From Paracyclopina nana (lineage: Eukaryota > Arthropoda > Copepoda > Cyclopoida > Cyclopettidae), in NCBI GenBank assembly GCA_019096065.1, contig JAGUCH010000002.1, positions 6,956,501 through 7,020,500 of the forward strand: a stretch of DNA of 64,000 nucleotides, in the 5' to 3' direction. Position numbers and translations under genes: made by a program. How positions within the stretch are numbered: the first letter of the stretch is position 1; each line of letters opens with the position of its first letter. This document shows positions 1 through 64,000 of the stretch, piece after piece. Below the pieces are notes generated by a model, which saw only the letters and a list, made by a program, of their open reading frames with translations, was not told where the DNA came from and searched no databases.

Positions 1-1
1 C

Positions 2-319
2 GCTCAATGGGTATTTTCAGAAGCTGGCAAAGTCTTGGCTCAACACATTGGAGCGTTGGCATCTAGGATGAGCCTCGCATTGAAGGAATCATTGTCTGTG
101 GTATGTATTGGATCTGTGTGGAAGTCCTGGATCCATTTACAGCCTGGATTTGAGGAAGCAATGCGCAGCAATGCTCCTGAAGTCCAATCTTACGAGTTGC
201 TCAAGCTCAAAGTTCCCATGGCTGCAGGTGCCTGCTACTTTGCTGCTGACGAATCTATGCAAAAAAAGTATCATCAAAATACTGAAAGATTTTACAAAAA
301 GTCAAAGTGCGCATTATAA
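2..319 (+). CDS. NAGK: N-acetyl-D-glucosamine kinase, 3' end (partial)
   Basis: This is the C-terminal part of N-acetylglucosamine kinase, which phosphorylates salvaged GlcNAc in the cytosol to GlcNAc-6-phosphate. The frame is open from base 2 and reads A-Q-W-V-F-S-E-A-G-K-V-L, matching the family segment around E-A-G-K. It then continues into C-I-G-S-V-W-K-S-W, the conserved motif of the sugar-kinase fold, and ends with the usual K-x-P-x-A-A-G-A region and a TAA stop. The 5' exons lie outside the window. The next gene, NUDCD1, converges from the other strand and its stop lies 32 bp away, so the 3' UTR must overlap it. No AATAAA is visible directly after the stop. Seen: frame and motifs. Known: family activity. 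The identification is firm; only about 105 residues are present. Confidence 0.88.
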   Translation, partial: AQWVFSEAGKVLAQHIGALASRMSLALKESLSVVCIGSVWKSWIHLQPGFEEAMRSNAPEVQSYELLKLKVPMAAGACYFAADESMQKKYHQNTERFYKKSKCAL

Positions 320-351
320 TTTTGACTGCATTTCCGAAAGGTTAAGCCACT

Positions 352-2120
352 TTATTTGACTTTCAAAGTGAAAAGTGTACGAGTCGTTGCCACGTATAAA
401 GCTGAATTGGTCGCCACAGCCCCTATCATGTAATCAGAAGGATCATGCTCGAGCGTTGGCACTTGCTGCTTAGCCACTCTTTGCACCTTTTGGCCACTCT
501 TGCGGTTCCGCAGCTCGCAGCCTCGCGCAATGGGCTCCGGTTTTCTGTAGATATAGACGTGGCGCGTGCGATCAATGATGGCAGCGTAGGACCTATCTGG
601 AGCGGCAACAGAAAAGCGGCGTTGACTCTTGGAGGCTTGAACATATCCAAGCGCGTTGAAAGTGTCAACATGCTCCAAAGATAGTTCATGATTTTCCAAT
701 ACTTTAGGCTCCCAGACGAGTCCATCAACATCATGCCTTAGACACAATGTTGATCCTGTGGAGCTGAACAGAAATTGGCTGTCACCAACCACAACCTTTT
801 TAGCGTCTTTTGGCAAGGCATGCACTAACATAAGAGCTCTTGACACTTCAGTAGATTCATCATCGCATCCCTCCAATTCTTGGGCATTGTAAATGGATGG
901 CCGTCCTGGATCGGGACAAGGGTCGTTGGAAGTCAAGTGAGAAAGTTGCTCGTGAATCTTCTCAACCATGGCAGCATCCATGACTTCCTCTCCATCATCT
1001 TTCAAATCAACGTCCAAGAACCGTTGCCACATCAAACCGGTATTGGCCTTGCACATTGTTATCTCTAGCTTATTCTTCTTCGAATCTATGGTCCAAGTCA
1101 TACTGTCAGTATCAAGTACATTCCACAGCTTGCCATCCATGACTGTTAGATCCTTAACCTTGACTGTCATGTGCGAAGGCTTGAGCACAACTTTTATGTC
1201 CTTTTTCCCCGTTCCTGGCGGAAGCATCACCCAAACTGCCATGTCCTCCACACCTTGCAGCCAATAAAATGCGGGTATTTTTTCCACTCTGACTTCTTCA
1301 GTATCCATTTCATCTTGAGGCGGCATGCCAGTGGAGTCAAACAAGAACTCGAATGACTTGTCCTCCCCAAAATAGAGGATACCTTCCGAGCTGAGTTCTA
1401 AAAGCTCGATTTCTCCGAAAAATGCAAACCTGCGAACCCGCTCGAGCTTGGTCAAGTCTGAATTGAAGCTGAGCCATTCCACAACGTTGACAAAATTGCC
1501 AGACGGCTTGGACAGGTCAAGTCCTTCTACTTTGGACTTGTCTTCCACTTTCAGCAGCGCAACCTCGCTTCCTTTGGCATCGGCAACAACAAAAGGTGAT
1601 TCTGTGCCAAGAACTTGATCTTGGAACAAAATTTGGCTCCATCTTGAGCAACTCTGCCTGTCACCAGTCTTGATGAGGTATAGAGTTCCAAGGCCGTCAG
1701 CAAACACTGCATGGTCTGGACTAGCAAAGGTCAGGGTTGAGTTGAGCTCGTTTCCTGTGGTAGATTCGGGTCCCGGAGCAGACCACACTTCCACCACCTC
1801 AGATGAGAGGCCATGATCAGATTTGTTGGTTATCTGGAAAATCGTTGACTGGTCCACGAGGTAACCGATGTCGAGATTGAATTTGTCGATCACAAGAGCG
1901 TTATGCTTGCCGAAAAGCTTGGCGTGATGAAACGAAAACTGAGGAACAAAATATGTTAGCATTTCATGAATTATGATCATTAGAAATATGTTACTTGTTC
2001 ATCGCTAGGAAGTCTCGGATTGACTGCATGTGGCAGTTTCGACGCAAAGCAAGGTACGCTGTCTAGACTTAGTTTGTACCCTTCGAAATCACTATCAATG
2101 AGGTCTCTTTCCACTTTCAT
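352..2120 (-). CDS. NUDCD1: NudC domain-containing protein 1
   Basis: The protein is a NUDCD1/CML66 homologue: an N-terminal beta-propeller-like region, a central CS/p23-like NudC domain (residues around P-A-F-Y-W-L-Q through the L-x-V-x-D-V-L-x-x-D-x-M-T-W segment) and a second propeller-like part ending near L-x-T-L-K-V-K. The family acts as an HSP90-type co-chaperone for client propeller proteins. Exon 1 spans 1995-2120 (ATG at 2118-2120, 42 codons), followed by a 56-nt intron with GTAACA...CTCAG, and exon 2 spans 352-1938; the join is phase 0 and restores M-K-V-E-R-D-L. The stop codon sits inside an AATAAA (AAATAAAG on the minus strand), so the 3' UTR must be very short. It converges on NAGK. 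Identification is strong. Confidence 0.88.
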
Positions 2121-2601
2121 TTTTGCTATTTGTTAAAAAATTGTAGTTTTCGGTCAATGATTACCGCAGTTGGTTGATTGCTGTTTGTTATGATTTTCTA
2201 ACTCGGGTTACTCAGCTCAAGCTATCAGAGATACCAGATTTTTGTGACTTATCCCCCAAAATAGCCACGCTTGTCTAGCTAAGGGGAAAAAATCCCCAAG
2301 AAGCCATAAATGTCCTAAAATTGGCCACATTTTATGTTAGCATCAGGTTTGACTCATTAAAGCTTCTCTCGACTTTTTCCACTTTAAAGTCCTCTCTCAA
2401 CTATTCAACCCCTGCACCTGCGCCCAAATTTTAAGTGCCGACGCCCGAAATAAATATAGCTTTTTATTTTGGCTCATATCTTAACCATATATCATTAAAT
2501 ACACAAGATTCCTTTTTTTAAATATATCTCATATCACTTATGTAAAAAACTTATTACAAAAAGTGAGTGTGAAAAAGCATGAAGACTAGTTTTGAATAAC
2601 T
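2121..2601. other. Intergenic, AT-rich
   Basis: This gap lies between the NUDCD1 start and the SLC35C2 stop and must hold the NUDCD1 promoter and the SLC35C2 3' UTR. A stretch near 2250-2335 with 'ccccaa.atagcc' and 'aaaattggccac' wording resembles the dispersed repeats seen near 6300 and 33350. No ORF, RNA gene or clear TATA box is seen. Confidence 0.5.
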
Positions 2602-4185
2602 TCAATCGGACAAAAGAAGGCCCAAAGCAGTGTCCTTCCTGCGGTCACATTCATCTTGATTCCGTAAAATTGGAGCTTCCATAGCCTCATCCTTTGACTC
2701 CAGTCCTCGCATTTCTAAATGCTGGTCTCGAATAGAGGTCCATGTCCGGTTTTCTCTTAAATAGTAGTCGTCACTGCTCACAGATCTAGACTTCTTCCTA
2801 TTCACTTGCATCATTTCGGTCTCGCTATCATCTGAATCGTTCAGCAGAGGAAGTCCTTCATTTCCAATGCGCTGAGGAACTCGGGACCTCGGACGACGAA
2901 AAAAATTATCATGGTCATCCATATCATCTGAGCTGGACAATGCTTCAAAGGAAGTAATTGAACGCCTTTGGGAGGCCACAGTTTCTATTTCATCAGCCTT
3001 TACAGCCTTTCGGATCACATGAGCAAAAATGCCCAAGAGGCAAATCAATATTCCAGCCAAGTTGACAGAGGATATTTCGTTGCCGTTACGCAACACAGCC
3101 AATGCTAACACAGTCACTTCCTTTAAAGCAAAAGTTTAAATTGAAAGTTAAAAGTTAAAAGAATATGAGGAGTCACCTTTACAACTCCAATTATAGCCAA
3201 GGTTAGAGAAGAGGCAAATGTTACAACCATGAATTCAGCAACCTCCATGCAGAAAGCTAGGAGACCACCAATTGCCATGAGCGTGATGGTATGGGTGAAT
3301 TCAGAGAGTTCGTGGAAACGAAACATGTCCTCCGTAGCAGCGATTGAGACTCCTAAAAATGACCAAACTTGATTTGAATTCAGGCAATAGCTAAGAATGA
3401 GCGGAGAAATTACCTTCAACGCTGATTGCTATTGGCAAAAGTGAAAGAATCATCAAGGGTTGAATGTGATACATAAAATCGACTGGATTTTGCAGGCCAA
3501 GCTTCGACTTTTGCATGATCAGCTGTGACATTGTCCACCTTATTCCACTGAAAAAAGCTGCTATCAAAACCATCATGAAGCCTATGAAGCTGAAACTGGT
3601 TGATTTATAGGTGAACATGGTCAATCCTCCAGATATTAGCACCACAATTACAATTTGAGACCAATGCTGAGAGAAAAATATTAAGGTCCATCATAAAGTG
3701 TTCAGCGCAATAATTACTTTTCGCTCAAGCTTGAATAGGAGGCCGAACAAGAGAATAAATGGCGTTGAGGTCGTTTTGGTCATGGTATACAGAGATAGCG
3801 TGATGTATTGAAGACTCCATTGACTGAGGCCGATGTCGAGGCCAGACACCACAGCCACAATCGCAACTTTAGACAAGTAATCCTTCCATCCAAGGACTAC
3901 CCGATTTTCACCAGTATATTTTGACCACAAATAACGACAGAGACCAGCCAGGCAAAACTTAAGTACCAGATGAACAATCACAATGGTCAAGGGATAAGGG
4001 AGTCGCACTATCAGGTCTTTTTGGTAAAATGTCAACGCAATGGATGCGGAGAAGTAAAATGCTATTATCACCATCAACTTGAGAGAGTGCGACCACCATG
4101 ATGCTGAAGAGACGCTCGATTTCAACTTTCTTCTGGCTTCTTTCAATTCTCTGGCAGTCTCTCGTTTCAGTTTATTCCTCATCAT
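2602..4185 (-). CDS. SLC35C2: Solute carrier family 35 member C2 (nucleotide-sugar transporter family)
   Basis: This is a multi-pass membrane protein of the drug/metabolite transporter fold. The signature segments F-Y-Q-K-D, L-S-L-Y-T-M-T-K-T-T-S-T-P-F-I-L, F-T-Y-K-S-T-S-F and G-I-R-W-T are present in family order, with a hydrophilic acidic and serine-rich cytosolic tail. Vertebrate SLC35C2 is a Golgi protein linked to GDP-fucose supply and Notch fucosylation. Four coding exons fit: 3718-4185, 3414-3666, 3177-3352 and 2602-3120, with introns of about 50-60 nt and all phases consistent (phase 0, 1, 0). The start at 4185 gives a basic N-terminus before the first membrane segment. The divergent neighbour Pcd starts about 590 bp away. 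The substrate is inferred from the family only. Confidence 0.87.
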
Positions 4186-4775
4186 TGGAGAGACGACGGC
4201 CCCTAATAATTGGTTTTACACATCCTTCGAGAGCCCAGCAAAGCTACTTGTTGGCATTCTCAATTCTGATTGACGGAAAAAAGGAATCAAAACATAGAAG
4301 AAAAGTAACGAATGTTTAAGTCTAGCTTCAACTGTTTGTATTAGCATATTAGAATACGCATATTTTTGCGACAGTTATGGTACATGTACGTCGCTTTATT
4401 TGATTAGTTGCATTGTCCATGACTTTGATTAAATCAACAAAAGTAATTTAACTAGAAATGCATGAAAAGATCTCGCAATTTGCCCGAAATTATGTAGCCA
4501 AGGCACTCAAATCGGTATTTTTGACTTTTGCGGTTTGAGCCAAAAGCTTTCAAAAGTTGCCGAATGGTTGAGAGTCAAATAAAAACAAACAGTGCAGTCA
4601 CTGCAGTGTTCATATTCAAGATTTTTCCCCTTGATTAGATAGATGGTAGACGCTATTATGGTTTGAGGGGATGAGCAACAGGTTTCTGACAACTCTTATC
4701 ACCTGGCCCACTAGGTTGGTGACCAAAATAGTATCTGCGCAGATTTCAACAACACGAGTTTTGGAAAAAAGAAAA

Positions 4776-5075
4776 ATGCCAGCCAAGCTGACAGTTGAGG
4801 AACGAGAATCTGATTTGGCCAATGTATTGAGCTCTGGTTGGATCATGGATGCCTCTGGCCGTGATGCAATTCAGAAAAAGTTTACTTTCACCGACTTCAA
4901 TCAGGCTTTTGGGTTCATGACGCGAGTGGCTCTCAAAGCTGACAAAATGGACCACCATCCTGAATGGTTCAACGTCTACAACAGAGTGGAGGTGACTCTC
5001 TCTACTCATGACTGCTCTGGTCTTAGCCAAAATGACATCAAACTGGCCAAGTTCATGGACGAAGCGGCCAAATAA
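4776..5075 (+). CDS. PCBD1: Pterin-4a-carbinolamine dehydratase
   Basis: The short enzyme recycles tetrahydrobiopterin by dehydrating 4a-hydroxytetrahydrobiopterin made by the aromatic amino-acid hydroxylases. The family hallmarks are intact: G-R-D-A-I near the start, F-N[11 protein letters not shown], and [11 protein letters not shown] with the catalytic histidines, then L-S-T-H-D-C-x-G-L and a final D-I-x-L-A. Length is about 99 residues from the ATG at 4776, matching the family. An in-frame ATG 105 bp upstream (4671) would add about 35 residues rich in Arg, Thr and Ser; this could be a mitochondrial targeting form or simply 5' UTR. It is a single exon. A likely AATAAA lies about 45 bp after the stop (near 5122). 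Confidence 0.93.
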
Positions 5076-5275
5076 GCCTTTACGCGAGCTGACAAAGATG
5101 CGCTTTTGATTGATTGGTTCGAAATAAACATGCAAAAGCTCCCAAAAAGGTATTGCAATATGCTGAGTAGATCCACATAATTTCAGTTTTTGTAGAGCTG
5201 CTTCTTTCACTTACATCGCTCAGTAATCAGTATATTCGAGTTGGTTTTGTTAAAAACTGCCTTCCTCGCAAGAAA

Positions 5276-5976
5276 ATGATTGTCTTGTTTCTTATTGCCC
5301 TGCTTCAAATAAATTCAGTCATAGGAGATGGAGAGGGGGGATCTCCGGAATCGACTGGTAGATTTGGTGCATTTGGCCCTTTCTCGGGACCATATCTTGA
5401 TCATCTGAAGAACAATTTCAGTTTGTACAATTTGTTTCGGTTTCCGAATCTCACCAGTCTCGTATCCCCATCCGATGATGAAAGCGAGCAATCAGAAGAT
5501 TACGACTACGCTAAAGATGCATTATCGGATCAGTTCAAGATTGCGGATTTAATTGACGAGTCTGAGGATTTCTATACGCAGCCAGCACGTCTCGGCTACT
5601 CCTACAACAGGCTCCGTAGACACAGGCGGTTCACAGACAAAATGATAGGTATTATATAAAATATTTTTTAACTCCCGGTTGGCAGTTAGCCCTTAAAAAC
5701 TATTTTTTAGCTAATGCTAATGGTGCGTTTGACTACTTCAATGGTCATTACAAAAGGTTGCAAAAGTCCTTCGGTGAGGATGTCAGCGAGGAAAAGCCTA
5801 GGACGAAAAGGCAAGCATATAACGTATTCGAAAATGTCATACGAGGCCTTGTCTACGGGAATTACTACGAGAACCAAGGCGGCTACAGCCCTCGTTACAA
5901 CAGCGTTCGATATTCTCCCTCTTATTATTCATCCGCGGACAATCGACCAAGCAATTATGGTTACGGAGGAGCTTAA
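5276..5976 (+). CDS. Secreted tyrosine/asparagine-rich precursor with dibasic sites
   Basis: I do not recognise a family. Two exons join cleanly: 5276-5648 and 5711-5976, with a 62-nt intron (GTATTA...TTTTTTAG, phase 1), giving about 212 residues. The N-terminus is a strong signal peptide (M-I-V-L-F-L-I-A-L-L-Q-I). The first half has an acidic stretch (S-P-S-D-D-E-S-E-Q-S-E-D). Basic clusters R-L-R-R-H-R-R and the furin-like K-P-R-T-K-R could release peptides. The segment after R-T-K-R begins Q-A-Y-N-V-F-E-N and the C-terminus is rich in Y, N, G and S. This could be a neuropeptide-like or extracellular-matrix precursor; that is inference. The exon structure and signal peptide are directly visible. 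Confidence 0.65.
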
Positions 5977-6117
5977 TTGAATGATTGACACATATATCAT
6001 AATTCTAATTTGACGACAAATATAAGTAAAGAACTATAAGCATTATTTTCTAGCAAGCCCTGAAACCGAATTAGCATTAAAATGACAAAAAAACATCGGA
6101 TAAGTCTGTGCAGTCAG

Positions 6118-6380
6118 ACAAGTGATAATGATCAATAACAAAAAAGTGAAGAAATTCAAATAAAATGACTTAAAAAAAGTCAATTATTTGTGGAGCTCAG
6201 TTCCACTTACTGTTTGTTCACAAAAATAATTTCCGTGTTTTTAAAAAAATGGCATAATTACGCTATTTTTTTTTTTTACATCTTTTCACACTTTTGAAAA
6301 CGACCACTTTTGCTGCCACCAAAAAATCTTCCGACAAACTCATCTAAAAAACGACCACTTTCCGACCACCGTTGGCCACA
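6118..6380. repeat. Dispersed repeat, copy A (related to 33316-33730)
   Basis: Two modules recur near 33.3-33.7 kb. One contains 'ataaaatgactt' and '...tttaaaaaaatggcataatta'. The other is a run of 'cgaccacttt' phrases. The modules occur in opposite order in the two copies, which suggests a fragmented or permuted mobile sequence. No coding capacity is evident. Confidence 0.5.
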
Positions 6381-6709
6381 CTGGACTTTTGGCTAATTTT
6401 AACTCAGTGTAGCATTGAGAGTGTACCTATCCTGACTTTTAACTTTCAGTGTAGCATTGAGAGCGTGCCTTTACCCTAATAATGAAAAACCTTTCCTTTC
6501 GGTTTGCCGATCAGCCTCTCTTCCCAAGCTGGTTTAATTACAAAAATCTAATTGAAAACCCTTTGGCATGGTGACTATCTAGGGGTAGCCCCTCAAGATG
6601 GCCCATAAGATTTTCGAAAAGCTCTCGGTGCCGCTAGAGTGATTATTGAAAATTCTGCAAAGGCTTCCCTTAATTGGACGTCTAAATCAGTTGCGCTCAG
6701 ACATGATCG

Positions 6710-6820
6710 CTCAGAGACTTATATACAACTCTGTAACTATTTAAGTCTCTGGTTGCGCTGTTTCACGAAATAAGAATCTAGCAACGCTGCTAAGTGCTAA
6801 TAGCCGCAAACAGAGACTTA
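6710..6820. repeat. Inverted repeat with CAGAGACTTA arms
   Basis: CAGAGACTTATATA near 6712 is followed by TTTAAGTCTCTG near 6740, giving a 10-bp perfect hairpin, and CAGAGACTTATATAAC occurs again near 6805. It is probably a remnant of a small inverted-repeat element. Confidence 0.45.
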
Positions 6821-7337
6821 TATAACAAGAGAAGTGCTACTGGGCGAGGCTTAAGGGGGTGCGTTTGCAGATCTGCTGCACGCTCCAAAAGAGACTACAA
6901 TGGAATTTTGGTCGCGGCTGCCTGAATTTGGGCCGGGGCAGACTTTTGGTTGCTAATAACTCCTAAATGAGTCCACTTAGCCAAAATAGTCCTATTTTAC
7001 GAGGTGCTCAATTTTGCTAGGGCTATCTTTTGTCTTTTATAAATATTTTCACAACTATTAGGAATTAAAAGTTGTAAAACAGAGGTGCCAGTTGGCGTTT
7101 TCCTTTCTGGATCATTGCAGCCCCCTGACTATTTTATTAGAACAGCTGACCCAAATGTTTTCAAAATCTCTAGTAGCACTTGGCGCGCGCTCGCGTGCAG
7201 TGAGAATGCAAGAAGTAGCACTTCTCTTTCTGCCGCAAACTGAGAACTGTGAGAAGTGAGTTTGTTTTGATTACTGAGCGCGGAAATCTGCTTACTGCTT
7301 AGCACAAATAGAGCCGAACTTTGTTAGTGTTTGAAAA

Positions 7338-9777
7338 ATGACAACGCCGGCAACCATTAGGTGCCTTGAGGAGCGCCAGGTTGACCGGCCAATCTCTCAT
7401 CTCTTGTGGTCACCCAAAATGGATATTATAGCAGTTGGAAGCGTAAACAACGACATCTCTTTGTATCGACTGAATTGGCAAAGAGTGAGCTGATGATCAT
7501 GTCTTCATAGAACTCTTTCATGAGCCATTTCTTCTAGATCTGGATCACTGACGCCTGTGAGGACAAGTTGTTGTCATTATCGTGGCGTCCTGATGGCAAA
7601 GTTCTGGCTGTGGGCTATGACTCCGGCAGGGTGGATTTGTTCGATGTCGAGAGCCATGTACCTGTCTTGTCCAAGAACGTCAATGAGCCCATCACGTTTT
7701 TGAGGTGGAGCCCCTCTTCAATGCCCAAGGTGGAAAGCAATGACTCGGATTGGGAGTTCTTGACCAAATTCCCTTGTTTGAGCAAAGCCTTCAGCTACAA
7801 CCCTTCAAGCCACGAGGAGATTCAAAATTGCCGAAAACTCAGCGTGGAATCTAGTCAATCGTTGCTCATCTGTGGAACAGATAAGGGCTCCATCCACTTC
7901 TTCGTGGCGGGATATTTATACATTGGCTTCATAGATATGGGGAAATTGTTCAGTTCCGACATAATTACTATTAGAGATGCCATTTTTGCACCTCAAAGCA
8001 TGTCTTCCCTGGTCGTTTTGTCGACCAACGATGATCAGGCAAGTTTGTCTGTAGTCAAGTTCCCCATGATTGCAGCCTGTTTCTCTGAGCTCTACGCTTT
8101 GGCTGAAAAGCAAAGCATCCTCCAAGGTAAGCGTCCATTAAAGGTACTTAAATTGAAGGGTTCTCTATATCATAGCGTAGGTACAATGGACTACATGGAA
8201 GACACACTGAAGCAGATTTCGGAAGCATGGGAAACCATTTTGCTTGAAATGGACAACAAGTTGAGCTCTTACTCCAAGCAGATGCCGGATGAGCACGGTA
8301 TGTCCGCTGACTTCCTGGAGCTCCTGGTGCTTGGTGTACCTTCACCCGAACTTGAGCACTTCCTCCTTCAGGAGCTGGGCGAAAAAGGCCTAAAAAAGCT
8401 GGGGCACTCTATAGAGGTCTCATATTCTAATGTGCAAAGACTTGTGCTCAAGTATTTGCATACAGTATCCCAGGCTCTAAATTTTCACCTAGCAGAAGTG
8501 ATGGGAGATTTGCAAGTAGGCGGCCATACTCTGATAAAGTAGCTTCATTAATTACGCTAATTAATCGTTCACGTCTTGCAGGCAAGTGATAAATATGGGT
8601 CGGTGATCAAAATAGATACCAAAACAATTGCAAAGGCCCAGAAAAACGCTAGCGCTTTTTGGGCTAAAGGTCTTGAGCTGCAGCAAGTCATTGATGAGTC
8701 GATGAAGTGCTTTAAAGCTTTTTTCAGGTGGCTGTATGTTGAGATCCTCAGATTGTCTGACGAAAATGTGTCTGAAGACCTCTCCAAAGCCTCTCAGCAA
8801 GATGTCGAGTTCATCGCTGAATTCCTCGAAAATTTCTCAAACAAAGCCAACAAAGAAAACGAGTCCAGCACTTACTTAGAGCGAGTTGGCCAATACATGA
8901 AGGATGAGCCTCTTGTTCAACTCGTTGATCGGAGCAAAAACCCATGGCATACGTTTCTCAAGGAGAATCAGGACTTGCTCAACTTGCCTGAAATTTTAGT
9001 GGTGGACGAGAGTGCTTCTCTGATACAAGCATTTCATAAATTACAAGCCTCCATTACAGACATTTTTTCGGATTTGCAATCTGACTTTTCAGATATTGCA
9101 GTTGCTACGGGATCCTGCCACATTCAGCATTCGGACATGAAAAATTGCCATTTCAGTCAAATTGAGCAAGGTGAAAATGAAGACCGCACCTATGGGATGA
9201 TTCTATGGAGTGGTCGAGGCGTGGACTCCAAGGCTCTTTGCTTCGAGTTCGACTCCTCCAAAGCAAAAGATCCTTTAAAAGGACTTTGGATTTCGGGTGG
9301 GACGTTGGAAAACACCAATTCACATCATTTTGTTGGTGGTTCTTTTTATACGTGCGACACAATCTCAGTGCTACTTGAGAGCAATGAAGGCCAGAGACTC
9401 ATCCAATTGCCCGTCGCCTCTTTTTCGCCTTATTACAGAAGCCTCCCATTTAACGAGGCTGCCAGCATCGATACGCATGGCTCGATGTTAGAAACACTGA
9501 GCATATTTTCTTTGGCTGGCCCAGTGAGTATAATACTGCTTCAGTGTCTTAGGTGCATTTCAATAAACCTTAATCTCCTCAGGCATACCACAGGGAGCCG
9601 GAAGGCCTGAATGCTGATAAATTTTCGGTCTCTGGCCCTCGCAAAGTTGCAGCATTTTTGTTCAAGAACAAGAAACGCATACGCATATATGATATGGAAA
9701 TCGAGGAAGAGGACGATGACGATGGTGACACTTTAGAGAACTCGGGTTTTTCAAGTGAATTAAACACGAGTTTTTGA
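7338..9777 (+). CDS. ANAPC4: Anaphase-promoting complex subunit 4
   Basis: APC4 is a scaffold subunit of the APC/C ubiquitin ligase. The N-terminus carries WD40-like repeats (L-L-W-S-P-K-M-D and L-S-W-R-P-D-G-K-V-L-A). The helical middle contains the family signature S-M-K-C-F-K-A-F-F-R-W-L-Y with F-I-A-E-F-L, and the C-terminus has R-K-V-A-A-F-L-F followed by an acidic tail. Five exons fit: 7338-7484, 7538-8126, 8181-8515, 8582-9523 and 9583-9777. The 54-nt intron at 8127-8180 has no in-frame stop and a length divisible by three, so retention would add 18 residues. The alignment with vertebrate APC4 improves when it is removed. A Ras-family gene follows on the same strand after about 200 bp. 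Confidence 0.92.
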
Positions 9778-9941
9778 GCTATCATGTCAGCAAAGCTATT
9801 TGGGTAAAAATAAAGAGCAAGATCACATTTCAGGAGTCGGCCGGTATCAGCTCCGGCAACAAAAACTTTGTCAAGATTGGCCTGCATAAAAGTGCGATAG
9901 CATAAAATTCTTGAATTATCAGGGCTTCAACAGGAAGCTTG

Positions 9942-9961
9942 CTGCAGTCTAAATTTTCAGT
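9942..9961 (+). promoter_or_regulatory. Candidate outron/trans-splice acceptor before the Ras gene
   Basis: A good 3' splice site (TCTAAATTTTCAG) ends at 9960, 19 bp before the Ras-family ATG and about 180 bp after the ANAPC4 stop, with no obvious upstream donor in between. It could be a cis acceptor for a non-coding 5' exon or a spliced-leader acceptor in a two-gene unit. Confidence 0.4.
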
Positions 9962-9979
9962 ACTGCATCAAAAAACAGC

Positions 9980-10699
9980 ATGAGCGCAATTGAGGCCAAC
10001 AGTAAACGCTGCTACAAAGTTGTGCTACTAGGGGGTGGCGGAGTTGGCAAATCCTGCCTCACGTTCAGGCTAGTGCACAATGAATTCTTGTCCAAATATG
10101 ACCCAACCATCGAAGACTCCTACAAAAAAGATAACTTCCAAGTGGATGGCGAAATTTGTCCACTGGAAATCTTGGACACTGCAGGACAGGTATGTCACAT
10201 TTTTCAAGATAAACTCCTACTGACCATAGTAGCCTTAAAAGGATGGATTCGTGGGTATGCGAGACTTGTACTACAAAAGTGGAGATGGCTTTTTGTTAGT
10301 GTACTCAGTGGGAGATGGATCTTCAATGGATGATGTCAGAGAAAGATTCCAGGGACTCCTAAACGCAAGAGTGAGTCCATTACTTGAGCGCATAAAAATA
10401 GGCTTTAAAAGTCTCGAGGTTTCACCTTGTAGGGCTGTGACGCAAATACTGCTCCTCCAGTGACAGTAGTGGGGAACAAGTGTGACTTGGATGAGGAGCA
10501 TAGAATTGTTTCTAAAGAGGCTGGACAAATGCTGGCAGGTGAACTAGGCCAGAATGTGGGCTGGATAGAGACATCAGCCAAGGCTGATATCAATGTGTAT
10601 GATGTTTTTGCTGACTTGATCAGAAAAATCAAGGCTAATGTGCAGCAGCAAGATGAGATAGCAAAGAAACTAAGAAAGAAAAAATGCATCGTTATGTAG
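9980..10699 (+). CDS. Ras-family small GTPase with CaaX box
   Basis: This is a small GTPase of the Ras/Rap/Di-Ras group. Visible motifs: P-loop L-G-G-G-G-V-G-K-S, effector loop Y-D-P-T-I-E-D-S-Y, switch II D-T-A-G-Q, N-K-C-D-L for guanine specificity, and S-A-K. The tail is polybasic (K-K-L-R-K-K-K) and ends C-I-V-M, a CaaX prenylation signal, so membrane attachment is expected. Exons 9980-10189, 10242-10370 and 10433-10699 are all phase 0 and give 201 residues. The switch II continuation [10 protein letters not shown] is unlike canonical E-E-Y-S-A-M-R-D, so the exact subfamily is open. The Ras-type effector loop is intact and Gln61-equivalent is present. Confidence 0.88.
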
Positions 10700-11031
10700 C
10701 TGTGACATATGCTTTCTGTGAAAGGTTGCTTTTGCTTCCATCTGTTACGCTTTCACTTTGCCATTAATAAAAACTATAACTAATCGCAGGGAGCTCGATT
10801 ACATTTGAAGTGGAGCCAAACTCTAGGAACAGAGTCCAAAATTATTGCGCGCGTCTATTAGTATATTCGGTTTCGAACAACGAGGCTAAGAAAATGCCCA
10901 TGCAAATTTGTGATTAATAGCTTTGGCAAGTTTCGCAATTAGTGAGGATATTTTAGTCATGGCTGTCCTTTGCAATTTATAGCAGTAAAGGTAGATATTG
11001 CTGCAGTGTTGCTTTTGTGTGATAAGAGTAT

Positions 11032-12332
11032 GGCAATCAAAACTGTATTTTTGCTCACTTTAACAGCAATTGTGAATGGGGACAATTATTTCATGCGTGG
11101 CCAACTTAGTTCGAGTGGCATTCTACCTTTAGTCAATGCAACATTTCCCACAACTGTCATAGAATGTGGAGCTTTGTGTTCTGCTTCAAGCCATGATTCG
11201 CAATTCCCCTGCAATGGATTCAAAAAGAAGGCAGATCAATGCCAACTTTTTCATATTTTCAATAGTACAATGCAACTGCTTTACCCAGGGGATGAAATAA
11301 TGGATCTTTATGTCCTCAAAGGGTCACAACCGAAGCAAAGTATCAATAAAAAAATACCGTCTGACCGTTCAAAATTGGACGGTGCGGGAATCAAAAGTAT
11401 GTGTTATGAATTCATGAATTTTGAGGCTTAATGGGTATCGTTGGAAAGCTTGAACCTTTGGACATCTTTTTTGTTTCCTGACAAAATGAAAAATATTATT
11501 GAGAATTCCGCTGGATAACAAAAAACCAATGATGCATCAGGTTTTTCGTGGCAATTTTCTGATTTGCATTGTGAAAATTTATTTTTCCGGGGTTATGCCG
11601 CTTTCAATTGATATTTTCTACTTTTACAAAAAAGATGGAACATGGCTCAATCTTTCCAACGATATCATTTAAAAGTCCTGTATATATTGAATATGTGACA
11701 AAAAGTTTAGATTCCCGTACCGTCCAATTTTGAACGGTCAGACTGTATAGTGTAATCAGTACCTAATGAATTTTCATATTGAAGCTTGCGGAAATATCAC
11801 TGTAACAACATTTGATGTTTTCTCCAAGAGCGATTGTGGACTGTCCATTAGCTGCAAGACAGACGATTACAGTGCGGAATGGATTTTACTGGATGATGCT
11901 AAATCGTGCAAAACGTACGATAAAAACATCTGGTTTGGTAAGAAAAAAACCACGAACCAGTCAATAGTCATGAACTTGGGATGCAAGAGAATCATCAGGG
12001 GGTTCAAAATTATCAATTACTTCGATGGATTCTATCTCAGTTCCTGGTACTATGCACACATTTGTCCACAGTTTCCATTCTCTCAAAGAGTCCTTCTTTA
12101 AAAATACAGGGGAACAAGAGAATTCATTATTAGTGGGTCAAAGGATGGAGGCGCAAGTTGGGAGGACCTTATTTGGGATGTGCTGCCAAATGACTCGACA
12201 TTTCAACCAAATTGTGCAGTACCAAGGAGGACATTTCACCTAAGCTCTCCGAAAAGCTTCGATACATTGAAGCTGGTGGCCCTTTCCTACTATTATGACG
12301 GAGCAGCACTCGAATATTTTGGTTTGATTTAG
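11032..12332 (+). CDS. Secreted PAN/apple-like plus discoidin-like protein
   Basis: The start at 11032 gives a signal peptide (M-A-I-K-T-V-F-L-L-T-L-T-A-I-V-N-G). A Cys-containing apple/PAN-like region follows (C-G-A-L-C-S... C-N-G-F-K-K-K... C-Q-L-F). The C-terminal half has M-N-L-G-C-K-R-I-I-R-G-F-K-I-I-N, then F-I-I-S-G-S-K-D-G-G-A-S-W-E-D-L and a final Y-F-G-L, the layout of discoidin/F5-8C-like sugar-binding domains. Exons proposed: 11032-11396, 11785-12046 and 12110-12332. The last intron (GTACTA...ATACAG) restores S-W-G-T-R-E-F. The 388-nt first intron is almost entirely a palindromic MITE; its donor AAAA|GTATGT lies inside the MITE end. Function is unknown, perhaps lectin-like recognition. 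The exon 1-2 junction is the weakest part. Confidence 0.68.
11357..11745. mobile_element. Palindromic MITE with Tc1/mariner-like ends (TA target)
   Basis: The left end C-C-GTCTGACCGTTC and the reverse complement of the right end CAGTCTGACCGTTC match for about 40 bp with few differences. Similarity continues inward (TATCGTTGGAAAG..TTGA and CATCTTTTTTGT occur in both arms), so nearly the whole 389 bp folds back on itself. It is flanked by TA on both sides (11355-11356 and 11746-11747), as expected for Tc1/mariner-type transposition, and the CAGT terminus fits that superfamily. No transposase is encoded. Confidence 0.8.
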
Positions 12333-12385
12333 CTTGCACTTCTGACGAATCCAAAATTATACTCGAGTAGGACATTCATCTCTTA

Positions 12386-14273
12386 TTATTTTATATCAGT
12401 CAGACTCAAGCTTTGATATGAGGCACTTAGCCGTTGCTCATCCCCCTCATTTAGCACAATGCCAGGATTAAAATAAAGTTTGTTGTAAAAATGTCGGTTC
12501 TCGTATGAGCAACTTTGCTTGAATCCCTTTTCTGACTCGTAGGTGCTGAGTAAACGAGCCACCTCGTCCAACATCTCCCTCAAGTCAAGATCGCAAGCAT
12601 TGTTCATGAACACGTAGCAGAGGCATTCAATGAGCCAAGTACCTCGGATAAGATTCCTGAAAACCATGAGTTACGTTTACAGCTAAGCTTAAGATTTCTA
12701 AATTGTTCCCCAACCTGTTTGCAACATACCCAGGAATAGTTGCCCACAAAATTACCATATCTTCCCAAGAAGGATCTTTGGCTATTGTTTGCTTAGCTCC
12801 TTGGGCCACAAATCCAACTGCATCAACTCCGCAGACTGCACTCTCCTGAGTTTCTAATCGTGGAATGCTTCCCATGTCAACTTCATCTCCTCTACAGGCT
12901 TGGAAAATGAAAAATTTGGGCTTCTTTTTCAGTCGTGGACATGCATCATTGTTGAAGCGGCGAAGAACATACTCAGCCGATACCTGGTCAAAATAAAATA
13001 GTTAGTTTCTCACTGAAGATAATTTTGTCAAGATCCGAATTCAATTAAAATAGACGAGGTTACAACTATCGCTTCGATTTTGCTGCAAACCATCAAATAA
13101 CCTAGCTAATCAAAATAAATTATGCACAAAGTATTCACCAAAACCGAAACTGTTGGCGACAAGGGGCTGTAATAATGAAGTTAAACACACGCATACATAG
13201 CAAAAGCGTGAAAACAATGCAGATTTTCAGACAAAAAAGCACCTCTTCGGCCTAATTAATATTTGACACTCAACCTTAAGAAAAAATGAAGCTGCATAAT
13301 TCACTAACTCTAACTACGCTCGAAAGTATGATGTCCGATACCTCTCTTTTGTCCGCTGCAAATATGAGGCCTCCAGAGTCGCCATGTGACAATATGACAA
13401 TTATGCACATTTCAGCCTCGGCATGCTCCTCCATTTCGGCAAATTTGTTCAGGGTTTCCATCATATCTGTATAATCTAGGTTCCTTCTGACCGTCACATT
13501 GAAATGCAATTGCTGAAACAGTATGTCCAGATTGTTGCAATCGATCCTGCTCCCTTCACGATATGGTAAGACATCATTGACAAACTTTTCGTTGTCAATT
13601 ATCAGACATTGACCACGCACTTTTTTTGTCAATTTATACACATTCTGGAATGCCATAGATAAGTTCGAGCGTTCATTAAGTAATGTTGCAATCATTGCAT
13701 TACGGGCATTGAGGGCGGGCCTCTGTAATGAGTCGCAGGCGTGACCTTAACTACCAAGGGGTCAAATTCTGACTTTGGTGGACCTTTCACGTGCCTAGGT
13801 GTGTCAGGAACTGGAACACTGTAGGTTGGCAAATTCCAAACTCGACTGAAACAAACCAAAAAATATCCTCAAATAACGCTAAAATGAATATTAGCTCGTA
13901 CTTGTTCTTGTCATCGGGCAAAGGACTTGGAAGCTCTGGTACAGGAACAGTATTGTCAAGAATGTTTGCCGCAACTTGGTTGCCGGATTCCGACAAGGCT
14001 GACACAAGGCCAGCAAAGGCTCTAGGACCGCGTTTTTGCACATCCAAGTACAATTGCCTCGTAATGGCAGCCGAATCTTGGTTGCTCTGAAATTAAGCTT
14101 AGAGTGCGAATAAAGTTTAGATTTTGGAGAAAAAGTACCTTGATTGCCTCAATCATTTTGGGCTTAAACACGGCTTTCAAAAGCAAGCGTTCTTCCAACT
14201 TTTCGTTCCATTGGGTGTGCTGGACCAAACGGGTGAGTCTAGAGGTAATTTTGTTGCGATCCTCATCCTCCAT
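12386..14273 (-). CDS. CARD-containing initiator caspase (Dronc/caspase-2/9-like)
   Basis: This is a caspase zymogen with an N-terminal CARD-like helical domain (L-V-Q-H-T-Q-W-N ... K-R-G-P-R-A-F-A-G-L-V-S-A-L). The p20 part carries G-Q-C-L-I-I-D-N-E, the catalytic histidine in S-H-G-D-S-G-G and the catalytic cysteine in Q-A-C-R-G-D. The p10 part has W-A-T-I-P-G-Y-V-A-N-R. All key residues are present. Exons read: 14139-14273, 13902-14086, 13791-13845, 13342-13722, 12715-12983 and 12386-12656, about 431 residues, all phases consistent. The third intron is ambiguous: donor GTGAAAGG gives 68 nt and GTAGTTAA gives only 32 nt, and both keep the frame. The 357-nt intron before the active-site exon is unusually long here. 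By family, it would start apoptosis through an Apaf-1-like platform. It converges on the discoidin-like gene with 53 bp between stops. Confidence 0.88.
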
Positions 14274-14935
14274 GATGAAGTTGCCTAATTGCTGACAAAT
14301 GTGACTAACGCATTAGTCTTTCTTATCTCATCGCTTTTCGCTATCAAAAACGATGCTATGCTGTTGTTTGAAAACTTGCGCAATCCCAATCCTATGTACT
14401 GGGAGAAAGGGTCGGAAAATTTCAGCCAAGTCTACACTCACGTGACGCCTCTGAAGGTTAATATCAGGGGAGACTTTTTGAAATCAGATGAGCCGTGAGC
14501 GCAAAAAAAATATCTTGACTTTTTTTCCGGTGATCGCAATTCAAATTCGTTTACAACTTTCCTCCAATTTCAAAATATCGGTGTTGCGGCTTACATTTCT
14601 GTTACGGTTTCCGAGTCGCCCAACAGTTTAAAGCAGTCTACAAAGAGTAAAGTATGAAATGCTCTGCGAATTATCATTCAAAAGTGAGCATTTGAAAACT
14701 CTCATTTCATGCTCTTCCAATTAATTGTCCTCAAGAAAATACCCGGAGATGCTTTATAGCATATTTTTTTCCAAATATTCAAAACACCCTAGAAAACAGC
14801 ATTAGCTCGTAGCACTTGCTACTTTACTTTACATTGCTGTAGCAGCTGAGCTAGCTCTGAATAGCGAAAACAACAAATCTTCGCGCCGGCGAACAGAACC
14901 TCGTTAGAAAATTGATCGGAATCACCAGCAGCAAA

Positions 14936-17452
14936 ATGGAAGACAGCATATTTCTTACGCCTCAATTAAGAGCTGGGCCTTCTTCCCGCCTCTTGAAACG
15001 TCGATCTCAAATGAATCCGCCGAAACTAGAGCCGTCCAAAGACATCACCAAAAATTTGAACGAAGTCACGCAATTCGGACTGGATCAAACAAGATATCAA
15101 GTAGGTCCCTTTTTGTAGAATTTAATGGTCGTCTGATAACCTTCTTTCTGCTAGGACCTTCCTAATGTCACTGCGAATATCACAAAGTTCCCTTTGAGCG
15201 AAACCATGTTCTCGAATGCGAACGTTTCATTTTCTCAGCAAGGCATAATTACACCTGAAGGCGAGCTCATTGATGGCTTTTTAGCCTCAGTCTGTAATGA
15301 CACTGGTGGTCTCGAGACATTGGACCAAATTGCAGAACTGGAAGAAATTCTGAGCCTCTCCATAATGAGCAAAGTGAAGCAGAACAAACATCTGAATGAA
15401 ACGTCGTCTCTCAAAGTTGAGAGAGACACTTGGCGCCTCATTGGTAGGCTGTATCATGATGAAATCATGCAAGAGGCTCAAAATTGTACGATTGAGCCGT
15501 TTTCCTCGATGGCCTCCGAGAAGGAGATAATTGAGCATGCTTTCATGACTGACAAGCAGCTCAGGCGCGCTCAAGTCATCGTTGACTGGCTTGAGTACAA
15601 CTCGAGGAAAGTTTTGGAGGCTATGCCCATCAATGTGCCGCCTGAGTCCACTACAGGTTGGGAAAACACTCTGGCTGTTTTGCTGGGGAAAATCAATGAT
15701 CGTTCTGCCTCTGGATTGGTGACCAACTTAGACCCTGACGCTCCTGGGAGGCAGAAGAAACCGTTGCATGATCTTGATAACAGGGATGAGAATGAGTTTG
15801 CCTGGCTGCTGTTTGCATATGTCAGATCGGGCATGCAAGACGTCGCTCAAGACATGTGTGAGCAAAGTGGATTTCCATGGCGCTCTGTGACATTAAATGG
15901 CTGGAAGCTTTTCCATGATCCCAACATGGCGACCAATGTTGGTTCTGGTACCACGGAGATTTTGCCCACTGAAGGCAATCCCAACAGAGATTTGTGGAAA
16001 CGAGTTGCTCTAAGGATGACCCAAGACGACAACCTCAATCGATATATCAGAGCAGCATATTCTGCACTTTGCGGAAATATTGGCGTGCTCAAATCAGTGA
16101 GTAAAACCTTGGAGGATCGCCTGTGGGCGTACATGAAATGCCTGGTTGATGTCAATGTCGAGCTCCGTATACGTGAAGCATTGCCACGCAGCTTGTGCGA
16201 CTTGCCCTCTTTCTACTGGGAAAACAAGAAAACTATCTCAGAAGTGTTTGATGTCCTTGACTCAACCAACTCGAGTGATGACGATTTCAAAATATACCAT
16301 AGGGTTCAAAAGCTTCTTATTCTGAACGAGACCCAGGCCGTGCTTGAAACAATTGATGACTGGGCTCAATCCGCTACCTTGGAGGACAATCAGACTCTTA
16401 GATTTTTGGCACACCTTGTCATCATTCTCAAAAGGCTTGAGCCAAACGTCAAAAGTGGACTGTCGGGGCAGAACTGCATTCTCCGTTACTGTGAATATTT
16501 AATGGAAACTCATCATATCCAACAGGTTGCGTGGTACGTTTCTCAACTCTGTGAAACTGACCAGATTGATCTCTACGCAAGATTCCTGGAGACTCTCAAC
16601 CACGAAGCGGACAAGCGGTTGGCTTTGACTTTGGCTGTTGAAAATTCACTACCAGTTCACCAGATCATAAGCCAGGTTGTCAAACATGTTCACAGCCTAG
16701 AAGCAGCAGGTGATGAAGAGATGAGCCTGATTGTGAAAAAAATTGAATGCATTGATTGGCTTCTCTACGACCCTAAGCAAATGGACGAAGCTATGGAGAG
16801 GGCCAACTCACTTGTGCGAAAGCTCAAGGCCACTGGACACGAAGAGGCTGCCAAGGCTGCTTTTGACAAGCTTCCTGAGAATGCCACTGAGACGGTAATG
16901 AAGTACTGCCTTGATGACGATGGCGTTGACCAAATAACCACTAAGCAAAGGTTGGTGATAAGAGAGTGTTTGTGCTGGTCAGCCTACTTTTCTGCCAAAG
17001 CCACTTTTGACCGGTGGTTCCAGCATTACAATAAAGAAAAGCCCCAGATGCCAACCTCCAATCATAGCCAGCATTTAACCAAGCAAGTGACGCAGGAGAA
17101 GCAAACTATGCAGTACAATATCAGGCTGGAACAATGGAAGGCAACACAAGAATCATTGGCAAAAGAAGCTTCTGATAAGCTGATGGCCGTCGTCACCTTT
17201 TCTGATGGGTGGATGGCAGAGCCTGAGGACGATCCAGAGTTGAGCTACTTGAGGAAACTCTGTATTCCAGAGCTGATTCTGTTGCTTCACACAGTTCTCC
17301 ATGCTACTCAGAACTACCAGAAAGCTATGCAGCTGGCTGATGTTGTTGCCTCAGAGGTTCATGGGTTGTACGCCTGCTTCCACAAGGAAAATATGCGAAT
17401 TTTTCTCAGCAAAATTAAGCAATCTGCAGTTGCACAGTTGGAGCCTCAATAA
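14936..17452 (+). CDS. NUP107: Nuclear pore protein Nup107
   Basis: Nup107 is a helical scaffold nucleoporin of the Y-complex (Nup84/Nup100 family). Exon 1 (14936-15100) has a basic, Ser/Pro-rich N-terminus, then a 54-nt intron (GTAGGT...CTGCTAG), and exon 2 (15155-17452) carries the alpha-helical repeat body, about 820 residues in total. Family-like landmarks are W-L-E-Y-N, F-A-W-L-L-F-A-Y-V-R-S-G and L-W-A-Y-M-K-C-L-V-D. The stop codon lies inside AATAAA (CCTCAATAAAG), so the polyadenylation signal overlaps the end of the coding region. The BEL/Pao element begins only 67 bp after the stop, immediately beyond the expected cleavage site. Confidence 0.88.
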
Positions 17453-17519
17453 AGAAAGAATTCAATTATTTCATATTTCGCGCTCTTTTACAGAACCTTA
17501 GAGTTTCCAGGCATGATAG

Positions 17520-17721
17520 TGTTTGAATTTTCCCGCTCCCTCCCCCATATATCAAACTTGTCAGCTGACGCTCAATAAAAGATCAGTTACATTCCACCTT
17601 TCCATCCAACAAGTTGTTCATCACGAGATTTATTCTTCGGTTACAAACTTATAAGTATTACTTCGTAAAGTCATCGGCAATTTTCTCCAAGGACTAGTAT
17701 CCGGGTAGCAAATTGCTTACA
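17520..17721 (+). repeat. 5' LTR of the BEL/Pao element
   Basis: It starts TGTTTGAATTTTCCC and ends AAATTGCTTACA. It contains CAATAAAAG (near 17572), a candidate polyadenylation signal. No difference from the 3' LTR was found by eye. Confidence 0.93.
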
Positions 17722-17739
17722 TGGCGCCCAACGGATTGC
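17722..17739 (+). promoter_or_regulatory. Primer-binding site
   Basis: TGGCGCCCAACGG begins directly after the 5' LTR, the position and TGG start expected for a tRNA 3'-end primer site. The priming tRNA was not assigned. Confidence 0.7.
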
Positions 17740-17814
17740 AGGCAAGAACAAAACTTTCTGTAACCTTGGGTGTAAGAATACGCCTTGAAAGGCAGTAGCT
17801 CTTTGGGCTTGAAT

Positions 17815-18188
17815 CACGGCCTTCTATAAACGTTCCCGTGGCTCAAGTCAACAGTGTCTGGTTAACACCTGGCTTCGACGGCCCTCAAACGAGTGAATTC
17901 CCTCGGCTTTCGTCAGTTCCCGAGGCTTCGGATCTCCGCAAGCGCCGGCTTCCCACGTGCATCAGCACTATTTCCAGCAACCTCATACGGCTTTCTATAA
18001 ACGTTCCCGTGTAAGGAAGCAAAAACCACGTGCAACTGAGTCAGAAGACCTTCAGACAAGTGAAATCCCACGGCTTTCTAACGTTCCCGTGGCATCAGAC
18101 CTTGCCTTTCGTCAACGAAACTCAGATTCCACCTGGCATATGACCTTCGGACGAGCAATAATCCTCGGCTTTCGAAACGTTCCCGTGG
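17815..18188 (+). repeat. Five hairpin repeats in the retrotransposon leader
   Basis: Five related units lie at about 17815-17841, 17901-17925, 17985-18012, 18068-18092 and 18163-18188. Each has a 4-6 bp stem around a CTTTC...GTTC loop. Stem pairs vary together: CCTCGG/CCGAGG, CCACGG/CCGTGG, ATACGG/CCGTGT, CACGG/CCGTG. Units 2, 4 and 5 are preceded by a shared 'c(a/t)..ac(a/g)ag' segment. Covariation suggests that the RNA structure matters, for example in packaging, dimerisation or translation. Confidence 0.7.
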
Positions 18189-18528
18189 AATAGAGCTCTG
18201 AATTCGTCATTCTTCTTCACCTGACTTAACAGTCAATTTTCACTTTTCCAGTTCAAAAGAACTAATTCCGTTTCTATTTCCAGGTCCAACAGGACCAGTG
18301 AACCCCACCCAGACGTTCCTGCGGCCAAACAGACCCAAAAGGACGTCGACCTCTTTCACCTATTCTATTCCGGAGCGACTCAGAAGCCAATCCGGACTCA
18401 AATTCTTCTTACACCCAGTTAACACTGTCGCTGTTTAAGAACAATAAAGGACCAAATTGCTTGCATAAACTGCTTACTTATCAATAAAAGGTTTAGTTCT
18501 TGAATAGCAAACTCCCTTAATTACTAAC

Positions 18529-21045
18529 ATGGCTAGCGCAATGAACACGAGTTCACCCAATCAGTCTGACGAGGAAAGTCCTCAGAGACATTGGAAGCTT
18601 GTCTACAAGGAACTTGAGACCGAAATGCAAACTATTCAGGCTCAATATGATGCTTGGTACCAAGTCATGCCTGATGTCATGAAAAAGGACATCAAACCGT
18701 ATATGAGACAGCTCAAAAAACTTAGGCCAATAATCGCACACCTCGATAAGGAAGTCGAAGCATTTGAGGATGACACTGACTTCATTGATGGTGAGGATGG
18801 CGAGGCCAGAGACGAAGCTCTCATTGTCTTACGTGAAAAAATGGAAATGATCCTCATAAGGAAGCGAGGCTGGTTTGCGCGATTCCGCAGATACTTGGCT
18901 GAATTCGAGAAGGAAAATCCTGACGCATCGAAAATTTCAGCCAATGAGTCCTCGTATGTCATTCCTTTCCCAGAGGACTTGAATATATCAAAAATCTCGA
19001 AAGCGAGCGTGAATACACGCAATAACTTACTCGAAAAGCGAGAAATCCTACGCTCTGACGAGCGAGGCGATAGAGACATTGAAACCTCCAAACAAAGCGA
19101 GCCTGACTGGGACATTCCAGAAAATAAAGTTGCTAGAGATCTCTACTTGTCAGTGAGGTCATTAATTGACAACCTGAAAGTCATGATCGCGACTTTTGAA
19201 AAGGATCCAAATCCGGACTTGAACCCGTCACGCCAAAAAATGATTGACGAAGCGGATGCTTCGATAGCAATCAAAGCCCAAGCTGCCAAAGAAGCTTTCA
19301 GAAAAGCCAAAAACCTGGACAGCAGGCAAATTGGCAGCTATATAGGCCATGTGACAAGAGCTCGCAGTGAAGCTCAGGCCGTAATAAAGGCTTATAAGCC
19401 TCCAATTCCAGTCACAGATGACACCCCGGACCGCTCACAAATGAAGTCCTTTGAACGTGAAGCTTTCAAAGAGCTGAACGAAAGTATCGCAGCTCAAAAT
19501 GCCAAAAAAGAAGCTGAGTTAAAGACTCAAAAAGAGGAACAAGTACCGAAAATTAACTTGATTCCCCCGCCAATGTCCGAAATAAAGGCACCTCCCCCAC
19601 CTCCAAACTTGATGCTAGACAGCACTCACATCCCGAGGATAGACGAAAATGCCTTGAATCCGGATGAAAATGAAAATGAAAATGAAAACAATGGCAATGC
19701 GAACGAAGTCCGAGAGGACAATAACTCGCAAAGAAGCCACTATGACAATTCCAGAGGCAGAGGCCGTGGAAGAGGACGAGGAAGAAGTTCTAGACATAGA
19801 AACAGATCCCCCTCTCAATCATCATACCATTCCGAAGAAGTTGAAGAGGAATATGTGCAAGTTCGAACAGAAAAGCACTTCAACTCTAACAAGTTAGAGA
19901 CTGAAACGGTCTCGAGCTGGTCAGACCTCTACAAAAGGGCTTTCAAATTGAGCCAAATATTCAATGAAAAGAAGGAAAAATTACCTAAGGAGTCTGACAT
20001 CCCCAAACTAAAGTTCAAAGGAGACATGGGCGAATATCCAGACTTCAAGGAAAGGTTCTTCTTGAAAGTCATCAAAAATGTGACTATTTCCCCATCAAAT
20101 AAACTGATGATCCTAACGGACTGCCTGGAAGGCGAGGCTTTGACTGAAGTCAAGGACTGCAAGCCTTGGAATCTGAAAAATCTAGCGATAGCTCTTGAAA
20201 GACTTGACGCTTTATTCGCTGATCAAAAAGGCAGAAAGGGCTTTCTACAAACAAAGCTATCAAACCTGTCCCCCTTTGACCACTCGAAACGGGAGCTTCT
20301 ACTTGAGTACAAGGATGTCATCTTTGACCTCAGGAAGCATTACAGGGAAGAAAGCTTAAAAAAGCATTGCAATCCGGAGATGGCAATCGAATCCATCTTC
20401 TTTGCGATACACTGGAAAGAAAGTTCAAAATCCATGTATGAGACTTACATCGAGTCCAAAGGTCTTGAAAAAGGCTTGGAATCGATCCTCCAGTTCATGG
20501 AATGGCACCTGAGCCTCAACAGGCTAAATGCCTACGAAAAGTCTCTGAAAACAGAAAAAGAAAAAGTGACTTCCAAAAAGGCAGCTAAAGCTGACCCGGT
20601 CTTATTGACCAATGATGCCAGTGACTCGTCCTGCTCCGATTATTCCACGGATTTCGAAGAAGAAGAGGAGACTTGTCTGGCCACAGCAACTCGGGATGAA
20701 TCCCTCAATGACTGTCCAATCTGCAATAAAAACAGTCACAAATTATATCAATGCAGAACCTTTTTCAGAATGTCTGCCAAAGACAAGTATGCAAAGTGCA
20801 TCGAAAAAGGTGTATGCATGCGCTGCCTGGACTCAAAACACAGGCGTGTCTCTTGCAAGGCCAAAAAGTGCAAATGCGGCAACCCGCATCACAGTATTAT
20901 GCACCGCGCCTTCGACAAAAAGAAAGATGCAAAGTCTACTCAAGACTTAAACAAAAAACTTGAGAAAATCGAGTCAACGCTCAATACTGTGCTGGAAAAG
21001 GCTAGTTTTTTAGAAGCAAGCCCCCAGTCAGAGACTCAAACGTAG
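18529..21045 (+). CDS. gag: BEL/Pao Gag polyprotein
   Basis: The 838-residue ORF starts at the ATG after an 800-bp leader. The first third is charged and helical. A proline-rich stretch (P-P-P-M-S ... P-P-P-P-P-N) is followed by an acidic E-N-E-N-E-N run and an arginine-glycine patch (R-G-R-G-R-G-R-G-R), probably RNA-binding. A capsid-like region follows (P-K-L-K-F-K-G-D-M-G-E-Y-P-D-F), typical of Pao Gag. The C-terminus has Cys/His knuckles of BEL/Pao type (C-P-I-C-x-K-x-S-H ... C-x-R-C-L-x-S-K-H ... C-K-C-G-x-P-H-H). It ends at a TAG 5 bp before the pol ATG, in a different frame from pol. It appears intact. Confidence 0.92.
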   Translation: MASAMNTSSPNQSDEESPQRHWKLVYKELETEMQTIQAQYDAWYQVMPDVMKKDIKPYMRQLKKLRPIIAHLDKEVEAFEDDTDFIDGEDGEARDEALIVLREKMEMILIRKRGWFARFRRYLAEFEKENPDASKISANESSYVIPFPEDLNISKISKASVNTRNNLLEKREILRSDERGDRDIETSKQSEPDWDIPENKVARDLYLSVRSLIDNLKVMIATFEKDPNPDLNPSRQKMIDEADASIAIKAQAAKEAFRKAKNLDSRQIGSYIGHVTRARSEAQAVIKAYKPPIPVTDDTPDRSQMKSFEREAFKELNESIAAQNAKKEAELKTQKEEQVPKINLIPPPMSEIKAPPPPPNLMLDSTHIPRIDENALNPDENENENENNGNANEVREDNNSQRSHYDNSRGRGRGRGRGRSSRHRNRSPSQSSYHSEEVEEEYVQVRTEKHFNSNKLETETVSSWSDLYKRAFKLSQIFNEKKEKLPKESDIPKLKFKGDMGEYPDFKERFFLKVIKNVTISPSNKLMILTDCLEGEALTEVKDCKPWNLKNLAIALERLDALFADQKGRKGFLQTKLSNLSPFDHSKRELLLEYKDVIFDLRKHYREESLKKHCNPEMAIESIFFAIHWKESSKSMYETYIESKGLEKGLESILQFMEWHLSLNRLNAYEKSLKTEKEKVTSKKAAKADPVLLTNDASDSSCSDYSTDFEEEEETCLATATRDESLNDCPICNKNSHKLYQCRTFFRMSAKDKYAKCIEKGVCMRCLDSKHRRVSCKAKKCKCGNPHHSIMHRAFDKKKDAKSTQDLNKKLEKIESTLNTVLEKASFLEASPQSETQT
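21006..21012 (+). promoter_or_regulatory. -1 ribosomal frameshift heptamer TTTTTTA
   Basis: In the gag frame the codons read AGT TTT TTA GAA, so T-TTT-TTA sits in the correct register for -1 slippage, the same heptamer as used by lentiviruses. The -1 frame is the pol frame. It has a TAG at 21003-21005 directly upstream and is open from 21006 through pol. The site is 31 bp before the gag stop. A stimulatory downstream structure was not resolved. Confidence 0.75.
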
Positions 21046-24000
21046 TCAAAATGCCAAAGGAAGTAGCTATGCAAATGATCGAAATAAAAAGACAGCTAGA
21101 ACTTCCAAAAAAGTCAACGCAAAAATGCTTTAGAGTAGTCCCAGTCATAGTAACTAATGGCGACAAGCAAGTCACCACAAATATGGTACTAGACGAGGCC
21201 TCTAGCAATACTTTCATAAGCACAAGTCTATTTAAAGCACTAAATATAAAAGGCCAAAAGGTTCAATATGACGTGTCAACTATAAATGACAAAGTGCAAA
21301 GCATGAAAAGTTATAAGTGCAAAATTAACATAAAGCCAACGCTCGCAACTAAGCAAAACTTTGACATCAGCGCATATACGTCTGATGGCATCAATAAGCT
21401 CATAAAGTTGCCCAATTATGACAAGCTAAAGCGCAAGTTTTCATTCATGAAAGACATAGACTTTCCAAAGCTTCACAATGGCCCAGTTGAAATACTGCTA
21501 GGGATTAACTATCCGGCCTTACATACTAGCTTCAAGGACTTGTCTTCACCAAATCCGGACTCACCTCTCGTAAGGGAGACAGTTTTTGGCTTCACAGCCA
21601 CGTATTCCAATCCGGAATCATCGTCAAAAGACGGGACCACGCTACTGACTAGTCAAATCATAGAAAATGAATGCCCAGAACTAAAACAGATCATGTGCGC
21701 ATTATTTGATGATGACAGTCAGGGACTTCAACTAATTGACAGCTCTGAATTCCTCACTGCAGACGAAATTCGAGCTAAGAAAATAATACAAGACTCGATC
21801 CACACTAATGCCAAAGGCAATAAAGAGATGGATGTGCCGTGGTACTCATACCCAGATCCACCACCTCTTCCAAATAACTACTATCAAGTATATACCTTTG
21901 AAAAGAAGCATGAAGACAAGCTAATCGGCTTCTACATACCTCGAGTAATGGTGGTCAAACTTGACAGATTGACTATGAAAGTCAGAGTCTGCATGGATGC
22001 AGCCAGACCTTTTGGAAAAGACAAAGTCTCACTCAACTCACAAGTCATGACTGGCCAAAAGCTACAAGGCGATATTTGGTCAATATGGCTACGTTTCAGA
22101 ATGGGCCTAAAAGGTTATATAGCAGACGCTGAAAAAATGTTTCTAAACGTGCACTTAAGTGAAAAGGACAAGAAATTCCATAGACTAATTCATAGAGGAC
22201 AAGCTTATCAGTTTGAGTCCTGGGTCTTTGGAAATGCAGCCTCTCCTTACGCTGCTTTATATACTATGAAAGAAATCTCAAAAGAGGGCAAATTGCATCC
22301 TCTAACTGAGTATGTATTCAATGAATGCCTTTACATGGACGATATTTTGTTCAGCTGCGATGACACTAAAGATGCTCTCGCAGTTTATCATGATGTCAAA
22401 AACGTCCACGCCAAATCGAAAATGGTCTTCAAAAAGTGGGTCAGTAATGACAAAGACTTCATGGCCAAGCTTGAAAAAGAGGATTGGCATCCCACTTTTG
22501 ACTTGCAGTCCAAAACGCCCGATGTTAAAGCTCTGGGCATAAAGTGGATCTCAAGCAATGACACAATCCAATTCCAAGCTTTGAAGACAAAGCTTACAGA
22601 AAAAGACCAAAGTCTAATAACGAGACGCTACATAGCTTCAATAGTAGCTCAAATTTTCGATCCGCATGACTTGCTGGCCCCCTTCACACTTCGAGGTAGA
22701 CTAATCACCCAAGAAGTATGGGGCTTAAATGACACGCTAAAGCTGAATTGGGACGATAAACTGATCGATTACGAGTCTCAAGACGATCGCATCAGGCCAA
22801 TACTTGATGCATTTATGCAATTCACGAACGAAGCGACTAGAATTGATGAAATCATTCTTCCACGCTACGTTTCGATTCCGGATCATCAAATAATCCGGCG
22901 TGAACTTCACGCTTTCTGCGATGCTTCTAAAAAAGCTTACTGCGTAGCAGTTTACCTTCGCATAATCTATACAGACGAATACGGGGAACAAAAAGCTGAA
23001 GCCAATTTGATAACCGCTAAAAAGAAGCTTATCTCTTTTACTGGCCGATCAATTCCAAAAGCTGAATTGATGGGAGCAGTCTGCGCTGCTCAAATAGTGC
23101 CCAATGTTTTGAAAAACTTAAAACTAGTCAACTGCTCTATTAGCGACGAAAACGTCTTCTATTATTTGGATTCACAGTGCACTTTACAATGGATCAAATA
23201 CTGCTCAAGAAGACTTGAACAATTTATAGCAACGAGACTTTCGCTAATCAGACAAACAACGAGCAAAAGCCAATGGAACTATGTCAAAACTGACAAGAAT
23301 CCAGCAGACAAAGGCACTCGTAGCTTGTCATTAGACGAATTCATAAAAGACAAAACTCACTGGTTCAAAGGTTATAACCTAGATTCTCTTGATTATCAAA
23401 TCGATGACGAGAACTTATATGACATGCCAGATGAAGAAAAAGATGAGCTTAGAAGCTCTGTGGCCAGAATTTGCCTATTCAGCCACTTAAAACTCCGGAA
23501 TTATCATCCATCGATGTCATTTGACAAAATCCGGAATCTGTTTAAACTGGAAACGAAATGGGCTAAAAAACAGCCTGAAGATCTAACCTCTTTTATGAAT
23601 AAAAGACCCATATTGTATACAAATGAATTTGTAAAACGTCATTTTAATGACCTCGACAGTCTGCTCAAAATCACGAGTAACTTACTATGTATTAGAAAAG
23701 TACTGTCTGAAAAAGCTCTGGCAAATCCGGATGCCCCAGCTAATACTCAGAAACTCCGAGACGGCTTAAAGCTAAAGCAAAAGCAATACGAAAACAGAGT
23801 TTTTTACAAAAAGAAACTGGCACTTTCTTTCCTTATTCGCGAAGCGCAAAAAGAAGCGTTTCTGAGTATCAATTCTAATCTAAAGAAAGAATTGACTAGC
23901 TTTAAAGCAAAACTGGACGATGATGGCATCATAAGAGGAGACTCTAGAATTGATGACTTCAGCGCTATTTCAGTTTATCAAAAAAGACCGATTCTACTCG

Positions 24001-25154
24001 ATAAATCGAGCTACTTGACTTATCTAATAGCGAAAAACATACATGACACTAATCATGCATCGCTAAAAGAATCATTAGCTGAATTTTACAAATTCTTCCA
24101 TTGCTCGGGCTTACGAGTCATGTTGAAGAATATAATCAAAAAATGCTACGAATGCAAGCTCACAAAAGGTAAACCTTATCAAAGCCAAATAATGGCGAAG
24201 CTTCCGGACTCGAAATTTGACAAACTCCGGCTCTTTGAATCGATCGCAATTGACTTTGCAGGTCCTTTAAAGGTCATATTTGGCAGAGGTACGAAAAAGT
24301 ATTATCTACTGATCTTTGTCTGCTTACAGACTCATGCTTTTCACATGGAATTGTGCGAGAGTATGGCAACAGAACACGTATTAACAGCGTTCCAAAGGTT
24401 TGCAAGCAAACGTAGAATTCCAAAACTGGTCAGATCTGATAACGCTGCGCAATTCACAGCCACTAAAAACTTGGTCTTACCTGACATAGAAAGTCTTCAA
24501 TCCAAGTTAAACATTGAACAATGGGAATTCTCCCCGGTTTACAGCCCACAAAACAATGGGTTAGCTGAACGAATGGTTGGATTAGCAAAAGCCAGACTGC
24601 CATGTCTTCAATCCACAGAATTCACCCTGGACAGTCTTCTAACAAGCATTGACATGATCACTGACTTGATTAACAGTAGACCTGTAGAATACATAAATAC
24701 GAGTAAAATTGAAGGCATTTTATGCATTAATGACATACTTAAATGCGGCCTGAACTATGACGATAGTCTGCTCCATGTAAAAGCAGAAAACAAGTTTTCA
24801 GAGCTCTATCTGACAATTAGAGCACATATTGACGATTTTTGGTCTCAATGGATGAAAGCTGTCATTGATGAACTGAAAAAATATCCTAAATGGACTAAAT
24901 TTCGGGATGACCCGAAGGTGGGCGAAATTTGCATCTTAATGCCGACGTCCACTAGCAAAAAAGACTGGAAAAATCCAAGGTATGAGTGGAAATGGGGACG
25001 AATCCATTCGCTAATCAAAGACTCAGACGATGTCATTAGAAAATGCGAAGTCCTCATCGCCTCGGATCAAACCAAAACTGAAAAATATAAAATAAAACCT
25101 GCAAAGAGAGAAATATATTCAATTAGACAATTGATTCCACTTAATATTCTCTGA
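21006..25154 (+). CDS. pol: BEL/Pao Pol (protease, RT, RNase H, integrase)
   Basis: Pol is open in the -1 frame from 21006; the first ATG is at 21051. Domains in order: an aspartic protease with L-D-E-A-S-S (a variant of D-x-G-S); reverse transcriptase with V-R-V-C-M-D-A-A, D-A-E-K-M-F and Y-M-D-D; RNase H with F-C-D-A-S, E-L-M-G-A, Y-L-D-S-Q and N-P-A-D-K-G-T-R; an integrase HHCC zinc region (H-D-T-N-H ... C-Y-E-C) and a DDE core with A-I-D-F-A-G-P, R-S-D-N-A-A-Q-F and N-G-L-A-E-R. All catalytic acidic residues can be seen. About 1367 residues from the ATG. Expression is probably by frameshift as Gag-Pol. The Ala in place of Gly in the protease motif is unusual. Confidence 0.93.
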   Translation, partial: FFRSKPPVRDSNVVKMPKEVAMQMIEIKRQLELPKKSTQKCFRVVPVIVTNGDKQVTTNMVLDEASSNTFISTSLFKALNIKGQKVQYDVSTINDKVQSMKSYKCKINIKPTLATKQNFDISAYTSDGINKLIKLPNYDKLKRKFSFMKDIDFPKLHNGPVEILLGINYPALHTSFKDLSSPNPDSPLVRETVFGFTATYSNPESSSKDGTTLLTSQIIENECPELKQIMCALFDDDSQGLQLIDSSEFLTADEIRAKKIIQDSIHTNAKGNKEMDVPWYSYPDPPPLPNNYYQVYTFEKKHEDKLIGFYIPRVMVVKLDRLTMKVRVCMDAARPFGKDKVSLNSQVMTGQKLQGDIWSIWLRFRMGLKGYIADAEKMFLNVHLSEKDKKFHRLIHRGQAYQFESWVFGNAASPYAALYTMKEISKEGKLHPLTEYVFNECLYMDDILFSCDDTKDALAVYHDVKNVHAKSKMVFKKWVSNDKDFMAKLEKEDWHPTFDLQSKTPDVKALGIKWISSNDTIQFQALKTKLTEKDQSLITRRYIASIVAQIFDPHDLLAPFTLRGRLITQEVWGLNDTLKLNWDDKLIDYESQDDRIRPILDAFMQFTNEATRIDEIILPRYVSIPDHQIIRRELHAFCDASKKAYCVAVYLRIIYTDEYGEQKAEANLITAKKKLISFTGRSIPKAELMGAVCAAQIVPNVLKNLKLVNCSISDENVFYYLDSQCTLQWIKYCSRRLEQFIATRLSLIRQTTSKSQWNYVKTDKNPADKGTRSLSLDEFIKDKTHWFKGYNLDSLDYQIDDENLYDMPDEEKDELRSSVARICLFSHLKLRNYHPSMSFDKIRNLFKLETKWAKKQPEDLTSFMNKRPILYTNEFVKRHFNDLDSLLKITSNLLCIRKVLSEKALANPDAPANTQKLRDGLKLKQKQYENRVFYKKKLALSFLIREAQKEAFLSINSNLKKELTSFKAKLDDDGIIRGDSRIDDFSAISVYQKRPILLDKSSYLTYLIAKNIHDTNHASLKESLAEFYKFFHCSGLRVMLKNIIKKCYECKLTKGKPYQSQIMAKLPDSKFDKLRLFESIAIDFAGPLKVIFGRGTKKYYLLIFVCLQTHAFHMELCESMATEHVLTAFQRFASKRRIPKLVRSDNAAQFTATKNLVLPDIESLQSKLNIEQWEFSPVYSPQNNGLAERMVGLAKARLPCLQSTEFTLDSLLTSIDMITDLINSRPVEYINTSKIEGILCINDILKCGLNYDDSLLHVKAENKFSELYLTIRAHIDDFWSQWMKAVIDELKKYPKWTKFRDDPKVGEICILMPTSTSKKDWKNPRYEWKWGRIHSLIKDSDDVIRKCEVLIASDQTKTEKYKIKPAKREIYSIRQLIPLNIL

Positions 25155-25622
25155 AAACGCGGGGAATTACACAAAAAGTGTCCATTTAAGTTCTAAACGC
25201 GGGGAACTTTAAATTTGAAGACTGCGTGAATTCAAAACAAAACAAAGGACTCGGCATCAAGCTTAGAGTCAGAGTTGAAACCGAGTCTAAATGACGTCAC
25301 GAGTTATCGCAAAACTCGAGAATTGCGGGGAAGGCTAAACGGCGTTTCGCGCCGCGAACACCCGTAAACAAAGGAATTCTCACTTTTGCGAGTCAGCAAT
25401 CAAAATAAAGATCAAAATGCACCTAGAAAATCACGAGTTCAAGCTTAAGACAAGTGCAAATACTGACAAGACGTATAGATGAGATGCACGTAAGGTTGAG
25501 AATTCTCATTCTCGGTGAGGTATATAAAGCCCACGAGGCATCCACCCCGATCACTTCATGTATGAAATTCCACGGGTAACCCCAACGTCATCCCCCTCAC
25601 CAGTTAAAAAACTTTGCCAAAA
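25155..25622. other. Spacer between pol and ORF3 with PPT-like copies
   Basis: CGCGGGGAA-type purine motifs occur at about 25158-25166, 25198-25206 and 25325-25332. They resemble the AGCGGGGAA directly before the 3' LTR (27060-27068), which is the probable polypurine tract. The rest is low in obvious features until a TATA box near 25521. Confidence 0.6.
25521..25557 (+). promoter_or_regulatory. Candidate internal TATA promoter for ORF3
   Basis: TATATAAAG at 25521-25529 lies about 30 bp before an initiator-like GATCACTTC (25549-25557), the usual spacing. ORF3 starts about 70 bp further on. This would give ORF3 its own mRNA independent of the LTR. Confidence 0.5.
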
Positions 25623-27041
25623 ATGGCTCACCAAGCGGCTGTGGTCAAGAGACCTGCTTTTGAACATAAGTTCAACAAGCCTCACTTCTTTCATGAGTTG
25701 AAGACCAAGGGCATTGGCATCGCTGAAGTCCTACTCAATCCAAAAGACCGGATTCTAGGCGCCAAGACTCAAGAAGGTCATATCAAGAAGGTCCCCATCG
25801 AACACCTCAAAAAGAGGCTGGATTGGACTAACTTGGACAGTCTTCGGCTCCTCCACCTTAGCAGGGGTGAAGTATACGAGGCTGTGAACGTCTATAAGGA
25901 CTTGGCTATGGCATTTGAAACGGCACTGTATGACTCAAATATCCCCTCCCCGTATTCCACCTACAAAGCTCTGCAAACAGAGGAAACTCGTAGGTTGGCT
26001 CGCCGCAATCATTTAGAGCTCCAAAGGGAGATAAACGGCATTGATGATTTAATAAACGGTGTAAACACCATGCCTGCACCAGCAGCTCCTCGTAATGATC
26101 GCAAACGATCGCATCGCAGTTCAACTCCCACCTCAGCTAGAGCTAGAGGAGACGAGATGACTTCGAACTTCCCACTTTCTGTAACGTTTAGGGATCCAAG
26201 GACTGACCCAAAAGGGTTGTCCAGCACTATAACTAGTGACAAATTGATCCTCGTGTCCGTAAATGCCCTAAGCAGGGTTGTGGATCGAAATCCACACATT
26301 TCAATGGACGATTTTTTCAGGCATAACAATGACTTTGTTAGGCCAGACCGAAAATGGGAATTACGTAAACGTGAAGCTGATTTTGTAGCTTACCTAAGAA
26401 GGAGCCCTGGCATTCAAACCCCGTCTTCATCAATAGCTTCGGCTTCCTCATCAGGAGCAGCTTCGATGGCAGGCTCAGACGAGTCGTATCGGCCCAGTGG
26501 CAGTGGAGAAAGCTCCATGTCCTCGTCGACTACCTCCCTGGAACCAGGTTCTGAGCCATCGATGACATCCGGATCCACAACTGATCCAGACTCGGCCCCC
26601 GCTTCAGATCTGGAAGAGATGAAAAAGAAGATTCTACCTTTCGCCCAGATCATGCTTAAGGTAGAAGACTCACCTTCAACTACGGCTACCTCGACTTCGG
26701 CCTCGACTTCGGCCTCGACTTCGGCCTCGACTTCGGCTTCGACTTCGGCCTCGACTTCGGCCAACGCTCCGCACACGATTTCGCTTATCGATCTGGAAAA
26801 TGGCCTCCAGCAACCCGCTTTGAAGCAGTTTAAAGTCGCCAACGAATTGATTCCGCCGCCGGAAATTAAGCCAGAAGTCATCACGCAACCTCCCTCGGCT
26901 CGGCCTTCAACCCCAATTCCGGTCCAGCAAGCCCTGACCTTCCCAGTGGGGAATGTTGAAGACTTACTTCGACGAGAGGAAGGTGAAGTTGACGTGGATT
27001 ACGAAATGGACGAAGAATTGTTACGGGAAAATGACGAGTAA
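25623..27041 (+). CDS. Third ORF of the BEL/Pao element, unknown function
   Basis: A 472-residue ORF from the ATG at 25623 occupies the place where an env would lie, but no signal peptide or membrane segment is seen. The first ~130 residues are basic/helical (P-K-D-R-I-L-G-A-K, L-K-K-R-L-D-W). A patch R-K-R-S-H-R-S-S follows. The middle is a folded-looking segment (F-P-L-S-V-T-F-R-D-P-R ... W-E-L-R-K-R-E-A-D-F). Then comes a long Ser/Thr-rich stretch with T-S-A-S repeats and an acidic tail (E-G-E-V-D-V-D-Y-E-M-D). Codon use looks like a genuine ORF. It is not recognised as any family and could be a nuclear or nucleic-acid-associated accessory protein. Confidence 0.75.
   Translation: MAHQAAVVKRPAFEHKFNKPHFFHELKTKGIGIAEVLLNPKDRILGAKTQEGHIKKVPIEHLKKRLDWTNLDSLRLLHLSRGEVYEAVNVYKDLAMAFETALYDSNIPSPYSTYKALQTEETRRLARRNHLELQREINGIDDLINGVNTMPAPAAPRNDRKRSHRSSTPTSARARGDEMTSNFPLSVTFRDPRTDPKGLSSTITSDKLILVSVNALSRVVDRNPHISMDDFFRHNNDFVRPDRKWELRKREADFVAYLRRSPGIQTPSSSIASASSSGAASMAGSDESYRPSGSGESSMSSSTTSLEPGSEPSMTSGSTTDPDSAPASDLEEMKKKILPFAQIMLKVEDSPSTTATSTSASTSASTSASTSASTSASTSANAPHTISLIDLENGLQQPALKQFKVANELIPPPEIKPEVITQPPSARPSTPIPVQQALTFPVGNVEDLLRREEGEVDVDYEMDEELLRENDE
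26690..26762 (+). repeat. 12-bp minisatellite (ACTTCGGCCTCG)n inside ORF3
   Basis: About six tandem copies encode the T-S-A-S repeat. The unit length is a multiple of three, so copy-number change keeps the frame. Confidence 0.85.
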
Positions 27042-27059
27042 ATGTAAGGCCCTTCATTT

Positions 27060-27068
27060 AGCGGGGAA
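27060..27068 (+). promoter_or_regulatory. Polypurine tract
   Basis: AGCGGGGAA abuts the first base of the 3' LTR, the expected site for plus-strand priming. Confidence 0.65.
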
Positions 27069-27270
27069 TGTTTGAATTTTCCCGCTCCCTCCCCCATATA
27101 TCAAACTTGTCAGCTGACGCTCAATAAAAGATCAGTTACATTCCACCTTTCCATCCAACAAGTTGTTCATCACGAGATTTATTCTTCGGTTACAAACTTA
27201 TAAGTATTACTTCGTAAAGTCATCGGCAATTTTCTCCAAGGACTAGTATCCGGGTAGCAAATTGCTTACA
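27069..27270 (+). repeat. 3' LTR of the BEL/Pao element
   Basis: This 202-bp copy matches the 5' LTR base for base on inspection and is followed by the target duplication GATAG. Confidence 0.93.
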
Positions 27271-27275
27271 GATAG

Positions 27276-27813
27276 TAAGTGGCTCTTGCCGATTTTGGCT
27301 ATTCTAAACAAAAGACGGTGATTTTTGGTTGAGAAGCTCTCGTCCTGACTATGAATACTACAAGTCTAAACCTAGGGAAACATTCAGCGAGTGCTGCCAG
27401 ATGCGTCGATTTTACGCCGCAGTTGCTGCTTTTGCGGCTGCAGCGGCGTAATTTAAAATTGCAGCGACCTTTCTGGAAAATGCCCGGAAAAGCTAAAATA
27501 CGGCTAATTTTTTGACGAGTTTGTGGCGGTTTTTGAGGTGCATGAGACATTTGGTTAACAAATTCATCGGCGTTTTTTAAGCAAATTTACCAAAAACCGG
27601 CTATTATGGCCAAATTTTCGATTTCGCCAATCCGGACTAATTTTGAGTAAAATGCGGCGTCTTCTCATGAAAAAATCTGGCAACAGTTCACTCAACTTTA
27701 CTCTAAATAGGGAAAGTGCAGAAGTGGCGAAGTGGCGGATTCTGAAGTCTGCGGCGTTTAGGAAAAGCTGCTCAACATTTGTGGTGAAGTGACATGAGGT
27801 AGACAGACTCAAG
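27276..27813. other. DCTN1 upstream region
   Basis: About 540 bp between the retrotransposon and the DCTN1 ATG. It is moderately GC-rich ('gccgc' and 'gcggcg' phrases), with no clear TATA box. No other feature is seen. Confidence 0.5.
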
Positions 27814-30800
27814 ATGGCGACCTATAAAATTGGCCAAAGAGTTCATGTGCGAGAAAAGGGCGTCGATGGAGTGGTAGCCTACATTGGAACAACTGATTTC
27901 GCACCTGGTCTTTGGGTGGGAATTGTTCTTGATGAGCCTAAAGGAAAAAATGATGGATCTGTTCAAGGGAGGGCTTACTTTGAATGCGAAGACAAACATG
28001 GTAAAGAACGCGATTTTTTGACAAATGCCTTCATTTTACTGAAGCATGTTTTAGGAATGTTTGTACGTCAATCTCAACTTTCACTGATTGCGGACATCGC
28101 CGAGGATTCAGCAACTAGGCAAACGAAGACAGCCACTCCTAGCCCCAAGGGCTTGAGCCCTAAGTCGCCTAATGAGCCCTCGACGGGAATCAAGCGTCCA
28201 GGAATTCCCACATCCTCGGGAGCTGTAGCAGGCGCTGTAAAGAGTAGACTGCCTACTCCAGGATCTGGACCAACTAGCGGGCGTAGTCCCTCGTTCACTA
28301 ACTTAAAGCTTAAAGAGCGATCCAGTTTGTCAGGTTCACAACAGTCTGGTAAGGAGTTTTTCTAGCTTTTTATTTGCTTGTGAAATTAGTTAATTTGTTT
28401 GAATAGGGCTGCAAAGAGAGCGATCTTTTGTGGAAACCAACTTTGTAGAGACATTGAAGCAGCCCCAGATCCATGTTCAGACTCCACAAAGAGTCATGGG
28501 CAGTACTAGCGCAGCATCTCCTGCTTCGGCCTCAAGCCCCGCCGTGGCAGCAGCTACACAAAAGATGGCAGAAAGGCTTGAAGAAAAAGCAGCAAACATT
28601 GCTCAAGGGCAAGAGCTGATGAAGGCCAAGGATGAAATTGTAGACTTGACTGAGAAGCTGGAGACATTGAAGCTGAAAAGAGCCAAAGACCAAGAGAAAA
28701 TCAAAGAGTACGAGAAGGTTCGCTTTCAGTATGAGCAAATGGTTGAATTCAAGGCCAGAATAATGGAGGCTCAAAGTGCTCTCCAAAAAGAGCTGCAAAA
28801 GGCAAAACATGACGCCAAAGAAGCCATTGAGGCCAGAGAAGCTCATGCAGAGGAGATGGCCGAACTCTCTGAAACTGTGGAAATGATAACTCTTGACAAA
28901 GAGATGGCCGAGGAGAGAGCGGAAACCTTACAATTGGAGTTGGAGGCTGCAAAAGAGAAGATAGAAGAATTGACGCTAGATTTAGATATCATCAAGACAG
29001 AAATGGGAGATGAAGCCAAAGCAGCAGGAGAGGTTGGAGTGACCAATTACGAGGTGAAGCAGCTACAAGCACAAAATGAAAAGCTTAGGGAGACGCTAGT
29101 GAGAATGAGAGATTTGTCTGCTCACGAAAAAAGTGAAACCATCAAGTTGGCAAAGGATGTTGAAGAATTAAAGTCTCGCAATGCAGAGCTCACCAAATCA
29201 TATGAAAAGTTCAAAGCCGAAAACTCAACTTTAGAGTCGACAATCAGTGAACTTCAAGAGCAAGTTGATGCAGCATTGGGCGCTGAAGAAATGGTGGAAA
29301 ATCTGACAGCTAAATGTCTTGACATGGAGGACAAGTACAATTTGATGCTCGAGGAGAAGCTTGATCTGGAAAAATTGCACGAGATGGATGAGGAGTTGCA
29401 GGAAAATGCCAGAGAGCTCGAGCTCGAGCTGAGAGAAGACATCGATCTAGCTAATGGAAAGATAAGAGAGTTGGAGAGGGCTCGTGAAGTTGCGTTTGAA
29501 GTTATCACAGATCATGAAAATACCATCAATAAGTTTAGAGACTTGGTGAGCAAAGTTCAAGAGCAGAATGCTGAACTGAGGATGGCACTGGAAACGAAAA
29601 AGCCGGACTCTACATCGGCTATGGAAATGATTGATTTTAAGAAAATGATGGTTGACACCAAAGCCTTTTCACGAGCCATTGACATGGAGTTGAGGCAGTG
29701 CGAGATTGACCAAGCTAATTTGCATGTCAAATATCTGAACTGGTATATGAGCGACTCCTTCATGGCAAGAGGGGGAGACAACGAAGCTATTCTTGTGCTC
29801 TTAATGGTGCCGCGAATGCTATGGAAAGTTGGCATACTATCCAGTCAAATCAAGGATAAATTCGTAGCAGTTGAAATTACCAAAGCCACCGTGCGTAAAG
29901 GACACAGTGTTGAGCAGTTCACTTTTGGGAGTCACATGGGCCATAAGCTTGCTTGTCTTGAAACTGTACTCAATCAGTTTGACATGGCATTGAAATCTTG
30001 CTCCCCTGAAGTGTTCCTCAAAATGGGCACTCTGTATCCTGAAATTTCGGCTCAGGAGCGAGCCGTTGACTTTTACATCGAGCTCTTGCGAAAAGACCAA
30101 CTGGATGAAAATGTTCCCTTGGAAACCATTGAGAAGTGCTTGTCGTACTTCCAGCAAATCTATTCGCTACATTTGGGGCAGAGTGAAGAGCTGCTTCATC
30201 ATGCTCAGATCCTGTCTGATAATTTGAAATCGTACTATGCTGCATCGGACTGTCTCAGTCAATTGATTTCAATGATTAAAGAGCTGCTATCTCCAAACGC
30301 TGGGGATTCTGAAGTGGTAGCAATTTTAAAAGAAACCGAGGCGAATTGTTCAGAGCTGAAAAACTTGGTTAAAGCCATGAAAAGAAGAGTTCCAGCCAAC
30401 AGTGGCTTTGACTTGTCTCCAACAGAGCCACTGATCCTTTTTGATGCCCATGTTCTTGACACTTTGAACAACTGCAACAAAAACTTGACGTTGATGGTGA
30501 AGACATTTTATAGCGTGAGCCGGCAAGGTCTTCAACAGATCGTTCTGCAACCAGACCCTGACTCAGGTAAATAATCCAAAGATTCACATTGATCCATTTT
30601 TCTGATTGTCTTTTGTTGTAGGCATCCCGCCATTTAAGCTTTTGGAGCACTTGAACCATGCCATCGATCAGGTGTACGATGCCAACGAGACTGGTGTTGA
30701 CAATATCAGACAATCTCTCAGTGAGGCTCTTCAAGGCATCACTAACATGAACAAAGCTTTGCAAGATGGCGAGTGGGACTCAAACAAGGTCATCACTAGG

Positions 30801-31886
30801 CCGTCGCCGCCCATTCTTGTAAGGTCTGAAACCATCAAGAGTGAAATCAAGGAAGCCGAGCTGATGAAATACAAGCTTGAAAACAAAGACTTGGACATCA
30901 AGGAGCTGAGAAAAGTTCTCAAGTCCAAAACTGACGAAATGTCAGAAATGCAAGTGCGAAAAGACAAGGCTGAAAAGCGGTTAGCAGACGCCCAAAGAGA
31001 GTCGGAGCTCATGCGAGAGAAGCTCCAGCGCAAGTTGGATGATGCTAATGAGACCCTCAAGCGAAAGGAAAAGGAGTTTGAGGATACTATGGAGCATTTG
31101 CAAAAGGACCTTGACAGCCTTGAGTCTGAACGTGGTGAACTGAAAAACAAGCTAAAGGAAACCACTATGAAAGTTTTGCTTGATGGCATCGCCAGAGGAT
31201 CCCCTAGCCTGTCTTCAGTTGCATCAACATCTTCCATGGTATCGATTGGGCCCTCTGTGTCAGCACCTGTCAAAGATTCGCCAATGCTGATGAGGCAACT
31301 GCAAGACCTCCAACTAGCTTTGTCCTCTATCAGGGAAGAGTCATATCTGAGAAAAGGCGAAGAGATGAGGGCAAGGTTGGCGAAGATGAAGCCTCTGGTT
31401 GTGCCCAGAATGCCAGAGCTAAGCCAGTCTCCGAGGCACGAAAAGAAAGATACTTCGAAAGAGGATGTAGCTTCTCTGGATGATCTTTCCAAGAGACTGG
31501 GCAGCCTTAGGGGAAGAATAAACAAAGCAATGACCTCCGCAAGCGTGACCAGCCTGAGGCAAGCAACTCTAGCCAGTTCGGAAGTACCTGCTTTCACGAC
31601 AATGGCTAAAGAGCCCAATCGTGATTTTTTAAAGAAGGAGTTGCAGAAAGAGACGGAGAACATGCAGCTTGAGGTGGCCAGGCTGATAGCTGCTAGCAAA
31701 CCTGGAGGACAAGCTGTTGCAGATTTTGCCAAGTTTCCCACTCCATTGATGGCCTTGGCGATGATGGAAAAAGATTGCCAAGTGGTCGGCAGGGTGAAAT
31801 TGGCTCCAAAGCATTTGAAAAAGGTTCCTCTTATTGTTGGACCTGGTGATTTGAAAATGATCCACCAAGCTGTAATGGGCTACTGA
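27814..31886 (+). CDS. DCTN1: Dynactin subunit 1 (p150-Glued)
   Basis: This is the large dynactin subunit that links dynein to microtubules and cargo. The N-terminal CAP-Gly domain (about residues 5-75) has G-Q-R-V-H-V, G-L-W-V-G-I-V-L-D-E and the hallmark G-K-N-D-G-S-V. A basic Ser/Pro-rich linker follows, then long coiled coils with the very conserved E-Q-V-D-A-A-L-G-A-E-E-M-V-E and L-Q-E-N-A-R-E. The intercoil domain contains P-D-S-F-like M-S-D-S-F and L-V-L-L-M-V-P-R. Exons 27814-28348, 28407-30566 and 30622-31886 (phase 1 joins; introns 58 and 55 nt) give about 1319 residues, close to the vertebrate 1278. The stop TGA abuts the PIGW stop on the other strand with no base between. Confidence 0.95.
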
Positions 31887-33223
31887 TTACTTTATTGATT
31901 CCTTTTTATGAAATACATAGCACAGCAGAAGTACGTAAGAAGATATCACCATTCTTGCTTGAGAATCACCCATTAGAGATGGCTGCATCGTAAGGTTGAC
32001 CAGGCCAGTACAAAGGTTGGCGACGAGAAAGAAGAGCATTGCGTTATTGGAGATCGCCTTGTAAACAGCCGAGATCCCGTTGAAGCCTTTTAAGAAATAA
32101 AAAGAGACTTAAGATATTGGAAGTCCCAGGCCTGAAGCCGTGGGAAAATACCTGTTAAAAATTGGATACCCGAGTAAGAGGCAATTAGGAACATATTGTA
32201 AACGCCCATCCACACGATATATGATAAATTGCACAGCCTTCTTGAGGGAGGTACCAATAGGCCCTCATTTATAGTCAAAACGTATATGCTCCAAGCAAGG
32301 ATAACCTTACAACATAGCCTTATAAGATTGTCTTTCCTTTCAAGTAGACTATGAATAGTGGGTTTCAAGCTGGCCCCCAACAGATAGATGGAAGCAAAAC
32401 CAGCTAAGGAAATCAAGCCTTCAACGTTGGCTGTCACAAATCCTGAGCTGAGTCTTTGTTCGAGAGTCAAGGCAAAAATCCACTTGTAGTTAAATCTGAC
32501 GAGAAGATACTCATGAATGATGCTACTCAAAATGCTCAAAATAGCCATCCATTTTCTGTTGACCAAGCTCGTTGTTGTTCCACACACAAGCTGCACAAAT
32601 CCCATGGTCAGGAAAAAGTTCCAATGTATGCCATACTCGGAAGTGTGCTCGTGGTAATCGACTAATTTCACTGATAAGTATTTGAGAGCTCCAAGCACTA
32701 AAAGGGGCACTGATTTGAAGGCATTGTGCCTAAGTTTGGAAGAGTGACTTGGGGCCACAATCCCTGCACTGAAAACAAATGAACTGACGCCAACGTCCAT
32801 GACACCATATCCAAGCTCTTCCGACATGGAAAGCGGACTTGCGTAGGTATGAAAATAGACTCCCAAAAAGCAGATGGCTGTCACAAGCAACAAACTAGTA
32901 CGATAATTAGACAAAAATGACAGATACTTTTGAGCATCACTTTTCATTGCACCGGTATGTTTCGGTGATAGCCACTGTGTCAGTAAGAGCAGCAAGCACA
33001 TTGACGCCACAACAATGTAAGCGTTGCATATCTCAGTGAAAATCATCAGAAGTGGCACAACGATGATCATGAGTTCGATAGCAAAATTGTGCATTCTCAG
33101 TAATGCCAGCTTTGCCAAAATGAACACTGACATAGGACAAACGAGGCTGATCAAAGTTACTTCAACCAGAGTTGTGCCTTTGTTGTTGGACACAAAGACC
33201 TCGTGAAATCGCTTATAAGCTTC
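31887..33223 (-). CDS. PIGW: GPI-anchor inositol acyltransferase PIG-W
   Basis: PIG-W acylates the inositol of GlcN-PI in the ER during GPI-anchor synthesis. It is a polytopic membrane protein with family signatures F-V-S-N-N-K-G-T-T, G-V-M-D-V-G-V-S-S-F-V-F-S-A-G, E-H-T-S-E-Y-G-I-H-W-N-F-F and N-V-E-G-L-I-S-L-A-G. The last exon (31887-32086) joins exon 32152-33223 through a 65-nt intron (phase 1) and adds F-F-L-V-A-N-L-C-T-G-L-V-N-L and a final membrane helix. The start codon is unresolved: a splice acceptor at 33224-33226 precedes E-A-Y-K-R-F-H-E-V-F and no ATG lies just before it. The open frame continues to an ATG at 33439 through repeat-derived sequence. AATAAAG precedes the TAA stop. 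Confidence 0.85.
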
Positions 33224-33315
33224 CTGTCCATTTTGAGCAAAGTGGTAGCCATGCAATGCAATGTTTACATTTATTCCGCGGCCTATCAGCAGCAGCTGAA
33301 AACTTCCAGTGTTGT

Positions 33316-33730
33316 CAACGGATCTTTTGGCTTCCGACCACTTTTTTGCAAAAACGACCACATTTGCGAACACAATTTTTTGATGAATCCAAAAACGACC
33401 AATTTTGCAACCAGTAGCCAAAAACAGCAAAAGGAGCATTTTTGGCCAAAAATAGGCTTCTTAGTTTTTTGTTAAGTGTTTGGAGGCCTGAACAATGATC
33501 CAAAACAAAAAAGCGCAAAAATAGTAGCATAAAATGACTTTTTTGAAAAATTCATTTTATGAACAGAGCTTATTTCCACAAACTGACTGTTCGCTCATGT
33601 AAAAAGAATTTTCTTGTTTATGATTTTTGCAAATATTTTTGCCAATCAATGGGTTTGAGTTCATGGTCAACGTTAAATTCATAAATGCAGATCTAAAAAA
33701 ATTCCGTATTTTTTTAAAAAAAATGGCATA
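33316..33730. repeat. Dispersed repeat, copy B (related to 6118-6380)
   Basis: It shares 'cgaccac.ttt' phrases (33340-33400), 'ataaaatgactt' (near 33530) and the '...ttaaaaaaaatggcataatta' segment (33700-33737) with copy A. A segment of about 90 bp at 33612-33695 appears only here. Confidence 0.5.
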
Positions 33731-33800
33731 ATTAAGCGGGCATGGGTAAAGCGTTAAAACGATAAATCGATAAAACGCAAAATATTCGCACCTATGCTAT

Positions 33801-34724
33801 GTGTGAATTTTTGCGCTTTATTTTCATGGTCAATTTCTCGTTTTACTTTGGGGTAAAAGGATAATATCTATTTATATATGTAAACAATTTAGAAAACAAG
33901 CTAATAAAATGGCTGAGCAAATTTTGTAAAGTAAAAATCGAGTGGCAACTTTGCGGGCTCGAGCTTGCGAGAGCCAAGTAATGCTACGAGATTTTTGCTT
34001 TGAAAATGAGCTCAGACATTTTGTAAGCCTGTTTTATAATTTGTTTACATATAGATACGATTTTATATGATGGAAAGTAATTTTCAAATTGGTAAACTGA
34101 ATTATACATGCAAAAATTGCTTTCCATCATATAAAATGATTTTTTTCTTATCACACTGCACTTGAAAAGTATGAGCACTTTTTTGTACAATTTCTTTAAT
34201 CTAAACTCATTTTCAGTGTTTTTAAGGTTGTCGACAGTGCTGCTTCTAAGGAGTTATGCAAATAAAATAGGACTAGTTTAAAGGCTTATTAATACAGAAC
34301 CAAACATATTTCAGATTTTTAATTTCAATAGTTGGAAAGCTAAGGGTTTGTAGCTTTACTGAGTTTGTCTTTATGTCATCTGGTTCCAGAGATACTGAGC
34401 AAAATAACTATAAGATATTATTATAATATAAGATATAACAATATTCTTAATTGAAAAATTCTTTAACCAAGCCTATTGTCATATTTAGAATATTTTATCA
34501 CTATAAGGGTCCTAACCTACCATTATAGTGCTATGTGCAAAAATTGCATCTTGTCACCATGCCTATGCCCAGGGTCCTGGGGATACATAGAGTAACAATA
34601 GAGTGAGCCTTTCAATTTGCAATCTAATTTCACTTTGTAGTGTGATAAGAACAATTCAATTTTATCGTTTTACCCCAATGTAAAACGATAAATTGACCAC
34701 CAAAATAAAGCGCAAAATTTCACA
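33801..34724. repeat. Fold-back element with ~64-bp inverted arms
   Basis: The left arm 33801-33863 (GTGTGAATTTTTGCGC ... TTTTACTTTGGGGTAAAAGG) is the near-perfect reverse complement of 34661-34724. About 800 bp separates the arms, with a second palindrome at 34060-34137 (ATTTTATATGATGGAAAG and its complement around a short loop). No coding sequence is seen. It is likely a non-autonomous inverted-repeat transposon with a nested second element. Confidence 0.7.
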
Positions 34725-34900
34725 CCTAAGCGTGATTATTTATCGTATAAAAGCTTTTAATCGATTCAAACCCAATTATTATTCTAGCTTAGAAAACATT
34801 GCAGTTTCTACTTAATACAAGCCAAGAGCCATTGCATTGGTAAATCGGTCTTTGGAAGTCCGTTTACTCAATGAACTGTGTTTATTTCAACGATTTTTAG

Positions 34901-35414
34901 AGCCATTTCTTTTTCTCGACCCGCACATGGTTAAGCCCCAACGTGAGCACATCTTGAGTCTCGCGTGGTCTAATACTATAGCATACGCTCTCATCTGGGG
35001 CTTTTGTTTACAAAAAGTAGAACCAATAAAAGCTCTTTTGCATTTTTAGAAGCACAGTTGGGCATTTTAGGCCCCCTGGTGATGAGCTTTGTCCCATTGA
35101 ACTGATGTAGCTTTCTAAAAAAAGCTTATTTTCACACTGCATTGCTTTGTGAGATTTTGACCTATGAAAAAATATTTTTGTGTCAACAAAGTTTAGTGGC
35201 GAAGGGTCATTTCACTTGCTTATAATAGCTGCTATTTTGGCAAAATAATGGAGAGAAATACTGAAAAACTTTTATATTGGTATAAGATGGCTTTTGTCGC
35301 TTATTTTAGGTATCGCGTATTTTAGGTGTCGCGCATGTCGCGTATTTTAGCATATCCCTTTCAAAGCACTTTCTTTTTCTTGACCCGCACATGATTAGGC
35401 CCCAACCTGAGCAC
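34901..35414. repeat. Pair of ~50-bp direct repeats
   Basis: The phrase around TTTCTTTTTCTCGACCCGCACATG (34901-34950) recurs at 35365-35414 with about six changes. Between them (35300-35345) lies a small tandem run of 'cgcgtattttag' and 'tgtcgcgcatg'. Origin is unknown; this could be a decayed LTR-like or satellite fragment. Confidence 0.5.
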
Positions 35415-35590
35415 AAAGGAAAGTTACTCTTTTGTCACGCGATCTAACGTCACCGAAGCTCACGATCCAGATTTAAATGTTTATTTGACGAAAGGGAAAT
35501 ACAATGTCCGTTACTGAAAATTTATTTTCACAGACATTGCAAAAGCGAGCAGGTCTTAAAAATGCTCGCAGTTAGCACGGCTTACATCAT

Positions 35591-37406
35591 TTACTTTTTG
35601 CCTCCTTTCTTGGCTGGCTTCTTTGCACCCTTCTTGGCGACGGCAGCAGCCCTCTTGGCCAACTTGGGGTCCTTCTTGCCAGATTTCTTGGCCATCTTGG
35701 CAGCCAAAGCAAGTTCGGCTTGCCTCTTCTGGACTGCAGCATAGGGATTCAGCTGCAGCATGGTCCTCACGTTCTTCAGGGGATTGGTCTTCACAACAGC
35801 CTTGTGGACCTTGCGGTTAGGAGCCCTGAGGACCTTGCGGATTTCCTCAGACTTGAGGAGCTTGGACAAGTCGGTAACAGCCATCTTGGGCATTGGCAAA
35901 TTCCAGCCCTTCTTGACATCAGAGACGGTACGCCATGTGCCAAAGATGGAGTCGAGCTTCTTAAAAGCAGACTCGGTCCAGATGCAGAATCTGCCAACGT
36001 GACCGCCGGGAGCCAGCTTGAGCAAGTTCAAGTGGTCGACGCAGATGGTATCAACACCTGGGATGTTACGGAACGCCTTGGTCAAACCCTAAAAGCAGAG
36101 ATGCCGAAATTTACAAAAACGCATATTCATCAGCGCTAACACTACTAGCTTCATCGGATCAGATTTGAAATTGAGATCATACAATCATAAACACAGACCA
36201 AAAGATAGGATCATCACGAATTTCGCCTAAAATCTAAAGGTGGCACAAGTACAGCAACATACCTGATCTTGATCGTAGACAACAAGAGGACCACGCTTCT
36301 GGACGCGCTTCCTGTCCCTCATCTTTCCCTTGCCAGCCCTGAATCTCTTGGACTTGTACACCTGCTCGATATCAGTCCAGGCCTTGATCTTCTTCAAGAA
36401 AATGTGGGCCTCCTTGGTCTTCTGATAGGCTTGCACCTTATCAGAAACAACCAGGGGAACTTCTGGGATCTGCTCAATGCGGTGACCCTTGGCCATGACG
36501 AGAGCAGGGACTCCAGTGGCAGCAATGGCGGAGACCATGGCGTATCTCTTCTGAGCCACGTTGACCTTACGGTGCCAACGGCGGAAAACCTTGGTGGGGG
36601 CGAACATGTGACCGCCACGGCACATGTTGCCGAAAGCTCCCTGACCGGAGCGGTGGGTGCCACCACCTCGCACACGGGGAATACGTGCAACGGCACGACC
36701 AGTACCCCAAGATTCAGCGCTGGTCTGGTGACCTAAAATAGATCTACTTAAAAAGGTGCCCTAATCTTCAATGTAAGAACCCAGCCATAAAAAACACGTG
36801 GCTACAATCGATTGTACTGAGGGCGTTACCGTGGCCTAATTATGGTAAAAAGGTCACAACGCCAACCCCCGGTCAATATAGCATCCGTAAAGGATCGCTC
36901 TTATTAAGAAGCAACAAAAGCGAGGACATTAATAGATGCATAGTTCGCTAGAGTAAAATTCATCATTACCAGCATCCTTATTCACAGCATAAGGCTGGCG
37001 ACGGTTCTTGGCAACCTCATGATGAATGAAGCTGACGATGTCAGGTCGAATGGGAGCCTTGAAGACAGCTGGGAGGCAGATGGGAGCCTCGGTGGCCTCG
37101 TTCTTCTCAGAATAGACGGTGATGAGGGGACGAGCGGCAGAGAGAGACTAGAGAGAAAGAAATATGTAGGCTCACTTAATCGACGATTTCGCATAAAATC
37201 AAAAGCGCCTTGAGACGGAGACATGTTGTTATGGCATGAGTTTTACTATTGTATCAATAGATTCATTGATGCAACTGTACCGAATTCATGCGCAAATCGC
37301 CCGATATCATTGAGATCCTAAGAGACACGATGCACGGATGGAGCTCTTACGGTTGGGATTGACTATTTAAGCTAACTGTGAAAAAATATAAAGATTTACT
37401 CACCAT
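35591..37406 (-). CDS. RPL4: Ribosomal protein L4 (uL4)
   Basis: RPL4 is a 60S subunit protein whose loop lines the exit tunnel. Exon 1 encodes only the ATG (37404-37406), then exons 36970-37147, 36263-36732 and 35591-36088, 382 residues. Highly conserved segments read [40 protein letters not shown] and F-R-N-I-P-G-V, and the tail is Lys/Ala-rich. The start M-S-L-S-A-A-R-P-L resembles arthropod L4. The three introns (256, 237 and 174 nt) are far longer than usual in this window. The last hosts a U18-like snoRNA, and the others may hold RNAs too. Confidence 0.97.
36157..36221 (-). ncRNA. SNORD18: Box C/D snoRNA U18 (SNORD18-like) in RPL4 intron
   Basis: Box C GTGATGA lies at 36211-36217 and box D CTGA at 36159-36162 (minus strand). 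Between them TTGGTCTGTGTTT (36189-36201) precedes a degenerate D' box ATGA. That guide pairs with the conserved 28S rRNA segment AAACACGGACCAA with a single U-G wobble. Vertebrate U18 carries the same guide and is also hosted by RPL4 introns. The terminal stem is weak. Host, boxes, guide and size agree, so the call is fairly firm. Confidence 0.75.
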
Positions 37407-37917
37407 TTTCGCCTTCTTTCTTCGGCCGGGATCAAATAGTCAACTGGCCACAGATGAAATCTGAGCGGAAAAGGAAGTTAAACGACAGCTGCAGTTTTGA
37501 ATTTACCTTAGCAAACTGTATTCAGAAAAATAGGGCAATCTCGTGCAGCTTACCATTAACTCTTCGTCAAATTTCAAGAAAAAACTCTAATTCCGCTAAC
37601 TTTAAGCCATTTTCATCCTTAACGCATACTTTCATAATAGCTTCTCACGACATTAAGAAGCCAAATTTGAGCAGTACACCAAAGCCTTGTATGCATAGAT
37701 CCACGGCTTGGCAGTAGACAACATAGCTAGTTGGAATCGAGCTAATTCGATCTTGCGAAAAGCAAAAATGGTAAACAAAAACTGAAGTGAGTGAAGTCTG
37801 GAAAGCACAAGTTGATGCAACCGCGTTGATTGGCAAATTTTGCAAAATAGAGAAAAAAAGGAAGAAAGTTTCGTTCATTTGGTCTGGGGAAATACCTACA
37901 GTTACTTATTATAAATC
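37407..37917. other. Divergent promoter region RPL4 / PBDC1
   Basis: About 510 bp separates the two divergent start codons. No TATA box or repeat stands out. A pyrimidine-rich tract near 37410-37430 on the plus strand is next to the RPL4 start. No other gene is seen. Confidence 0.5.
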
Positions 37918-38572
37918 ATGGCTGCTGAGGAGCTGTACGGTAATGACGAGCGCATTGAGGCCTTGTGGGCGATTAAGGCTATGGAACATGCCGAAGTTTA
38001 TTTTAACGTAAGGCTGCAAACAGTTTAATGAAATCTAGGTAACCTTTATGTATTTTATTCATCTAGATACTGTGTTCTGTTGACCCCAAAATGATTCCAA
38101 GGCTGAGTCAGAGCGACGACGAGATCTACGAGAGATTTCGAAAAGATTTTCCTGACATGAATGTTGCCAAGCTTGATGAAATGGGCGACCTCAAGTCGCC
38201 AGAGATGAAAGAAAAATGGAGATCGTTCTGTGACGAGTTCAAGCATGTAGATGATTTTAGCTTTGCCACATTGGTGAGGCTTGACTCGAGGTAAGCTTTA
38301 CCTTTTCGATCTCATCTACTTATGAAAGCATTAAATTCGGTAGCATTGATTATGAGGAATCCAACTCTGTTATCGTGACAAAAATCCAATTCTATGCTAT
38401 TGAGCTCGCGCGCAACCGCGAGGGACACAACGACCAAATCAAGCTCAAGTTTAAACCCAAAACAAGAAAGCCTAAAACGAAGAATGAAGAAGCGTTCCAC
38501 TCTCAGCTGACGCAAGAAGTGGAAAGTGAATTGCAAAATATTCTCACTGGCAACCACAATTTATTGAAATAA
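37918..38572 (+). CDS. PBDC1: PBDC1 (polysaccharide biosynthesis domain-containing 1)
   Basis: This small conserved protein of the PBDC1/CXorf26 family has no settled biochemical role. Landmarks: Y-G-N-D-E-R-I-E-A-L-W-A near the start, A-M-E-H-A-E-V-Y-F, S-V-D-P-K-M, K-E-K-W-R-S-F-C and I-Q-F-Y-A-I-E-L-A-R-N-R-E-G. Exons 37918-38007, 38067-38290 and 38344-38572 give 180 residues with consistent phases and introns of 59 and 53 nt. The stop at 38570-38572 is only 3 bp from the convergent KANSL3 stop, so the transcripts overlap. KANSL3's apparent AATAAA lies inside the last PBDC1 codons. Confidence 0.88.
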
Positions 38573-38575
38573 GAA

Positions 38576-41500
38576 CTATTTTTTGCTCTTGACCTCCTTG
38601 CTGACAGGAGCACCGCCATAAGATTTGGTAGGCCTTCCACGACCCCTTCCCGACAAAGATGACGAGGAGGCTGTCGACGTTTTCGGATACGGCATGTACT
38701 CAAGGTCATTGAGATCTTCTTCGAGGATGTCGTTTTCTTCCTCAATTTTAGGCTCGGAAGTCTCTTCACTTGAGGCGGGCTCATCAGTGCTTTTCGCTGT
38801 CACGAATACTTGCTTCCTGCTTCTGGACCCTGATACCGTTGAGGAAGCTGATGAAACGACGACTGAGGCTTTGGCAGACGCTTTAGGCGCTTGCAGCACT
38901 CTCACAACTCTAGTCGTACTAGTTGGAGGATTACTGCTACTGCTCAGGATGGCAGCAGTTTTTTTCTGCTGTTCTGTAGTGGTCACCGCAGTTGTCACTA
39001 TTGGTGTGGAGGAGGCCAAACTAGTAGAGCTAATCGTGGTAGCATTCACAGTGCTCGTCTTAGGCTCAAGGTTTTGAGGCGGTTCAGGCATAAGCCCACT
39101 CAAGCTGGCCAGTATTTCGGCCACGTTTCTCCGATCTGTCTGGCTGGTAGTGGGACTAGCAGAGACCGCCTCAGATAACGGCCTCATTGGGCTGGAAACA
39201 CTGTCAGCAGTGCTAGTTGTAGATGATGCTCCTGGAGATTGATCCAACTTGTTCACTAATGTCATATTTCCTTGCCTCAGCTGGTGGCCTTGAGGCAAGG
39301 CTACAATGTAAAGACTTTCTTTGGGCGCCTGACTAGTTGATGACGACGAGGCTGTCAAAGTCACTGTTTTTCGAACAATTGGAGATTTGTCCCCAGAGCT
39401 ACTGCTCATAACGACACGTTGGCCCCTTTCTTGCTGGACTTGGATAGAACTCTGAGGCATTTTGTTTGGTGTAGGAGGCTTTGGTTGGCCTTGACGCTGT
39501 AACATTGAGGCCAATATGGGGCCTCCAGCGCTGACATTGGGACTGGTTGGCGCTGGAGCAGCAATTGGTTGGGTGGGTAGTTGTGGGATGAACGGCCTGG
39601 GAGGAGGGCTCATCATTTTGCTAGGTGATGTCAATGCCGATGTCAAAATGGGGGACGTCACATTTGGCGGGGGGCGTGAAGTGAGCCCAAGAGATGGAGG
39701 AGGCAAACTTGAGGCTGGCACAGGAGTGGTTGGCATCATGGGCATTGGTGGCATATTTGAGGGGGGCACCATTGCTGTTTGTTGCGGAGAAGGTGGCTGC
39801 AACCCTTGATTCATGTCCAGGAACTTCCTGGCCTTGACTACGTCATCCACAGACTCTGACTTCTTGCGGCTTTTCGCAGTTGTCACTGGAGTCGTCGAAC
39901 CATCCGCCCCAGGGCTTGGCTTAGCCTTTTTCCCGTCAGGATTTGGCCTTTTTCGAGCCCTCTTCTTAGTTGACGAGGTAAGGCCTTGCCCGCCAGAGTT
40001 ATTCAAGCCGTCTAGGCCCTAAATGAGAAAATGCGTACTTTAGTTAAGGCGTGAACCAAAAGAGTACTCTTAGAGGCCTACTTGCGGAGTTCCAGGAATT
40101 GAACTAGGAATCGCAAAAGCGGTCGGAGGAGGCGCATTAAGTACGCTCGAGATAAAGTTGTAGATCTCATCAGCAATGCAGCGATCGACCATGCTTTGAG
40201 TGATGCCCTCCAACATTTTCTTGTGCTTTGAAAGGCGTAGCCTGTCATCTCCCCCGCCCACAACCACCATTGAAGTTTCCGCTCTCATTCTCTCGCGAAT
40301 GTCTTCCAGATCGTCTGGCCGAGTTTGAGACGCGTTCTCGCCCACAATGAACAGCGTTGGAGTTCGCATGTCTAAAAGAGGGTCGTCAGGCTCGCCTCTC
40401 ATTCCGTCCAAAGTGTAGATGGGAAAACCAAGGCAAATGCAAGCTTTGATGCCACCAGAACCCGAGGTCAAGGGTAAGCTAGGCGTCGGCAACAAATCTG
40501 AAAGTAATGCTAAACTTAGCCCATTAATAAATAGAATCTTGATCAGCCCTATTCCACTAGATCACTTTTACTGAACAACTCTCTCTCTCTCTCCAATTTT
40601 TTTACCAAATACAAAGGATATAGTTTTAACAGAAAGAATTACAGCTAATGCAGCAGAAAGATATGTATTGACGTACCTCTCAGTCCCTCAAATCCTGTAT
40701 TGTTCATTCCTTGTTCCATAGCAGCAATTGTGCAATTAATAGCTGCCGCCACTCCCCATCCAACCAGAATTATTGGACGCTCTGGGTGCCCTCTTCGAAT
40801 GTCTCTGATTTTGGATGCAGTTGTCATGATCATTTTATGCAAATAGGGTCCAATTTTCGTTTCTGTGCTGTTGCATACCACATCAACCACCGGCTCAGCA
40901 CATTCTCCTTGGACGGTAGGATTGAAATCTCCGAAAGCACTCGAGTCCAGAGGCGGCATGGGAATTGCCACTGTTCTTCCCATGGCTGACAACATAACGT
41001 TCCAAAATTGAGTGCGTCTGGAAGAGCTTGCCCAAACATCACTAGGCCTTGATGAAGTAAGCACAATGATGGGATTCTTGGGAAGTCTTTTCAGCTTTTG
41101 CTGAGAAATGAAAGACATAGCAGGATCCCAAGGGCGCTTTAGCAAGATTCTAAGTCCTTCTCTGGCAACCTCTCCATACCCTCCAGGTGTTTCTGAAGTA
41201 GCCTTGACAGCCACCATTTTGTCAATCAAAACGGGTACTTTGGACCTCAACCTCTGAAGGACGTCGACATAGGAGCTTAAATAAGCCTTTGGAAGGTTTT
41301 CAACCAAGGTCTTGTGAAGCCACTGCGATACCTTAGAGTCCCACATGACAGAGGCAAGCAGGGCTCTCACTCTTTTGGCAGTCTTGTCCACAACTAGCCG
41401 TCTTTGAATTGGCTCATTAGCAATACCAGCTTGAGCCAGCCTTGCCAACCTGTCAGCGTGAAGAACTTTGATGATTTTGCTGAATAGTCGAGTTTGGCTT

Positions 41501-42246
41501 GGTAGCCATCCGTCTTTGCTGATCGACTCTTCCCAATCTGGAGTGGAGTCATCTTCGATTAAAGGCTCTTCATTGTCATCAGAGGCATCTTCGTCCACCA
41601 CCGGAATGTTTATTGGGTTAGCGAAACTCACGTACTTCTCACATTCCTCCATGACCTTTCTCGCTTTAGCCGCTCCATAAGGAGGTACGGGGGGAGGTAC
41701 AACAGTGTCAACGTCAATAATGCCATCGCTTATGCTGTAAAAGGAGCTATTCATGTTTCGAGGGAGTCGAGGCACAAATAAGGTCTTGGCAGGCTTAGCT
41801 GTGGCTGAATAGTCGGCCCTCCAATTGAAGGGACGGGCATAAGGATGGTCAACTCCAACGAGCCCATGAATTCGTTCCGTTGAGGATATTTGATGAATGA
41901 AACATGCCGCATTTTCTTCAACAATGTCAATGGGCGGCATCTTTGCTGCTAATTCTCGGGGCGAAGGCATTGCCGTCTCGCTCCATCTAGACTTGGTTGA
42001 TGTTGTTGTCGCAGAAGTTGTCGTTGGAGTTGTTATTGTCGTAGTGGACGCTGCAGTGCTTTGAAGCAACATTTTAATCATTCCATCCTTAGGTTTTGGC
42101 TCACTGGCGGCCGCAGCTGGTGCCGAAGCCATCTTCGGAACGTCATTCATGGCTCGGATTTTTCTCTTTTTTGCCAGAAAAATAAAAACAACAGTGACGC
42201 CTATGACATGAAGTGAAACTAAATCACCATGAAATGGAGGAGTCAT
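38576..42246 (-). CDS. KANSL3: KAT8 regulatory NSL complex subunit 3
   Basis: KANSL3 (Rcd1 in flies) is a subunit of the MOF-containing NSL histone acetyltransferase complex. Exons: 40677-42246, 40082-40497 and 38576-40018, giving up to 1142 residues. The alpha/beta-hydrolase-like core shows R-L-A-R-L-A, L-L-K-R-P-W-D-P-A, I-I-L-V-G-W-G-V-A-A, C-L-G-F-P-I-Y-T-L-D-G, D-P-L-L-D-M-R-T-P-T-L-F-I-V-G and T-Q-S-M-V-D-R-C-I. The catalytic serine position reads G-W-G, as in other NSL3 proteins that lack the hydrolase nucleophile. The C-terminal third is low-complexity Ser/Thr/Pro. Start options are 42246 and 42150 (M-N-D-V-P-K-M); the latter looks more natural because the first 32 residues include a hydrophobic run. 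Confidence 0.9.
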
Positions 42247-42632
42247 TTAGCTCTACATATAATTTTTTTGTGTAGAAAATTTACATATATAAGCTTTATT
42301 GAAATTATACAGAATTTGTATTTTGAAAAAAGGTTTTTAGTTTTCATGGTTAGTACACTTTATGTAAAAAGTAAATAATCGAGTGATGAATTATTGGGCG
42401 CTTAGTTTTTAGCTTTCCATCGATTACAAGGGGAGTACATTGCAGCCCAAGTGAATTCCTGTGGAACATTTTTTCATTACTTGTTTAAAATTAGCGGTAG
42501 AGACTCGCCATCCTTTTTAAGATCGTCAATTATCGCTAAGATGAGAAAGATAGTTGGATGCGATAATAACACGATCGATCACTAAATCTGTAATGTAAAC
42601 AAAGAACGGGCAAAATTCACATTGCTGAGAAC

Positions 42633-42905
42633 ATGTTAAACAACCGCATTTCAAGCAACAAGTTTGCCTCTATCGTATCTTCTGCCGTAATTCTAGTTCT
42701 TGTCATATTTTTTGTCGCTCTAATGATCCAAGTGAGGTCGATTTACCACGACCATTTGAAACTCTCTCGTCTGGTTCAGTACAAGTCAGATCTAGACTCC
42801 AGCCAGAGTCACTTCAACAGCTTGTATGACGATATCACCCAAGTTGGCAAGGAGTTCGACGGCACGAACGAGATCCTTGCAAATCAGCTAAAACATGCCA
42901 ATTGA
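42633..42905 (+). CDS. Small single-pass membrane protein, overlapping the TAF1B start
   Basis: A 90-residue ORF has a clear membrane helix at about residues 13-35 (I-V-S-S-A-V-I-L-V-L-V-I-F-F-V-A-L-M-I) followed by a charged helical region (H-L-K-L-S-R-L-V-Q-Y-K). The topology suits a type II Golgi/ER anchor. I do not recognise a family. Its stop (TGA 42903-42905) lies beyond the TAF1B ATG (42895-42897), so the two ORFs overlap by 11 bp in different frames. This layout suggests one dicistronic transcript. Confidence 0.55.
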   Translation: MLNNRISSNKFASIVSSAVILVLVIFFVALMIQVRSIYHDHLKLSRLVQYKSDLDSSQSHFNSLYDDITQVGKEFDGTNEILANQLKHAN

Positions 42906-45447
42906 GTGCGAGAACTGTCAGGGGACAGACTTTCAAGTCCAAGATGGCGCCACATTCTGCCTCATTTGTGGCACAGAGAGCCAGGAGCACGGCATGGAGA
43001 CCGTCGTTGATGCTGAGACCATGGGTGCTTTTGGCGACCATGCCACCGGCCTAAAAAAGAAGGCCATCAGCGACCCTGGATCGAGCAGAAGGAGAAGAAA
43101 GCGCCAAAAGTTGGACCGTTGCAGAGTCAAATTCACCTCCATCAACGTCTTTTCTTTCATCCTTAGAGGCTGGGTGCAAGACGTTGCTGCTGCCGACGTT
43201 GGTGTCGATGAAAAGAATCTCAGTGATATTGTCCTGGCCCTCTGGGCTCGCTACTTAGCCAAGCTAAATTTAGCTTTTGTCCGAAAGGATCCAGGGCTGT
43301 CAAAGTACCCGGCATTTCGAGATGTCCAGGTGCGAATAACCAACCGCAGGCGTCTCATCACCCCTAAGAAGATTTCTGACTTTATCAAGAAGTCTCAGAG
43401 CAGTAAAGCTCCATCCGCTGTTGAGTCGGAAAGCTTTCAGGAAGATGATATGAGTACCGAGTCACGTCGCAAAAAGGCAAAATTGAAGCGAAAGTTTCTT
43501 GACAGCTTTGCATCGGACACAAGTAGCATTGGCAACTCGTCCAGCTTCCTGTCAATGTCTGAGACGTCCGATGATGCTTCTGACACTTCCGAATATGAAT
43601 CAGAAGAGGACCGGCCTGATAATGAAGAGGCCGCTATTCGAGCCATGTCTAGGTTGACTGTCATGAAGAAAAGCACGAAGCGATTTTACTCGGTGGAAAG
43701 CTTAAAGCTGAGAACGGTGTATGCGCTCTTTTGCCTCGGTGTGCTTATGTCGGACAAAAACTCTGTGACACTCAGTGATTTGTTGAGGTATGCCAAAAAC
43801 AATGTCATTTCCTTTGCCACCAGCTCTCAACACGTTCCCACTGCTATGAAGCTTAAGAGGAATTTTGACGTAGGCAAATTCACGGGAAACACCGTGCACT
43901 TGTACCCTCTCAATCATTTTGAGCAACGAAGAGCCATGACTAAGCTGGGTAACTTTTTGAAGCTGGAAAAAGCCGGCTTTGGCAAGGGCATTGTGAAAAC
44001 TGTGATAAAACAGTACTTACGAGAATTCTCCCTGCCCAAATGTTTGCATAAAATGATTTTCCATTGCCTAGAGCACACAGATTTGTACGAGCTTGAAATG
44101 CTGTTTGATCAGGCAAGAGACACCGAAGCTTATGTGTCGAGTGCTAAAGACAATTTTTTTCGCCCCCTTGTGTCGGCCGATGTCAGAGCTTTGGCCATAA
44201 TTCTTATGGCCCTCAAATACCTCTACGGAGTTGATGATGTGAGCGAAGTGTATCGAGCTCCCAAAGACGACGGATTCAGTATTTGCAAGTGGATTCGCCT
44301 CTCGAGGCATAGAGTGGTGTTGGCGTCGAAGATGTCAATGGAGCTAAATGAACGCTTCCAGGCATTGCTCAATTTCAACGTGGAATTAACTAGGCCTGCC
44401 TGGTATGCTGCCATGAAATGTGAGCGTCAGTTTGTGTCGGAGAAACGCAACTGGAAAGAAAGTGGCAAAACGCATCGATTTTTCAGCAATGAGAAGCTCC
44501 TCGCCAACACCCTGGGCCAAGCGTTGAAGACTAAATCGTTAAAAGAGCAGCTTGAAAAATGCCCCGTCAACAATTTCAAATGCAGGAAAGCTAAAATGCC
44601 TCTTCATGCATTCACTTTGCATTACATCAATGAGGATAAGCTGGAGGCAAATGAAGAAAGGCTTAATTGTGAAGATCGACAAGCCTTGAGGGAGCTGCTT
44701 GCAATGCAGTCGAAAAAAGTCAGCCTCAGGGATGTGCCTATAGAGGCTGTTGATGTTGAGGCCGAGCCCACGTTTGTCATGTTTGCTCATATGCCCATTG
44801 CCCAACGCAGGAACAACAGCGAAAATGTTGTGTACACGTGCCAACCGTCGGCAAAAGTGGAAGATGGCAAAATATTCAACTTCAAGGTAAAAATACGCTT
44901 CATTACTTGACCTCCCATGTTTCCTGGTGATAAGGTTGAAAATTCTAGTTACCGCCTACGCAAAATCGCTTACTGATCCTGATAAGCGATCAATTTCTTG
45001 TGTTTCACACCCAAACGTGAAGTCCAGAAAAGTCAATAATAGCGCATCAATGTTTTCACACTCCTCTTTTGACTCTTCTCAATTTTTTTTTTATTTTTTT
45101 TTGGAAGATGATTTCAATATTGCTTTTCCTTTATCCCATAGCCGACTTATTGGATTGCAGAAATGGCTCAAAACGGGCTTGGCCACAAGGCATGGCAAAA
45201 TCACACCACAGAGAGCAACAACTACCTGATGACAATTTTGCCAGAAAACTTTGGATGGATTCTTCGCTATTTTGCCGTGGCCACGGACATTGCTCCAACC
45301 GAAATTTACGCTGAATTGCTTCACGTTGAGAAGACTTTACTTTCGGCTGACAAGAAGATTTTCGGGTCGCTGATTCGAAGCACGGATAGTGTAAAGGGTT
45401 GTGCCATTTCCCCTCAATTTAAGGACAGGTTGTCTCTGATTGAATAA
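42895..45447 (+). CDS. TAF1B: TAF1B / Rrn7-like RNA polymerase I initiation factor
   Basis: TAF1B is the TFIIB-like subunit of the Pol I core factor SL1. The N-terminus is the zinc ribbon C-E-N-C-x-G-T-D-F-x(9)-F-C-L-I-C-G-T-E-S. Next is a basic patch (S-R-R-R-R-K-R-Q-K), a segment with L-R-G-W-V-Q and two cyclin-like parts. An acidic serine-rich insert (S-E-T-S-D-D-A-S-D-T) separates them. Exon 1 42895-44886 and exon 2 45142-45447 join at phase 0, restoring F-N-F-K-P-T-Y-W-I-A-E-M. The C-terminus has F-G-W-I-L-R-Y-F and L-L-H-V-E-K-T-L-L. The protein has about 765 residues, longer than the human 588. The stop TAA is inside AATAAA. The 255-nt intron is long for this genome. Confidence 0.83.
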
Positions 45448-45588
45448 ATGTTGAGGAATGCTGTAATCTAAGGCGTTTGTGTCAAAATCAATCGGGACGA
45501 CTTTTACGCCTTTGCTGATGCTGTCAAACGAAAATGTCGATAGCATCTGCAATTTTGTATGAGTTAGTCAAGATTCCTATCTATTAGC

Positions 45589-46058
45589 ATGCCAGCATAC
45601 AGCAGCAGCCACTACAAGCTTTGTTTCATCTCTAAATGGTTAGGGCCAAAGATGAAGATTACTGGAGAGCTTAACGCTCGGTATGCAATTTTGAGTCACG
45701 CTCATAAAAAGCAAATCGGCTCAGTGCATTGGCTTTTGCCAAAGCGTTGTTTGCACATCAACAGCCATTTCACCAATATATGCTAAAGGTAAGCATTGCC
45801 GAAAATCTGTCAAAAAGTGTTTACAATGAGCCGAAGAATGAGTTCCGAATTTTGGGTTCCTAGGTGAAAACAACAGCCACTCCTTCCATGCCAGTTTTGA
45901 TATCATCATCAGTTGGAACTGCTGCAATTTTGGTCGACATCCACCTTCCCCCTACTCGAGGTTGGTCTGAGGATCGGAGTAATTTTGGTACGTATACAAC
46001 ACTCGAGCTGCATACTAATTTTTTACCTCCTCACAAAACCGAAGTTAATTGTATTTAG
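45589..46058 (+). CDS. Possible small multi-exon gene, unknown
   Basis: Three stretches join with matching phases: 45589-45680, 45725-45788 and 45864-46058 (introns of 44 and 75 nt, GTATGC...CTCAG and GTAAGC...CCTAG), giving about 116 residues. Wording such as A-L-A-F-A-K-A-L-F-A-H-Q-Q-P-F-H-Q-Y-M-L and V-L-I-S-S-S-V-G-T-A-A-I-L-V looks protein-like. No family is recognised, and the last exon may instead splice onward at GTACGT (near 45988). It could be chance. Confidence 0.3.
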
Positions 46059-47435
46059 AAAAATGGCTAGCTCTTGTTTTATGGAGAAATTCAAGAAGTT
46101 AAGGAGTGCCTGGTGCTGCTTCTCTTCTAGTAGACTCTTTTAGTTCGTCGAGACAACGCATGGCATGCATGAAAATTGACCCCTAAAAATGTGGTTCAGC
46201 TCGATCATTAATCACTTAATTCTTTTTGAATCAAGCATCTAGCAAAAAAAACACATCTAATGCTTGGCACCTTTAAATATTCAATTAAGCGTGTTGGAAA
46301 ACAAAAAAGAACACGGTCGAATACTTCTTCTTGATTCTTCAAATTCCTTTTCCTGGATATCCCATCTTCACGCCTCTTATGGTCATCCCTTGACAAAATC
46401 AGGTTTCACACTTTACACATTCTCAAGGATGCCCTATAAAGTGTCATGATCAAATAGCAAGGTCAGGTAAAAAAGAATTTTTGCCCAAATGCAATGACCC
46501 AAGCATATCGATCAAAAATGTAATTTGAAGAGTATCAATTTTTCTCGGTCCGTCCCATTTTCACGTAGCTCGCAGTCGGATATGTGAATTGAATTTTCCA
46601 CAAGTATCATTTGTGTCAGATGGAATTATTATTATTTTTTGCTTAGGAACCTTAAAAAAGTACGGAATACGTCGGGCTGCGCGAGCTAATGAGATTTTTG
46701 TAATTTACTGGCTGTGCGTATACACTTAAAGGTATTTTCATGTATGAAGATGCCAGCTTGTTCAGGTCATTTTTTAGCTTCTCCCGCTTGATGTGCGGTG
46801 AGCTACTCACATGTCAGAACGACACTGGCAACAACTTCGTCATTTTGAAGAGCTCCCACGACTTGAACAATAGACAAAGATTACTTTCGAAAAAAAGGAC
46901 GAGCGGCCGTCATCGAGAAGCATATTATTCGAGCATGCTCGTAAAAAGAGGGCAAACACAAAAAGCCTCTCGTGATACGGCTTATTCGGCCACAATGAAG
47001 CTTCTATTATTAATTGCCACCCGTCTACGGCCGAAGCTACAAATATGCAAATTTTTTTGTAGGTTGGGTCATTTGTCAAAGATATGGTGTGGCTACTACC
47101 ACTTGTGAGAGATGAGAGACGTCGTAAAGAATTGCATCAACCGCATCAAGAGACCCCGTGAATGGGCACAGCGAGGCGTAAACGGAAAATTTTACAAGAA
47201 AATTCGTATATGTAGCCATGGGAGCATAAATCATGAAGAAGCCATGCCATGATTGTTGCCCTAAGATGGGCATTTGGTGAACCGCGAATTGCGGCGCGAA
47301 AGCCGGTTCGCAGTTCATGTGCGCGCTCGCGCGACCAACTGTTGCTCCCAAGCGCGTCCTACTCAGTTTTTCTTGGCCCAAAACCTGACCCGACGAAGAC
47401 TCTTCAGTTATCTGACCTAATTTGAACCATCGAAA
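46059..47435. other. Gene-free interval
   Basis: I see no supported gene, RNA or repeat. The short ORFs here lack signal peptides, motifs or splice partners. GC content and CpG rise from about 47.1 kb rightward. Confidence 0.5.
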
Positions 47436-48658
47436 ATGAAGGCCAGCATAGCTCAACAAATTTTTTGGGTAAGTCGAAATTTTTGCGAACTAATGTAAGA
47501 AATGGCGCTCTACTGTAGCGTTGCCCGTTTCAGGCCACTTTTTCGGTGATTGCCTTCAACCCTTCGGCTTTGGGCACATGGTCGAGCTCAAACTACTACA
47601 CCAGCGGCAGAGACAGCAACATTTTGATCCCGCCGTCCGCGGGGCCTTCCTCGGGGCCTTCATTCGCTCCCACGTCTCCGAATTGCAGGATTTCGGTCTA
47701 TCTCGTGGATCCGAAGAAGCAGACTTGCAAGTACGAGTACAAGTGCGAAAACGAGTGCAAGACCGTGAACAAGCAAGAGTGCTCCACCAAGCCCAAGTTG
47801 ACTTGTTCGACGTACAAGAAGAAAAAGTGCGAAGTTATCCAACAAACCGTATGTCCCGGGGACAAGCGAAGCAGGGTAAAACGATCCCTGAGAGGCGGAA
47901 GAAAGAAGCGAACCATCGGGGCCATCATAGAGGCGAAAAAGCAATTCCTCAGAAGCATCTTTCGCGCGTTCGCCAACAACAACAACAATTTCAGGCCCAA
48001 TCCCATTGTTAACCCCATTTCGCCCATCGTTAACCCCGTGAGCCCAATCACGAACCCCATCTCAATCGTCACCCCCATAGTAAGCCCCATCGTCAACCCT
48101 ACGCCAACCGGGCCTCCCTCGCCGCCCATCACGAACCCCATCAGGCCCCCGGTTGCCCCCGGGCCCCCTGCGCCGCCCACCGTCAACCCGATTCAACCCC
48201 CGTCGGTGCCGTCGGACGAGCAGTGCCAGACGAAGAACAAGTACGTGTGCACTTGGGTGCCGTACAAGGAGGTGTGCACCTCGAGGCCCGAGACGGTGTG
48301 CACCACCCAGCCGACGCAGGAGTGCATGAAATCGTGCAAAAACACGTGGGTGTGCACGGACTGCGAGGACAACGACGACAACAACACGCCCTCGCCCGGC
48401 CCGCCCGCCCCGCCCCCCGGTCCGATCATCGCGCCTCCCACGCTGAAGCCCACTCCCCGCCCTCCCGGTCCCCCTGCCCCGCCCACCAACTTTGTGATCC
48501 GCCCGCCGTCTCCTCCTCCCAACGACAATTTTGGGCTGGAGCCTCAAATCATCGAGGCGAGAACGAGGCCCAAGGCGGACAAGAAGAGGAGGAGGAGGCG
48601 AAGGAAGAAGACAGGCCTGTTGCAGTCGCCAGTTGGCCCACCTCCCCACCAGCAGTAA
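47436..48658 (+). CDS. Secreted Cys-rich and Pro-rich protein with furin sites
   Basis: Exon 1 (47436-47468, 11 codons) joins exon 2 (47534-48658) at phase 0 and completes a signal peptide (M-K-A-S-I-A-Q-Q-I-F-W-A-T-F-S-V-I-A). The ~385-residue protein has a first Cys cluster (C-K-Y-E-Y-K-C-E-N-E-C-K ... C-S-T-K-P-K-L-T-C) and basic processing sites R-S-R-V-K-R and G-R-K-K-R. A run of N-P-I-V/P repeats follows, then a second Cys cluster (C-T-W-V-P-Y-K-E-V-C ... C-M-K-S-C) built on the same spacing, and a Pro-rich, basic tail (R-R-R-R-R-K-K). The family is unknown; it is probably an extracellular-matrix or cuticle-associated protein. GC content is much higher than in neighbours. Confidence 0.7.
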
Positions 48659-51600
48659 TTCTGGCAAATCGGACGGTTTCGAAAGTTGCATGCCGGGCTT
48701 ATGCCAAAAAGATTCCTCTTTCCTCCATAAATAAACCGCTCATATAGTATCATCATCTCGAGCTTGTGTCCGGCCTTTCGTCATGCCCGTCTCGCCAGAT
48801 GCGCGCGCAGAGTTTGTGGAATTTCCCGGGCCGCAAATGGAACGATTTAACGCGGCTCATTCCCGATCTGCATCGTCTTAGGTTTTTCCATTTTGAGGGT
48901 GCAATCTTTTGATGCGCCCGACAGCTTTGTTTGAAAATCGCGCATCCGTAATTTTAACGCGCACAATGGACGTACCCGGCCGATACGAAACGACTCCGGA
49001 CAGCTTTTCGAGAAAAGTCGACCAAAGTCAGTCCGCTACCGCGAAAATGCGAGCGAGAAAAAAGAACGAGTTTTCCGTGTCAGGATGGCGTAGGCTCGTG
49101 ATTGAAAACGACCGGAGAACCTTTAAAGTTCATGATTGAGCTGTCATTTTGTGAGGGGTGAAATCGGGGCTCCCGTCGCTATGCGTTCGAAGCGGCAGCG
49201 TTGGCGTTTCTGATTGCGCGAAATTCTCCAATGCTCTTACCCTTTTTGATGGCCATCTATCCGAGGGCTTTCCGCCAAATGGACGGACGCCTAAGTGGCT
49301 GGGCGTTTGTTCGCTCGAGCTTCGCGGAATTTTCCTTTATCGCGTCAAGGAGGGGCCCGTGGCCACGGTATTGTCGCAAATCAAGGCGAGACGACGCGAT
49401 AATGACGGGGTACGTACGTTGATTATGCCTGGGTGGGCTGAGACGGTTGCGCGGTGGTCCCGCGAAAAAACCACCAAAATCCGCTGCTCTCGATCATCGG
49501 CGAGGCAAGAAGCAGTCGATTAGCATGACCCCCCCGGCGGACTCAATTTACCGCCCTAATGACACTTTATTGTGGATTTTTTCTTTCTCATGGCGCGAGG
49601 CGCGCCGCCCATCTTCTCGTAAAATGGGCCCCGTAATTGGTCTTTTCTTGGAGAAACCCCAAGCTCGCCATGAGGTCCGCCGCTTTGGTCCCAAATCTGG
49701 AAAAGTCATCAATAATCATTCCCGACATGTGAACAACAAATGAGCTCGCGCCAGTTGGGCTGACCCATCTGATCGAGCGCAAACGACTGCTTGAAAAGAC
49801 TCTTGGCACGCACAGGGTAAACATCGCTTCCAAGCCCCGATGCCAACGCTCGCTCTAATGGGTTATGGCGCTTAAAAATATGCACCGCGTGGGAAAACGA
49901 TTCGTTTTCGTTACATTCGATGCCACATACCATACGAAATGAAGCTTCAATTGATGCATTGATCCCTCGGGTCACGACCGATGGCCATCAATTAAAGGCA
50001 CTCTCGTGGAAATCGGCGTCGAAACGGACCCAGCGATGCCTAGCCAAAAAAGTAACGATATGGCCAGACAAGTTCATTTGCGGAGTGACGAACGCGATGA
50101 CAATCTTGAGAAGCATGACCAAACGGCTACCATCAAATCGTGCTTCTCGCTGATGGAAAAACCTCAGCCCAATGGACCGCGTCATCTCGTGGCAGCTACG
50201 TTTCCCCCCTTTTAACCCATTTGAAAATGGCACCTCTTCCATCGCAGTTCACGTACCGTAGGAGGCATGCGCATCCCCCGTGGCGATCGTCGTGATGTGA
50301 CCTTTCATCCCATCCGCTAAAATGCGCACTCTCGCACGAGCCCATAAAAATTAAAAATGGGCTTTCAAAGAAGGCGATCGGGGAGAGCTCGCGGAAAAAG
50401 CAACTGAAACGCTCACGGTTTCACTTACAACTTCACCGTAGCTTCAACGCGTAATAGTTGCCGATGACCCCAATAGGCTGGGAATGTCAAAGCTCGCATA
50501 ATCCGACGGTCGCACGTACGCATTTGTAGCATGTACACCGGGCATATGCAGCCTGTTTCAGAGCATTGCGAGCGCGTCAGCAGCAACTTCGGGGCGAAGC
50601 GTTCGCATCTTCGTGAGTCAGGCTGTATGTAGGTAGAGCGACAACAAAAGCTCCATCAACGCGATTGACAGCCTCTCGATTTGAAATCTCCAGCCCTCGG
50701 GTCACCGCCATCACGAGGCACAAAAAGAACGGCGGCCATTGTGTTCGCACGGTCCAACTTTTGTAATAAACGGCGCAAGGTCAATGCCGAGGCCTTCGCT
50801 AGTAGCGAATTCAATTAATGCAATCTAGGAAATCCATTAGCGTCGCACTTCCACGCGTAGGATAGCAATTCATCAAACATTCCAGAATAAATGGCTCGAT
50901 AAGGGGTCACCAACTTTGACTTCGCGCCGCGGTGATTTTGGATTTTGTGGGCAAAGTGTTGCTGCCAAGCCCATTCCATGCTAGCAAAGACCTCACGCAA
51001 AACACACGCGAGTCCAAATTATGGTAATAACCGGCTTACAAATCGCTCTTTACCATATAAGCGACGACGAAAGTGTGAAACTTATGCGCTTTTTGGCATG
51101 CTAAGTGGGACATCATTTGCCGCTGCTGCCAGAGGCGACTGCCAAAAAATTAGGCCCAGACACAACGTAGGCCGACCATGCGTCTAGCTAGCAGACGTCA
51201 ATGCACCATTTACTCGAAAGTATGCGTGGTATGCACCGAAAACGCAAAACTTATGGGACAACAGTTTTCGAGAATCTTTGGGAAAAAATGGCCGTGGTGA
51301 CAGCCCGTGATGGCGCATCCATCAAGTCCAGGCGACACTGGATATTGAATTTCACTGAAGCTCGTAAAACACCTCAAGAAGAGCTGGCTTGTCACATGCC
51401 ACACGTCGAAGCCAGCTCAAATTATGCATCTCGCGTGAGCATGGGCCGATAATCATCTGAGAAATCGAACGCATAATGACTCTTTTATGGCCTGGGAGAA
51501 AGAATTTTTTTGAACGCTGACGAGTGCAGCTAGGTCTATCATCCCAGCTATATAGCAAGCTATTCAAAGCAAGTCACTTGGAAAATTCTTAATTTGGTAC

Positions 51601-51885
51601 ACTTGGCTCTCGTGGATCGCCGTTGCCGCTCAAACACTGTGTCAGATTAGCGTCAAAAATGTCCAAAAGAACAAAAACGGGTGTCATGCCCCTTTGCATA
51701 TGCGCCCTTTAAGCGCATGGGCGTTGGAATTAAATTTCTGAGAAATGGCTGATTCATCCCAGAATTGAAGATCTTGCTTTTGGCGGAAAATAGTCGAAAT
51801 ACTTGTGATTGCTAACACCTGTTCAGTTAATTGGCCTTTTTTAAAAGGAGGACCTTTTTTGTTGGAGTACTAGTAACAATTCATT
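48659..51885. other. CpG-rich gene-free block
   Basis: This 3.2-kb stretch has clearly more CpG and GC than the flanks but no recognisable gene, RNA or transposon. The short ORFs on both strands lack motifs and splice partners. AATAAA near 48728 may end the preceding gene. The block could be unmethylated regulatory DNA or sequence of different origin. Confidence 0.45.
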
Positions 51886-52315
51886 ATGATTATCGGAAGT
51901 TGGAGACCATACCTTGCCTTGGCCGTTTTATGTTTGTTTGGAAAAGTAAGAATAATTGATAGATTATCAAATTCAACCCAAAAACGTTGCAATTGTTCGT
52001 ATATAGGCGATACTTGCTGGTTCTGACGAGACCCCAGTTACGTCAGTTTCGCCAGAAACTGGAAACGTTGCCATAAATCTCGTGCCCACCGATAACGAAC
52101 AATCTGCAGAGGCTGAGGATCGATTCTTCTCTCCTTGCTACCTCTTCTATGTGCCATGCAGAGTTGTTTGTGTAAGAAATACTAAAATACCTTTTTTGTC
52201 ATATTTCATGTAGCCCTTTTCCACGCAGCAACCTGGAAATTTCAACGCGACACAGGCCTGTGAAATAAGAAACTTTTTCGGCTCCCTGAAATGTGCGTGC
52301 CCCTTATTTGCATAA
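51886..52315 (+). CDS. Small secreted cysteine-rich protein
   Basis: Three short exons join at phase 0: 51886-51945, 52007-52171 and 52214-52315 (introns of 61 and 42 nt with GTAAGA...ATATAG and GTAAGA...CATGTAG), giving 108 residues. The signal peptide reads Y-L-A-L-A-V-L-C-L-F-G-K-A-I-L-A-G. The mature part is acidic and Thr/Ser-rich, then has six cysteines: S-P-C-Y-L-F-Y-V-P-C-R-V-V-C, Q-A-C-E-I-R and L-K-C-A-C. One N-F-N-A-T glycosylation site is present. The family is not recognised; it resembles small defence or cuticular peptides in layout only. Exon junctions fall exactly at the cysteine-coding boundary. Confidence 0.65.
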
Positions 52316-52483
52316 GCAGCAGTGGATGTGGAAAAAAAGAGGCTCTGCCAGGAGCTTCTGAATGAAAGTTCTTTAGCATGTTGGCAGGATACAGAAATAT
52401 AATGCATTAAGCAAGCATCGACATCACCCGATTTCCATTCAGCTCGAGGCGTTTTTCGGCCCCAAAGAAACCTGCGAAAATGT

Positions 52484-53146
52484 TTATTTTCTAAGCGCCT
52501 CGGCTACAAAATCAACAATCGTGTCCGGCTCGGCCATTGCACCCAGGCCTTTATCATTGCACATGAGAACCTTCTCCACGCAAGGTACCTCTTTGTAGCC
52601 CCAAGACTGCAATATTTCGATCTGAGGCTTTGTCACAGGATGGCTCCACATGAAGGTGTTCATAGCGGGAGCAATCAGGCAAGGCTTATTGAAATCCCAA
52701 GCACGACACACGCATGTTAAGAGGTTGTCAGCTAGGCCATTAGCAATTTTGCCTAGAGTATTAGCGTCTAAGGGAGCGATGATCAGTAGATCAGCCCACT
52801 TTCGCAGTTCAATGTGCAACACTGGATCGCCTCGGCATTGCCAAGAGTCCCACTCGTCTTTATCCACGTGAAACTTCACTTTCAAGTCTTGCAGACTCTC
52901 GGCGGGCAGAAAATGCTGAGCATTTTTCGTCGGTATCAACACTATATCACAATCAGGAATTTTGCTTCGAAGTCCTTCAACTATTGTTGAGGCTTTAATA
53001 GCGGCTACACTTCCAGTTACTCCGAATAAAATGTTACTGAAAGTAGCAGCGTAAAAATGCACGATGAAAACTCGACAAAAATGAGCAAAGTTAAAAGTTT
53101 TGAAATAAACCGCAACGCTAGTCGATAGATTGAAAATTTACCTCAT
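52484..53146 (-). CDS. PPCDC: Phosphopantothenoylcysteine decarboxylase
   Basis: PPCDC is the flavoenzyme of coenzyme A synthesis that makes 4'-phosphopantetheine. Motifs: [23 protein letters not shown] with the catalytic His, [10 protein letters not shown], and P-A-M-N-T-F-M-W. The large exon 52484-53036 has no ATG at its 5' end but a clean acceptor (TACTTTCAG). The only convincing start is ATGAG at 53142-53146, inside the COX19 coding region, joined through a 105-nt intron (GTAAAT). This yields [11 protein letters not shown] and 185 residues, an exact multiple of three. The same splice makes COX19 end at GAG-TAA. The catalytic Cys is plausible at P-C-V-E-K-V-L-M-C. Confidence 0.85.
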
Positions 53147-53402
53147 ATTTCTCTTCTTTGGCAATGTCAGAATATCCCAACTTTTGCCAACTTTCCTTGG
53201 CCATCAGTCCTTTCTGCATTCTACAGTCCAAATAGTCTTTTCCCTCAGCTCTGCATTCAGAGGCACTGTTGTTATTGTCGATGAGGCACACCATATATTT
53301 CGCATAAAAGCTTTTGCACTCGCCCTCACGGTCCAGTGGAAAACTGCCCTTATCAGGAGGAGTGGGATTAAACTTTTTGGCGCCGAAAACGTTGGAAGCC
53401 AT
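53118..53402 (-). CDS. COX19: Cytochrome c oxidase assembly protein COX19
   Basis: COX19 is a twin CX9C protein of the mitochondrial intermembrane space needed for complex IV assembly and copper handling. Visible features: [15 protein letters not shown], then [11 protein letters not shown] and [11 protein letters not shown] with CX9C spacing, and [10 protein letters not shown]. Unspliced, it has 94 residues. If the donor at 53141 (GAG|GTAAAT) is used, it ends at ...E-K-Y-E after 86 residues, at a stop shared with the PPCDC start. An acceptor-like site lies 7 bp before the ATG, and CCDC174 ends 20 bp upstream. Confidence 0.93.
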
Positions 53403-53408
53403 AAGTAC

Positions 53409-53422
53409 CCTGCAAAAACAAT
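53409..53422 (-). promoter_or_regulatory. Splice acceptor between CCDC174 and COX19
   Basis: On the minus strand the CCDC174 TAA is followed by ATTGTTTTTGCAG, a strong 3' splice site, and the COX19 ATG comes 7 bp later. With so little space for a promoter this fits spliced-leader trans-splicing or splicing from a donor within CCDC174. Confidence 0.55.
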
Positions 53423-55267
53423 TTACTCGTCATCACTCTCCGACTCTGAAGTAGCCATGCCCGGCATGTTATTTTTCAGTCCACTTAAAAATGCTTCAGC
53501 CATTTGCTCATGGCTTCTAAAGCCTTTAGGCCTTTCTCGTGGCCTTTTATCACTGCTGTAGTAGTCCATGCTTGCGGGAGGAGCGATTTCAGCTCTGGTT
53601 CTCATTGTAGCGCTTTCATCGAACCGTTCCTCAAGGGGCTCAGGGTGCACAAATTGTTGATGAAGTCTAAGCCTCTGCTCTTTGCTGACAACCTCATTCA
53701 CAATGGGCTTAGAAATCTGCCCAGAGTCGTGTACAGGGCTGCACGGTCTGTGTGCATCGGGCTTTGTCATGCATCCTATCTCAACTTCAACTTCTTGGTT
53801 TCCTTGAGGAGGAACGTAGCCCGGTGGGAGTGGTTCGTCTGGGTCGAATTCTTCTTGGCCTTTGTGGCCTTCAAATGATCTTGGCGGTGGTGGCACACAC
53901 GGGTTAAATGCCTTTGGCAAAGTCGGACTTTCGCAAGCAAAAGCTTGGAGAGGAGGAACATGAGTAGAATGATTTCTGCTTGCTTTCGTTGTCGCACTCT
54001 TCGCATATAAAGACGGCGGCGGGACATTGCCGTAATTTTTAGTTAAGCTTGTCTTTGGCTTTTTTGCATATGCCGATGGAGGCGCAAATTCGTTGGGCCT
54101 TTCTTTCCGCTTTTGGTCTACCCATTCTTGCTGGCTGAGAACCTTTCGCTCCATATTGATTTTGAGTTTCTCCTTAAACTCCTCCTGGTCAGTCGGCTTC
54201 TGGGCATTAACGCCATCTTTGCCAATGTCCCATTCTCTGACAATTGACTTTCTCATTTTCTCTTCCTCTGCTTTACGCAATGACTTAAGCCCTTCCATCA
54301 CAGAGTCTTCTATTGAGGCCTCTCTTGAGGCTACCTCGGTTTCTTCTGCTAATTTGATTGGCTCGTCGTCCTCGGGAAGAATAGGAAGGCCCATTTTGAG
54401 TCTTTTCTTGTTTCGCACTTTTCTCAGTCTTTCGGCCAAGGCAGCTTCCCTTTTAGCTTTAGCAGTTTCTTTCTTAGCTCTGGCCTCAACTGTCTCTGTA
54501 TGAATTGACTCTAAATTGTCCAATTGGGATCTGCGGTCGGACTCATTGCGAGAAAAGTTATAGAATGAAACACCGTGGGTCCGAGCCTCGTCAAACAATA
54601 CATCTCTGTAATGCAATTGAGTCTTCTTCAAATTCTCCTCCTCTTCTTGCTCCCACTTTTGACGTAGCAGCTCTCTTCTCATATCTTCGCTAAGCATGCT
54701 TAACTCAGCCTCAGTTTTGGAAGTTCCTGCTTCTCCAAACGTCTGTAAATCACGCTGTTTCATAAGGTCCAATTCTGACTTCATGCACATTCTGGTTCTC
54801 CCAAGTGCGTCCACATATTCAACCCATTCTTCGCCTTCATGTTTGGCAGGTGGAATTGGATCCTCCTCCTCCTCGTCCGATTCTTCAGCCCTTCCACGGT
54901 TGAAATTCACAAGAAACACTTCATCCTTGTCGCTATATTTGCCACTCTTTAATTTATCATATACCGCGGCCTTTTCTTCCAAAGCTGCTTGCACACGCAA
55001 CCTTTCTTTTCTTGCTTCTTCTGCAGCTTCAGTTGACCTTTTTAACACGCCGATATTGGATTTGCTCCAAATGTTGTTCTTCTTTCTGGTCTCACTCGCT
55101 GAACTTGCTGTCGACCGTCCATGAACTTTGTTATAGAGAGCTTCTTGTTTTTTGCGAAAAACTTCCGCTTTCAGGTCGACTAACGATGTAGGATCCGACG
55201 ACAAAGTTTGGGAGGCTGTTGCCATATTAAACGTGTCCTTATCAGCCTCAAGATTGCCGTCCTCCAT
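53423..55267 (-). CDS. CCDC174: Coiled-coil domain-containing protein 174
   Basis: CCDC174 is a nuclear protein tied to splicing/EJC function in other animals. Landmarks: [12 protein letters not shown] near the N-terminus, [50 protein letters not shown] and R-E-W-D-I-G-K-D. The C-terminus adds a Pro-rich stretch and an acidic end (S-E-S-E-S-D-D-E). It is a single exon, 614 residues from the ATG at 55267; a longer frame to 55294 begins with GTG and is not needed. It heads a tight same-strand trio with COX19 and PPCDC. Confidence 0.88.
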
Positions 55268-55956
55268 TTTGACGAAGACGAACGTTCTTGACACCCCTCA
55301 GTGCTGATGGAAACAGAAAATTGTTATTATTCTCCAAATAAATAAAACAGATCGGAAAACCTCCAACATTGAATAAGTTTGTTTTTATATACATAAAATT
55401 TTCGTCTGCATGACGGAGCAAATGTGAGACACTTCATAACAAAAAAATTATGATTTTTTAGATCTTGGCGAATCAACCGTTTATTTTCGTGTTTTTTTAA
55501 GAAATATTCGAAAAAATTAAGCCTCAGAATTCTTGTATAAATCGTCTAGTTAAAGCCCCGAATCGCCATCATTTTAGCCCCTGAACCTTTTTTTCGAAAA
55601 AAATAAAATATTTGAGCGAATACAACCAATTATTCTTTACACACTAAAATCGAGCGAATTTCCAATTGTACTTGAAAATAACTTCATGGCTTGCCACTCT
55701 TGTCTACCAAATAAATGTTACAAAAGTGCCTATATAACATATATATGACGAAATAGCGTTCATGGGCTCAAGCAGACAAGCTCTGATGTAATCGAAATTT
55801 CCATCTTTTTCGGCAAGCGTCTTTCCACACATTGAAAACACGTGGGGAAGCTTACCACGGGGTTTTTGAGAAGAACTACTTTTGTTCCACCAGTCCAGAG
55901 GTAACTGAAGAGATAGCAAAGATTTTGGCACTGCTGTCACGCTTCAAAAGCAGAAG
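55268..55956. other. AT-rich divergent intergenic region
   Basis: It separates the divergent CCDC174 and PPR-like genes. It is AT-rich with no repeat or motif noted beyond runs of A and T. Confidence 0.4.
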
Positions 55957-57984
55957 ATGGCGGCTATTCTGCGGTCGGGCAAGTTCCTCAGAATTGTGAC
56001 CGGCCTCGCCAGGACCGGTCCTGCGCAAGCGCCGCAAAATGGGTCCAAGGAGAGCTTCACCACCCCGGCATTCCCGAGTCTGGACCCTAGTGGCAGCCAC
56101 ATGCCTTACCACTCATTTTCCTTACAACATTTGCAAAATGCCCTGCCCCTTTTAAGCGCGGATCCGGAGAAGAAGTACGAGGAGTATGTGGAGATCAGCA
56201 AGCTGGAGCGAAGAGGCTCTGACCCTTTGTTGGAGTTTTTTGTCGACAAGCAGAAAATCGAGGATGTCTCGAGAAACTTCAAAGCGATCAAGTATGACGA
56301 GAAAAAGCAGCGGGTGGGCCTCAACGTGGTTCAGGAGCTGCAAGAAGAGCCTCGTGTTGAGGAAAAGCCAAAAGTTGAGGCAAAAATCACCAACAAAGCC
56401 TCCGTTGAAGTGCAGACACAAATCGTTCAGACTGAAGAGCAACTTGCTGAAGACGAAGAAGCTCTACGCGAGCAAGCTTCAACTGCTGTTCCAGTTGTAT
56501 GTGAAACCAGCAGCGCGCATCCCCTTCCAATGGTCCCCTTAATCGAAGATCCTAGTTGTCAGCAACAGTTGTACCCTTTGCCTGTAGTGTGCCAAATGTT
56601 CAGAGCCCAAGGACGCATCTATGACCTCGAGTGCCTCTTATGGGGGTCTCAGGGCATTCGTCCCGAAGACAGGAAATGCATTTACTTTTGGACTCTGCAG
56701 GCTTACGCTGACTGTGGAATGTTCCCTCAAGCCGTCGACCTGACGCGAAGGCTTGAAGCTGAGGGACTTTGCACCGAGTTCCCCGAGTACCATTCACTAA
56801 TGAACAACTTCGCCATGGCGATGTACCACATTCAGTCAACCCAAGTCCCGCCAAGCAGTTGTGACTTGTCGTCTATGGCGGAGCAATCGTTGCCTCCCAC
56901 TCCAGCTTCTGAGGCTGAAGAACAACTTGCACTTCAGGCTCACTACCACAGAAAGCTGAAGAAAGCCCTGGCCAACGGAGATTCTAAGAATGTCATTCTC
57001 AACTTCAGGGGATTGGAGCGAACTGGAGGCAAGGAACTGAACATCACGGAGTCGTCCACGCTTATCGAGCTCCTAGTCAAAGAAGATCTCATTGAGGAAG
57101 CTGTTGAAGTTGCAGAAAAGATGTTGAGCAGGGAAGCCTATCCCATGCCAAGGATATTCAGGTTTCTCTTGAACAGGCTTGCCAGCAGAGGAGACGTTGA
57201 CGCTATGACCAAGCTGGGCTCGTTTTTGACCTCAAAGGTCAAGAAAGAAGTGTCGTTTGACAACAGGCTTTGTAATGCGTATCTGGCTGCCGGAAGAGCC
57301 AAGGACTACCTAACTATGCTCATTACCGAGCTGGAAAAGGTCGATACAAGCTGCATTGAAGAAATCGAGCCGGAGAGGCTTCAGATGCTCAAAGACAAAT
57401 TTCCTCGTGGAGGCGCCATGGGCCTTCTTGAAAGCAATCCGGACCTCGTAGAGCCTTACACTCGCATGGCCTTGAAGTTTGTCCGGCTGGGCTATATAGC
57501 ACCAGTCAATGTTCTTTGGACGTATCACTTCATCAATGGCCGACATGATCTCGCCGAGCCCTTGTGGAACAAATATGTACGCACTTGTCCGCAAATAATG
57601 TTTCAAAAGGTTTGTCAAACTGCTAGATCTACTGGCAACGTTGATCTGGCTGAGCGACTGGTTTTGCTGCTAGAAAATGCAGTTGTCACAAATGGTGCCC
57701 GCGGCATAGCCTATTCTTGCCTACTCGATGTTTTGACCTATGCAAAAGACTTCAGAAGGGGCATCTCAGCTCTTGAGGAAGGCCTCAGATCGGGAGTCCG
57801 CGTCGAAGATATCAACAGAACTGCTCTCAAAAGACTTAAAGAGGGCCTCGAGGCCATGGGCATGGAATTCCCCTACGCCATCCCGAAAAAGACTGGGTCA
57901 AGCGCCTCTGCTCAGCAGCTAAGGGATATCGAAAATCTCTACGAGGATGAGAGCAGCTCCAGATCATTAGCCCTCGTCAACTGA
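55957..57984 (+). CDS. Mitochondrial PPR-like protein (LRPPRC-related?)
   Basis: A single-exon, 675-residue protein with an Arg-rich, acid-free N-terminus (M-A-A-I-L-R-S-G-K-F-L-R-I) typical of mitochondrial import. The body has degenerate pentatricopeptide-type helical pairs, for example Y-F-W-T-L-Q-A-Y-A-D-C-G-M-F-P-Q-A-V-D-L, S-T-L-I-E-L-L-V-K-E-D-L-I-E-E-A-V and F-R-F-L-L-N-R-L-A-S-R-G-D. A charged linker E-E-P-R-V-E-E-K-P-K-V-E lies at residues 130-160. The repeats suggest RNA binding in mitochondria, with LRPPRC/bsf or PTCD-type proteins as closest guesses. Length is half that of LRPPRC, so orthology is unproven. Confidence 0.6.
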   Translation: MAAILRSGKFLRIVTGLARTGPAQAPQNGSKESFTTPAFPSLDPSGSHMPYHSFSLQHLQNALPLLSADPEKKYEEYVEISKLERRGSDPLLEFFVDKQKIEDVSRNFKAIKYDEKKQRVGLNVVQELQEEPRVEEKPKVEAKITNKASVEVQTQIVQTEEQLAEDEEALREQASTAVPVVCETSSAHPLPMVPLIEDPSCQQQLYPLPVVCQMFRAQGRIYDLECLLWGSQGIRPEDRKCIYFWTLQAYADCGMFPQAVDLTRRLEAEGLCTEFPEYHSLMNNFAMAMYHIQSTQVPPSSCDLSSMAEQSLPPTPASEAEEQLALQAHYHRKLKKALANGDSKNVILNFRGLERTGGKELNITESSTLIELLVKEDLIEEAVEVAEKMLSREAYPMPRIFRFLLNRLASRGDVDAMTKLGSFLTSKVKKEVSFDNRLCNAYLAAGRAKDYLTMLITELEKVDTSCIEEIEPERLQMLKDKFPRGGAMGLLESNPDLVEPYTRMALKFVRLGYIAPVNVLWTYHFINGRHDLAEPLWNKYVRTCPQIMFQKVCQTARSTGNVDLAERLVLLLENAVVTNGARGIAYSCLLDVLTYAKDFRRGISALEEGLRSGVRVEDINRTALKRLKEGLEAMGMEFPYAIPKKTGSSASAQQLRDIENLYEDESSSRSLALVN

Positions 57985-59182
57985 TTGAGCTTCATTGATA
58001 ACATACACACGTACACATTATGCTACAAATATTTCTACAAACTTGAAACTGTATCATGTTACTATGCTATATTCTCATTAAATAAATATAGAATATCGTA
58101 ATATTGAAGGAGCATCGTTTTACTTTGTGCATTAAAAAAAGAGCTTAAAAAAAGGGGAGTACACACCAAATTTTTTTAGCTTAGGAAACGTCTACAATTT
58201 AGCTTAGACATCTTTTGGCAGTTTGTTTTGGCCAAGGCATTAAAGATGTTTTGCCATAGCCCCACTAGAATTTGAGCCTTATGAATATAGGGATTTATAA
58301 GGCTTTATTGACTCATAACTATGGTATAAGTAGGTGCTGTATCAGAGATTTATGTGACATTTTCGGCAAAATTTATAAGGGAGCCCAAAAAATGATGTTA
58401 CTACATTTTATCATGATTGGCAGTGAATGTCACATATTGTAAAAACTTGCCTTGATTCTGCTACTGCATATGACCAGGCATCATCTGAGACCTTACATTT
58501 TGCAATTAGACAAACTTCTCCGACATCAATAATGCCTCATGAATCTTAAGATTCATACCCGTTTGATGACAACTGAGAAAATCATGCTAGCTGCTCAATT
58601 ATGTGTTATTTGCACTGCTGACATGAATGTATGCATGAAAAACATATCCTCCAGCTGCTAATGACACTTGAGCGAGAGCCATGATGTGAAATAATATTTT
58701 TTTAATTCCTTGTATTTTTACTCTCCTATAAAACCCTTATAAATATCTTAATTTATAAGTTAAAGTTAGTTGTTTAATATGAGTCAACTTTATTTCAGCA
58801 TTTAAAAAAAATCATTAATACAAAATTGTCCCTTATGCTACGAGATTTTTATTTGGGTTTATAAGGGTGCAGCCCTATAAAACCCACCTATAAATTATGA
58901 GAATTATAAGAGTTCAACTTATGCTCAGAATTTATGAAAGTCTGTCATGGTTAAGTTACATCCTGAAACTTCTCCATGATACAATAATTCTGGAGGTGCT
59001 TAAAGCAAGACTCTTTGATAATTCAATATCCAAGATATCATGACAAAAGGGGATCACCCGCAAGTGCAAGCACGGATCGAAAAAAGTACCACATATACAT
59101 ACGGACTAAAACGGCCGTAACTTTGCCGTTACGCAACTTTTCCGCGATGTAAGCACATATTTGAAATCGGGTCAGCGCGCCC
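57985..59182. other. AT-rich intergenic DNA
   Basis: No gene is seen. It is AT-rich with scattered 'ttataag' and 'cctataaaaccc' phrases (58270-58390, 58730-58910). AATAAA near 58080 probably ends the PPR-like gene. Confidence 0.45.
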
Positions 59183-59985
59183 TTTAATTTGAGCCCAAAA
59201 AAGTTGTCAAAATGCAGTGTATAAGAAAGTTGCAATTTTCTCCGTCGTCCTTGGGCCTACAGCAAAAACAAAGACAGTTTTGGAAATCCTAGCCCAAGCT
59301 CTACAATTGTTATTTTATGAACTTTTTCAAAAAATTACATTTTAGTGCCTCAAAATTGCCATTTTCCTGTTTATTAGGGAGCAGCCCCATTAATTGAGGT
59401 CAATTTGTTGAAATATCCACAGCTCATTGTAGGAACATCAATAAAATGTAATCTTTGCACCATTGCAACCGCCTCAACATGCCATTTAATTTGAGCCCAA
59501 AAAAGTTGTCAAAATGCAGCGTATAAGAAAGTTGCTTGTATCTCAGTTGTCCTTTGGTTTTAAGCCAAACCAAAGACAGTTTTGAAAATCCCAGCCCGAG
59601 CTCTACAAATGTTATTTTATGAACATTTTCAAAAAAGTCCATTCTAGTGCCTCAAAATTGCCATTTTCGTGTTTATTAGGGAGCAGCCCCAGTAATTCAG
59701 GTCAAATTGTTGAATTAGCCATAGCTCATTGCAGGAACATCAATAAAATGTAATATTGGCACCGTTGCAACCGCCTCAACATGCCATTTAATTTGAGCCC
59801 AAAAAAGTTGTCAAAATGCAGCGTACAAGAAAGTTGCCTTTATCTCAGTTGTCCTTTGGTTTTAAGCAAAACAATACACAGTTTTGGAAATCCCAGCCCG
59901 AGCTCTACAAATGTTATTTTATCAACTTTTTCAAAAAATTCCAGTCTTATGCCTCAAAATTACCATTTTCGTGTTTATTTGGGTT
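59183..59985 (+). repeat. 302-bp tandem repeat, about 2.7 copies
   Basis: Units begin TTTAATTTGAGCCCAAAAAAG at about 59183, 59485 and 59787. The third is cut off at the junction with the next satellite ('cgtgtttatt' followed by 'tgggtttcccc'). Copies differ by point changes, so the array is not recent. Confidence 0.85.
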
Positions 59986-61960
59986 TCCCCTGACTCAGCA
60001 GTCTATAAAGTAAACATGCCAGCTCCGGTGCTGAGCCCTGAGCAGCCTGAGGTAAAAAATCAGGTCATATCCTGAAACTACATGAAAAACTGAGCCACTT
60101 TGTGCTTCAGAGCCAACTCAGTATTCTGGCACTAGGCAGGTGAAAAAACCATCACAAACTCTGACCAGGCTCAAATTGTAACGCCAATATCTCAGCGTTG
60201 AGTTGACCGATTTGAAAACAATTTACTGTTTTGGAAATGGCATGAGACTAGCTAACTTTCATTACTTCATAGTCATTTTGCTAGCTCAGTGATAAGTTTC
60301 CCCTGTCTCAGCAGTCTATAAAGTAAACATGCTAGCTCTGGTGCTGAGCCCTGAGCAGCCTGGGGTGAAAAATCAGGTCATATCCTGAAACTACATGAAA
60401 AACTGAGCCACTTTGTGCTTCAGAGCCAACTCAGTATTCTGGCACTAGGCAGGTGAAAAAACCATCACAAACTCTGACCAGGCTCAAATTGTAACGCCAA
60501 TATTTCAGCGCTGAGTTGTCCGATTTGAAAACAATTTATTGTTTTGGAAATGGCATGAGATTAGCTAACTTTCATTACTTCATAGTCATTTTGCTAGCTC
60601 AGTGATAAGTTTCCCCAGTCTCAGCAGCCTATTAAGTAAACATGCCAGCTCCGGTGCTGAGCTCTGAGCAGCCTGGGGTGAAAAATCAGGTCATATCATG
60701 AAACTACATGAAAAACTGAGCCACTTTGTGCTTCAGAGCCAACTCAGTATTCTGACTCAAGGCAGGAGAAAAAACCATTACAAACTCTGACCAGGCTCAA
60801 ATTGTAACGCCAATATCTCAGCGCTGAGTTGACCGATTTGAAAACAATTTACTGTTTTGGAATTGAGGTGAGATTAGCTAACTTTCATTACTTCATAGCC
60901 ATTTTGCTAGCTCAGTGATAAGTTTCCCCCGACTCAGCAGTCTTTTAAGTAAACATGCTAGCTCCGGCGCTGAGCCCTGAGCAGTCTGAGGTAAAAAATC
61001 TGGTCATATCCTGAAACTGCATGAAAAACTGAGCCACTTTGTGCTTCATAACCAATTCAGTATTCTGACTCTAGGCAGGAGAAAAAACCTGCACAAACTT
61101 TGACTGGGCTCAAATTCTAACACCAATATCTCAGCGCTGAGTTTTCTGATTTGAAAACCATTTACTGTTTTGGAATTGAGGTGAGATTAGCTAACTTTCA
61201 TTACTTCATAGCCATTTTGCTAGCTCAGTGGTAAGTTTCCCCTGTCTCAGCAGTCTATTAAGTAAACATGATAGGTTCAGTGCTGAGCCCTGAGCAGCCA
61301 GAGGTGAAAAATCTGGTCATATCCTGAAACTAGATATAAAACTGACCCACTTTGTGTTTTATAGCCAACTCAATATTCTGACTCTAGACAGGAGAAAGAA
61401 CCAGCGCAAACTTGGACTGAGCTCAAATTGTAACATCAATATCTCAGCGCTGAGTTGTCAGATTTGAAAACAATTTACTGTTTTGGAATGAGGATGAGAT
61501 AACCTAAGTTGAAACTACATGAAAAACTGAGCCACTTTGTGCTTCAGAGCCAACTCAGTATTCTGGCACTAGGCAGGTGAAAAAACCATCGCAAACTCTG
61601 ACCAGGCTCAAATTGTAACGCCAATATCTCAGCGCTGAGTTGACCGATTTGAAAACAATTTACTGTTTTGGAAATGGCATGAGACTAGCTAACTTTCATT
61701 ACTTAATAGCCATTTTGCTAGCTCATTGATAAGTTTCCCCTGTCTCAGCGGTCTATTAAGTAAACATGCTAGCTCCAGTGCTGAGCCCTGAGTAGCCTGA
61801 GGTAAAAAATCTGGTCATATCCTGAAACTACAAATAAAACTGAGCCACTTTGCAATTTTGCTAGCTCAGTTATTTATTTCACTTGTTTCAACAGTCCATT
61901 AAGTAAACATGCTAGCTCCAGTGCTGAGCCCTGAGCAGCCTGAGGTGAAAATTCTGGTCA
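59983..61960 (+). repeat. ~313-bp satellite, about six copies
   Basis: Units start GTTTCCCC(T/A)G(A/T)CTCAGCAG at about 59985, 60298, 60612, 60925, 61237 and 61735. A rearranged or truncated copy lies near 61510-61735 and a partial one near 61860-61960. Each carries 'ctcagtattctg', 'ctcaaattgtaacgccaatat' and 'aacaatttactgttttgga'. Neighbouring copies are more alike on the left than on the right. Confidence 0.88.
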
Positions 61961-61963
61961 CTT

Positions 61964-62815
61964 TTGCCCATTGAGACTTTTGCCCTTGAGACTTTTGCCC
62001 TTGAGACTTTTGCCCATGGACACTTTTGCCCTAAGATACATTTGCCCTTAGGAAGTTTGCCCTTGAGGACTTTTGACCCTCAGACTTTTTCCCTTCAGAC
62101 TTTTGCCCTTGGGGAATTTTGCCCTTGGGGAATTTTGCCTTTGGGGAATTTTGCCCTTGGTGTCTTTTGCCCTTGGGGTCTTTCTCCCTTTGGGACATTT
62201 ACCCTTGGGGACATTTGCCCTTGGGGACTTTTGTCCCTTGGGACTTATGCCCTTGAAGACTTTTGGCTTTGGGGACTTGTGTCCTTGTGGAGATTTGCAT
62301 TTGGGGACAATTGCCCTTGGGGACCTTTGCTCTTTTATGACTTTTTTGAAGTTCTGATAGTTTGCTTTTAACCTTTGATTAGATAAATGAAAGAAAAATC
62401 AGAATTTTGTCTGGTGTACGTGTACAGGGCCCTTTGATCAACAGGACATAGTAAAAGCAACCATAAGAAGAGTTCCTATGGGCATCAGTCCCCTTGGGCA
62501 GTAGTCCCCACAGCCATAAGTCCCCAAAGCCATAAGTCCTAAAGGGCAAATCTCTCAAAGTTTGCGGGGGCAAAAGTTTCCTAGGGCAGAAGTCTAAAGG
62601 GCTAAAGTCCCCAAGGGGAAATGTCCCCAAGGGCAAAAGTCCCCAGGGGCAAAAGTCTCCAAGGGCAAAAGTCCCCAAAGGCAAAAGTCCCTAAGGGCAA
62701 AAGTCCCCATGGGCAAGAGTCTCTAGGGTAGCAGTCCCCATCTGCAAAGGTCTCTAGAGCAAATATCCCGCATGCATAAGTTCCCATGGGCAAAAGTCTC
62801 ATGGCAAATGACTCC
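61964..62815. mobile_element. Foldback-like pair of inverted minisatellite arrays
   Basis: 61964-62335 is an array of 15-17-bp units (ACTTTTGCCCTTGGGG). 62466-62815 is the same unit in reverse complement (CCCCAAGGGCAAAAGT). They face each other across about 130 bp of unique DNA. Arms of short tandem repeats in inverted orientation are characteristic of Foldback (FB) elements. No transposase is seen. Confidence 0.65.
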
Positions 62816-63296
62816 ATGGCACAGTGGGTTTATTTGCCGATTTCACGCGCACGGAAAAAAGTCGCGAAATCAACGTAGCACCTTTTTCTTATTAGCGGTA
62901 AGCTAAAAATATGCCATTCTGGCACCCGGGAGAGCAAGTAAGAGCAGCCAATTCTGGTGGATTATCAATTTATGCTATTAGCTGGACATCCCTGACTTGG
63001 TCACTCAATTGGAGTCGTTTGGAATCAAAAGTTATAGGAGATTCAATTTTTGCTCAAATTGTGCAAAGTTGCTGTTCTACTGAATTGGCCAAAATCAACT
63101 TTTGCCCAAAAATTATGTTTTCTTCACCAAATTTGAACCTTTATCTGTCAATAAACATTAATTTGTGCTCTTTAGGTAGCCTTGAAGTCCTATCAATTAG
63201 AAGCTGAAAATGGGTGCTAAAATCGGAAAAAATCTGCGATTTGACGTAATTTCTCGTGCGCGTAAAATCGGCTTTTTGATCCATTGTGCATGGGCA
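62812..63296. mobile_element. Nested TIR element inserted in the minisatellite
   Basis: GCCGATTTCACGCGCACG near 62838 and its complement CGTGCGCGTAAAATCGGC near 63257 form inverted ends that extend outward with similarity (CATGGCACAGTGG against CATGCACAATGG). The interior of about 400 bp is unrelated to the flanks. Minisatellite text resumes on the right (GGGCAAACGATCAAGGGCAAAAAG), so it appears inserted into it. Confidence 0.6.
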
Positions 63297-63439
63297 AACG
63301 ATCAAGGGCAAAAAGACCAAGTGCTAACAGCAAAGGGCAAAAGTCCTGAGACCATTATTGTTAGACTATTAATTGTCTACAAATTGTCTATACATGCTGA
63401 GTTGGATATGAAGTACAAAGTGGCTCAGTTTAATATGCA

Positions 63440-64000
63440 GTTTCAGGATATGACCAGATTTTTTACCTCAGGCTGCTCAGGGCTCAGCACTGGACCTATC
63501 ATTACTTAGGTAATCTCATCCCATTTCCAAAACAGTAAATTGTTTTCAAATGGGACAACTCAGGGCTGAGATATTGGTGTTACAATTTGAGCCTGGTCAG
63601 AGTTTGCGATGGTTTTTTCTCCTGCCTAGAGTCAGAATACTGAGTTGGCTATGAACCACAAAGTGGCTCAGATTTATATCTAGTTTCAGGATATGACCAG
63701 ATTTTTTACCTCAGGCTGCTCAGGGCTCAGCACCGGAGCAAGTATGTTTACTTATAAGACTGCTGAGACAGGGGAAACTAATCACGGAGCTAGCAACATT
63801 GCTATGAAGTAATGAAACTTAGGTAATCTCATCCCATTTCCAAAACAGTAAATTGTTTTCAAATGGGACAACTCAGGGCTGAGATATTGGTGTTACAATT
63901 TGAGCCTGGTCAGAGTTTGCGATGGTTTTTTCTCCTGCCTAGAGTCAGAATACTGAGTTGGCTATGAACCACAAAGTGGCTCAGATTTATATCTAGTTTC
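63440..64000 (-). repeat. Inverted copies of the ~313-bp satellite
   Basis: The same satellite as 59983-61960 occurs here in reverse orientation (TCAGGATATGACCAGATTTT, CAAAACAGTAAATTG and AATACTGAGTTGGCT), with two overlapping copies about 326 bp apart that run off the window. They share variants ('tctagtttcagg', 'ggtgttacaattt') with the diverged unit near 61240-61500. Confidence 0.85.

Follow-up and report, generated by a model that had tools for sequence, protein, structure and literature searches.

In the copepod Paracyclopina nana, the mitochondrial protein COX19 and the coenzyme-A enzyme PPCDC are probably expressed from one dicistronic mRNA; PPCDC would be translated by termination–reinitiation, and the splice-made stop–start joint would be a variant of this lineage. 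Both genes lie on the minus strand of the window—the whole 64,000-nt stretch of DNA analysed, to which the gene coordinates below refer. The COX19 coding exon (53142..53402; ATG at 53402-53400), as delimited by its frame and its homologues, comprises 87 codons, features a twin CX9C motif, and ends with TAT GAG. Its last five bases, ATGAG (53142..53146), hold in another frame the start codon of PPCDC and the first two bases of codon 2. The donor GTAAAT follows from 53141 and opens a predicted intron of 105 nt (53037..53141; GTAAAT...TACTTTCAG), behind which the PPCDC main exon (52484..53036; first letters TAACATTTTATTC, TAACAT), placed by frame, Pfam, and homologues, extends to the stop at 52486-52484. 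The TAA at 53034..53036 is the stop of spliced COX19 and, in the other frame, supplies base 3 of PPCDC codon 2 together with bases 1 and 2 of codon 3. In the spliced form, COX19 consists of 87 aa followed by TAA and PPCDC of 185 aa, and the A of the PPCDC ATG precedes the T of the COX19 TAA by 5 nt, leaving two bases between ATG and TAA (AUG-N2-UAA). The initial annotation of this stretch had described ATGAG, the donor, the 105-nt intron, and the TAA behind the junction exactly, and it had rightly stated that unspliced RNA gives a longer COX19 and no PPCDC: the retained intron adds seven codons (VNFQSID, then TAG). Its statement that PPCDC has no ATG in the main exon holds for a usable start, the frame being open from 53137 with no Met before APAMNTF.

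A third gene, CCDC174, ends 20 nt upstream of COX19 and is absent from that annotation. The CCDC174 exon (53423..55303, minus strand; PF13300 at 8.9e-21 and PF25449 at 2.2e-14) is preceded by an acceptor-like TTTCCATCAG before 55303 and carries the coding sequence from 55267 to 53426, followed by the stop TAA at 53425-53423. The 20-nt gap between this stop and the COX19 ATG (53403..53422) contains the acceptor-like ATTGTTTTTGCAG|GGTACTT. Further upstream, a non-coding leader exon of 51 nt (55856..55906) is proposed, with the donor GTG|GTAAGC at 55855 and the initiator-like TCAGTT at 55908-55903. Five initiator-like TCAKTY sites occur in the 3.5 kb from 56000 to 52484, and the one at the leader is the only TCAGTY. 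The strong donor, the TCAGTT, and the acceptor-like site suggest a non-coding leader exon of CCDC174 that is perhaps shared with COX19. At the other end of the cluster, the sole AATAAA on the minus strand between 55303 and 52400 overlaps the PPCDC stop (52483..52488). No AATAAA is present within 250 nt of the CCDC174 end or the COX19 end; for comparison, 14 other ORF ends were picked in the window, some of which may not be true gene ends, and 11 of them have an AATAAA within this distance. PPCDC itself contains an ATTAAA, 37 nt past the stop of spliced COX19, that might function in polyadenylation.

The PPCDC frame matches the Pfam Flavoprotein family PF02441 at 3.1e-33 and has 5089 homologues at E<=0.001. 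Among the best 120 of these 5089, the first named match is from a mosquito, and the copepod Eurytemora appears at 56%. The COX19 frame matches Pfam CHCH below the curated cut-off only (21.1 versus 27.2 bits), carries its twin CX9C at C29/C39 and C50/C60, and has 115 homologues, some of them named COX19; the named matches include no copepod. For CCDC174, the first named match is Tigriopus californicus. The PPCDC and COX19 queries each give one match in the 92-Mb genome, with the best candidates only being scored, and Rfam gives no match in the window at the gathering score. A COX1 search of the assembly was likewise negative. As an observation apart, PPCDC-like proteins of 31-49% identity occur in IMG/VR viral contigs of up to 527 kb (L002-L007, L016-L040). 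The IMG/VR scans with P0001, A1, and A2 yielded 6 loci in one and 25 in another, with one contig common to both; one further IMG/VR scan and a scan of GTDB contigs with A1 found no PPCDC relatives.

Both splice sites of the joint score high. As judged by an approximate donor matrix, the 53141 donor comes second of the 134 GTs found in the 3 kb that precede the PPCDC exon, and the two best donors among the 171 GTs between 56100 and 52400 are the one at 55855, which is best, and then the one at 53141. On a crude ad hoc score, the acceptor before 53036 is one of three, out of 297 AGs, that share the top value. Having an ATG in frame says little by itself because 61 of the 134 GTs allow one; the unusual point is that the best-scoring of these 61 is the 53141 donor (4.14 on the same approximate matrix, with the next at 1.69). 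The initial annotation had taken ATGAG to be the only start of PPCDC that keeps frame and length. The donor score speaks for this start, and those 61 GTs would each permit some open in-frame ATG. Two further routes to PPCDC were considered and rejected: leaky scanning is disfavoured by the five AUGs that intervene between the COX19 start and the PPCDC start, of which three belong to the COX19 frame, and a leader spliced straight to PPCDC would provide no start, the proposed leader holding no ATG.

Conservation of the joint was judged from the proteins of relatives, so that an ATGAG in these species is deduced from amino acids and not from codons. The two nearest COX19 relatives are P0121 (83% identical) and P0122 (78%), the tails of which read ...AEKNEVSSYLHV... 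and ...DNKNEVSKAAAH..., respectively. The motif [N/Y]-E|V-[S/N], which is found in both and in the read-through COX19 of P. nana, fits ATGAG|GTRAGN or GTRAAT, and behind E|V the three tails are unrelated—as expected of an intron. P0122 and the PPCDC protein P0001 have equally long longest contigs (2648 nt), and the P0001 model starts only at MTGSV and is likewise without its N-terminus. On the side of the acceptor, hydrophobic residues with pyrimidine-type codons precede the conserved part in P0010 (...YR|KVLLGVTG) and P0013 (...LR|KVLLGVTG), compatible with a phase-2 acceptor in the same place, and for several relatives the called frame opens with a start of the M(N/K)I(I/L)LG type. Across the 104 readable COX19 tails of the 115 matches, [NDHY]EV occurs in three: P0121 and P0122, which are plausible, and the sponge protein P0210. 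One tail of the 104, that of P0142, ends with ...KNE ([NDHY]E), the ending expected from ATGAGTAA if the form is spliced or intronless. The question raised at the outset, whether related species keep the ATGAG|GT layout, thus has a divided answer: the C-terminal ends of P0121 and P0122 agree with it, whereas only these 2 of the 104 readable tails plausibly do so. The exact joint is kept near this species but is no general feature, an argument against its being deeply constrained. In P0124 and P0004, which share a contig size of 1415 nt, COX19 ends with ...DQNV and PPCDC is called from MTGSV; speculatively, an intron might there split the start codon as AT|G.

Linkage of the two genes in relatives was assessed from contig sizes, using all listed matches that have a contig size and no taxon name (61 for PPCDC, from the best 120 of 5089, and 98 for COX19, of 115), and with 60 shifted offsets from -30 to +30 nt as control. 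COX19 and PPCDC matches fall on equally sized contigs of the same source in 11 pairs from 10 PPCDC matches, against a control mean of 1.38 and maximum of 4; for the 20 best PPCDC matches there are 6 such pairs against a mean of 0.57 and a maximum of 3. Seven of the shared contig sizes are 933-1451 nt—about one mRNA holding both ORFs. The 933-nt size matches two COX19 entries, so at least one pair is due to chance. Equal contig sizes thus occur above chance; order, strand, and RNA origin are outside their reach. With 28 hand-picked matches of CCDC174, two equal-size pairs with PPCDC (16239 and 94484; 11 PPCDC matches) and none with COX19 (21 matches) were obtained. Separately, the gene model P0275 fuses CCDC174 to a PPCDC domain, which is probably an annotation artefact of a tight cluster; its tag, Tk00576, presumably stands for Tigriopus kingsejongensis.

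The mechanism that we infer from the sequence begins with a promoter and a non-coding leader that are maybe common with CCDC174, the leader being spliced to 55303 or past CCDC174 to 53409. Ordinary cis-splicing would remove the intron 53141-53037 and leave one mature mRNA holding both cistrons, with AATAAA at the PPCDC stop as the poly(A) signal used. The same splice would end COX19 at the TAA behind the junction and complete the start of PPCDC (ATG AG|T AAC). Ribosomes would translate COX19 and stop at this TAA, and a fraction of them would reinitiate at the preceding AUG, from which the stop is separated by two bases. Junction-dependent decay would not be triggered if the mRNA has no further intron, since the COX19 stop would then lie past the last junction. 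COX19 and PPCDC are adjacent, conserved ORFs on the same strand, as in the dicistronic pairs of the FlyBase type, and the stop–start overlap of coupled termination–reinitiation is present in the spliced form as AUG-N2-UAA. A UGGGA (TURBS motif 1) is located at -38, just outside the caliciviral range of 40-90 nt, where it encodes a conserved Leu-Gly and may occur by chance. A further step, in which the one splice needed for both the COX19 end and the PPCDC frame would gate the coupling, its efficiency setting the amount of the coenzyme-A enzyme per respiratory-assembly factor, is a doubtful addition to this scheme; it would amount to a translational coupling, gated by splicing, of two metabolism-linked proteins encoded in an animal nuclear gene.

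Alternatively, PPCDC could possess its own capped mRNA, transcribed from a promoter inside COX19 or CCDC174 with the end of the COX19 exon as first exon; the overlap would then reflect genome compaction, and COX19 would use a separate or an intron-retained mRNA. This is unlikely, even though it needs no unusual translation and even though, according to the available part of the FlyBase account, where a 3′ cistron also has an alternative monocistronic mRNA, this is usually driven by a promoter farther downstream (PMC4528330). The COX19 exon contains no TCAKTY, the nearest such site upstream being at 53878; COX19 has no AATAAA of its own, although the ATTAAA inside PPCDC is at hand; and relatives share short contigs for the two genes. 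The initial annotation had left the choice between a splice-joined mRNA for two proteins and a PPCDC promoter nested in COX19. The former gains from the protein ends of relatives, the shared contigs, the stop–start spacing, and the Drosophila pair described below, whereas the latter lacks a TCAKTY in its exon.

The same annotation had pictured splicing as a control, and a regulated switch can be formulated in which intron retention would change the COX19 tail and abolish PPCDC, splicing would yield both proteins, and the ratio would be set by regulation. The seven open codons of intron-retained COX19 agree with it; the read-through tails of three species are wholly different and both splice sites score high, which makes such a switch improbable. 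Still more improbable is an operon in which a CCDC174-COX19-PPCDC pre-mRNA would be cut by spliced-leader (SL) trans-splicing at TTTTTGCAG and CTACTTTCAG. The 20-nt gap with its acceptor-like site before COX19 would suit this, and calanoid copepods are known to use SL trans-splicing (PMC4664967). However, trans-splicing at 53036 leaves PPCDC without ATG unless the SL supplies one in frame: COX19 has its own ATG behind the acceptor, and PPCDC has no Met ahead of APAMNTF. In addition, the genome contains no match, at up to three mismatches, to portions of two leaders, the calanoid SL and an SL-like sequence from a siphonostomatoid, and 5S units contain no SL-like RNA by eye in the parts read of L043 and L047, nor by Rfam in six loci. 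The accessible portion of the copepod study likewise gives no SL matches in cyclopoid and harpacticoid data (PMC4664967).

The dicistronic reading with reinitiation has parallels in known systems. In Drosophila, the gene CG30290 is presumably Ppcdc, and the species label 'Carmae' used in the survey cited next presumably denotes Carcinus maenas. In the available text of this survey, CG30290, a 'putative flavoprotein enzyme', is preceded by a 94-aa twin-CX9C uORF under purifying selection (Ka/Ks 0.00); the association was also seen in an EST of 'Carmae', within Pancrustacea, and the uORF is considered by the authors a possible tandem duplicate of other CX9C uORFs (PMC2276209). In both systems a twin-CX9C ORF of about 90 aa (87 aa here) lies directly upstream of a flavoprotein ORF (PF02441 here). 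The CG30290 uORF may be COX19 or, if a tandem duplicate, another CX9C uORF. A stop–start overlap and an intron at the joint, as in COX19–PPCDC here, are not described for the CG30290 pair in the accessible part of the survey. Searches found no literature that pairs COX19 with PPCDC, and none, in the titles and abstract openings of the matches listed, on a splice that makes a stop and completes a start. A dicistronic mRNA with this pair has probably been published already under a different name; if so, the pairing is likely to be old, and what is new may be the splice-made joint.

FlyBase counts 159 dicistronic pairs; where loci are exclusively polycistronic, the distance from stop to start is between -34 and 319 nt. 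Of the genes carried on polycistronic mRNAs, 26 have an out-of-frame coding overlap, and 130 genes have a common promoter and 5′ non-coding exons, as given in the consulted part of that account (PMC4528330). These loci are alike in encoding two proteins per mRNA, whereas the completion of a stop and a start by one splice is not described there. Excerpts of a review give the formula of coupled stop and start as AUG-Nx-UGA with x = 2, 5, 8, or 14; COX19–PPCDC matches it at x = 2, with UAA as stop instead of UGA (PMC5972666). The same excerpts list a bicistronic splice form of mouse GAD with UGAUG, a caliciviral TURBS at 40-90 nt, and some cellular cases without TURBS; reinitiation after long ORFs is presumably very rare, the CASQ2 product being ~82-fold lower (PMC5972666). 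The AUG-N2-stop spacing here is like that of caliciviruses, CASQ2, and GAD, whereas no TURBS is demonstrated. With the spliced-leader operons of tunicates, chaetognaths, and nematodes, the locus has in common tight head-to-tail genes and the acceptor-like site in the gap; it differs in that no usable ATG follows the PPCDC acceptor and that the genome lacks the searched parts of two published copepod leaders.

If the dicistronic reading holds, this locus would be a natural case of termination–reinitiation after a long ORF in an animal nuclear gene, with a stop–start signal that exists only after splicing—hence, the unspliced RNA would be a built-in negative control. It would provide a likely name, COX19 with PPCDC, for the insect 'uORF' pair, and the pair may have been kept together in Pancrustacea. 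The PPCDC start missing from the called frames of relatives, as well as the CCDC174–PPCDC gene model, would also be explained.

Elsewhere in the window, two long ORFs of 845 and 1382 aa on the plus strand (18508-25151) resemble, by eye, gag and pol of a BEL/Pao-type retroelement, and the stretch 61949-62398 is repetitive; its frames are open on either strand and contain recurrent peptides, for example LETFALETFA. In the scanned genome (G000:C1), 5S rRNA arrays occur at ~912000-940000 (L045-L050) and 1275959-1287395 (L042-L044) with a spacing of ~471 and ~347 nt, respectively. The first array alternates 5S copies of 111 bits with diverged copies of ~98 bits.
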